Source of the DNA: Woeseiaceae bacterium
GTDB lineage: Bacteria > Pseudomonadota > Gammaproteobacteria > Steroidobacterales > Woeseiaceae
Assembly: GCA_013042375.1 (NCBI GenBank)
Contig: JABDQH010000104.1
Coordinates: forward strand, 1 to 40,154
DNA length: 40,154 nt
Reading direction: 5' to 3'
Shown: piece after piece, positions 1-40,154 of the stretch
Layout: every line of letters begins with the position of its first letter
Numbering within the stretch: the first letter of the stretch is position 1
Program-made: the position numbers and the translations under genes
Notes under the pieces: generated by a model
What the model was told of the DNA's origin: nothing
The model's database searches: none
What the model saw: the letters and a program-made list of their open reading frames with translations, nothing else

Positions 1-30
1 GCAGAGTCAGGGTCACTGGCCCCTTCTTTC

Positions 31-549
31 TTACTCCGCCTCGATGGCCTTCTTCACGACTCCTTCGAGGCGCGTGAGACCGGCTTTCCTGCCTTTCTCG
101 AGCGCCAGCTCCATGTCGCCCCCCTCCGCGTATTCGCTCAGGGCTACCAGCGCCCCGACGCGATTGGCGCTGCCACAATGGACCAGTACGGGACCATCGG
201 CCGCATCGATCAACTCATCGAGCCGGCGGGCCTGGTCGAACGTGATCAAGTCGCCGCTCGTCGGCAGTGGCACGTAGCTCATGCCGAGGCTCTCGACGAC
301 GGCCGGCTCGTCCAGGCCCCGATTTTCCCCGGGCATGCGCAGATCGATGACGGTGGTGTAGCCGCTATTCGCGAATACCCTGAAGGCGGCCTCGTCGGGC
401 TGCCCGGCCGATGTGACGCCGTCGACGGGCACCACGCGTCCCTCGGCCGCCACCGTGCCAAGGTCGATTTTCAGTGTCTCGTGCACATCTTCGGCAGCGC
501 ATGCGGCCAGTCCGAGCAGTACCAACAGCGCGAGGATTTCTCTGATCAT
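31..549 (-). CDS. Phosphatase-like lipoprotein (DUF442/BLH family)
   Basis: A 172-residue protein starting MIREILALL, with a lipoprotein signal ending LGLAAC (Cys17), so the mature protein is probably membrane-anchored and periplasmic. The body resembles the phosphatase-like domain of the beta-lactamase-hydrolase-like family: 'SAGQPDEAAF', 'VIDLRMPGE' and a P-loop HCGSANR at residues 124-130. The spacing is C-X4-R, as is usual in this family, rather than the C-X5-R of classical tyrosine phosphatases. The ATG at 549 is chosen over longer frames because it gives a clean signal peptide and has CGGAG 6-8 bases upstream. The substrate cannot be read from the sequence. It is divergent from the GNAT gene. 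Confidence 0.8.
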   Translation of the reverse strand: MIREILALLVLLGLAACAAEDVHETLKIDLGTVAAEGRVVPVDGVTSAGQPDEAAFRVFANSGYTTVIDLRMPGENRGLDEPAVVESLGMSYVPLPTSGDLITFDQARRLDELIDAADGPVLVHCGSANRVGALVALSEYAEGGDMELALEKGRKAGLTRLEGVVKKAIEAE

Positions 550-580
550 CGAATACTCCGGGTTTGGATCGTCAAAAAGG

Positions 581-586
581 TACACT
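581..586 (+). promoter_or_regulatory. -10-like hexamer six bases before the GNAT start
   Basis: TACACT lies exactly six bases before the ATG at 593. If it is used, the transcript would begin at or next to the start codon. No Shine-Dalgarno sequence precedes this ATG, which fits a leaderless message. I see no good -35 at the right distance, so the call rests on the hexamer and its placement. Confidence 0.35.
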
Positions 587-592
587 TGGGCA

Positions 593-1075
593 ATGCAGGT
601 GAGCGATGTTACCGCAAACGATCTCGACGATGTCCACACGCTGAACGAGGCGTCCGTGCCGCACGTCAACAGTCTGAGCATGGATCAGATGCGCTGGTTC
701 TTTGAGCACGCACCGTATTTTCGCCTGGTACGACTTGACGACCGGCTTGCCGGCTTCCTGGTCGGCCTGATGCAGGGCCTCGACTACGCCAGCGCCAATT
801 ACCGCTTTTTCTCTCGCAGGCACGAGGTATTCGGCTACGTCGACCGGGTGGCGGTCGCAAGTCATAGCCGGCAGCTCGGCATCGCCTCGCAGCTCTACGA
901 GGATTTCACCGCTACACTGCGAGGTCACGTGCCCGTGCTGGTCTGCGAGGTCAACATCCGACCGCCGAACCCGGTGTCGCTGGCCTATCACGAGCGTCAT
1001 GGCTTCGCTCGCATCGGCACGCAGGAAACCGAAGGTGGCAAGAAGGAAGTCGCGCTGCTGGAGAAACGTTTATGA
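593..1075 (+). CDS. GNAT family N-acetyltransferase
   Basis: A 160-residue single-domain acetyltransferase. The acetyl-CoA-binding motif is seen as VAVASHSRQLGIASQLY (RQLGIA at residues 93-98), followed by the C-terminal 'PNPVSLAYHERHGF' segment typical of GNAT enzymes. The substrate is unknown. The start at 593 is chosen because homology-like sequence begins there; the upstream in-frame extension is a shadow of the divergent gene. Its stop overlaps the start of the next gene by four bases (ATGA), so the two are probably translationally coupled. Confidence 0.88.
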   Translation: MQVSDVTANDLDDVHTLNEASVPHVNSLSMDQMRWFFEHAPYFRLVRLDDRLAGFLVGLMQGLDYASANYRFFSRRHEVFGYVDRVAVASHSRQLGIASQLYEDFTATLRGHVPVLVCEVNIRPPNPVSLAYHERHGFARIGTQETEGGKKEVALLEKRL

Positions 1076-2298
1076 AGGACCGGGAATTCGACATCGTCGT
1101 CTATGGAGCGACGGGCTTCACAGGCCGGCTCGTGGCCGAGTACCTGCTCGAGCGCTACGGTACAGGCGGCGATCTCAAGTGGGCCGTCGCCGGGCGCAGC
1201 CCGGGAAAACTGGATGCGCTGAGGAACGAACTGGGTGAGGCGGCGGCCGACCTCCCGAGCGTCGTCGCCGACAGCGGCGACGCCGGCACGCTCGCCGCGC
1301 TTGCCGCCCGCACGCGCGTCGTTCTCACGACTGTCGGTCCCTACGCGTTGTATGGCTCGCAGCTCGTCGCCGCGTGCGTCGATGCAGGCACGGATTACTG
1401 CGACCTCGCGGGCGAAGTCCAGTGGATTCGCGCGATGATCGACAGGCACCACGAGCAGGCGCAGCAGACAGGCGCGCGCATTGTGCACTGCTGCGGATTC
1501 GACTCGATCCCGATGGACATTGGTGCCTGGTTCCTGCAGCAGGAAGCGCACCAGCGCTTCGGCAGCTACTGCAAGAGCATCAAACTGTATGTCAAGGCGA
1601 CCAAGGGAGCGGTAAGCGGCGGCACCGTCGCCAGCATGTCGAACGTGGCCAGGACCGCGCGCGAGGATCGCAGTATTCTGCGGCTGCTCGTTGACCCGTA
1701 CGCACTCAATCCCGAGGGTGAGCGCGATGGGCCCGATGGACGCGACCAGCAGGGCAGCGTCTTCGACGAGGCGACCGGCAGCTGGACGGCGCCGTTCATC
1801 ATGGCGAGCGTCAACACGCGCGTCGTGCGCCGCAGCCACGCGCTGGCCGGATACCCGTGGGGCCAGGACTTCTGCTATGGCGAGACCGTGCTGACCGGCA
1901 AAGGCCTCGGCGGGCGCGCGAAGGCAGCCCTCGTCAGTGGCGGGCTTGCAGGGCTCGCGCTGGGCCTTGCGTACGCGCCGACCCGTGCGCTGCTGCGCCG
2001 CGTTGTGCTGCCGGATCCCGGCGAAGGCCCGGACCGCAAACAACGCGAGAGCGGCTTCTTCAACCTCATGCAACTGGGGACCCTGCCGGATGGCAAGACA
2101 CTGCGCGGCCGCATTACCGGCGATCGCGACCCCGGGTACGGGTCGACGAGCAAGATGCTGGCCGAAGCCGCCGTCTGCCTCGCACTGGACAACCCGGAAT
2201 CGCCCGGCGGCGTCCTGACGCCGGCTGCCGCCATGGCCGCCCCGTTAATCGAGCGGCTGCGCGGCAATGCGGGCCTGACCTTCGATATCGTCGACTAG
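1072..2298 (+). CDS. Saccharopine dehydrogenase-like NAD(P)-binding reductase
   Basis: 408 residues. The N-terminus 'FDIVVYGATGFTGRLVAEYL' is a Rossmann nucleotide-binding motif (GATGFTG), followed by 'WAVAGRSPGKL' and, near residues 138-150, 'IVHCCGFDSIPMDIG'. These are hallmarks of the saccharopine dehydrogenase-like/trans-acting enoyl reductase group, known from mycobacterial lipid pathways and widespread in proteobacteria with unknown substrates. True lysine-pathway saccharopine dehydrogenase is unlikely. It starts inside the stop of the GNAT gene. Its TAG stop shares the CTAG tetranucleotide with the stop of the convergent DUF1684 gene. Confidence 0.85.
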   Translation: MKDREFDIVVYGATGFTGRLVAEYLLERYGTGGDLKWAVAGRSPGKLDALRNELGEAAADLPSVVADSGDAGTLAALAARTRVVLTTVGPYALYGSQLVAACVDAGTDYCDLAGEVQWIRAMIDRHHEQAQQTGARIVHCCGFDSIPMDIGAWFLQQEAHQRFGSYCKSIKLYVKATKGAVSGGTVASMSNVARTAREDRSILRLLVDPYALNPEGERDGPDGRDQQGSVFDEATGSWTAPFIMASVNTRVVRRSHALAGYPWGQDFCYGETVLTGKGLGGRAKAALVSGGLAGLALGLAYAPTRALLRRVVLPDPGEGPDRKQRESGFFNLMQLGTLPDGKTLRGRITGDRDPGYGSTSKMLAEAAVCLALDNPESPGGVLTPAAAMAAPLIERLRGNAGLTFDIVD

Positions 2299-3224
2299 CG
2301 ACTTGCCGTAGCGCTGTAGTGCAGCGCCGGGTCGTACTTTTCCCCCGCCTCCACGCGGATCGGCAGGCGATTGCGGGGTGATGCAACCGGGCAGGTCGAG
2401 AAATCGTTGAACGCGCACGGCGGGCTGTAGGACTTGTTGAAGTCGATGATGAAACGCCCGTCGTCTCCCGGCATATCCGTGTACAGGTAGCGTCCTGCGC
2501 CATACGTGTCGCCCCGGTTGGTCGCGTCGCCGAAGACGAAGAACAGCTGCTCTCCGGCACTCTGTGGCTCGAGTTCGTAGGTCGTCCCGTCGATCTCGAA
2601 AGTGGCGACGCCCGGCGACACCGGGAATTGCTGGAAGCCTTCGATGACCGTATCGACGGTAATCTTGCGGGGCTCATCGTAGCGTTTCAGGACCGCCTCG
2701 ACGCGCAGGGCCGGGTCGATATCGAAGTACGGCAACGGGCCGAAAGACGCCACCCAGGGATGCTCGTAGTCGCGCACGCGCACCGCGAGTTTGCCGCCGC
2801 GCTCGATCACGCTCCAGGCCAGCGACCGATGCGCCGCAATGACGGTTTCGCCCGAGGTATCCGCGGGCATGACGAGCTCGGATGCAGGCATGCCGTCGTG
2901 AGTCACCTCGACGCCCTCCGCGGCCATGAATACGCCGCCTTCGGCCGTTACCCGCAGCTCGCCCACCGTGGCCGCGGCCACGGGCGGCAACAGGATGTCG
3001 CTGTCGGCAGCCGAGCCCATCGAGTAGCTGCCCGCTTCCACCCAGTGCAGACCGACCTGGGTCAGGAAACCGTTCGGCGCGAGAAGCCGTTCCAGGCGTC
3101 CTGCCCGCCACTCCAGGACCTCGTCCGCGTGTGCCGCCGCGTCGATCCCGTCGCCGGCCTGCCCGCAGGCGGCCGTCGCGAGCGACAGCATCGCAAGATA
3201 CGTGCTCAAAATCGTTTTTTTCAT
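2295..3224 (-). CDS. DUF1684 domain lipoprotein
   Basis: 309 residues with signal MKKTILSTYLAML and a probable lipidation Cys20 (ATAAC, not a perfect lipobox). The C-terminal half carries the DUF1684 signature: 'FIIDFNKSYSPPCAFNDF', then 'CPVASPRNRLPIRVEAGEKY', where DUF1684 members have a conserved Cys and NRLP. The biochemical function of the family is not established. It is divergent from typA across a 67-base gap and convergent with the reductase, overlapping it by four bases. Confidence 0.85.
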   Translation of the reverse strand: MKKTILSTYLAMLSLATAACGQAGDGIDAAAHADEVLEWRAGRLERLLAPNGFLTQVGLHWVEAGSYSMGSAADSDILLPPVAAATVGELRVTAEGGVFMAAEGVEVTHDGMPASELVMPADTSGETVIAAHRSLAWSVIERGGKLAVRVRDYEHPWVASFGPLPYFDIDPALRVEAVLKRYDEPRKITVDTVIEGFQQFPVSPGVATFEIDGTTYELEPQSAGEQLFFVFGDATNRGDTYGAGRYLYTDMPGDDGRFIIDFNKSYSPPCAFNDFSTCPVASPRNRLPIRVEAGEKYDPALHYSATASR

Positions 3225-3257
3225 GCTATTTCCGTATCAATAAGCCGGACCGGGCTC

Positions 3258-3263
3258 TATAAT
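3258..3263 (+). promoter_or_regulatory. Consensus -10 box upstream of typA
   Basis: A perfect TATAAT lies 28 bases before the typA ATG in the short gap after the divergent DUF1684 gene. The matching -35 region is poor. The leader would be about 20 bases and shows no convincing Shine-Dalgarno sequence. Confidence 0.45.
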
Positions 3264-3291
3264 CCGCGCCCGGTCTCCCTGGCACCATCCC

Positions 3292-5115
3292 ATGTCCGAT
3301 ATCTCGAAACTCCGCAACATCGCCATCATCGCGCATGTCGATCACGGCAAGACGACGCTCGTCGACCAGCTGCTGCAGCAATCCGGCACGCTGGGTCCGC
3401 GCGCCGATGCGCCCGATCGCGTCATGGATTCCGGTGATCTCGAGCGCGAGCGCGGCATCACTATCCTCGCCAAGAACACGGCCGTCAACTGGAACGACTA
3501 CCGCATCAATATCGTCGACACACCGGGGCACGCGGACTTCGGGGGCGAGGTCGAGCGCGTACTGTCGATGGTCGACAGCGTCCTGCTGCTCGTGGACGCC
3601 GTCGAGGGACCCATGCCGCAGACGCGCTTCGTGACGCAGAAGGCCTTTGCGCAGGGTCTCGTGCCCGTCGTCGTCATCAACAAGATCGATCGCGACGGCG
3701 CGCGGCCCGACTGGGTCGTCAACCAGACGTTCGACCTGTTCGACCGCCTCGGCGCAACTGAAGAGCAGCTCGACTTTCCAATCATCTACGCATCGGCGCT
3801 CACGGGCTATGCGGGCGAGGACGCAGACGTTCGCGACGGCGACATGACGCCACTGTTCGAGACCATCGTCGAGCACGTGCCGCCGCCCGACGTCGACCCC
3901 GACGGCCCGCTGCAGCTCCAGGTCTCGAGCCTCGACTACGATACTTACGTCGGCCTGCTGGGCATCGGCCGTATTCGCCGCGGCACCTTGCGCACCAACT
4001 CCCCGATCAGCGTCGTCGCGCCGGACGGCAAGACACGTCGCGCCCGCGTGCTCGAAATTTACGGTTTCCACGGGCTCGAGCGCCGCAAGATCGAGTCGGC
4101 GACGGCTGGCGACATCGTCGTGTTCAGCGGCATCGAGAAGCTCGGCATTTCGGACACGTTGTGCGCACCGGGCCACGAAGAAGCGCTGCCAGCCCTTACC
4201 GTCGACGAACCGACGGTGAGCATGAGCTTCCAGGTCAACAAGTCGCCGTTTGCGGGCCAGGACGGCAAGTACCTGACGAGCCGCCAGATTCGCGAGCGCC
4301 TCGACCGCGAACTCGAACACAATGTCGCGCTGCGCGTTGACGATACCGAGGATCCCGACAAGTTTCGTGTCTCGGGCCGCGGCGAGCTGCATCTCGCGGT
4401 TCTCGTCGAGACGATGCGCCGCGAGGGCTACGAACTCGCCGTGTCGCGGCCGGAGGTCATCATGCACGACGTGGACGACGTCGAGCACGAGCCCTGGGAA
4501 CAGCTTACGGTTGACTTCGACGAACAGTACCAGGGCGCCGTGATGACGCGACTCGCCGAGCGCAAGGGTCAACTGGCCGATATGCTGCCGGATGGCAAGG
4601 GGCGCATACGTCTCGACTACCGTATTCCGACGCGCGGCCTGATCGGTTTTCGCACCGAGTACCTGACGGCCACGTCCGGCACGGGCCTCATCTACCACGT
4701 GTTCGAGAAGTACGCGCCGCGTGTCGGCGGTACCATCGCGCAGCGTAATAACGGCGCCCTTGTCTCCAACGTGCAGGGCAAGGCGCTGGCCTATGCCCTG
4801 TTCAACCTGCAGGAGCGCGGGCGCCTGTTCATCGGACACGGCGAGCCAGTGTACGAAGGCATGATCGTTGGCATCCACCAACGCTCGAACGACCTTATCG
4901 TCAATCCGACCAAGGCGAAGCAGCTCACCAATATCCGCGCCGCCGGCAGCGACGAGAACCTCGTGCTCACGCCGCGGCTGGACTATTCGCTCGAACAATC
5001 GCTCGAGTTTCTCGACGACGACGAACTGCTCGAAGTCACGCCGACGAACCTGCGGCTGCGCAAGAAGCTGCTCAGGGAATCGGACCGCAAGCGGGAATCG
5101 AGGCGCGCATCTTGA
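3292..5115 (+). CDS. typA: Translational GTPase TypA/BipA
   Basis: 607 residues, the same length as Escherichia coli TypA. It is a ribosome-binding GTPase involved in ribosome assembly and stress or cold adaptation. Visible motifs are G1 AHVDHGKTT (residues 14-22), 'ERERGITI' (switch I), G3 [14 protein letters not shown] and G4 NKID. The family-specific C-terminal region includes '[15 protein letters not shown]' and '[19 protein letters not shown]'. The gene overlaps srkA by four bases (TTGA), so the pair is probably an operon. Confidence 0.98.
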
Positions 5116-6107
5116 GCGATGCGGCCACGCTGGCCTTCGCCGATCTGCAACCTGAGGATATCCTCGCAACGCTCGACGACCTGGGCTTGCGCTGCGATGG
5201 CCGCTTTCTCGCCCTCAACAGCTACGAAAATCGCGTCTACCAGATCGGTATTGATGAAGGTCCGCCGATCGTCACCAAGTTCTATCGCCCGCGCCGCTGG
5301 AGCGACGATGCGATCCTGGAGGAACACGCCTTCGCGCAGTCGCTGGACGAACAGGAAATTCCCGTGGTCCCGCCGCTCGAGCACGAGGGCGCCACGCTGC
5401 ATCATGCCGGCCATCATCGCCTCGCCGTTTATCCCTGTCACGGCGGGCGTGCACCCGACCTCGACAACCTCGAATTGCTGCGGCAGCTGGGGCGCCTCGT
5501 GGCGCGCATCCACCTCGAGGGCGAGACCTCGCGGTTCCGGCACCGGCCGGGAATCGACATCGACAGCTACGGCACCGAGTCGCTCGAATACCTGCTCGAA
5601 AACGACTTCATAGCGGAGGATATTCGCGCCGCGTACGAAAGCGTGGCCGAACTCGTGCTGGACGGCGTCGAGGCTTCGTACGAACGGGCCGGTGACGTGC
5701 GCGAGATCCGGCTGCACGGGGACTTCCACCCGGGCAACGTACTGGTGCGCGAAGACCAGCTGCACATCGTCGATCTCGACGATTGCCGCCATGGCCCGGC
5801 CGTGCAGGACCTGTGGATGTTCCTGTCGGGCGATCGCGACGAGCAGACACCACAGCTGCAAGCCCTGCTCGAGGGCTACACGGCGTTTCGCCTCTTCGAC
5901 GCGCGCGAACTCCACCTCATCGAGGCGCTGCGCAGCCTGCGCATCATGCACTATGCGGCGTGGCTCGCGCGCCGCCGCGACGATCCGGCATTCCGGATCG
6001 CGTTCCCGTGGTTCGACAGCCACAGATACTGGGAGGAGCACGTGCTCGCCCTGCGCGAGCAGGTAGCCCTGATGCAGGAAGCACCGCTGGAATGGCGGGA
6101 CTACTGA
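5112..6107 (+). CDS. srkA: Stress response kinase A (SrkA/YihE family)
   Basis: 331 residues. It is a eukaryotic-like Ser/Thr kinase of the choline/aminoglycoside kinase fold that protects cells under envelope or oxidative stress. Diagnostic segments are 'LALNSYENRVYQIG' at the N-terminus, the catalytic loop 'LHGDFHPGNVL' and the metal-binding 'HIVDLDDCRHGPAVQDLWMF', all close to E. coli SrkA. The start is TTG at 5112 overlapping the typA stop; it gives the expected N-terminus, and no upstream alternative exists in this frame. No partner dsbA follows, unlike in E. coli. Confidence 0.95.
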   Translation: MSDAATLAFADLQPEDILATLDDLGLRCDGRFLALNSYENRVYQIGIDEGPPIVTKFYRPRRWSDDAILEEHAFAQSLDEQEIPVVPPLEHEGATLHHAGHHRLAVYPCHGGRAPDLDNLELLRQLGRLVARIHLEGETSRFRHRPGIDIDSYGTESLEYLLENDFIAEDIRAAYESVAELVLDGVEASYERAGDVREIRLHGDFHPGNVLVREDQLHIVDLDDCRHGPAVQDLWMFLSGDRDEQTPQLQALLEGYTAFRLFDARELHLIEALRSLRIMHYAAWLARRRDDPAFRIAFPWFDSHRYWEEHVLALREQVALMQEAPLEWRDY

Positions 6108-6194
6108 TGCCCCTGCGCGCAGTGACCGGCGGGCCATTTGCAACGCGACCAAGGTCGCACTACAGTTGATCGGGCTTGGAACGGCGAAATTCAG

Positions 6195-6222
6195 GGAACT
6201 CTGTTCACGGAAATCGCTCTGA
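6195..6222 (+). promoter_or_regulatory. Sigma-E (RpoE)-like promoter
   Basis: GGAACTC at 6195-6201 and TCTGA at 6218-6222 are separated by 16 bases. This matches the ECF sigma-E pattern (GGAACTT, 16 bases, TCTAA/TCTGA) in both elements and spacing. It lies in the 151-base gap before two lipoprotein genes and would start transcription about 30 bases upstream of the first. The assignment is by pattern only. Confidence 0.55.
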
Positions 6223-6258
6223 CTAGGCAGTCCTGGAACACGCGCGGAATTCTAAAGT

Positions 6259-6981
6259 TTGATCGATCGTCTCCGTCTCGCATCGCTGGCCGGCATCGCT
6301 GTTTTTCTTGCGGCCGGCTGCTCCTCCACTGTGAGCATGCAGATGCCGACGATACCCGAGCCCCGGCTCGAGAAGATCCCGGTTGACGTCGCGGTCCGCA
6401 TTCCCGACCAGTTCCACAATTTCGTCCATACGGAAGACGTCCTCGGCCGTGACAAGTGGACCATCGAACTCGGCAACTCGAACGCGAACTTCTTCAACCA
6501 GCTGTTCAACTACATGTTTACGTCGGTCATCATTCTCGGCGAGGATGACGATCCCCGCGACTACCAGTTCGATGCACTGATCGAGCCGAGCATCGAGGGT
6601 TTCGAGTTTTCGATTCCCAACCAGACACAGACCGAGGCGTTCGCCGTGTGGATTCGCTACCGCATGAATGTCTACGACAGCGTGGGCACGCGCGCGTCGA
6701 GCTGGACGGTCAACGCATACGGCAAGAGCCAGAAAGAGGGAATTGGCGGGTCGAATGCATTGAAACGTGCCGCCGTGCTGGCCATGCGCGATGCGGCAGC
6801 GTTGATCGTGATGCAAATGGAGAAAGTCACAAAGATTCGCGACCTGGCCGATGGGCCGCTCACCCCCGACTCGGCGGAGCCAGAGACCGCGGTTGCCGAT
6901 GCATCCGACCAGGCCGGCGACGAAGAGCCGGCGAGCGTGATCGGCATATTTGCGATCGGAGGGATCGACGATGTTCCGTAA
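6259..6981 (+). CDS. Lipoprotein of unknown function
   Basis: 240 residues starting with TTG (MIDRLRLASL) and a clear lipobox FLAAGC (Cys21), so it is probably outer-membrane anchored. The mature part has a beta-rich pattern ('DYQFDALIEPSIEGFEFSI', 'AFAVWIRYRMNVYDSVG', 'SSWTVNAYGKSQ'), then an amphipathic helix rich in Ala and Met near residues 170-195 and an acidic low-complexity tail. I do not recognise the family; the alternation recalls small lipoproteins of export or LPS systems but proves nothing. It overlaps the next lipoprotein gene by 11 bases and sits behind the sigma-E-like promoter. No longer start exists in this frame. Confidence 0.75.
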   Translation: MIDRLRLASLAGIAVFLAAGCSSTVSMQMPTIPEPRLEKIPVDVAVRIPDQFHNFVHTEDVLGRDKWTIELGNSNANFFNQLFNYMFTSVIILGEDDDPRDYQFDALIEPSIEGFEFSIPNQTQTEAFAVWIRYRMNVYDSVGTRASSWTVNAYGKSQKEGIGGSNALKRAAVLAMRDAAALIVMQMEKVTKIRDLADGPLTPDSAEPETAVADASDQAGDEEPASVIGIFAIGGIDDVP

Positions 6982-7621
6982 GACTTTGCTTGTCGCCGGC
7001 GCGGCGCTCGGCCTTAGCGCATGCGTCACCTCGCACGTCGAGGACGACCGGGCCACGGTGACCGGCCTGGGCAGCAGCGAATCTGTCGTCATCATGGCGA
7101 AGAGCTACCACCAGGGTAACCAGACCGAATCCGACTACGTCAACTGCATCGAGAGTTCGCTGCGGTCGGGGTCGCAGGGCATCAACGTCGTCCCCCGGCA
7201 ACAATTCGTGGACCGGCTGTTCCCCTGGTTCGAACCGCGTACGGTGCCTGCCGACACCAAGGGCCTGCCCGGTCTCATGGAACGGCCCGGCGTCAAACAG
7301 GCCATTGCCGATTTGGGCGTTCGCTACGTCGTCTGGCTCGACGGCGATACCGAGCGCGTCGCCGAAGGCGGCAGTCTCTCGTGTGCGGCCGGCCCGGGCG
7401 GCGGTGGTTGCTTCGGCTTCGCGTGGTGGCAGAACGACGCCGATTACGAAGCGACGGTCTGGGACCTGCGGGCGGCCGAAGCGGCGGGCACGGTAACGGC
7501 TGATGTCAGCGGGACGTCGTTCCTGCCCGCACTCGTCGTACCGATTCCGCTAATCGCGCGTACGCAAACCAGGGCCTGCAAGGGCCTCGCCAATCAGCTG
7601 CGGACTTTTATCGTTCAGTAG
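6971..7621 (+). CDS. Lipoprotein of unknown function, second of a pair
   Basis: 216 residues with signal MFRKTLLVAGAALG and lipobox GLSAC (Cys18). The ATG at 6971 is chosen because GGAGGG at 6958-6963 sits seven bases ahead; the longer in-frame ATG at 6950 lacks this. A mid-protein stretch 'VRYVVWLDGDTERV' is followed by a glycine-rich, Cys-containing loop (CAAGPGGGGCFGFAWW, around residues 137-152) and a beta segment. The family is not recognised. It overlaps the preceding lipoprotein gene, and its TAG lies inside the end of the convergent NlpC gene. Confidence 0.75.
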   Translation: MFRKTLLVAGAALGLSACVTSHVEDDRATVTGLGSSESVVIMAKSYHQGNQTESDYVNCIESSLRSGSQGINVVPRQQFVDRLFPWFEPRTVPADTKGLPGLMERPGVKQAIADLGVRYVVWLDGDTERVAEGGSLSCAAGPGGGGCFGFAWWQNDADYEATVWDLRAAEAAGTVTADVSGTSFLPALVVPIPLIARTQTRACKGLANQLRTFIVQ

Positions 7622-8124
7622 ATCCTGCCGGCGCGCAGCAGCGCGGACCGGTAAAACGGCGCCTCGAGCGACGCCACCGATACACGGCGGCCGGACTGCG
7701 GCGCATGGACGAAACGGCCGTCGCCGACGTACATGCCAACGTGCGACATCTTGCCCGAGATACTGAAGAACAGCAGATCGCCGACCCGCATCTCGTCGTC
7801 GTCTACCGTCGCAGCCGCCGACCACAGCTGACGCGTCGTGCGCGGCACGCTGACGCCGGCACGGTCATACGCAAATTGCACCAGACCGCTGCAATCGAAT
7901 CCACGCGGGCCGGTGCCACCATAGCGGTAGGGTACGCCGACCTGCTCGAGCGCGATCGAGGCCGCTTGCTCGCCTGTGGTCGCCGCACGAGCACCGCCGT
8001 ACACCGCCGGCGCTGACGCGTGCGGAGCCTGCGCAACGGTTGGCGACGCGCCGCAGCCGGCGACGAGTGCCATCGTCACGATCATCACGAGAACCCATAA
8101 TCCGCGATCCGGCTGCGCTATCAT
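7615..8124 (-). CDS. NlpC/P60 family peptidoglycan hydrolase lipoprotein
   Basis: 169 residues. The lipoprotein signal ends LVAGC (Cys24), and the NlpC/P60 cysteine peptidase domain follows: 'PYRYGGTGPRGFDCSGLV' holds the catalytic Cys and 'SGKMSHVGMYVG' the catalytic His, with a second His in 'GRFVHAP'. Such enzymes cut cell-wall stem peptides, as E. coli Spr (MepS) and NlpC do. Three starts are possible (GTG 8133, ATG 8130, ATG 8124); 8124 is preferred because GGAG lies eight bases upstream. It overlaps the convergent lipoprotein gene by seven bases. Confidence 0.92.
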   Translation of the reverse strand: MIAQPDRGLWVLVMIVTMALVAGCGASPTVAQAPHASAPAVYGGARAATTGEQAASIALEQVGVPYRYGGTGPRGFDCSGLVQFAYDRAGVSVPRTTRQLWSAAATVDDDEMRVGDLLFFSISGKMSHVGMYVGDGRFVHAPQSGRRVSVASLEAPFYRSALLRAGRIY

Positions 8125-8182
8125 TCGCATCACTCCGCACGATCAACAACATACAGTGTAGCGTTTGGGACCTTAATCCGGA

Positions 8183-9457
8183 ATGAACCACCTCTCAGAG
8201 TACAAGACCGCCGTCCGCCGCCTGTGGCCCGGCCTGACAATCCTGATGTTCGCCGCTTGCGGCATGTCGGACTCCGAATCGGCAAGTCGCGAAGCGGTCG
8301 GCGAATACGAGGTGCACTACTCGATCACGCCGGCGCCAGCGTCGTCGACAGTGCACGTCGAATTGAGTCTGACGCAATCGCGGGCCCTGTTGCGCGAATT
8401 GTCCTTTGCCGCCGACAAGCGCATCAGGGAGATCAAGGCAGATGGCCAGGTGATCGAACACGATGGCCGCATCACCTGGTACCCGCCGGCCGCGGGTGGA
8501 ACGCTTGCGTGGCTCGCGCGCGTTCGCAACGAACGGGGCAACGGCAGATTCGATGCACTTCTCGATGACGACTGGGGCATCTTCCGCATGGAAGACATCA
8601 TTCCCCGCGCGCGCACGCGCACGCTCAAGGGCGCGACGTCGCGAACCTCGTTCGAATTCAGCCTGCCGACTGGCTGGTCCGCCGTATCGGAATACCCGTC
8701 GATCGATACCCCGATCGCCGTCGAGCGCTCCGAACGGCGTTTCGACCAGCCGACCGGCTGGATTGCCGTCGGCGATCTCGGCGTGCGTCGCGAGACGATT
8801 GCGGGCATTCGTGTCGCAATTGCTGCGCCGCAGGGCGAGAACATGCGCCGCATGGACATGCTTGCTGTCCTCAACTGGACCCTGCCCGAGCTTGCCGAAA
8901 TACTGCCGCAGGCGCTGCCGCGCCTGACCATCGTCGGTGCCGGCAAGCCGATGTGGCGGGGCGGCCTGTCGGCGCCGGCATCCTTGTTTCTGCACGCCGA
9001 TAGGCCCCTGATATCCGAGAACGGGACCAGCGCCCTGCTTCATGAAGTCATGCATACGGCCCTCGGGGTCAGGCCGCGCGCGGGCTATGACTGGATCGTC
9101 GAGGGACTGGCCGAGTACTACAGCATCGAATTGTTGCGCCGAGGCAGGGCCATCACGGCAACTCGAGCCGATACGGCCATGCGCCGACAGCGCGAGTGGG
9201 CCGAGCAGGCCGAGACGCTGTGCGCCGATGCTTCGACAGCGGCGACGACCGCGCTGGCCGTTACGATTTTCGACGAACTGGATCGCGAGCTGTCTGCTGC
9301 AACCGACGGCGAGGCGGGACTCGACGACCTGCTCCCGGGCATCGTCGGACAGGACGTCGATGTGGCTGTACTAACGGCCCTCGCAAGCGATCTCATGGGT
9401 GCCTCTCCCGACGCACTTCACATCGATAACCTGCGCGGATGCAATAGTATTCGCTGA
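8183..9457 (+). CDS. Gluzincin (M1/M61-like) metallopeptidase, probable lipoprotein
   Basis: 424 residues with an N-terminal hydrophobic segment ending FAAC (Cys26), a near-lipobox. Zinc ligands are visible as HEVMH (residues 287-291) and the downstream glutamate in 'IVEGLAEYYS' (about residue 307), the HEXXH...E layout of M1/M61 clan peptidases but with a shorter spacer (15 residues against 18). The N-terminal 250 residues are beta-rich, as in M61 'glycyl aminopeptidase' proteins. The substrate is unknown. Its TGA overlaps the ATG of the AAA ATPase gene by one base, implying coupling. Confidence 0.8.
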   Translation: MNHLSEYKTAVRRLWPGLTILMFAACGMSDSESASREAVGEYEVHYSITPAPASSTVHVELSLTQSRALLRELSFAADKRIREIKADGQVIEHDGRITWYPPAAGGTLAWLARVRNERGNGRFDALLDDDWGIFRMEDIIPRARTRTLKGATSRTSFEFSLPTGWSAVSEYPSIDTPIAVERSERRFDQPTGWIAVGDLGVRRETIAGIRVAIAAPQGENMRRMDMLAVLNWTLPELAEILPQALPRLTIVGAGKPMWRGGLSAPASLFLHADRPLISENGTSALLHEVMHTALGVRPRAGYDWIVEGLAEYYSIELLRRGRAITATRADTAMRRQREWAEQAETLCADASTAATTALAVTIFDELDRELSAATDGEAGLDDLLPGIVGQDVDVAVLTALASDLMGASPDALHIDNLRGCNSIR

Positions 9458-10947
9458 TGGACGAACGCCACGACCTCGAACTCATGCTGCGGTCGCAGAC
9501 GCCGCTCATCGTCATCGAGTCCCAGGACGAGCAGCGCATGCTCAGGCTGCTGCAGTCGATCACAATTGCGCGTGCCAGCGAGGCTTACCTGCCCCTGTTC
9601 CGCTGGACCATAACCGACGGTCTGCAACGCCTCGACATCTCGCTCGAACCGCAGACCATGAACTCCGATCCCACGGACGTTCTCAAGCACATTCGCGCCG
9701 TGACCAAGCCCGGCATCTACGTCCTGCTCGATTTCCATCCGTTCCTTGAGGACCCGGTGCATGTGCGACTGTTGAAAGACATCTGCATCCGGGCGCGCGA
9801 GACGAGCCAGTCGATCATCCTGCTCAGTCACGAGGTCAGGCTGCCCGATGAGCTCGAACGCTTCACCGCCCGGTTCGACATGGCGCTGCCGTCCGAGGAA
9901 GAACGCGAACGAATCATCAAGCAGGTTGCCCGGGACTACGCCAGGGACAATCCGGGTACACGGGTCCAGGTCGATCGCAAGGCCCACGAATTGCTCATCA
10001 CCAATCTCGCCGGGCTCACCTGGGCCGATACGGAGCGACTTGCCCGCAACGCCATTTATGTCGACGGCGCGATCACGCGCAGCGACCTGCCGGGCGTGAT
10101 GCAGGCAAAGTATGAGCTATTGAACCGCGGTGGCGCACTGCAATTCGAGTACGACACGGCACGTTTCAAGGATGTCGGCGGGCTCGAACGCCTCAAGACC
10201 TGGCTCGGCCAGCGCCGCGCCGCTTTCCGCGGGGACCAGGCCGCGGCCCACCTCGATACACCCAAAGGCATACTCCTGCTCGGGGTCCAGGGCTGCGGCA
10301 AGAGCCTCGCCGCGAAAGCGACGGCCGGCGTGTTCGGCGCGCCCCTGCTGCGCCTCGATTTCGGCGCCGTGTACGACAAGTACCACGGCGAAACGGAGCG
10401 CAAACTGCGCGAGTCTCTAAGGACGGCGGATATCATGTCGCCTTGCGTCCTGTGGGTCGACGAAATCGAAAAGGGTATCGCCGGGCGGGGCGGCGAAACC
10501 GGCACAACGCAGCGTGTACTCGGTTCTTTGCTGACGTGGATGGCCGAACGAAAATCACAGGTCTTCGTCGTGGCTACCGCAAACGACATCAGTGCCCTGC
10601 CGCCTGAACTCGTGCGCAAGGGCCGCTTTGACGAGATTTTCTTCGTCGATCTTCCGGACCCGGACGTGCGCACGTCCATCTTCGCAATTCACCTCGTGAA
10701 CCGGGAGCAGCCCCTGCAGAATTTCGATGTGCGCGAACTGGCAACGGCGAGTGACGGGTTCTCCGGCGCGGAAATCGAGCAAGCGATCGTGTCCTCTTTG
10801 TACACGGCGCACGCACGGCGTGAGCCGCTAGCCACCGAGCATATCCTCGAAGAAATTGCGCGCACGCGTCCGCTTTCGATTGTCATGGCCGAACGCATCA
10901 GCGAGATGCGTGACTGGGCCAGAGGCCGCACCGTGCCGACCGACTGA
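9457..10947 (+). CDS. AAA ATPase of the Ycf46 type
   Basis: 496 residues. The N-terminal 200 residues are a degenerate AAA-like region opening '[19 protein letters not shown]', as in Ycf46 proteins. The C-terminal AAA module has Walker A GVQGCGKS (276-283), Walker B '[10 protein letters not shown]' (D335, E336), a sensor segment '[11 protein letters not shown]' and '[15 protein letters not shown]' with its arginine finger. Ycf46 is known from plastids and cyanobacteria, where a role in carbon uptake has been proposed, and it also occurs in proteobacteria without known function. It starts on the stop of the peptidase gene, so an ATPase-peptidase link is possible, though the peptidase is exported and this protein is cytosolic. 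Confidence 0.88.
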
Positions 10948-11000
10948 GCGGCGGACCCCGGATGCAAATTTAACTTAAGCTGTCATTCTACGTTCGCCCA

Positions 11001-11028
11001 TTGTGACGAACATCCATCGTGCTAGACT
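11001..11028 (+). promoter_or_regulatory. Sigma-70-like promoter, leaderless arrangement
   Basis: TTGTGA at 11001-11006 and TAGACT at 11023-11028 are separated by 16 bases. TAGACT ends six bases before the ATG at 11035, so the predicted first transcribed base is the start codon itself. No Shine-Dalgarno sequence precedes that ATG, which supports a leaderless mRNA. Confidence 0.45.
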
Positions 11029-11034
11029 GCGTGC

Positions 11035-12456
11035 ATGGCTAATGAAAAAAATAATAATATGTTAGTCGCCGACGATGATCCTACCTCCGAACTGGAGATA
11101 CTCGCTCTGCAGCCGCGTGACATCGACGCGGCGGGCGAGCTCGAGTCTGGCGAGAATACTTTCGACTGCGACAGGCGCGCTGCCGGTGAGGCAAAAAAGA
11201 TCAGCCGGCTGCAGTATGACGTCGAGACCCTGCGCGCAAAGTGGCAGGGTCTGGAGGCCGAACTCCAGGCGCGCGAAGAGCTGACGAGCGAACTCAATGC
11301 GCAGGTCGCAGGTCTGCACGACGAGCTGGGGAGCGCGGGAACACTCGTGCTGGAGCGGGACCGCGAGATCAAGGCGCTCAAAGCCGAGCTTCACGATCGT
11401 GAGCAGTCCCACCGCAGCGCGACGGCGAGTCTCGAGGAACAGCTCGAGGTCGCGCGTAAGGCCATACATGAGATTCCCGAGCCGCCGGCACGGTCCGACG
11501 ACGTCCTCGACGACTCGGCCACGTCCATCCGGCTGCGACAGTCCGAAGACTATGCCGACACGTTGCGGCGCAAACTCCAGGACGTCGCGGCCGCGCACGA
11601 CGAGTCCGATCGGGATCGCCAGCGACTCGCGGCCGCATTAACGGCGTCCGAGGAACGCAATCGCGCCCTCGAAGCGACACTGGCGGACGCTGTCGAGGAA
11701 CACAATCGACTTGACGAAAAGCTCGCGGCAGCACTTGCAGGACATGTCGAAGAAATTCGTATTTTGCGCTTCGAGCTTGGCGAGGCGCAGGACACGGTCG
11801 TGCAAACCGAGGAACTCAATACCCAGCTCGCCTCGGATCTCTTCGATACGCGCGGCTCCAAGGACGAGCTCGAACGCAAGCTCAGCGTCGCGGACAATAA
11901 AACTCGCGGACGAATCGACTCGCTCGAGGAACAGCTCAAAAAGAGGAACCAGCATATCGAAGAACTCGAAGAGAAACTGGAGGGTCGCAGCGAAGCGGTC
12001 AACATGTTGCTGGGCGAACTCGCGCGCAAGTCCCAGGAAATCGAGTCAATGGGCGATATTGGCGAACTCCTCTCCGATATGGACGAGCATATAGCCGAGT
12101 CCTTCGATGACAGCGTTCCGGACCAGGAGCACACGCAACGCTCGCCGGACCGTGTCGCACGCGTACTGCTCGGACGCGTCGGCGAAGAACTACTGCGCTT
12201 CCCGTTATTCAAGGACCAGCTGACCATCGGCAGAGCCGTCGACAATGACATTCAGCTGGAAGCTTCCTTTGTCAGCCGCAGGCACGCCGTGGTCAAGACC
12301 GATGGTGAAACGACGCGGGTCATCGACTGGGGCAGCAGGAACGGCGTGTTCGTCAACTCGGAACGAGTCACCGAACATTTTCTGCACAACGGCGACATCG
12401 TGACCATCGGCAATGCGCATTTTCGCTATGACGAAAGGCCAAAGCACGAGGCCTGA
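11035..12456 (+). CDS. Long coiled-coil protein with C-terminal FHA domain
   Basis: 473 residues. Residues about 45-330 are heptad-rich, charged coiled coil broken around residues 140-165. The C-terminus is a forkhead-associated domain with phosphothreonine-site residues visible: GR (399-400), S414 and RH (416-417), and N436 in SRNG. There is no signal peptide or membrane segment, so it is cytosolic. FHA proteins bind Thr-phosphorylated partners; no Ser/Thr kinase of the Pkn type is encoded nearby. The first codons are unusually A-rich (asparagine and lysine repeats), which may help initiation without a Shine-Dalgarno sequence. The role is unknown; scaffolding is an inference. Confidence 0.85.
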   Translation: MANEKNNNMLVADDDPTSELEILALQPRDIDAAGELESGENTFDCDRRAAGEAKKISRLQYDVETLRAKWQGLEAELQAREELTSELNAQVAGLHDELGSAGTLVLERDREIKALKAELHDREQSHRSATASLEEQLEVARKAIHEIPEPPARSDDVLDDSATSIRLRQSEDYADTLRRKLQDVAAAHDESDRDRQRLAAALTASEERNRALEATLADAVEEHNRLDEKLAAALAGHVEEIRILRFELGEAQDTVVQTEELNTQLASDLFDTRGSKDELERKLSVADNKTRGRIDSLEEQLKKRNQHIEELEEKLEGRSEAVNMLLGELARKSQEIESMGDIGELLSDMDEHIAESFDDSVPDQEHTQRSPDRVARVLLGRVGEELLRFPLFKDQLTIGRAVDNDIQLEASFVSRRHAVVKTDGETTRVIDWGSRNGVFVNSERVTEHFLHNGDIVTIGNAHFRYDERPKHEA

Positions 12457-12536
12457 TCTGTGAGCGCAATCACGGCATAATTTTCGCTCCTGTTCTAGTC
12501 TTGCTCTTGTTGCCGGCATGGAAGCGAGACAGCAGG

Positions 12537-12821
12537 ATGCTGCCTACAGCCCAGGGAAAGACCGCGCCCGCATTGCATCAGCGCGCTACCGAGTCCGAGT
12601 CGGGCAGTTTCCTGACGCGCCGAGTCTGGCTGCCGAAAATCATCTACGACGCGCTGCCGTACTTCTACGTCATGGCCGGCATCTCCGCGTTCCTCGCAAC
12701 CCTGTTTATCAGCGAGTGGTTCTGGGTAGTGCCGCATTACCTGCTGTTTTCGCTGGCGTGCGTTCATTTCGGGCTTTTCATCTTCAAGCGCCGCAGAAAA
12801 GGCAAACCCGACGACGCTTGA
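12537..12821 (+). CDS. Small inner-membrane protein, unknown
   Basis: About 94 residues from the ATG at 12537 (a TTG at 12501 would add 12). Two transmembrane helices are visible, 'YFYVMAGISAFLATLFIS' and 'YLLFSLACVHFGLFIF', followed by a basic tail KRRRKGKP that would sit in the cytoplasm. A different forward frame spans the same bases but is an Arg/Ala-rich shadow. Family not recognised. Confidence 0.6.
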   Translation: MLPTAQGKTAPALHQRATESESGSFLTRRVWLPKIIYDALPYFYVMAGISAFLATLFISEWFWVVPHYLLFSLACVHFGLFIFKRRRKGKPDDA

Positions 12822-12860
12822 CGCCACTGCGTCGCTGGGCAACGATATCTGGCCTTTGGG

Positions 12861-13163
12861 ATGCCGAGCCTGACCTTGAGCGACAAGAAAAAACCGGCCT
12901 TGAACATAATCAGGAAAGAAACTGCGCTGTTCCTGGTCTTGCTCCTGTTTGGCCTCGTCGTATTACCGATGTGTATCTGGTTCACGGGCCAGATCGTCTT
13001 TGGCGCCTATGGCGGCACCGACTATGGCGAGTTCTTCGGTGCTCTGAACATGCGAATTCGTTCGCTCGACCCGTTCGCATGGTTCCTCGTGCTCTCACCG
13101 TGGCTCGTTTGCCAGGTAGCGCGGCTGATGCGGTTGGGATGGCGGGCTGTTGGGAAATTGTGA
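12861..13163 (+). CDS. Small membrane protein, unknown
   Basis: 100 residues with a lysine-rich N-terminus, a strong transmembrane helix 'ALFLVLLLFGLVVLPMCIWF', a short loop with Gly/Tyr and a second helix 'FAWFLVLSPWLVCQVARL'. It lies 39 bases after another two-helix gene on the same strand and may share its transcript. Family not recognised. The start context is weak. Confidence 0.6.
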   Translation: MPSLTLSDKKKPALNIIRKETALFLVLLLFGLVVLPMCIWFTGQIVFGAYGGTDYGEFFGALNMRIRSLDPFAWFLVLSPWLVCQVARLMRLGWRAVGKL

Positions 13164-13288
13164 CGCGGCTCTCAGTTCTGAGTCCCGGTTCACGTTACGC
13201 GGTCTTGTCTTCTGGAAAAGCACTCGCGCTTCCGGCATGCTGAGTGTTGCATGGGCTTTACCTTATTTCTGGCGTAACCGATTAGACG

Positions 13289-13639
13289 ATGCTGAGCAAA
13301 CTCAAGAACTGGCTTGGCGGCACGCGTGCCGTTAAGGACGCACCGCCGCACGCGGTGACGGCGAAAACTCGGCCGCACGCCGCTGCAAACGACACACCTC
13401 CCCCGGCGCCTGAACCCGCCGAACCCGGAGACTACCTGTCGAGCGAAATCGAGAGCCTCGGCCCTGGCAAAAATGTCCTGGTCCGCAGGAAGTTCATCCG
13501 CGAGGATTCGGGGACCCACGAAACGCTCACTATCCTCGATGACTCGATAATCCAGAGCGCGAATGACGAGGGCGTGGACCCGTACAACACGGGCTGCTTC
13601 GATCGATCGAAGAGCTGGAACGCACGCTTCACCAAATAG
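13289..13639 (+). CDS. Small hypothetical protein
   Basis: 116 residues, soluble, without signal or membrane segment. Residues 20-48 are Ala/Pro-rich and low-complexity. The second half looks folded, with 'KNVLVRRKFIREDSGTHETL' followed by 'DPYNTGCFDRSKSWNARF'. I do not recognise it. No clear ribosome-binding site precedes the ATG. Coding is supported mainly by the ordered C-terminal composition. Confidence 0.5.
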   Translation: MLSKLKNWLGGTRAVKDAPPHAVTAKTRPHAAANDTPPPAPEPAEPGDYLSSEIESLGPGKNVLVRRKFIREDSGTHETLTILDDSIIQSANDEGVDPYNTGCFDRSKSWNARFTK

Positions 13640-13717
13640 AATCGCTCTTATCAGGGCATGCGGGCCGCACCCCATCGGCACGTGTATTAATGCAACCGCT
13701 TCCAGTACCATTCGCAT

Positions 13718-14251
13718 GTGACTATGCGTATCTCATTCGAACTCGACGATCACGACCTCAAGCATTTCCGCCTGATCATGGACGAGGCGCGGCGCGCCGC
13801 ACGCCGGATTGCTCCCGAAGATATCGTGGCAGCCGCAGAGGAACTGCTCGAGAGCGTCCCGAAGACCGGCACCCCCGGCTTCATCTCGGGGCGGCTCACG
13901 AAGCTGCGGTTGATGATCCACATGCTTTCCGACATCGAATGGCGTCTGCCCCACCAGGACGCCGCGCGAGTGCTCAATGCGCTCGCATATTTCGCCGAAC
14001 CCGAGGACCTGATCCCGGATAGTATTCCAGCCCTCGGTTTTCTCGACGACGCGATCATGATCGAACTCGTCGTGCGCGAACTCAAGCACGAGATTGAGGC
14101 GTACCAGGATTTCTGCGACTACCGTGAGCGCCTGGCTGCGCGAGGCAGCAGCGCCAAGGCCAGCCGCGAGGACTGGCTCGCGTCGCGTCGCAAGGAACTC
14201 CAGGCACGCATGCGGCGCCGGCGCAAGCGCGGGCTGGGCATCCTGCGCTAG
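13718..14251 (+). CDS. DUF1232 (YkvA-type) domain protein
   Basis: 177 residues from GTG 13718, or 175 from ATG 13724. Near residues 90-115 it has 'ALAYFAEPEDLIPDSIP' then 'LGFLDDAIMI', the core signature of DUF1232, a family of small proteins of unknown function often linked to membranes. The C-terminus is strongly basic (MRRRRKRG). TACCAT lies exactly six bases before the GTG, the spacing seen at other possible leaderless starts in this window. Its TAG stop is the first three bases of a 55-bp repeat. Confidence 0.8.
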   Translation: MTMRISFELDDHDLKHFRLIMDEARRAARRIAPEDIVAAAEELLESVPKTGTPGFISGRLTKLRLMIHMLSDIEWRLPHQDAARVLNALAYFAEPEDLIPDSIPALGFLDDAIMIELVVRELKHEIEAYQDFCDYRERLAARGSSAKASREDWLASRRKELQARMRRRRKRGLGILR

Positions 14252-14303
14252 GCCGCTGCCGCGCATCCCTGTGCTCAGCGGCACAGGGCTTTCCCTGCCC
14301 TAG
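14249..14303. repeat. 55-bp intergenic repeat, copy 1
   Basis: It is 51/55 identical to the element at 25419-25473 and in the same orientation. It runs from the TAG stop of the DUF1232 gene to the CTAG containing the stop of the convergent membrane-protein gene, filling the gap exactly. It holds a perfect 8-bp stem, CCCTGTGC (14267-14274) with GCACAGGG (14281-14288) around a six-base loop, and a second possible stem AGGGC/GCCCT. There is no T-tract on either strand, so it is not a standard intrinsic terminator. Confidence 0.85.
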
Positions 14304-14584
14304 GGCCAGAAATACCAGCCGACGCCGCCCAGCGCCAACCACATGGCGGCCTGCATCCAGTATCGCAAGGCGTGGCGCTTGAGCAGCGCATAGAAACTTG
14401 CTGCCGCCACGATGGTCATACCTACAAAGAGCGCGAAGCTGCGCGTCAGCGGGCCGAACTCGCGCGCAAGGCGCGGATAGTCGTCACCGAGAATCAGTAC
14501 GACGATGATGACAGCCCCAAGGCTGAAAGTGATCGCGAAACTGGAGCCGAGGATGATCAGCGTTATGACGGACAGTGGACGCAT
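14300..14584 (-). CDS. Small inner-membrane protein, unknown
   Basis: 94 residues with three transmembrane helices: 'VITLIILGSSFAITFSLGAV' running into 'IIVVLILG', 'SFALFVGMTIVAAASFYALL' and 'MQAAMWLALGGVGWYFW'. There is no recognisable family. Its stop codon is supplied by the 55-bp repeat. It is divergent from prc across 129 bases. Confidence 0.7.
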   Translation of the reverse strand: MRPLSVITLIILGSSFAITFSLGAVIIVVLILGDDYPRLAREFGPLTRSFALFVGMTIVAAASFYALLKRHALRYWMQAAMWLALGGVGWYFWP

Positions 14585-14647
14585 GCGTGTAATTCCCGAA
14601 CAGCGGCAAATGCGGGCTACGGCCGCCCGATTTTGGCGAATGTGCCC

Positions 14648-14676
14648 TTGAACAAAGGTCTCAGGACCACTAGCCT
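14648..14676 (+). promoter_or_regulatory. Weak sigma-70-like promoter upstream of prc
   Basis: TTGAAC (14648-14653), 17 bases, then TAGCCT (14671-14676). The -35 is good and the -10 poor. It lies in the divergent gap between the membrane-protein gene and prc, giving a leader of about 30 bases. Confidence 0.3.
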
Positions 14677-14713
14677 AGCCCAACACGAGGCGTGCTGGAA
14701 CGCCTCTAAAGAC

Positions 14714-16837
14714 ATGATGGAGAAAGCATTGACGAAATCGCGCTTCCGCCACCTGGCCCCGATCACGGCAACGGTCGCAGCAGTCATCGTATGGATGGCC
14801 GCGGGCGACAGCCGGGCATTCGACGAGACGGGCTTTCTGCATCCCGAGCAGCGTCACGAAAACGTCGGCGAACTCGTCACCCAGATAATCGAGAAATCGC
14901 ATTACAACCGTGTGGCGATCGACGATGATTTCTCCTCGGAGGTTCTCGACAATTTCATCGAATCGCTGGACCGCAACCGCATGTACCTGCTGCGGGGCGA
15001 CGTCGAGCACTTCGACAGCCTGCGCTACAAGATCGACGACATGGTCCGCAGCCGGCCGCTCGACCCGGTCTTCGAAATGTACGAAGTCTACGCGACGCGG
15101 GTGCGTGAGCGCCTGGAGTTCGCGCTGACCCAACTCGAAACCGAGCCCGATTACGCGATCGACGAGTCGTACCAGTTCGACCGCTCCGAAGAGCCGTGGC
15201 TCGAGACCTCGGCCGAGCTGGACCAGGTCTGGCGCCGGCGCGTCAAGAATGACGCCCTGAATCTCGCGCTCGAAGGCGAATCCTGGGAGAAGATCCGGGA
15301 CGTGCTCAGCAAACGCTACAAGGGCTTCCTGCGGCGCCTCGACCAGATGAACAACGACGATGTGTTCGAGCGCTTCATGAATGCCTTTGCGAGGACGCTC
15401 GACCCGCACTCGAGTTACCTCTCGCCGCGCAACTCGGAGGAATACCGGATCCAGATGAGCCTGTCGTACTTCGGCATTGGCGCATCCCTGCAGACCGAGG
15501 ACGACTTCGTCAAGATTGCCGGAATCATCGCGGGCGGTCCCGCCGCTATCGACGGCACGCTCAAGCCCGAGGACAAGATCACGGGGGTCGCCCAGGGCGT
15601 AGAGGGTGAGGTCGTCGACGTGATCGGCTGGCGCCTCGACGACGTCGTCGAACTGATCCGCGGGCCCGCTGATTCGGTCGTACGGCTCGAGATCATTCCC
15701 GCGAACTCGCTGCCCGGCAGCCCGAAGGAATTCGTCAACTTGACGCGCGGCCAGGTCAAGCTCGAGGAACAGGCGGCCAAGAGCGAGGTGATTACGGTGC
15801 CGCGTGACGGACGGGAGTGGCGAATCGGCGTGATTGACGTGCCCAGCTTCTACCGCGATTTCCCGGCGCTCAGTCGCGGCGACAAGAATTTCACGAGTAC
15901 GACCAAGGACGTCAAACGCCTTATCGACGAGTTGGAGAAGACCGGTATCGACGGTCTCATCGTCGATCTCAGAGGCAATGGCGGCGGCCACCTCACCGAA
16001 GCGACCGCGCTCTCGGGCCTCTTCATCGACAATGGCCCCGTCGTTCAGCTGCGCAATACCAACGGCCGCATCCAGCGCCTCGACGACCCCGACCCCGTCG
16101 CGAGGGTCGCGTACGCGGGCCCGCTGGCCGTACTGGTCGACCGCTACAGCGCCTCGGCCTCGGAAATCTTCGCGGCGGCGATCCAGGACTACGCACGCGG
16201 TGTAGTGGTCGGGCAACAGACCTTCGGCAAAGGTACCGTGCAGAATCTCTACTCGCTCGACCAGTACCTTCGTTCCGAGGGCGACAAGGGCAGCGGGCAG
16301 CTCACGCTGACCGTCGGCAAGTACTATCGCGTTACGGGTGAGAGTACCCAGCATCGCGGTGTCGACCCGGATATCTCGCTGCCCTCGCACATCAATGCCG
16401 AAATCATTGGTGAAAGCGCGCGCGACAGCGCACTGCCCTGGGACACCATCCCGACGACCGTGTTCCGGGCCGGCACGCCGCTCGACAATACGATCAACTC
16501 GCTGACCGCTACCTATGAGAAGCGCAGCAAGGAGGATCCGAATTTGCGCTACCAGCTCGACCTGATCCAGGCGGCGGAACACATGACATCGCGCAAGACC
16601 GTGTCGCTGAACAAGAAGGCACGCACCACGGAACGCGAACAGCAGCTGCAGGCCAGGCTCGACCGCGAGAACGAGCGCCGGCAAGCGCTCGGGCTGCCGG
16701 CCGTAGAGGATCTCGACGACATCGAGGAAGACGATTTGCCCGACATCCTGCTGGATCAGGCTGCCGGCATCATCACGGACCTTGCCACGATGCGGGAAAT
16801 CGCCGGGCCCGAGCATACGGCACAGGTGCAGCGCTAG
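14714..16837 (+). CDS. prc: Carboxy-terminal processing (tail-specific) protease Prc
   Basis: 707 residues (E. coli Prc is 682). A periplasmic serine protease that trims C-termini and degrades tagged or misfolded envelope proteins. An N-terminal signal anchor 'APITATVAAVIVWMAAG' leads into the Prc helical domain, a PDZ-like region around residues 240-350 and the S41 catalytic domain. Alignment by eye to E. coli S430/D441/K455 gives S481 (in YSASASE), D492 and K506 (in TFGKGTVQ). The long upstream frame is rejected because it reads through the divergent gene; ATG 14714 or 14717 gives a proper signal sequence. Confidence 0.95.
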   Translation: MMEKALTKSRFRHLAPITATVAAVIVWMAAGDSRAFDETGFLHPEQRHENVGELVTQIIEKSHYNRVAIDDDFSSEVLDNFIESLDRNRMYLLRGDVEHFDSLRYKIDDMVRSRPLDPVFEMYEVYATRVRERLEFALTQLETEPDYAIDESYQFDRSEEPWLETSAELDQVWRRRVKNDALNLALEGESWEKIRDVLSKRYKGFLRRLDQMNNDDVFERFMNAFARTLDPHSSYLSPRNSEEYRIQMSLSYFGIGASLQTEDDFVKIAGIIAGGPAAIDGTLKPEDKITGVAQGVEGEVVDVIGWRLDDVVELIRGPADSVVRLEIIPANSLPGSPKEFVNLTRGQVKLEEQAAKSEVITVPRDGREWRIGVIDVPSFYRDFPALSRGDKNFTSTTKDVKRLIDELEKTGIDGLIVDLRGNGGGHLTEATALSGLFIDNGPVVQLRNTNGRIQRLDDPDPVARVAYAGPLAVLVDRYSASASEIFAAAIQDYARGVVVGQQTFGKGTVQNLYSLDQYLRSEGDKGSGQLTLTVGKYYRVTGESTQHRGVDPDISLPSHINAEIIGESARDSALPWDTIPTTVFRAGTPLDNTINSLTATYEKRSKEDPNLRYQLDLIQAAEHMTSRKTVSLNKKARTTEREQQLQARLDRENERRQALGLPAVEDLDDIEEDDLPDILLDQAAGIITDLATMREIAGPEHTAQVQR

Positions 16838-16839
16838 GC

Positions 16840-16867
16840 TTGACCGTTAGAGGGCGGGCGTTATACT
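16840..16867 (+). promoter_or_regulatory. Sigma-70 promoter with palindromic -10 region
   Basis: TTGACC (16840-16845), 16 bases, TATACT (16862-16867): a good sigma-70 match. It lies right after the prc stop and about 50 bases before the next start, so the small exported-protein gene has its own promoter. Confidence 0.6.
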
Positions 16868-16877
16868 CGACTATAAC
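16860..16877. promoter_or_regulatory. 18-bp near-palindrome over the -10 box, possible operator
   Basis: GTTATA and TATAAC arms flank a central TCGA; 16 of 18 positions are symmetric. It covers the -10 hexamer and the predicted transcription start, a classic position for a repressor site. No regulator gene is adjacent, so the binding protein is unknown. Confidence 0.35.
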
Positions 16878-16919
16878 ACCCGTCGGATCGCCGCCGGCGA
16901 TCGTCGCATAGGGATTTCG

Positions 16920-17306
16920 ATGGCAGGACGACCGAAGTCGCAGTACGGCACCAGCGCTTTGAAGGCGTGCACGATGCTGCTCGCCTGCCTCGCCGCCTCG
17001 CCCGTAGCGGCCGCGCCCGCTATCGATGCACGTTGCGATGACTCGTCCGAAGCGCTCCTCGACGCCGCGACGGCCGAACTGAACGCCCGCCCGGCCAGTA
17101 CCGGCGACGAGGCCCTCGAGGGACACCTCCTGGAACAGAGACTCGATGCGGCGACGCGCAGTGTGTTCGCCGACGACGAAGCCAAGGCCACGGAAGACGC
17201 CGAAGAGGCAGCGGCCGACGCGCCGCCTGCCGAGGCCGGCGGACCGGCAGCGTCAGAGCAGGAACCCTCGCCTTTCAGGCGCCCGATGTATCGCCGCGAT
17301 ATCTAA
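16920..17306 (+). CDS. Small exported protein, unknown
   Basis: 128 residues with a signal peptide ending PVAAAPA (cleavage near residue 32). The mature part is short, acidic and Ala/Glu/Asp-rich, with a low-complexity tract around residues 88-118 and a basic C-terminus RRPMYRRDI. No recognised domain. It is expressed from its own promoter behind prc. Its TAA stop overlaps the stop of the convergent coiled-coil gene by four bases. Confidence 0.6.
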   Translation: MAGRPKSQYGTSALKACTMLLACLAASPVAAAPAIDARCDDSSEALLDAATAELNARPASTGDEALEGHLLEQRLDAATRSVFADDEAKATEDAEEAAADAPPAEAGGPAASEQEPSPFRRPMYRRDI

Positions 17307-18334
17307 CGGCTAAGGTAACTGGCGATCCCCAGGAAGTTCTCGCCGAGAAGACTGGCGTCGATTTTCGACACTACGCCGTTCGCATTGATATCGAGCACCG
17401 CCTCAACCGATGCGGGTACCGGCACGGCATCATCGTCGCGACGAAACCGTGCGTGTTCCGCAAGCAGCTGCGCACGCTTTTGCAGTAGCTCGCTCGAATC
17501 CGGAAGGCGGTCGATCTCCTCGCGCCTTTTCTCCAGGCGTTCGAGAATCAGGTCGCACTCCCGCTTGCTCCCATAGTTGACTGCCCCGACGCTCTTCTGC
17601 TGCGCTTCCTTGGCCATGTGCGTGAGATCGCCTTCGAGGTAGTCGAGATAAAGCTGCTGGGCAAACGACAGGATCAGGAAGTTGACGGAGCGCTTGGTCA
17701 CCACGTCAAGCCCTTCGTGCGGCGGTGGATCGAGCTGCTCGACGCCCTCAAGTGCCTGCAGCAGCTCGGTCTCCATGTCGCGGGCTTCTTCGAGCGCGGT
17801 TTCCGCCGCGTTGACGGCTTCGTCGCGGGTTTTGCGGAACAGCATTCGCGACATTCCGCTCATCGACTCCAGGTCGTTGCGCGCGGCCGCGAGGCGATCC
17901 TCGGCCAGTTGCACTACCGCGCGCTGATCACTTAAGCGCTCCTCAACGACAGCACGTTGCCGTTTGCGCTCGTTCTTCCATTGCTTACGCGTATACCGCT
18001 TGATGCGGTCTTCGTGCTGTTGCTTCAGCCTTTCCGCAAAATCATCGAGCCGCGCCTCACAAGTCGAAGCGAGGCGGCGCATCTGGTAGAACACGACGAC
18101 GTTGTGTACCCACTCGGGGTCGAGCAAGAGAGCCTCGAGATGCTTGAGCTTGTGCTCCACACGCTCGATGGAGCCGCAGTGCTCCTTGATGCGATCCTGG
18201 AGCCGATACTTCTCCTCGCGCAGCGCGGCGAACTCCTTTTTCAGTTCCACGCGGTTACGGAAGAGATCGACGAGCTTGTCGTTCTCCTGCTCCGGTACCT
18301 GCACGTTCCTGAAAAGTCCTGTCAGCCCTGCCAC
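17303..18334 (-). CDS. Coiled-coil protein with C-terminal EF-hand/dockerin-like loop
   Basis: 343 residues, highly charged and alpha-helical almost throughout (coiled coil about 20-190 and 250-300), cytosolic. It starts with GTG 18334; AGAGGT five bases upstream decides this start. The last 29 residues contain a calcium-loop pattern: D315, N317, N319, G320, V322 and D326 in 'DINANGVVSKIDASLL', resembling one EF-hand or dockerin repeat followed by LGENFLG. Such loops are usual in extracellular proteins, so this one may be structural or coincidental. Family not recognised. Confidence 0.7.
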   Translation of the reverse strand: MAGLTGLFRNVQVPEQENDKLVDLFRNRVELKKEFAALREEKYRLQDRIKEHCGSIERVEHKLKHLEALLLDPEWVHNVVVFYQMRRLASTCEARLDDFAERLKQQHEDRIKRYTRKQWKNERKRQRAVVEERLSDQRAVVQLAEDRLAAARNDLESMSGMSRMLFRKTRDEAVNAAETALEEARDMETELLQALEGVEQLDPPPHEGLDVVTKRSVNFLILSFAQQLYLDYLEGDLTHMAKEAQQKSVGAVNYGSKRECDLILERLEKRREEIDRLPDSSELLQKRAQLLAEHARFRRDDDAVPVPASVEAVLDINANGVVSKIDASLLGENFLGIASYLSR

Positions 18335-18462
18335 CGGCTACCTCTTTACATAATTCAGATGATCGGCCCCTACGGCTGATCTTCGATCACAGGCTATGAT
18401 CGCAATTGAACGTAAGGGGTTCGACGACTTGATCGACAGTTTCGGGATTTGCTGCGGCGGCG

Positions 18463-18918
18463 TCAGCGCTCGAGGATCAGGTGTCCCTGTTCCATCAGGT
18501 AGTCGAGCCACTTGTTCAGCACCACGTTGCGCCGCCAGCGGCGGTCGAGCTCGCTGCGATGCTCACCAACCAGGCGCCTGAGCGTCGGGTGACGCTGGCT
18601 GTCGCCGATCGCCATGGCCTCGGCGAGTTGCCCGTCCAGGTAGGCGCGAATCGTCATGTCCGGATCGATGAACAGGCCTTCTTCGGTCTCGAGGTGATAG
18701 GTCAGCGACAGCGTCAGGGTGTAGCGGTTGCGCTCGAGGATCTCGATATGCAGGTCACAATCCCCCGCGACGCTCGAACGGAAGCAGCCGTCGAGCCTGC
18801 TCAGCTCCGGGACCAGCCGCAGGAGCCGCAGGAAGTTGCTTTCGTACAACGCCATCAGGCCGACGAAGCTGCGTGGCTTCGCGATTGCCTCCGGGACCAG
18901 GTACGTATCGAGCAACAT
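18463..18918 (-). CDS. DUF1249 (YqiB-type) protein
   Basis: 151 residues. The start at 18918 gives 'LVPEAIAKPRSFVGLMALYE' followed by 'SNFLRLLRLVPEL', the conserved opening of the DUF1249/YqiB family; the upstream extension to 19032 has no such similarity. 'YTLTLSLTYHLETEEGLFIDP' then 'DMTIRAYLDGQLAEAM' is also typical. Function is unknown. It lies 31 bases downstream of ppsR and is probably cotranscribed with it. Confidence 0.85.
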   Translation of the reverse strand: MLLDTYLVPEAIAKPRSFVGLMALYESNFLRLLRLVPELSRLDGCFRSSVAGDCDLHIEILERNRYTLTLSLTYHLETEEGLFIDPDMTIRAYLDGQLAEAMAIGDSQRHPTLRRLVGEHRSELDRRWRRNVVLNKWLDYLMEQGHLILER

Positions 18919-18949
18919 GAACTCAATATAGCAGCCCGCACGGCCAATA

Positions 18950-19774
18950 TCAGGGCCTAACTCTCCTTTCGACGCCTGTACTATCGAGAATCCTGCTCGA
19001 TATCTCCTCAATGGAAAACCGCGTCGTGTCAACGTTCGGGATCCCGTAACGGCGAAAGATCTTGCCCGCCTCCCGCAGCTCGAAACGCACCTGCTGCGGG
19101 GTCGAGTACCGGCCGAGCGGCCGCCGTTCCTTGCGGACTTCCCTGAGCCTGTCCGGCGCGATGCTCAGGCCAAACAGCTTTTCCTTCTGCTGCAGCAGGA
19201 AATCAGGCAATTCGCCGTTTTCGAGTTCGTCATCGGTCAGCGGATAATTGGCCGCATACACGCCATACTGCAGCGCGAGGTAAAGGCAGGTTGGCGTCTT
19301 CCCCGATCGTGAGACCCCGATCAGAATCACGTCGGCGGCATCGTAATTGCGGCTGACCCCCCCGTCGTCGTTGGCCATGGCGAAGTTCGTGGCCTCTATG
19401 CGTTGCATGTAGGCCTCGATGTTGCTCATGCCGTGCGCGCGTCCGGGCGCGAACTCGGGACGCTGCCCGAGTTCGGCAGCGAGCGGCTCCAGAAACGCGT
19501 CGAAAATATCGATGTGCAGGCCCGCCGAGGACTTGACGATTTCACGGAGCTCGGGCTGGACCATAGACGAAAACACGATGGGGGTCAGAGCATCGCCTGA
19601 CGCCACCTCGTCGATCGTCCGGACAGCGTCCCTCGCCTTGTCATCAGAATCTATAAATGGCAAAGTGATTTGCCGAAATTGCTGGCTCGCAAACTGCGTT
19701 ATCAGACTGTGCCCAAGCGTCTCAGCGGTCACGCCGGTCTGATCCGAGACGAAAAATACAGCGCGTTCAACCAT
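18950..19774 (-). CDS. ppsR: PEP synthase regulatory protein (kinase/pyrophosphorylase, DUF299)
   Basis: 274 residues (E. coli PpsR 277). A bifunctional enzyme that inactivates PEP synthase by ADP-dependent threonine phosphorylation and reactivates it by Pi-dependent removal. Motifs are N-terminal '[18 protein letters not shown]' and the P-loop GVSRSGKT (153-160) followed by PTCLYLALQ. The ATG at 19774 matches the family N-terminus; the longer frame covers ppsA leader sequence. It is divergent from ppsA across 46 bases. A possible promoter is TTGTGT, 16 bases, GACAAT, ending seven bases before the ATG. Confidence 0.96.
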
Positions 19775-19820
19775 CGGTAGAATTGTCCATGTCCTGCCGC
19801 GGAACACAAGGGAGTCAATC

Positions 19821-22184
19821 TTGGATCCATATGTAATCAAGCTCGAAGAGCTTGGCATGGACGACGTCGAAACCGTCGGTGGGAAGAACGCGTCACTCGG
19901 TGAAATGATCAGCAATCTCTCCAGCGCGGGCGTCGCGGTCCCGGGAGGCTTTGCGACCACGGCGACCGCCTACCGTGACTTCCTGCGCACCGACGATCTC
20001 GGCAAGCGCATCAACGCGCTGCTCGACGACCTCGACGTCGACGACATCGTTGCCCTGGCCAGCGCCGGCGCCACGATTCGCAGCTGGGTGCTCGAAACAC
20101 CCCTGCCCGAGGGTTTGATGACACAGGTGCGCGCGGCCTGGGACGAGATGAGCGACGGGCGCGAAATTGCCGTCGCCGTGCGCTCGTCGGCCACTGCCGA
20201 AGACCTGCCCGATGCGTCCTTCGCGGGCCAACAGGAGACCTTCCTCAATGTCCGCGGCTTCGACAATATGATCGAGGCCATGCACCATGTCTTCGCCTCA
20301 CTGTTCAACGACCGCGCAATCGCATACCGAGTGCACCAGGGCTTCGATCACGGCGGGATTGCCCTGTCCGCGGGCGTGCAGACGATGGTTCGCAGCGACC
20401 TCGGCGCGGCCGGTGTCGTATTCACGCTAGACACGGAGACCGGGTTTCGGGACGCGGTCTTCATCACGGCGAGCTGGGGTCTCGGCGAAACGGTCGTACA
20501 GGGGGCGGTCAATCCGGACGAGTTCTACGTGTACAAGCCGGCGCTCGCAAGCGGCCATCGGCCCATCCTGCGCAAGAACCTCGGCAGCAAAGCCATCAAG
20601 ATGGTCTACAGCGATGATCCGGCGCCGGGCAAGACCGTGAAGACGGTCGAGGTCGACGAGGCAGACAGCCTGTCGTTCTCGCTCTCTGACGAGGACATCA
20701 TCGCGCTGGCCAGAATGGCGGTCACGATCGAGGCCCACTACGGCCGGCCGATGGATATCGAATGGGGCAAGGACGGCGACGACGGCAAGCTCTACATCCT
20801 GCAGGCACGCCCGGAGACCGTGCAGAGTCGCACCGGCCGCTCGATCCAGCGCTTCACGCTCAATGACACGGGCAAGGTCATCATTGTCGGCCGCAGTATC
20901 GGCCACAAGATTGGCACCGGCCAAGCCAAGATAATTCGCTCGGTCGCCGAGATGAATCGTGTCCAGGCCGGCGACGTCCTCGTCTCCGACATGACCGATC
21001 CGGACTGGGAGCCGGTGATGAAGCGCGCCGCCGCCATCGTGACCAATCGCGGCGGGCGGACCTGTCACGCCGCCATCATCGCACGCGAACTCGGCATTCC
21101 CGCCGTGGTCGGCTGCGGCGACGCGACCGAAGTGATCCCGGACGGCGCCGACGTGACGGTCAGCTGCGCCGAGGGCGACGAGGGCTTCGTCTACGAGGGC
21201 AGGCTGGATTTCGAGGAGACCAGAATAGAACTCGATTCTCTGCCCGAGATTCCCGTCAAGATCATGATGAACGTCGGTAATCCCGACTGCGCCTTCGACT
21301 TCGCCAGCATCCCGAATCGCGGCGTCGGTCTGGCGCGCCTCGAGTTCATCATCAATCGCATGATCGGCGTACATCCGCGGGCCCTGCTCGAGTACGACAC
21401 GCTGGACGAGGCCACGCGCGCCGCTGTCGACGATCAGATGGCCGGCTATCCTCACCCTGTCGAGTTCTTCGTCGACAAACTGGCCGAGGGCATCGCGACG
21501 ATCGCGGCCGCGTTCGCGCCTGAGCCCGTCATAGTGCGCCTGTCGGACTTCAAATCGAACGAATACGCAAACCTCATCGGGGGCGACCGCTACGAGCCCG
21601 ACGAGGAGAACCCGATGCTCGGCTTTCGCGGTGCGGGCCGCTACGTGGCCGACTCGTTCCGGCCCTGTTTCGAACTCGAGTGTCGCGCTTTGCGGCGCGT
21701 GCGGGACGAAATGGGTCTCACGAACGTCGAGGTAATGATCCCCTTCGTGCGCACCGTGCGGCAGGCGAAAGACGTCATCGGCCTCATGGCGGACAACGGC
21801 CTCGAGCGCGGGCGCAACGGACTACGCATCATCATGATGTCGGAACTCCCGACCAATGCCCTGCTCGCCGAGCAGTACCTCGAGTACTTCGATGGCATGT
21901 CGATCGGCTCGAACGACATGACGCAGCTGGCGCTCGGGCTCGACCGCGATTCTGCCCTCGTCGCCGACTATTTCGACGAGCGTGACGACGCGGTCAAGGC
22001 GCTGCTGGCCATGACGATCTCGGCCTGCAAGGCACAGGGTAAGTACGTCGGCATTTGCGGCCAGGGGCCGTCCGACCACGCCGACCTCGCGCGCTGGCTG
22101 CTCGACCAGGGCATCGAGAGCATGTCCCTGAACCCCGACACGGTGATCGAGACCTGGATGTTCCTGGCAGGCGAAGAGGTCTAG
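19821..22184 (+). CDS. ppsA: Phosphoenolpyruvate synthase
   Basis: 787 residues (E. coli 792). It converts pyruvate and ATP to PEP, AMP and Pi for gluconeogenesis. Seen are the N-terminal ATP-grasp segment '[12 protein letters not shown]', the phosphohistidine loop [14 protein letters not shown] with catalytic His416, and the C-terminal PEP-binding '[17 protein letters not shown]'. The start is TTG 19821; AAGGGAG at 19808-19814 lies six bases upstream and decides it. The adjacent PpsR would regulate its activity. It is convergent with the SH3 protein gene after a 16-base GC-rich spacer. Confidence 0.98.
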
Positions 22185-22200
22185 GGCCCGGGGCCTCGCG

Positions 22201-22872
22201 CTAGAAACGGTCGTAGCGCGAGCGCCTTTGCCAGCGGATCTTCGGCAACCAGATGCCCAAGAGGATGCCGACGAACAGGACGAGTGCCCCGGCCAGGAAC
22301 CAATAGCGCGTCGTCTGGCCCGACAAAGCCCGATTCTCCTGCTCAAGCGTGTCGCCGCGAATCTGCGACGCCGTCAGCTGCTCCGTGAGCGCCTGGTTCT
22401 GCTCGTTGATCGCCAGCACGTTGGCCGCCGTGCGCTTGATCTCGGCGAGCTCCTGCTCTATCTCCGATTTCTCTCGCTCGAGCGTCTCGATGCGGTTATT
22501 GGCCGTATCGTACTCGCCACGAATCGCCAGCAGCTGGGAGTCGAGCGAACTGCCGCGGGACGTGGCATTCGTCAGCTGGCTCGTAAGCCTCTCGAGTTGC
22601 TCGCGGGCGCTGCGTTCGCTCATCAGGTAGCGGGTCAGGACCCAGCCCTCCGTGCCCCCCTGGGTGCGTACCCGCGAGTAACCTGACTCGCTGTCGCGCT
22701 CGAGGACTTCGAGCTGGGTACCGCTGTCGACCATGAGCAGGATCTGGTTGCTCGTGGTCGGCCCGGAGCGCAGCATTATCTCGAACTGATCGGTGACCCA
22801 GGCGGACTCCGCGTGCGCGGTCGGCGCCAGCGAAAGAAGCAGCGCAGCAGTAATCGTTAGGTAAGTTTTCAT
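22201..22872 (-). CDS. SH3-domain membrane protein (YgiM/TIGR04211 type)
   Basis: 223 residues: signal peptide to about residue 21 (APTAHA), bacterial SH3 domain about 22-90 ('IMLRSGPTTSNQILLMVDSG' then 'RVRTQGGTEGWVLTRYL'), coiled coil about 95-185 and a single transmembrane helix 'YWFLAGALVLFVGILLGIWL' near the C-terminus with a basic tail. This is the YgiM architecture; the SH3 domain would face the periplasm. The ATG at 22872 gives the signal peptide; TATAGT nine bases upstream may be a -10 box. Confidence 0.88.
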   Translation of the reverse strand: MKTYLTITAALLLSLAPTAHAESAWVTDQFEIMLRSGPTTSNQILLMVDSGTQLEVLERDSESGYSRVRTQGGTEGWVLTRYLMSERSAREQLERLTSQLTNATSRGSSLDSQLLAIRGEYDTANNRIETLEREKSEIEQELAEIKRTAANVLAINEQNQALTEQLTASQIRGDTLEQENRALSGQTTRYWFLAGALVLFVGILLGIWLPKIRWQRRSRYDRF

Positions 22873-22927
22873 AATGCGGCAACTATAAGCCAACGCCGCC
22901 GACGGCGCCAGTTAATATCGTGTTAAA

Positions 22928-23320
22928 TCAGTCGCTTATCGGCGACAGTTTCGAAACATTCTGCTCCCAGTTGCGGCCGTCGAAAGACGTTACCGCCAGG
23001 TCCTCGGCGCGCACCGAATCGAGGCAGCGCGCATTGATGCTGAAGCCGTCCGGATGGGAGCGCGGCACGTAGAAGGACTTGATACCGCAGTGCCTGCAAA
23101 ACAGGTGCTGCGCCGTGCCCGTATTGAACGTATAGGTCGTCAGCGCGTCTGCGCCGCGAAGCAGGCGAAAGTCCTCGCCGGGGACGATCAGGTGGAGGAA
23201 CGCCGACATACTGCAGATGCTGCAATTGCATGCGGTCACCTCGAGCGTCCCGGGCGCGTCGACTTCGAAACGCACGCGGCCACAGTGACAACCACCTTCG
23301 AGGGTTCTCACGATCGTCAT
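22928..23320 (-). CDS. GFA (CENP-V/GFA) family zinc protein
   Basis: 130 residues. The zinc-site cysteines of the glutathione-dependent formaldehyde-activating family are present: CHC at 11-13, CNCSIC at 31-36, and CRHC at 75-78 followed by GIKSFY. Most members are not proven to act on formaldehyde, so the substrate is open. The ATG at 23320 overlaps the stop of the DUF938 gene by four bases, indicating an operon. Confidence 0.9.
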   Translation of the reverse strand: MTIVRTLEGGCHCGRVRFEVDAPGTLEVTACNCSICSMSAFLHLIVPGEDFRLLRGADALTTYTFNTGTAQHLFCRHCGIKSFYVPRSHPDGFSINARCLDSVRAEDLAVTSFDGRNWEQNVSKLSPISD

Positions 23321-23922
23321 TGCGCTTTCCTCTTCTGCCAAACGGCCGTGCAGTTGTTCGACGGCATCGCGTACAGGCGCCGCCGGAGCAAGGCGGCTTG
23401 CGACGCGAATTCGTCGAGCGCTTCGAGATCGCGGATGCCCATGACCGGGTCGCGCTGCCGCAACGACGCATCGAACGCCTCGTTGCTTGCCGTGTTGAAC
23501 GCGCCACCGACGCGGAACGGCCCGTAAAGACAGAAGACGCCGCCATCGCGCAGCGCATCGCCGACGATTCGGAACATGCTGCGGACCGCATCGACATCCA
23601 TGATGTGCGCCGTGTTCGCGGAGAACACGGCGTCGAACGTCGCCGGCTCGACGGATGCCGTTCGCACGTCGAGCGACAGCGGCGCAATGACGTTGTCGAG
23701 CTGCGCGTGCGATATCCACGCCTCGATACCGAAGTGATTCTGATCGAGGTCGCTCGTCTGCCAGACCAGGTACGGCAGCGCGGCCGCAAAATACGCCGCG
23801 TGCTGCCCTGTCCCCGAGCCGATCTCGAGCACGTGTTCACGGTCGCGGAACTCGCACCGCAGAACCTCGAGTATGGCCGGCGCGTTCCTCGAGGCGTACC
23901 CGGAGACCGGGCGCTCAGGCAT
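23317..23922 (-). CDS. DUF938 SAM-dependent methyltransferase-like protein
   Basis: 201 residues. It opens with '[13 protein letters not shown]', the family-specific start, then the SAM-binding '[17 protein letters not shown]' (motif I) and '[14 protein letters not shown]'. DUF938 proteins are class I methyltransferase folds with unknown substrate. The start at 23922 overlaps the end of orn by eight bases; longer frames run through orn and are rejected. Confidence 0.88.
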
Positions 23923-24499
23923 CGCCAGCGGAGTACTCGAGCACGGCGCCATCGAGCAGGTTGTCGCGATACCAGGCGAGTTCGCGAATCGAATCGCGAA
24001 TGTCTGCGAGTGCGAGGTGTTCCGAGTCCTTGTTGAAGCCACTCGCAACGTGCGGCGCCCAGTGCATCGCAAGAATCTTGAGCGTGCTGACGTCGAGGTT
24101 CCGGTAGTGAAAAAAGGCTTCCAGCAAAGGCATCTCACGGGCCAGGAACCGCCGGTCCTGGCAAATACTGTTGCCACACATCGGCGATGCACCGTCATCG
24201 ACCCACTCGCGAAGAAACGCCAGCGTCGCCTGCTCGGCCTCCGCCGCGCAAATCTCGCTTTCGAGTACCCGCGCCGTCAGCCCGGACTCACCGTGCTGGC
24301 GCGTATTCCAGTCGTCCATGCCGTCCATCGTTTCCTGCGCCCGGTGAATCGCGAGCACCGGGCCCTCGGCAAGCTCGCTGAGGTATTTGTCCGTCACGAC
24401 CGTGGCAATTTCGATGATCGAATCGTCCTGTGTCGACAAGCCCGTCATCTCGAGGTCGATCCAGATCAGGTTGGTCGTTCGGTCATTGGCTGATGTCAT
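23915..24499 (-). CDS. orn: Oligoribonuclease
   Basis: 194 residues, the usual length is about 181. A DEDDh 3'-5' exonuclease that degrades 2-5 nt RNAs and pGpG. Visible motifs are D15-L-E17 in '[10 protein letters not shown]', '[13 protein letters not shown]', and '[14 protein letters not shown]' with the catalytic His and last Asp. It is first in an apparent operon with DUF938, GFA and possibly the SH3 gene. It is divergent from rsgA with only 25 bases between start codons, as in many gammaproteobacteria. Confidence 0.97.
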
Positions 24500-24508
24500 G
24501 ATGCGTGC

Positions 24509-24518
24509 AGTCTATACT
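24509..24518. promoter_or_regulatory. Overlapping divergent -10 hexamers for orn and rsgA
   Basis: On the + strand TATACT (24513-24518) ends six bases before the rsgA ATG. On the - strand TAGACT (24514-24509) ends nine bases before the orn ATG. The two hexamers share two bases, so polymerases could not occupy both at once. Both -35 regions would lie inside the opposite gene and are weak. Confidence 0.4.
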
Positions 24519-24524
24519 TTGGCC

Positions 24525-25421
24525 ATGAATCGCGCCACGGTCATCGCCACCTACAGCCGCCGCATGCGCGTGCGCCTCGACGACGGCAGCGAAGTCGATG
24601 CACGCATCAAAGGCAAACGCCTGAAACCGGTTTGCGGTGACGACGTTATCGCCGTCCCGCTTAGCGAAGAAGACGACTGGCTCATAACGGCCGTCGAGGA
24701 ACGGCGCAATGAACTCACGCGCCCGAACACGCGTGGCAAGGTCGAAATTCTCGCGGCCAACCTCGACTACCTGCTCGTCGTTGCGGCGGCGGAGCCGGCC
24801 GCCGACTGGTTTATCGTCGATCGCTACCTGTGTGCCGCCGAACTGATGAAGATCGACGCGGGCGTCGTGTTCAACAAAATCGACGTCAACGCCGACGCCG
24901 CGGCGGCCGCGGCGGAACTCGATACCTACCGCCGCGCGGGCTACGATGCCGTGGCTTGCAGCGCCCTTTCCGGAGACGGTATCGACGAAGTGCGCCGGTT
25001 GCTCGTCGGCCACCGTTCCATCATCGTCGGCCAGTCCGGGGTCGGCAAGTCGAGCATCATCAACTGCCTTCTCGGCGGCGACTTACAAAAGACATCGGCC
25101 GTGTCCGACAAGTCACGCGAGGGGCGTCACACGACCGTCAACTCCATCATGCTGAGCCTGCCGGGCGGCGGCGAAATTATCGATTCACCGGGCGTACGCG
25201 ATTACGCCCCGGCGCTGGAATCCGCGGTGGCCGCAGCGCAGGGCTTTCGCGAGTTTCGCGAACAAGCCAGGCACTGCCGCTTCGCGAACTGCCGCCACCT
25301 TCGCGAACCCGGCTGTGCCGTCAAGGACAAGGTCGAGCACGGCGGGATCAGTGCACGCCGGTACGAAAGCTACAAGCGCATCGTCAACCTGACAGAACAG
25401 CTTACCGAGGGACGGTACTAG
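24525..25421 (+). CDS. rsgA: Ribosome small subunit-dependent GTPase RsgA
   Basis: 298 residues. A circularly permuted GTPase acting in late 30S maturation. The motif order G4-G1-G3 is visible: NKID (117-120), GQSGVGKSS (169-177), DSPG (220-223). An N-terminal OB domain precedes it, and the C-terminal zinc site C251, C256, H258, C264 follows. It is somewhat shorter than E. coli RsgA (350), mainly at the N-terminus. The start at 24525 lacks a Shine-Dalgarno sequence and sits six bases after TATACT. Its TAG stop begins repeat copy 2. Confidence 0.96.
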   Translation: MNRATVIATYSRRMRVRLDDGSEVDARIKGKRLKPVCGDDVIAVPLSEEDDWLITAVEERRNELTRPNTRGKVEILAANLDYLLVVAAAEPAADWFIVDRYLCAAELMKIDAGVVFNKIDVNADAAAAAAELDTYRRAGYDAVACSALSGDGIDEVRRLLVGHRSIIVGQSGVGKSSIINCLLGGDLQKTSAVSDKSREGRHTTVNSIMLSLPGGGEIIDSPGVRDYAPALESAVAAAQGFREFREQARHCRFANCRHLREPGCAVKDKVEHGGISARRYESYKRIVNLTEQLTEGRY

Positions 25422-25473
25422 GCCGCTGCCGCACATCCCTGTGCTCTGCGGCACAGGGCTATCCTTGCCCTAG
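25419..25473. repeat. 55-bp intergenic repeat, copy 2
   Basis: Four substitutions relative to the copy at 14249 (at 25433, 25447, 25461 and 25465). The perfect stem CCCTGTGC/GCACAGGG is kept (25437-25444 with 25451-25458), with one change in the loop. It spans exactly from the rsgA TAG to the CTAG holding the stop of convergent hinT. Confidence 0.85.
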
Positions 25474-25811
25474 CCCGGCGGCCAGAGGAGTGGCCTGCCG
25501 CCGAGCACGTGCAGGTGAATGTGAAAGACACTCTGACCAGCGCCCTCGTTGCAGTTCATGACCGCGCGGTACCCGTCCTCGGCTATGCCCTCGGCGGCGG
25601 CAATCTCCTGCGCCGCCAGGTACAGGCTGCCGACGATCGCTGTGTCGCCTGGCTCGATATCGTTGATCGTCGCTATGTGCCTGCGCGGGATCACGAGCAC
25701 ATGCGTCGGCGCCTGCGGGTTGATGTCGCGAAACGCGACCGCCGTATCCGACTCGTAGATGATGTCTGCGGGAATCTCTCCGGCGAGTATCTTGCAGAAC
25801 AGACAGTCCAT
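25470..25811 (-). CDS. hinT: HIT family purine nucleoside phosphoramidase
   Basis: 113 residues. A histidine triad hydrolase of the Hint branch with 'DCLFCKILAGEIPADIIYE' at the N-terminus, 'HVLVIPRRHIATIND', and the active-site triad HIHLH at residues 97-101 (His97, His99, His101) followed by VLGGRPL. The ATG at 25811 has AAGGAG six bases upstream and gives the standard length; the longer frame runs into recR. It is ten bases downstream of recR, so it is likely the last gene of the dnaX-ybaB-recR operon. Its stop is provided by the 55-bp repeat. Confidence 0.94.
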   Translation of the reverse strand: MDCLFCKILAGEIPADIIYESDTAVAFRDINPQAPTHVLVIPRRHIATINDIEPGDTAIVGSLYLAAQEIAAAEGIAEDGYRAVMNCNEGAGQSVFHIHLHVLGGRPLLWPPG

Positions 25812-25821
25812 AACAGCTCCT

Positions 25822-26421
25822 TCAATCGACGGCCCGACGGCCGTAGAACGCGTGTGACAGGGTTCCGCCGTCGACGTACTCGAGCTCACCGCCAAGCGGT
25901 ACGCCATGCGCGATGCGCGTCGCGTTGACGCCGCGCCCGGCGGCGAGCTCGGCAAGATAGTGCGCAGTCGCGTCACCCTCCACGGTCGGGTTGGTGGCGA
26001 TGATCAATTCCCTGACTTCGCCCTGCGCCAGCCAGTCCTCGAGACGATCGAGGCCCAACTCATCCGGCCCGATGCCGTCGAGCGGCGACAAGTGGCCCAT
26101 CAGCACAAAGTACAGACCCCGAAAGCCGGTAGCATCCTCGAGCGCCATGACATCGGCTGGCGACTCGACCACGCAGAGCTGGGTCTCGTCGCGCCCGGGG
26201 GCCGCGCAAATCGCGCACAGCTCATCTTCGGTCAGCATGCGGCACTGCCTGCAATGGCCTATGCCGCTCGCGGCCTCGGTAAGGGCAGCAGAGAGCTGGC
26301 TGGCACCGTCACGATCGCGCTCCAGCAGGTGAAACGCGATGCGCTGCGCCGACTTCTGGCCCACACCAGGCATGCAGCGCAGGCTGTCGATCAGCCTGAC
26401 GAGTAAAGGCGAGTACGACAT
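25822..26421 (-). CDS. recR: Recombination mediator protein RecR
   Basis: 199 residues, family-typical. With RecO and RecF it loads RecA at gapped DNA. N-terminal helix-hairpin-helix '[20 protein letters not shown]', C4 zinc finger '[16 protein letters not shown]', and the Toprim domain with '[12 protein letters not shown]' and '[19 protein letters not shown]'. It is 13 bases downstream of ybaB. Confidence 0.98.
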
Positions 26422-26434
26422 TGCGAACCAGCGC

Positions 26435-26758
26435 CTAGAACGGCAGCTTCATGCCGGGGGGAAGATTGAGACCCGAGGCCATACCGGAGAACTTCTCCTG
26501 CACGGTCGACTCGACTTTACGGGCCGCGTCGTTGAACGCCGCGGCGACCAGGTCCTCCAGCATTTCCTTGTCGTCACCGATCATTTCCTCATCGATTTCA
26601 ACGCGTGCGACCTCATGCCTGCAGTTCATCGTGACTTTCACCATGCCGGCACCGGACTCGCCGGTCACCATCATCGACGCCATCTCTTCCTGGGCCTTTT
26701 TCATGTTGGCCTGCATCTGCTGGGCCTGCTTCATGAGCTGGCCAATGCCACCTTTCAT
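26435..26758 (-). CDS. ybaB: Nucleoid-associated protein YbaB/EbfC
   Basis: 107 residues. A small DNA-binding dimer, lying between dnaX and recR as in most proteobacteria. The N-terminal helix '[18 protein letters not shown]' and the central strand region '[17 protein letters not shown]' followed by '[10 protein letters not shown]' are diagnostic. Confidence 0.97.
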
Positions 26759-26785
26759 GTTGATGTTCCTTTGGGCCTGTTAATA

Positions 26786-28399
26786 CTAATCAGATCGGGG
26801 GGAGTCGATCAGCTCGATCGACTCGGGTTTGAGTTCGGCACCGAACATGTCCTTGAGTGCCTGCACGTTGGGGTCCGCCTCCAGCGATTGGCGTGCGGCT
26901 TCGATGCGCTCATCGGCGAGGCGCGACTCTTCCTGCACCGGCGTCTCGCCGGCATCTGCACCCAGCTCGATATCGACGGCGAGGCGCTCGCCGAAGTGCT
27001 CCGAAAGCTTGTCCGCCAGCGCCTCCTTGCGCTGCCTGGTCAGCATCGATTCGGACCGCTGGTCGAGTCCGAGGCAGATCGTGTCGCCCTCACGCCCGCG
27101 AAAGACGCAATTGCTGGCCAGCAGGCGCACCGCACCACCGAGCCCCAGGCTCGCGACGAGTGCACTCCAGTCGGGATCTTCCCATTTGGCCTTCGGCGGT
27201 TTCCGCGCCGCCGCCGCCCGCGGCGTCGGCGCTTTCGCGGCCTGCCCCGTTCCCCGGCGGCTTGCCGGACGAGTCCCGCCGACCTCGGTCCCGCCACCCG
27301 CGGCCCGCTCGCCGACAGCCGGACGAAACGCGAGCATTCGCAGCAACGTCATCTCGGCGCCGCTGCGCGGATCGGGCGCCAGGTGCAGGTCTCGTCGTCC
27401 CAGGATTGCGACCTGGTAGAACAGCTGCACGTCTGCGATTGGCAGGGCGTCGGCGAGTTCCGCGTATTCCTCTTCCTTGAGGTCGTCTTCCGCGTCGCAG
27501 GTGCCGACAACCTGGTACACCGCGATTCGCTGCAGGTCGCGTGCAAGATCGTCGAGCAGGCGACCGTAGTTCGGAAACTGTTCGTCGATCTCGCGGATCG
27601 CATCGACTACGCCGCGAGCGTCATCCGCGGCCAGCAGCCGCAACAGCCTGACTACGTGGTCACGGTCTATCGTGCCGAGCATCTGGGCGACCTGCGGCTC
27701 CGCAAGTGTGCCACCACAGTACGCGATCGCCTGATCGAGCAGGCTGAGCGCATCGCGCATGCTGCCATCGGCCGCCCGGGCGATAACCGCCAGCGCCGCC
27801 GGCTCCGCCTCGATCGACTCAGCCTTGCAGATGTGCGCGAGCCGGTCCGAGATCAGGCGCGGCGTCATACGCTTTAAATTGAATTGCAGGCAGCGCGACA
27901 GGACCGTTACCGGCAGCTTCTGCGGATCGGTCGTCGCAAGCAGGAACTTGACGTGCGGTGGCGGTTCTTCGAGCGTCTTTAGAAGCGCGTTGAACGAACT
28001 CTTCGACAGCATGTGCACCTCGTCGATCAGGTACACCTTGTAGCGACCACGCGCCGGTGCGTATTGAACGTTATCGAGCATGTCGCGCGTGTCGTCGACC
28101 TTGGTCCTCGACGCCGCATCGACCTCTATCAGGTCGACGAAACGGCCCTCGTCGATCTCGACGCAGGCACTGCACTCACCGCAGGGCTCCGACGTCACGC
28201 CCTTCTCGCAATTCAGGGCCTTGGCAAGAATCCGCGCGATCGTCGTCTTGCCGACGCCGCGTGTACCGGTGAAGAGATAGGCGTGATGCAGGCGGCCGGA
28301 GTCCAGCGCATTGACCAGGGCCTGCAGGACGTGCTCCTGGCCGACGGTATCGGCGAAGTCTTTAGGCCGCCACTTGCGGGCCAGGACGAGGTAACTCAT
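26786..28399 (-). CDS. dnaX: DNA polymerase III subunit gamma/tau
   Basis: 537 residues. The clamp-loader ATPase: 'MSYLVLARKWRPKDFADTVG', Walker A GTRGVGKT (45-52), zinc Cys 64, 73, 76, 79, Walker B DEVH (126-129) and the SRC motif (168-170). The C-terminal tau part is shorter than in E. coli (643 in total), with a basic Ala/Arg linker around residues 360-405. I see no A-rich slippery heptamer of the E. coli type, so a frameshifted gamma form is not predicted. TACACT seven bases before the ATG may be a -10 element; otherwise it reads through from the 4.5S RNA gene 22 bases upstream. Confidence 0.97.
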   Translation of the reverse strand: MSYLVLARKWRPKDFADTVGQEHVLQALVNALDSGRLHHAYLFTGTRGVGKTTIARILAKALNCEKGVTSEPCGECSACVEIDEGRFVDLIEVDAASRTKVDDTRDMLDNVQYAPARGRYKVYLIDEVHMLSKSSFNALLKTLEEPPPHVKFLLATTDPQKLPVTVLSRCLQFNLKRMTPRLISDRLAHICKAESIEAEPAALAVIARAADGSMRDALSLLDQAIAYCGGTLAEPQVAQMLGTIDRDHVVRLLRLLAADDARGVVDAIREIDEQFPNYGRLLDDLARDLQRIAVYQVVGTCDAEDDLKEEEYAELADALPIADVQLFYQVAILGRRDLHLAPDPRSGAEMTLLRMLAFRPAVGERAAGGGTEVGGTRPASRRGTGQAAKAPTPRAAAARKPPKAKWEDPDWSALVASLGLGGAVRLLASNCVFRGREGDTICLGLDQRSESMLTRQRKEALADKLSEHFGERLAVDIELGADAGETPVQEESRLADERIEAARQSLEADPNVQALKDMFGAELKPESIELIDSPRSD

Positions 28400-28421
28400 G
28401 GCAGGTAGTGTAACGCAAAGT

Positions 28422-28527
<106 letters not shown>

Positions 28528-28534
28528 GAGCGCG

Positions 28535-28563
28535 ATTATCCCTGCCCTGCCGCCGCGACACAA
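28535..28563 (-). promoter_or_regulatory. Sigma-70 promoter of the 4.5S RNA gene
   Basis: On the minus strand TTGTGT (28563-28558), 17 bases, GATAAT (28540-28535), then seven bases to the predicted RNA 5' end at 28527. Both hexamers, spacing and start position agree. It lies directly after the ppk2 stop. Confidence 0.7.
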
Positions 28564-28569
28564 CAGGGA

Positions 28570-29526
28570 TCAGCCCCAGAGATGCCTGTCCTTGGAGATC
28601 ACCTGCGCCGACGAGCCCACGATGAGCGGATCCGGACCCTGCACGACGCGCCGGTCCTTGTCCGGGTAATCGAGCGTCGAAAGGAAATGCTGCATGCAGT
28701 TGAGCCGTGCCCGCTTCTTGTCATCTGACTTGATGATCGTCCAGGGCGCATCGGCCGTATCCGTGTAGAAGAACATGGCTTCCTTGGCCTCGGTGTATTC
28801 GGGCCACATACCCTGGGATTTCTCATCGATGGGGCTCAGCTTCCATTGCTTGAGCGGGTCGTGGGTCCGCGCCTCGAAGCGCCGCCGCTGCTCGTCCTGG
28901 GTGACCGAGAACCAGTACTTGTACAGGCGGATTCCCGAACGAACGAGCATGCGCTCGAGTTCGGGCACCTGGCGCATGAACTCGAGGTACTCGAGCGAAT
29001 CGCAGAAACCCATGACGCGCTCGACGCCCGCCCGGTTGTACCAGGAGCGGTCGAAGAACACCATCTCACCTCTTGTAGGCAGCTGCTTGATGTAGCGCTG
29101 GAAATACCATTCGCCGCGTTCATGATCCGTCGGTTTCTCGAGCGCCACGACGCGCGCGGCACGCGGGTTCAGGTGCTCCATGAAGCGCTTGATGGTCCCA
29201 CCCTTGCCGGCCGCGTCGCGCCCCTCGAACATTACGATGACTTTCTGGCCCGTCATCTTGACCCAGTTCTGCACCTTGAGCAGCTCGACCTGGAGCTCCT
29301 CCTTGTGCCGCTGGTAGACGGGGCGCCGGATCTTGGTCTTGTACGGGTAGACGCCTTCGCGAAACAGCTCCTTGATTCTCTCCGGGCTGTGGCGCAATTC
29401 GCCGAACAGGTGCGAGGGATTGACGCGCTCGGTCTCCGCAGGCTGCGCCTTGTCCTCGTCAGGTTTCGACTGCTTGTCATCGATGCTGACGACGGCTTCC
29501 TTCTGGCTGGCTTTCGGGTCGGTCAT
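28570..29526 (-). CDS. ppk2: Polyphosphate kinase 2 (PPK2)
   Basis: 318 residues. PPK2 enzymes transfer phosphate between polyphosphate and nucleotides. Motifs are Walker A 'FEGRDAAGKGGTIKRF' (about 100-115), 'ERGEWYFQRYIKQLPTRGE' and the Walker B/lid 'FFDRSWYNRAGVERVMGF'. This is the single-domain form; whether it prefers GDP, ADP or NMPs cannot be read safely. The first 45 residues are a charged, disordered extension. The ATG at 29526 is preferred over TTG 29541. It is read towards the 4.5S RNA gene. Confidence 0.93.
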   Translation of the reverse strand: MTDPKASQKEAVVSIDDKQSKPDEDKAQPAETERVNPSHLFGELRHSPERIKELFREGVYPYKTKIRRPVYQRHKEELQVELLKVQNWVKMTGQKVIVMFEGRDAAGKGGTIKRFMEHLNPRAARVVALEKPTDHERGEWYFQRYIKQLPTRGEMVFFDRSWYNRAGVERVMGFCDSLEYLEFMRQVPELERMLVRSGIRLYKYWFSVTQDEQRRRFEARTHDPLKQWKLSPIDEKSQGMWPEYTEAKEAMFFYTDTADAPWTIIKSDDKKRARLNCMQHFLSTLDYPDKDRRVVQGPDPLIVGSSAQVISKDRHLWG

Positions 29527-29582
29527 TTGTGTGTTCCGCAAGGCTAAAACTATTTCGGTATTTTGTACTTGTAAGCGGCAGA

Positions 29583-29590
29583 CTTATATA
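29583..29590 (-). promoter_or_regulatory. AT-rich -10-like site in the ppk2 leader region
   Basis: TATATAAG on the minus strand stands out in the 204-base gap between ppk2 and the aldolase gene. It would give a leader of about 50 bases. No good -35 accompanies it. The rest of the gap holds an inverted repeat and the aldolase terminator. Confidence 0.3.
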
Positions 29591-29628
29591 GGGAAATTAC
29601 ACTATTGCCCGGAACCTGGCACGGGCAC

Positions 29629-29659
29629 GCCGCTCCCGGCCATCCATGGCCTCCGCGGC
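29629..29659. repeat. Nested inverted repeat
   Basis: GCCGC and GCGGC outer arms enclose GGCCAT/ATGGCC inner arms around a 2-base centre. It could form a hairpin in the ppk2 upstream region or a second structure after the aldolase terminator. No T-tract. Confidence 0.5.
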
Positions 29660-29683
29660 ATAAGCACATCCCTGTACAAAGAA

Positions 29684-29703
29684 AAGGGGCCCCGGGGCCC
29701 CTT
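29684..29703 (-). terminator. Intrinsic terminator of the aldolase gene
   Basis: A perfect 20-bp palindrome of AAGGGGCCCC and its complement, followed on the minus strand by TTCTTTG. It begins about 28 bases after the aldolase stop, the expected place. The stem is very GC-rich; the T-tract is short. Confidence 0.75.
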
Positions 29704-29730
29704 CTCCGCAATACTGCGACTACGACGCCG

Positions 29731-30621
29731 TCAGGTGGCGGACGCCGCCGCGATGCTGGCAATCGAGGCGTCGAGCGTCGCATTGAACTCGTCGTCAGAC
29801 TGCTGCGCACTGAGCCCCTCGGCAAGCGCACGCGAGAAGCTCGCAACCATGCCGTGCTGGCGCGCCAGGCGCTCGTTGGCTTCCTCGCGCGAGTAACCGC
29901 CCGAGAGCGCGACCACGCGCGCGACGTTCGGGTGCGCGATGAAATCGGCATACAGGTTGTCTTTCTCGGGCAACGTCAGCTTGAGCATGACGATCTCGTC
30001 CGCGTCGAGGCTGTCGAGGTGCGCCTTGATGGCAGCATGCATGATGTCCTCTGCACCGGCCTTGTCCGGGCAGTGGATATCGACTTCCGGCTCGATGATG
30101 GGCACCAGACCGGCTGCCACGATACGGCGGCCGATCTCGAACTGCTGATCGACGACGGCGTGAATTCCCGCCGCGTTCGCTTCCTTGATGACCGAGCGCA
30201 TTTTCGTACCGAAGACGCCGGCTGCCTTGGCCTTTTCGAGCAGCGCATCGAGACCCGGGATCGGTTTCATGACCTGCGCACCGTCGGCGACGTCGGCGAG
30301 GCCCTTGTCGACCTTGAGGAACGGCACGACATTCTTGACGTTCCACAGGTAAGCGGACGTCGACTGCCCTTCGACCTCGCGGTCCATCGTGTTCTCGAAC
30401 AGGATCGCCCCGAGGATGCGATCCCCGCCGAATGCCGGGCTCGTCATGATGCGCGTACGCATCTCATGGACGACGACGTACATCTCCTCGTCGTTGGACC
30501 ATGCATCTTCGGTGACGCCGTACAGGCCGAGCGCCTTCGGCGTGCTGCCACCGCTCTGGTCGAGTGCGGCGATGAATCCGGGAGCGTTCCTGATCTTGTC
30601 GAGTTGTTGTGCGTTGCTCAC
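29731..30621 (-). CDS. fda: Fructose-bisphosphate aldolase class I
   Basis: 296 residues from GTG 30621, exactly the length of the staphylococcal class I enzyme. It cleaves or forms fructose 1,6-bisphosphate by a Schiff-base lysine, without metal. Seen are '[20 protein letters not shown]', '[14 protein letters not shown]', '[11 protein letters not shown]', '[10 protein letters not shown]' and '[13 protein letters not shown]'. The GTG is chosen over TTG 30636 because GAGG lies five bases upstream and the N-terminus then matches the family. With ppsA it supports gluconeogenic flux. Confidence 0.94.
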
Positions 30622-30663
30622 GATAGCCTCTGTCAATGGTTGGTTGATCGGATTGGTGGCGCG

Positions 30664-30669
30664 ATTCTA
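30664..30669 (-). promoter_or_regulatory. -10-like box upstream of the aldolase gene
   Basis: TAGAAT on the minus strand, 43 bases before the GTG, predicts a leader of about 36 bases carrying the GAGG ribosome-binding site. The -35 (GAGTCA at 17-base spacing) is weak. Confidence 0.35.
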
Positions 30670-30726
30670 CCCCATTAGGCGCGGCATGACTCTCCCCGAA
30701 CGCGCCATTTCGGTGCGTCCGCTGCG

Positions 30727-33162
30727 TCAGCGCGGGCCCGCCGACAGGCCTCGCAGCGCCTGCGCAAGCGCGGCGCGCCGCGTACCGGCAGAATCTTTTT
30801 CGCTTAGCGCCAGGTCGCCGGCCAGGGACTCGAGCCGGGCGGCGAGGTCCGTGCCTGCGGAGTCGTCTCCGGCCCTGTCCGCCAGGCGTTCGAGCACGGC
30901 GTCGATTTCCGCCACGAGCGCAGCAGACAATGTGCCGTCGCGCCGGAGTTGGTCGAGATACGCCGCCGCCACTGTGGGCTCCGCCGGCCACGTCACGCGG
31001 AACTGCTGCTGCGGATTGAATACGTCGCCCTGGTCGGCCAGCGCCGCGGCCGCAATCTCCTGTTCGGACAGAAACTCACTCGGTAGCAGCGCCAGCACAT
31101 CGAGTCCGCGCACGATTTCCGTGCCGTAGATCTTGCCGCGATACCAGTAGGTCGACCAGAAACCGCCGGTGATGAGGTGCTCGGCATCGATCGGGCCGCG
31201 ATCGAAGAAGGCGATCTCGACCGGATTGGCCGAGTCCGTGAAGTCGATCACCGAGATGCCGCCCTGGTACCAGGCCTGCACGAAGATATCGCGACCGGGC
31301 ACCGGCACGATCGACCCGTTGTGCGCAACGCAGTTTTCCTGTTCCACCTGCGGTGCCGGGATCTTGAAGTAGCTACGAAATTCCAGCTTGCCGTCAACGA
31401 TGTCATAGATGGCGTCGGCGCCCCAGTCGAGCGGGTCGAAGGAGCGGCAGCGCGGCCGGCTGCCGCCGCCCCACTCGTCCGTGAACAGGACCTTGGTGCC
31501 ATCGTTGTTGAAGGTCGCGGAATGCCAGTAGGCAAAGCCCGTATCGACGACGACGTCTATGCGCTGCGGATTGAGCGGATCTGAGATGTCGAACAGGATG
31601 CCATTGCCCGAACACGCCCCCGCCGCGAGGTTCATCTCGGGGAACACGGTGATGTCGTGGCACTGGTCCGTCTGTGACGTCTCCTGTGTCTCCTCACCGT
31701 GATCGCCGCCGCGCCACAGGCCGGCCAGCGCACCGGTCTCTTCGTCGGCAAATACCGCCGGACTATGCACGATGCGCGCTTTCGACGGGTCGTCGACCGG
31801 GATCTCGATGACGTCGATGCGGAATAACGCGGTGCGTTCGTCGCCGGGCGACTCGTCGAAGCAGCTCTCCATTTCTTCCTGTTCGCGAATCGACGACGTG
31901 CCTGAGTTGTAGACGACAATCTTGCCGTCATCCCCGGGACCCGACACGACCGAGTGCGTATGCGAGCCGCGGCAGGTCTGCACAGCCCCGACCTGCACGG
32001 GACGTTCCAGGTCGCTGATGTCGAAGATGCGGATACCGCGGAAACGCTCGGCGCTCACGTCCTCGCTGACGCCCTGCAAGCCGCAATCGAGCCGTCCGCG
32101 CGTCTCCTGCGCCGACATGATCAGGAGGTCGCCGACAATCGAGACGTCGCCCTGCCCGCCCGGGCAAACGACCGAGCTAACGAGCTCGGGAACGCCGTCG
32201 TCCCGCAACCGATAGACATTAAAACCGTGGTAGTTACCGGCCACGAGCACGTCACCGGCAAATGCCATGTCGGTGTTGGAGAAACTGAGCATCGGCGAGC
32301 GCCTGTCCGCGCCCTCGGGCACCCTGGGCTTTTCCTTTTCCGTCTCCTCCCCGGCAGCGTCGCCGCTGCCGGCACCGAGCGGCATTTCGCTCGGGTTTTC
32401 CGGATCGACAAAGCCGGGCGGTTTGGGCAACGACGCCACCAGTTCTAGATTCCTGAGCGCCGTCCCGGCATCGGCCAGGCCCGGCTCGAGGCCGGCGCGC
32501 GGATCGTCGGACAGGGATGCCGCCAACGCGTTCATGCGTTCGATTTCGACCGCCTGGTCGTTGGTGATGTCGCCCGTGAACTCGAACAGGATCGGGTCAT
32601 ACGCAGCGCCCGGCTGCTCGAGCAACTCCTCGACCATCGTCAGCGCGCCCTTGTGATGGGCAATCATCAACGCGAGGAACAGACGGTCGAACGAGATGCC
32701 TTCCGCTGCCGTAAGCTCGGCCATCTGTTCAGGCGAGGCCATACCGGCCATCGTGTGCGAGGTGTGCATCGCATGCTGGTGCGTCGGATCGGGAACCCCC
32801 TCGCCGCGCTCGCGCAGCCACTGCTGCATGAACGCGATTTCGTCGCCCTGCGAAGCATTGATGCGTCCCGCCACGTCGACGATCTCGGGCCGGTTCGTAC
32901 GCTTGGCGACGAGTTCGGCCATTTCGATTGCCTGGTGATGATGCGGGATCATGTCCTGCATGAAGCGCACGTCGGCCGGCGAGTAGCTCGTATCCGCGAT
33001 CTCCACCGCGGCTGCGGCGCTGAGCTCGCGCGACGGTTTGCCCGGCGCGTCCGGCTGCACGATGGGTGCCTGGGCCGCAGCGCCAACAGGCAAGGCAATA
33101 ACAAGCACGCTCAGGAGGCGGTATGCGAGTGAGCGAAGAGGGTTTGCGAAGTCTTCGCTCAT
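30727..33162 (-). CDS. Secreted DUF305-LVIVD fusion protein
   Basis: 811 residues from ATG 33162 (GGGAG eight bases upstream; the longer start at 33189 is rejected). Signal peptide to about residue 32 (GAAAQA). Residues about 60-215 are DUF305, a ferritin-like four-helix fold seen in copper-linked proteins, with metal-type motifs 'DMIPHHHQAIEMA' (HHH at 74-76) and 'LALMIAHHKGALTMVEELL'. Residues about 290-690 contain LVIVD-type beta-propeller repeats ('GIRIFDISDLERPVQVG', 'GILFDISDPLNPQRIDV', 'GISVIDFTDSANPVEIAFF'). The last 100 residues are helical. The substrate is unknown; metal handling is an inference. It lies 23 bases after the cupin lipoprotein gene. Confidence 0.85.
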   Translation of the reverse strand: MSEDFANPLRSLAYRLLSVLVIALPVGAAAQAPIVQPDAPGKPSRELSAAAAVEIADTSYSPADVRFMQDMIPHHHQAIEMAELVAKRTNRPEIVDVAGRINASQGDEIAFMQQWLRERGEGVPDPTHQHAMHTSHTMAGMASPEQMAELTAAEGISFDRLFLALMIAHHKGALTMVEELLEQPGAAYDPILFEFTGDITNDQAVEIERMNALAASLSDDPRAGLEPGLADAGTALRNLELVASLPKPPGFVDPENPSEMPLGAGSGDAAGEETEKEKPRVPEGADRRSPMLSFSNTDMAFAGDVLVAGNYHGFNVYRLRDDGVPELVSSVVCPGGQGDVSIVGDLLIMSAQETRGRLDCGLQGVSEDVSAERFRGIRIFDISDLERPVQVGAVQTCRGSHTHSVVSGPGDDGKIVVYNSGTSSIREQEEMESCFDESPGDERTALFRIDVIEIPVDDPSKARIVHSPAVFADEETGALAGLWRGGDHGEETQETSQTDQCHDITVFPEMNLAAGACSGNGILFDISDPLNPQRIDVVVDTGFAYWHSATFNNDGTKVLFTDEWGGGSRPRCRSFDPLDWGADAIYDIVDGKLEFRSYFKIPAPQVEQENCVAHNGSIVPVPGRDIFVQAWYQGGISVIDFTDSANPVEIAFFDRGPIDAEHLITGGFWSTYWYRGKIYGTEIVRGLDVLALLPSEFLSEQEIAAAALADQGDVFNPQQQFRVTWPAEPTVAAAYLDQLRRDGTLSAALVAEIDAVLERLADRAGDDSAGTDLAARLESLAGDLALSEKDSAGTRRAALAQALRGLSAGPR

Positions 33163-33185
33163 CGAAATCGCTCCCGTCGAACGCG

Positions 33186-33959
33186 TCACTTAAGCTCGAC
33201 CAGGACCAGCTCCAGCGTTGAATCGGAGATATTCTTGGGCAAATGCTGCCCACCCGGCGTAAACAGGGCGTCGCCCGCACTGGCCGGCATCTCTTGAGTC
33301 GAACCGTCGGGTAAGGTCATCTGCACGACCTGGTCGGTCAGGAACACCGCGACACTGTCCGGGTGGTAATGCATGGTGGATTCCTCTCCCGGGCCGTACT
33401 TGATTCTGAGGATGCGCACAGACTCGTTCTCGAATTCCGTCGTGTAGTGGTCTGCATCCACAACGGTCGCATCGGGGCCGCCCGGCTCTGCCGAGGCCGG
33501 AGCGCGTGGCTTGAGTTCAATCTCCACCACTTGCCACGCCTCATCGGCGAGATTTTTCGGCTTGTGCGCGCCTGCCGGAGTGAAATTCGCGACGCCGGCG
33601 GGAATGGATGCCTGCTGGGTCGATCCATCGGGCAGCGTCATCTGGGCCTCGATATCCGTCAGGAATACGGCAACGCTGTCCGGATGAGAATGCATGACCG
33701 ATTCTTCGCCGGGTCCATATTCGATGCGCACGATCCGGACCGCCTCGTTCTCGAATTCCACCGTGTAATGATCCGGGTCGACCACGGTTGGATCCCCGCC
33801 GCCGGCTTGTCCGACGTCGGGCGCTCGTATCGGCTCTGCCGCAGCTGGCTTCATATCAGCAGGCTCCGGTTCGGATACGGCCTGCGATTCCGGCTTGGAA
33901 CAGGCCACGAGAAACAGTGCGAATGACGCACTCATGAAAAATAACGAAAGCTTGCGCAT
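33186..33959 (-). CDS. Lipoprotein with two tandem cupin domains
   Basis: 257 residues: lipobox FLVAC (Cys20), a Pro/Ala/Glu-rich linker to about residue 55, then two near-identical cupin repeats of about 95 residues. Each has 'HYTxEFENExVRI', 'YGPGEES' and 'MHxHPDSVAVFLTD', where the two histidines would bind metal; both repeats keep them. AAGGGG lies just upstream of the ATG. It is first of a two-gene unit with the DUF305-LVIVD gene. The ligand is unknown. Confidence 0.87.
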   Translation of the reverse strand: MRKLSLFFMSASFALFLVACSKPESQAVSEPEPADMKPAAAEPIRAPDVGQAGGGDPTVVDPDHYTVEFENEAVRIVRIEYGPGEESVMHSHPDSVAVFLTDIEAQMTLPDGSTQQASIPAGVANFTPAGAHKPKNLADEAWQVVEIELKPRAPASAEPGGPDATVVDADHYTTEFENESVRILRIKYGPGEESTMHYHPDSVAVFLTDQVVQMTLPDGSTQEMPASAGDALFTPGGQHLPKNISDSTLELVLVELK

Positions 33960-34170
33960 GGGATCCCCTTGTTCTTCTTGTGATTACAGTAGTCTAGTCC
34001 GCGCGCTCGACATAGCGAGAGATCCCCCCCTCACGCACGGACTCGATGCGAAAACGCGAATAAAGCCGCGGCGACCAGCGACCACTGGGCCCTGGTTGCG
34101 CCGCCGCGCATACGCACAGTACTATAATTCGGTATCCTGACAATAAGAACAGACAGTCAAGGGGACCCAA
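33960..34170. other. 211-base divergent intergenic region
   Basis: It separates the cupin lipoprotein gene from the CsgG-like gene. It holds TAGACT (minus strand, 33996-33991) as a possible -10 for the cupin operon, TATAAT (34123-34128) for the CsgG-like gene, and both ribosome-binding sites. I see no small gene or repeat in it. Confidence 0.5.
34123..34128 (+). promoter_or_regulatory. Consensus -10 box upstream of the CsgG-like gene
   Basis: TATAAT 42 bases before the ATG. TTGCGC upstream is spaced 21 bases, too far for a normal -35, so an activator may be needed. AAGGGG at 34159-34164 is the ribosome-binding site, six bases from the ATG. Confidence 0.45.
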
Positions 34171-35304
34171 ATGCGCCTGATTATCGCTGTTTTTCTCATG
34201 TTGGCGTCCGGCATCGCATCCGCCGAATACCTGGCGTATGCCGTGACCGACAAGGGCCGTTCGCCGTTGCCCGAACGGATCGACGAAATTGAAGCCAAGC
34301 ACCTCGTGAACGTCGAGTGGGGAGATTTTGCGGGCAAACGTACTCGCGCCGGCATACTCCGGGTCGATAACAACTCCTCGGCCGGTACTTTCAGGATGAC
34401 GGATTCGGCGGGTAACACGTACGAGTCCGACTGGAGCGCCGGCGGCGGCATGGTGCCGGTCAACGGTATCGAGGCGATCGTTACCGACACGATGAACCGC
34501 ACCGGCCGTTTCCGACTCGTCGAGCGAGCGGCGCTCGGCAACGTGCTCGGCGAACAGGACCTGGCCTCCTCGGGCCGGGTCGCGGCGCCTTCGGGTGCGG
34601 CGACGGGTCAGGTGCTCGGCGCCGAGATCCTGGTGCAGGTCGTCATTACCGACTATGAAGAGAAAACGTCCGGTAGCACGACCGGCGCTGGCGGCCTGCT
34701 GCGCAAGGTGCCGCTGGTCGGAGGCGTTGGTATCAAGAGTGGACAGGGACGTGTGGGTCTGAACTTCCGGCTCATCGATGCGACGACCAGTGAGGTGCTC
34801 TACACCAAGCAGGTCGAGTCCATTATCAAGGAATCGGGCCTGATGCTGGCCGGTGCGGGATGGACCGGCGATGCCGTCTTGGGCGCCTTCATGAGCAACT
34901 ATGCAAAGACCCCGATCGGCCAGGCCGTGATCGCCGGCATCAACAAGGGCGTGTATGAACTCATCAAGGAGATCGGTGCGCGCCCGGCGGAAGGCTCCGT
35001 GATCAAAGCGGAAGGCGAGCGCGTGTGGCTGAACATCGGCGATGACGGCGTCGACATGGGAGACCGGCTCACCGTGATGCAAAAAGGGGAAGAACTCATC
35101 GACCCGGACACCGGCATCAGCCTCGGCAGCACCGACACCAGGCTCGGCGATATCGAAGTCATCCAGGTCGCCGAGAAATTCTCGGTGGCCCAGTGGGTCT
35201 CGCTCACAGCGCCACCAAATCGCGGCGACCGGGTCGTGTCCCAGGCACCGCCACCTACAATCGAGTATGCGGACAGCTGGAAGCCGCCCAAGAAGAAGAG
35301 GTAA
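34171..35304 (+). CDS. Exported CsgG-family protein
   Basis: 377 residues. Signal peptide cut near 'GIASA-EY' with no lipobox, unlike true CsgG, which is a lipoprotein. The middle (about 90-275) carries the CsgG pattern: 'GIEAIVTDTMNRTGRFRLVE' then 'RAALGNVLGEQDL', 'LGAEILVQVVITDYEEKTSG' and 'VGLNFRLIDATTSEVLYTKQ'. The C-terminal part (about 280-355) looks like a small beta domain, 'VWLNIGDDGVDMGDRLTVMQ', comparable to the FlgT C-terminal domain. A role in surface assembly or export is likely, but no curli subunit genes are nearby. It lies five bases upstream of the next gene. Confidence 0.82.
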   Translation: MRLIIAVFLMLASGIASAEYLAYAVTDKGRSPLPERIDEIEAKHLVNVEWGDFAGKRTRAGILRVDNNSSAGTFRMTDSAGNTYESDWSAGGGMVPVNGIEAIVTDTMNRTGRFRLVERAALGNVLGEQDLASSGRVAAPSGAATGQVLGAEILVQVVITDYEEKTSGSTTGAGGLLRKVPLVGGVGIKSGQGRVGLNFRLIDATTSEVLYTKQVESIIKESGLMLAGAGWTGDAVLGAFMSNYAKTPIGQAVIAGINKGVYELIKEIGARPAEGSVIKAEGERVWLNIGDDGVDMGDRLTVMQKGEELIDPDTGISLGSTDTRLGDIEVIQVAEKFSVAQWVSLTAPPNRGDRVVSQAPPPTIEYADSWKPPKKKR

Positions 35305-35309
35305 TCCCG

Positions 35310-35993
35310 ATGAAAAAACCAACCCTGTTGTCCGCGCTGTCGCTACTGGCGCTGTTCCTTGCTGCGCCGTCCCATGCACAGGAATTCGAGGCCGTGCATG
35401 CGGTCCATTTCGACGATTACGGCCAGGCGAAAAGGGCCCTGGATTCCCTGATGGCAGACGACGCCATGGAAGGGGCGCGCGTCACGCTGTATTCGCAGGA
35501 ATTCGGTCAGCGCGTCGCATCGCATATCATCGTCGAGGATTTCGACAGCTATGCGGACTACGCTAGCTCGACCGGGAAACGCCTTGCCAGCCATGGCTGG
35601 TCGCGCTACCAGCTTGAGAGCATGGGCTCAGAGTACCTGGGCAGCGATCAGATTATGGTTGTCGACGACCACGGCGCATCCCGTTACACCGCCGAATACC
35701 TGGTGGCATACCTTATCCATTCGACCGACGCGGCCCTGTATCGGAGCGCCATCGCCGACCTCGACAAGGGCGTCGGGAATCCGGGGGTGCTGCGCCTAGT
35801 GGCGATGCGCACCGGCACCATGGCTTACACGCATGCCGTTCTGATCGGCGGGCCCGACTTCGAGACTGTCAACAAGTATCTCGACAAGCTGTTTGCGAGC
35901 GAGGCGTTCGCTGCTTTCCAGAAAAAAGTCGGCGACACGCGCAAGGTCGTGGGTGTTAATACGTACGTTCGTGTAGCGACCTACGGCGACTAA
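35310..35993 (+). CDS. Small exported protein, partner of the CsgG-like gene
   Basis: 227 residues with signal peptide ending APSHA-QE. The mature part has two alpha/beta stretches of similar layout ('AVHFDDYGQAKRALDSLM' and 'HAVLIGGPDFETVNKYLD'), suggestive of two ferredoxin-like (dimeric barrel) units. Family not recognised. GAGGT overlapping the previous stop serves as its ribosome-binding site, so it is translationally linked to the CsgG-like gene. Confidence 0.7.
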   Translation: MKKPTLLSALSLLALFLAAPSHAQEFEAVHAVHFDDYGQAKRALDSLMADDAMEGARVTLYSQEFGQRVASHIIVEDFDSYADYASSTGKRLASHGWSRYQLESMGSEYLGSDQIMVVDDHGASRYTAEYLVAYLIHSTDAALYRSAIADLDKGVGNPGVLRLVAMRTGTMAYTHAVLIGGPDFETVNKYLDKLFASEAFAAFQKKVGDTRKVVGVNTYVRVATYGD

Positions 35994-36019
35994 CCCGTTA
36001 ATCTGCCAGTGCACGGTGC

Positions 36020-37273
36020 CTAGGAGAGGATTCGAGGTAAGAGCGTCCTCACGGACTCGATCCTTGGTTCTATAACGGTTGGGTGCCCGGCGGCCCTGGC
36101 CGCACTGCCCGTGTCCTTGAGACCGTTTCCGGTTACGACGCAGACGACACGTTCCGTGGCGTCTATGGTGCCGCTTGCGCGCATCCGCTTAACCGCCGCC
36201 AGCGCGGCGGCGGCGGCGGGCTCAGGAAATACGCCAGCGAGACGGGACATCAGTGGAATGGCATCGAGGATCTCGGCATCCGGCACGGTCACGGCCTCGC
36301 CGCCCGACTCGATTACGGCTCTCACGGCGGCCAGGCCATCGCGAGGTTCGTCGACGGCAATCGAGTCGGCAATGGTATCGGCTGCGACCTTGTCGACCTC
36401 AACGCCTGTCCAGTCCGTGGTATCGCTTCGAGCTTCTCGCAACCTGTGCACGCTGTGGCTGATCGCGGCGCTGTCGACAGACTGGGCCGCGTCGATTCTC
36501 GGCAAGCGTGCAGCCAGGCCGGCGGCCTGAAGATCGCGGCAGCCTTTCCAGATCCCACTGATAATGTTGCCGTCGCCGGTCGCTACCACGATGCGATCGG
36601 GAAGCTCGCCGCCGAATGCCCGCCAGATCTCGTACGCGCAGGTCTTTTTGCCTTCGCGTGTGAACGGATTGTGCCCCGTGTTGCGATTGAACCAGCCGAA
36701 CTCTTCACACGCGGTCATGCACAGGTCGAAGCAGTCGTCGTAGCTGCCACGTACTGCCAGGACCCTGGCGCCATACGAAAGTAGCTGCGTGAGTTTTGCA
36801 GCCGGTGCGGTCTCGGGCACGAACACCACGGCCCTCACGCCCAGCGCGGCGGAAAGGCAGGCGAGCGATGAACCTGCATTACCCGTGCTCGCGGTCGCAA
36901 CGATGTCGGCACCTGTATCGATGGCACGCTGCACCGCGATCGCACTTGCCCGATCCTTGATCGAGGCACTCGGGTTACCGCTCTCGTCCTTGAGATAGAG
37001 ATTCGTCAGCCCGAGGAATTCGCCCAGCGCTGTTGCCGCATACAAGGGCGTGGCACCGATGCGCAGCGGAAAGGCGCTCTCTGTGACGACAGGCAGTAGT
37101 TCAGCGTAGTCGAAAATATCGACGGGTTGCGAGCCGAGTTTTTGCGTAAACGCCGCGGCCGCCGCCGCGTAGTCATAGATGATGTCGAGATTATTTCCAC
37201 AAGCAGGGCACACGAAGCCGTCAAAATCCGCGGCCTGCGTCTTTGCACAAGCGATACAACAGTAGCCAATCAT
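36020..37273 (-). CDS. Threonine synthase-like PLP enzyme (fold type II)
   Basis: 417 residues. An N-terminal zinc ribbon (C6, C9, C22, C25) precedes the PLP domain. The Schiff-base lysine is K106 in NPSASIKDRA; the substrate/PLP loop is STGNAGSS (129-136), and 'VVATGDGNIISGIWKG' follows. These motifs are those of threonine synthase and its relatives. Because it ends a unit with carbamate kinase, a YgeW-like carbamoyltransferase and a YgeY-like hydrolase, it may instead deaminate the amino acid released by that pathway, in the place held by diaminopropionate ammonia-lyase (YgeX) in E. coli. True ThrC cannot be excluded. Confidence 0.8.
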   Translation of the reverse strand: MIGYCCIACAKTQAADFDGFVCPACGNNLDIIYDYAAAAAAFTQKLGSQPVDIFDYAELLPVVTESAFPLRIGATPLYAATALGEFLGLTNLYLKDESGNPSASIKDRASAIAVQRAIDTGADIVATASTGNAGSSLACLSAALGVRAVVFVPETAPAAKLTQLLSYGARVLAVRGSYDDCFDLCMTACEEFGWFNRNTGHNPFTREGKKTCAYEIWRAFGGELPDRIVVATGDGNIISGIWKGCRDLQAAGLAARLPRIDAAQSVDSAAISHSVHRLREARSDTTDWTGVEVDKVAADTIADSIAVDEPRDGLAAVRAVIESGGEAVTVPDAEILDAIPLMSRLAGVFPEPAAAAALAAVKRMRASGTIDATERVVCVVTGNGLKDTGSAARAAGHPTVIEPRIESVRTLLPRILS

Positions 37274-37285
37274 CTGCCTGTTCCG

Positions 37286-38251
37286 TCAGGGCACGATATG
37301 CGTGCCGTAGATGTCGTCGAGTTCGGCCCGCAGGTTGTGCGGCTGAGCGATGATGACCTTTCTGCCGCCGTCTTCGAGAAATTTCACCGCGCTCTCGATC
37401 TTCGGGCGCATACTGCCTTCGGCAAAGTGGCCCTCGGCCAGGTGCGTGCGTGCCTCGGCAGCGGTCAGCGTGTCGATTTCCACGTGTTCCGGGGTGCCGA
37501 AATTGAGCGCAACCTTGTCGACGTCGGTCGAGATGATGAAATAGTCGGCTCCCAGTTCCGAGGCAAGCAGGCACGAAGCCGCATCCTTGTCGATGACGGC
37601 CGGCCGGGGCCGCAGTTCTCCATCAGACCTGTAAATCACCGGAATGCCACCGCCTCCGGCCGCTATCACGAGCGTTCCGCTGTCGAGCAAGGTTCGAATG
37701 GCGGGCAATTCGATAATATCGAGCGGTTGCGGTGAGGCCACGAGGCGACGCCAGCCGCGTCCGGCATCCTCGCCGATGACCCAGCCGTCCTGCTCGGCAT
37801 GCTCTCGCGCCTCTTGTTCGCCCATGAACGGCCCGATCGGTTTGCTCGGCATATCGAAACTCGGATCGTCTTCATCGACGACAACCTGTGTCACCAGTGC
37901 CGCGACGCTCTTGACGATGCGCCGCGCACGCAACTCGTTCTGCAACGCCTGTGCGATTTGCATGCCGATCGCGCCCTGCGTGTCGGCCACGCAGTTCGCA
38001 AGCGGTACCTGGTGAATGGCATCGCGCGCGAGTTCCGAGCGCAACAGGATAAAACCGACCTGAGGGCCGTTACCGTGGGTCACGACGACGCGGTAACCCC
38101 TGTCGATAATCGGCACGATGTGTTGGGCCGTCTCACCAGCCGCGCGGTACTGGTCCAGCACATCCATGTGCTCCGAATCCCTGATCAGCGAGTTACCACC
38201 GATCGCGATGACGACGAGGGGCTTGTCCCTGCCGGCATGGATGTCCGTCAT
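37286..38251 (-). CDS. arcC: Carbamate kinase
   Basis: 321 residues. It makes ATP, CO2 and ammonia from carbamoyl phosphate and ADP. Seen are the N-terminal 'VVIAIGGNSLI', 'VVVTHGNGPQVGFILLRSEL', 'ASPQPLDIIELPAIRTLL', 'LVIAAGGGGIPVI' and 'AVIDKDAASCLLASELGAD', all typical of the carbamate kinase branch of amino-acid kinases. It lies 13 bases downstream of the carbamoyltransferase. E. coli YqeA is the corresponding gene near ygeW. Confidence 0.95.
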   Translation of the reverse strand: MTDIHAGRDKPLVVIAIGGNSLIRDSEHMDVLDQYRAAGETAQHIVPIIDRGYRVVVTHGNGPQVGFILLRSELARDAIHQVPLANCVADTQGAIGMQIAQALQNELRARRIVKSVAALVTQVVVDEDDPSFDMPSKPIGPFMGEQEAREHAEQDGWVIGEDAGRGWRRLVASPQPLDIIELPAIRTLLDSGTLVIAAGGGGIPVIYRSDGELRPRPAVIDKDAASCLLASELGADYFIISTDVDKVALNFGTPEHVEIDTLTAAEARTHLAEGHFAEGSMRPKIESAVKFLEDGGRKVIIAQPHNLRAELDDIYGTHIVP

Positions 38252-38264
38252 CTCCGGTCCACCT

Positions 38265-39266
38265 TCACATTGTCAGCGCCATGAGCGCCTTGGCCGTGTG
38301 CAGCCGGTTCTCCGCCTCCGGGTACACGCGCGATTGCGGCCCGTCGATGACGGCATCGGTAACCTCGCAGCCGCGGTCAGCCGGCAGGCAGTGCATGTAG
38401 ATGGCCGAATCCCTGGCCCTGGCCATCATCGCTTCGTCACAGATCCAGTGCTTGTACTGCTGCGCGACGCGCATGGCTTCGTCCGGCTGGCTGAACAGTG
38501 CTTCCACACCCCAGCTTTTCGGGTAGACGATGTCCGCGTCGGCGAAGGCCTCGTCCATGTTGTCGACGACCTCGAAATTGCCGCCGCAGCGTGTCGCATT
38601 CTCGCGCGCGAGCTTCATCGGCTCATCCATGAGCGTGTACTCGGGCGGGTGCGCCAGGGTCACGTTCATGCCGAAACGCGTCATCAACATGATCAGGCCC
38701 TGCGGCACCGACATCGGTTTGACGTAGCTCGGCGCATAGGCCCAGGAAACCGCGATCTTCAGGTCTTTGAGATCCTTGCCGAATTCTTCGCGGATCGTCA
38801 TCAGGTCCGCGAGATTCTGGCAGGGATGGTCGACGTCGCACTGCATATTGATGACAGGCACCGATGCCCAGTGCGCAACATCGCGCATGTAGCTCTGGCC
38901 TTCGCCCGGTACAAGATCGTGCCGAATCGCTATGCCGTGGCCATAACCCGACAGGATCGTACCCATGTCCTTGGGACTCTCGCCGTGCGCGATCTGCGAG
39001 GTCTCCGAATCGATGAAGTGCGCGTGTCCGCCGAGTTGCGTCATGCCTGCCTCGAACGAGTTACGGGTGCGCGTAGACTTGTCGAAGAAGATCAGGAACA
39101 GCGTCTTGTGCGACAGGTGCAGCGTTGGCACGCCCGCCTTGAACTCCTGTTTTAGCTGATCGGCTGTATCCAGCGCGATTTCGATTTCCTCATCCGACCA
39201 GTCCTGTGTCATGAGCCAGTCGCGGCCTCGCAGCGCTTCGGAGATGGGTTTGGCTTGGCGGGTCAT
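38265..39266 (-). CDS. Knotted carbamoyltransferase, YgeW-like
   Basis: 333 residues. Carbamoyl-phosphate motif STRTR (64-68), HPCQ (147-150) and HCLP (292-295). The segment 'SWAYAPSYVKPMSVPQG' (174-190) is the proline-rich loop of the knotted subgroup (YgeW, acetylornithine and succinylornithine transcarbamylases), absent in normal ornithine transcarbamylase, and 'GGNFEVVDNMDEAFADADIV' then 'YPKSW' also follows YgeW. The amino-acid substrate is not given by the sequence. With carbamate kinase next to it the reaction probably runs in the catabolic direction. It overlaps the hydrolase gene by four bases. Confidence 0.9.
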   Translation of the reverse strand: MTRQAKPISEALRGRDWLMTQDWSDEEIEIALDTADQLKQEFKAGVPTLHLSHKTLFLIFFDKSTRTRNSFEAGMTQLGGHAHFIDSETSQIAHGESPKDMGTILSGYGHGIAIRHDLVPGEGQSYMRDVAHWASVPVINMQCDVDHPCQNLADLMTIREEFGKDLKDLKIAVSWAYAPSYVKPMSVPQGLIMLMTRFGMNVTLAHPPEYTLMDEPMKLARENATRCGGNFEVVDNMDEAFADADIVYPKSWGVEALFSQPDEAMRVAQQYKHWICDEAMMARARDSAIYMHCLPADRGCEVTDAVIDGPQSRVYPEAENRLHTAKALMALTM

Positions 39267-40154
39267 TGTGCGCGTGCTCCCGGAGTGTCGCTCTCGGCGA
39301 AGGTGTCGACGAGGGCCGAATAGAATGCAGCCGAGCGCACGAGATGCTCGACTTCGGTCTGCTCATTGGGCGCGTGGGCGAAGTGCTCGTGACCCGGTCC
39401 GAAACCGATCGTTTTCAGGCCATGAATGCCTGCGGTCGCGACGCCGTTGGTGCTGAATGTCCAGACACCTACCTCGGGTTCCTCGTCAAACGCATTCCGG
39501 TAGGCGCTGGCAGCGGCTGCGATGGCCGGGTCGTCGCCCTTGGTCTCCCAGGTCGGATAGTACTTGCGTGTCGGATAAGTCAGCCCGGAATAGCTCGGCA
39601 CGGCGTAGTCGAGCACGGTGACGGTGGCATTCGCGGCCCGCACTGACGGCAGTGCTTCGATTTCCGCGATAGCCGTCTCCTCGGTCTCTCCGATCGTGAG
39701 CCGACGGTCGAGATGGATGGTGCAGCCGTCGGCAACGGCACAGAGGCTCGGTGACGTCGAGCGGATCTCACTGATCGTGACCGTGCCCTTGCCGAGTGGA
39801 TCGCGCGGTTCGAGCCTCTCATTCAGCGATTCTATGTCGGCAATGATCCCCGCCATCTTGTACACGGCATTGTCGCCACGCTCGGGCGCCGAACCATGAC
39901 AGGAGATCCCGGACGTGTGCACCTCGATTTCCATGCGGCCGCGGTGACCGCGATAGATGCGCAGGCTGGTCGGCTCGGTTATCACGACGAGGTCAGGCTT
40001 CAGGCCATCTTCGTTGACGATGTATTGCCAGCAAAGGCCGTCGCAATCCTCTTCCTGCACGGTTGCCGTGACGTACATGGTGACGTTGTCGGGAATCCCG
40101 TGCTTCTTGAGCAGTGCACCCGCATAGACGCTCGAGGCGACTCCGCCTTTCATG
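39263..40154 (-). CDS. ygeY: YgeY-like M20 family metallohydrolase (partial)
   Basis: C-terminal 297 residues; the N-terminus lies beyond the window, and the first Met here is the internal one of the conserved D-M-K-G-G metal site. 'TATVQEEDCDGLCWQYIV' (catalytic Glu plus ligand Glu), 'EPTSLRIYRGHRGRMEIEV' and 'SCHGSAPERGDNAVYKMAGI' are nearly those of YgeY, the so-called selenium-metabolism hydrolase. 'GFGPGHEHFAHAPNE' holds the last metal ligand. It is first of the visible operon, with a four-base overlap into the carbamoyltransferase gene. Confidence 0.93.
   Translation of the reverse strand, partial: MKGGVASSVYAGALLKKHGIPDNVTMYVTATVQEEDCDGLCWQYIVNEDGLKPDLVVITEPTSLRIYRGHRGRMEIEVHTSGISCHGSAPERGDNAVYKMAGIIADIESLNERLEPRDPLGKGTVTISEIRSTSPSLCAVADGCTIHLDRRLTIGETEETAIAEIEALPSVRAANATVTVLDYAVPSYSGLTYPTRKYYPTWETKGDDPAIAAAASAYRNAFDEEPEVGVWTFSTNGVATAGIHGLKTIGFGPGHEHFAHAPNEQTEVEHLVRSAAFYSALVDTFAESDTPGARAQ

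What the first reader, a model, noticed from the sequence alone, without database searches (positions are those of the whole stretch)
14249..14303. Two 55-bp repeats that fill convergent gene gaps and supply both stop codons
The elements at 14249-14303 and 25419-25473 are 51/55 identical and both start with TAG and end with CTAG. In each place the left TAG is the stop of the forward gene (DUF1232, rsgA) and the right CTA is the stop of the reverse gene (membrane protein, hinT). The inner 8-bp stem is fully conserved while changes fall in the loop and elsewhere, which suggests selection on structure. The element appears to work as a compact two-way gene end: stop codons on both strands plus a hairpin. 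No such family is known to me. It could be a REP-like mobile repeat that inserts at or replaces gene ends, or a bidirectional transcription end.
Basis: partly seen in the sequence, partly recalled or inferred. Interest (0 to 1): 0.72.

Follow-up and report, generated by a model that had tools for sequence, protein, structure and literature searches.

The report
Mobile twin-hairpin repeat at stop codons
The two 55-letter repeats are copies of a short twin-hairpin repeat, scattered through many related bacteria and probably mobile, that settles right at the ends of genes; known repeats do something similar, so it is a new variant rather than a new kind of gene end.

Summary
In detail: two 55-bp copies, 51/55 identical, CTAG at both ends, a stop codon in each CTAG. 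They belong to a larger family: 16 model hits in the draft genome, and hits in 79 of 369 sampled genomes of its class.

HinT ends in TAG in 24 of 28 relatives read, none with the element there, so its stop was not supplied. In 9 of 24 scorable relatives the HinT and RsgA stops share one 4-bp word; insertion at such a CTAG would give what is seen. The nearest relatives lack a shared word, so this history, and the origin of RsgA's stop, stay open. At ftsZ, 9 of 70 ends are filled, at least 7 changes on the tree, FtsZ unchanged. Other subfamilies follow terminator T-tracts or sit in REP loops.

Best reading: a REP-like mobile palindrome with unknown mobiliser and neither GTAG nor CGTC tag. No sequence sign that it is a terminator. 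GGA loops resemble CsrA sites, without sign of RNA-level selection. That REP ends often provide TAG stops is published.

The parts
14248..14303 (-). copy 1 of the twin-hairpin element with CTAG at both ends (sense = minus strand, hairpin B first)
14248..14251 (.). left CTAG; TAG stop of the DUF1232 gene
14252..14282 (-). outer stem (14252-14256 with 14278-14282) around hairpin A (14261-14265 with 14270-14274; one G-T pair on the + strand), GGA loop on the minus strand
14285..14301 (-). hairpin B (14285-14289 with 14297-14301), GGA in its loop on the minus strand
14300..14303 (.). right CTAG; stop (CTA on +) of the 94-aa ORF
25418..25473 (-). copy 2 of the element with CTAG at both ends
25418..25421 (.). 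left CTAG; TAG stop of rsgA
25422..25452 (-). outer stem (25422-25426 with 25448-25452) around hairpin A (25431-25435 with 25440-25444)
25455..25471 (-). hairpin B (25455-25459 with 25467-25471)
25470..25473 (.). right CTAG; stop of hinT
29625..29681 (-). third, diverged copy (T-run subfamily), behind a GC-rich hairpin plus T-rich tract on the minus strand (about 29678-29703) and upstream of the PPK2 gene (28570-29541, -)
   Evidence: the terminator scan did not call this hairpin

Best explanation
The 55-bp repeats are insertions of a short (about 48 nt plus CTAG) non-autonomous, REP-like mobile palindrome made of two GGA-loop hairpins. Shown: it is dispersed, patchy at an orthologous site (ftsZ) and structurally constrained; in the own genome the CTAG subfamily sits with its hairpin-B end at the TAG stop of a gene. 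Inferred: it inserts at CTAG (or TTAG) and leaves that word at both ends. Inferred: it moves through single-stranded DNA hairpins cut by an HUH/RAYT-like or other enzyme that I could not identify, and persists because gene ends, terminator T-tracts and REP loops are harmless places.
For: Copies (own genome counted in each): 16 below E=1e-5 in the own genome, 63 of 296 genomes of the order, 79 of 369 of the class. Covariation: outer stem and hairpin A 96.7% paired, 35 two-sided cells versus 7.5 in shuffles, 0/500 (42 of 52 chosen copies). Hairpin B found in 144 of 171 copies, GGA in 123, versus 20 and 2.2 in shuffles. Site: in 8 of 8 CTAG copies of the genome the sense-upstream gene stops at the left CTAG (for six; for the two window copies, which that script missed). 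HinT TAG is present in 24 of 28 relatives without the element; HinT and RsgA stops share one YTAR word in 9 of 24 scorable relatives; the own genome has 48 nt between them, 52 more than a shared word = element + CTAG. CTAG: 21 in the window versus 137 expected from composition, 11 at predicted stops. Tandem copies with 51-nt period.
Against: No insertion was caught between near-identical genomes. At hinT the near relatives do not have a shared CTAG: the three most similar HinT (90, 86, 86%) have stops 12 nt apart (two CTAGs), abutting (CTAG then TCA) and 8 nt apart (two CTAGs); of G000's neighbours on the FtsZ tree, G029 abuts, G006 is 11 nt apart, G251 was not scored. From an abutting CTAG-TCAG the right CTAG, RsgA's stop, would have come with the element or by mutation; from two CTAGs the element would have replaced a spacer. 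The ftsZ data cannot separate 'TAG was the target' from 'the element brought TAG'. For the DUF1232 site no shared CTAG was seen in the relatives fetched. No mobiliser: 24 Y1_Tnp matches, none with the element directly at its flank; known IS200/IS605 members do not make larger target duplications (PMC2817692, passage). No terminal inverted repeats. 8 of 8 at stops is more than a plain CTAG target predicts (7 of 17 other CTAG sites of the window, hand-picked gene list).
Confidence: 0.68

Rival explanations
1. A GTAG-type REP subfamily moved by a RAYT, with the tag degenerated to CTAG.
For: Hairpins, gene-end location and TAG-stop overlap as in GTAG REPs (PMC3733652). About 31 of 202 copies are in REP-like loops (loose pattern). 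Y1_Tnp matches in 15 of 24 genomes chosen for carrying the element.
Against: Flank is Y-TAG or a T-run, not GTAG. Four Y1_Tnp loci have GTAG/GTGG REPs nearby but not this element; the one nearby copy (G060) is about 1 kb off, inside a REP. 9 of the 24 genomes have no Y1_Tnp match, several of them incomplete.
Confidence: 0.2
2. A conserved RNA element: a portable 3'-UTR module whose two GGA-loop hairpins bind CsrA/RsmA and tune or sponge the regulator.
For: xGGA in the centre of 42 of 43 listed matches of nine genomes that I picked for member-like matches, from a search with stem and loop left free; 178 of 185 mined copies (most came from searches that included the loop). ACAGGGAUGU and CAGGACG agree with the CsrA consensus RUACARGGAUGU (recalled; the string is in 17 CsrA papers, listing) and with CsrB repeats (recalled). 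Orientation relative to the upstream gene: 6 of 6 informative copies (two of the eight have stops at both ends).
Against: No G-U excess on either strand: 12 G-U in sense versus 12 A-C over 183 copies. T-run copies lie behind terminators. CsrA was not found in the own draft (84% complete) nor in G003, G008, G018, which also carry copies; found in 23 of 30 genomes.
Confidence: 0.13
3. A bidirectional transcription terminator or mRNA 3'-end stabiliser selected at convergent gene ends.
For: Hairpins right after stop codons; the right-hand neighbour points towards the element in 8 of 8 copies, in 3 of them from 361-549 nt away.
Against: No terminator-like call inside the copies. 61 of 70 ftsZ ends do without it. 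Other copies follow a ready-made terminator-like hairpin (28 of 34 T-run copies) or sit in REP loops.
Confidence: 0.08

Closest known systems
GTAG- and CGTC-tagged REPs (Di Nocera et al. 2013, PMC3733652; parts 1-2 of 8 and passages seen)
   Same: short dispersed palindromes, uni- or convergent gene ends, complementary stem changes, ends that often give TAG stops, no dedicated transposase known for the CGTC type
   Different: two hairpins with conserved GGA loops, no GTAG or CGTC tag, CTAG/TTAG or T-run flank, longer than 20-40 bp
RAYT-associated REPs/BIMEs (Nunvar et al. 2010, PMC2817692; start of abstract and passages seen)
   Same: hairpin repeats, clusters, gene ends
   Different: no Y1_Tnp gene with this element directly at its flank among 24 loci; the arrays seen are head-to-tail, not alternating
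MITEs (NEMIS, ERIC, YPAL and others, as named in PMC3733652)
   Same: non-autonomous, fold into hairpins, lie next to genes, a short word at both ends
   Different: about 50 nt, no terminal inverted repeats
CsrB/RsmZ-type GGA-hairpin RNAs (recalled)
   Same: repeated GGA-loop hairpins
   Different: dispersed at gene ends, no sRNA gene shown, no Rfam match at the elements of the window or of six loci

Membership tests
REP (GTAG/CGTC super-families) | dispersed short palindrome in many copies, mostly intergenic | tested here: met
   copy number in the own draft is moderate (16)
REP (GTAG/CGTC super-families) | terminal GTAG or CGTC tag | tested here: not met
   ends are CTAG/TTAG in the YTAG group, T-run/GTT or others elsewhere; CGTC does occur at the antisense start of some tandem units but not in the window copies
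RAYT-associated REP | RAYT gene flanked by the repeat | tested here: not met
   24 Y1_Tnp loci of 24 chosen genomes, flanks up to 1.5 kb; many genomes incomplete
MITE | terminal inverted repeats | tested here: not met
   sense ends GGCNNGG... and ...CAGCGGC are not inverted repeats
MITE | target-site duplication | tested here: inconclusive
   CTAG at both ends and one shared YTAR word in 9 of 24 scorable relatives, but not in the nearest ones
Intrinsic terminator | GC hairpin directly followed by a U-tract | tested here: not met
   the two terminator-like calls lie outside the element, at 14316-14341
CsrA-binding RNA | GGA in hairpin loop | tested here: met
CsrA-binding RNA | transcribed and bound by CsrA | not testable with these tools
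   needs RNA and binding data; no G-U asymmetry
Rfam family | covariance-model match | tested here: not met
   window at gathering threshold and six loci up to E=1

The most novel reading that the evidence does not exclude
A class-wide family of mobile twin hairpins that lands on stop codons and terminator tails and thereby spreads ready-made CsrA-binding sites to the 3' ends of genes, so that a selfish repeat rewires or sponges a global regulator.
Probability: 0.12. Interest if true: 0.8.

Novelty: new variant of a known kind. Interest (0 to 1): 0.5.

Why it matters
It offers an explanation of how a repeat can seem to supply stop codons to two convergent genes at once: it lands in a CTAG stop word and leaves the word at both ends. 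It defines a testable family of small mobile palindromes, seen in 79 of 369 sampled genomes of the class, with safe-harbour sites (stop codons, terminator tails, REP loops) and conserved GGA loops that raise a direct question about CsrA or a hairpin-reading enzyme.

Tried and rejected
Terminator: no terminator-like call in the copies. RNA-level selection from G-U asymmetry: none (12 versus 12 over 183 copies kept for a GGA loop and at most 5 substitutions, looser, G-U 18 versus A-C 39, of which 21 A-C are in the top pair of hairpin A, which I left out). RAYT as mobiliser: no flanking association; two own RAYT-like genes (L011, L012) have other palindromes near. Phage, plasmid, viral contigs: no match. 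Published record: four sequence words gave five papers, none on this by title; searches listed no paper that by title or start of abstract describes this family. Only open-licence PMC text is searched, so absence from print is not shown. An alignment in mixed orientation (A1) was replaced by A2. Of 202 copies 64 fell in no site class, and the 202 include a few evident chance matches; classes come from loose patterns. The class search scored at most 15 candidates a genome, so its copy numbers are lower bounds. The 118 of 396 genomes include chance matches: its reversed control also matches, above all in family f10.

Full report
What is there. The two elements are as described: 55 bp, 51 identical, CTAG at both ends, four gene ends in those CTAGs. 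Pfam names three of the four flanking genes: DUF1232, RsgA GTPase, HIT domain (HinT); the fourth, 94 aa, has no hit.

Family. A 22-nt inner pattern with up to 3 mismatches finds nine places in the own genome (120 contigs, 84% complete): seven CTAG-type copies and two of a related type with AA-flanks. A covariance model of these nine (R1) gives 16 hits below E=1e-5 (150 of 556 first-look candidates scored). The same model hits 21 of 60 genomes and 63 of 296 of the order; a second model (R2, 42 chosen copies) hits 79 of 369 of the class, 63 of 271 genera; the own genome is counted in each. An exact 27-nt motif gives 78 stretches in named genomes, among them Woeseiaceae, Chromatiales, Halieaceae (and Luminiphilus syltensis, NOR5-3), Marinobacterium, Sedimenticola, with two spirochaete MAGs and one 'Halobacteria' MAG that may be binning errors. 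No match in viral contigs, phages or plasmids.

Structure. On 42 of the 52 diverse copies (aligned) the outer stem and hairpin A are 96.7% paired, five pairs change on both sides, 0 of 500 shuffles reach this. Hairpin B was not part of the mining pattern and is found in 144 of 171 unique copies, GGA in 123, against 20 and 2.2 in shuffled sequence; arms swapped between copies pair in about 15 of 144.

Where it sits. Of 202 unique copies, rough classes are: tandem 55, T-run 34 (28 of them with a hairpin of at least 5 pairs directly before the T run, as in an intrinsic terminator), REP loop 31, YTAG 18, other 64. In the own genome the eight CTAG-type copies (seven plus the shortened L027) have the sense-upstream gene stopping in the left CTAG in 8 of 8; the right neighbour points towards the element in 8 of 8, in three cases from 361-549 nt away (for L015 and L017 the script missed HinT and the 94-aa gene, shown). 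Two of the eight have stops at both ends, so orientation is informative in six, all alike.

Does it supply the stops? HinT: loci of 30 of the 67 matching genomes were fetched. In the own genome the HinT and RsgA stops are 48 nt apart. Of 29 relatives one gave no HinT end; of the other 28, HinT ends in TAG in 24, and by eye none has the element there. RsgA's end could be scored in 24: in 9 the two stops share one word (CTAG in six, TTAG or TTAA in three), in 4 they abut, in 11 they are 5-17 nt apart. HinT ends in WPPG in all 28 and in the own genome. So HinT's TAG exists without the element, and 52 extra nt (48 + CTAG) would turn a shared CTAG into the arrangement seen. Against this, the three most similar HinT genes have stops 12 nt apart, abutting, and 8 nt apart; of the neighbours on the FtsZ tree G029 abuts, G006 is 11 nt apart, G251 was not scored. 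For the DUF1232 site 30 of 69 matching genomes were fetched (29 relatives); DUF1232 ends in TAG in some of them, but I saw no shared CTAG, so the same history is only inferred there.

ftsZ. In 70 FtsZ ends (69 genomes of the genus, one with two) 9 carry the element right after the stop, assigned by eye; 61 do not, a few of these with remnants (G028, G184). The FtsZ end (..RRQAD) is unchanged. A tree of 69 FtsZ rows needs 8 gains or losses, 7 forced by starred branches. G017, G016 and G008 hold a TTAG-flanked copy of the other type, G002 and others a CTAG type, which argues for repeated arrival.

Why stops. CTAG occurs 21 times in the window, 137 expected from composition, 30 from a Markov model; 11 of 21 are at predicted stops, and 2295-2298 is a CTAG shared by two convergent ORFs (gene list chosen by hand). 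Without the four element ends, 7 of 17 are stops, so 8 of 8 copies at stops needs selection or a longer target besides.

Mechanism and rivals. No transposase was linked: 24 Y1_Tnp matches in 15 of 24 genomes chosen for carrying the element; four loci have GTAG or GTGG REPs near the gene, none has this element directly at the flank, one copy lies about 1 kb off. G-U versus A-C changes are 12 to 12, no sign of strand-specific RNA selection; the CsrA-like loops remain unexplained. CsrA is found in 23 of 30 genomes, not in the own draft. Terminator function has no sequence support.

Known or new. PMC3733652 (parts 1-2 of 8 and passages seen; [quoted passage not shown] The present family differs in tag, twin GGA-loop structure, sites and lack of a linked RAYT. 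I found no description of it, which cover only open-licence text. I file it as a new variant of REP-like repeats.

Noticed in passing
window 2295-2298: A single palindromic CTAG that is the stop of both convergent predicted ORFs (1072-2298 + and 2295-3224 -): an empty site of the kind the element may use.
   Followed up: partly
window 28425-28521: Bacterial small SRP RNA on the minus strand (Rfam RF00169).
   Followed up: no
e.g. L098-L103 (G253), L131-L133 (G122), L135 (G159): Copies of the T-run subfamily sit inside the loop of GTAG-REP-like hairpins (GTAGGAGGGCC-TTT-element-AGGCCCGA), so composite REPs seem to be spread in these genomes.
   Followed up: partly
L011, L012 (own genome): RAYT-like genes have palindromes of the type GGTGACTGACACC near their ends rather than GTAG REPs.
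   Followed up: no
L431-L440, L443, L444 (G519): In a one-contig genome the twin hairpin is part of a larger dispersed repeat with further hairpins and TAA/TTA-like ends.
   Followed up: no
L276-L305, L357-L396: A GC-rich hairpin (CCGGCCCGG type) lies between ftsZ and the following gene in most species looked at.
   Followed up: no
L109, L110, L119-L121: Contigs end within or next to element copies, so drafts probably undercount them.
   Followed up: no
L146, L157, L152: Exact motif in two spirochaete MAGs and one 'Halobacteria' MAG: transfer or binning error.
   Followed up: no
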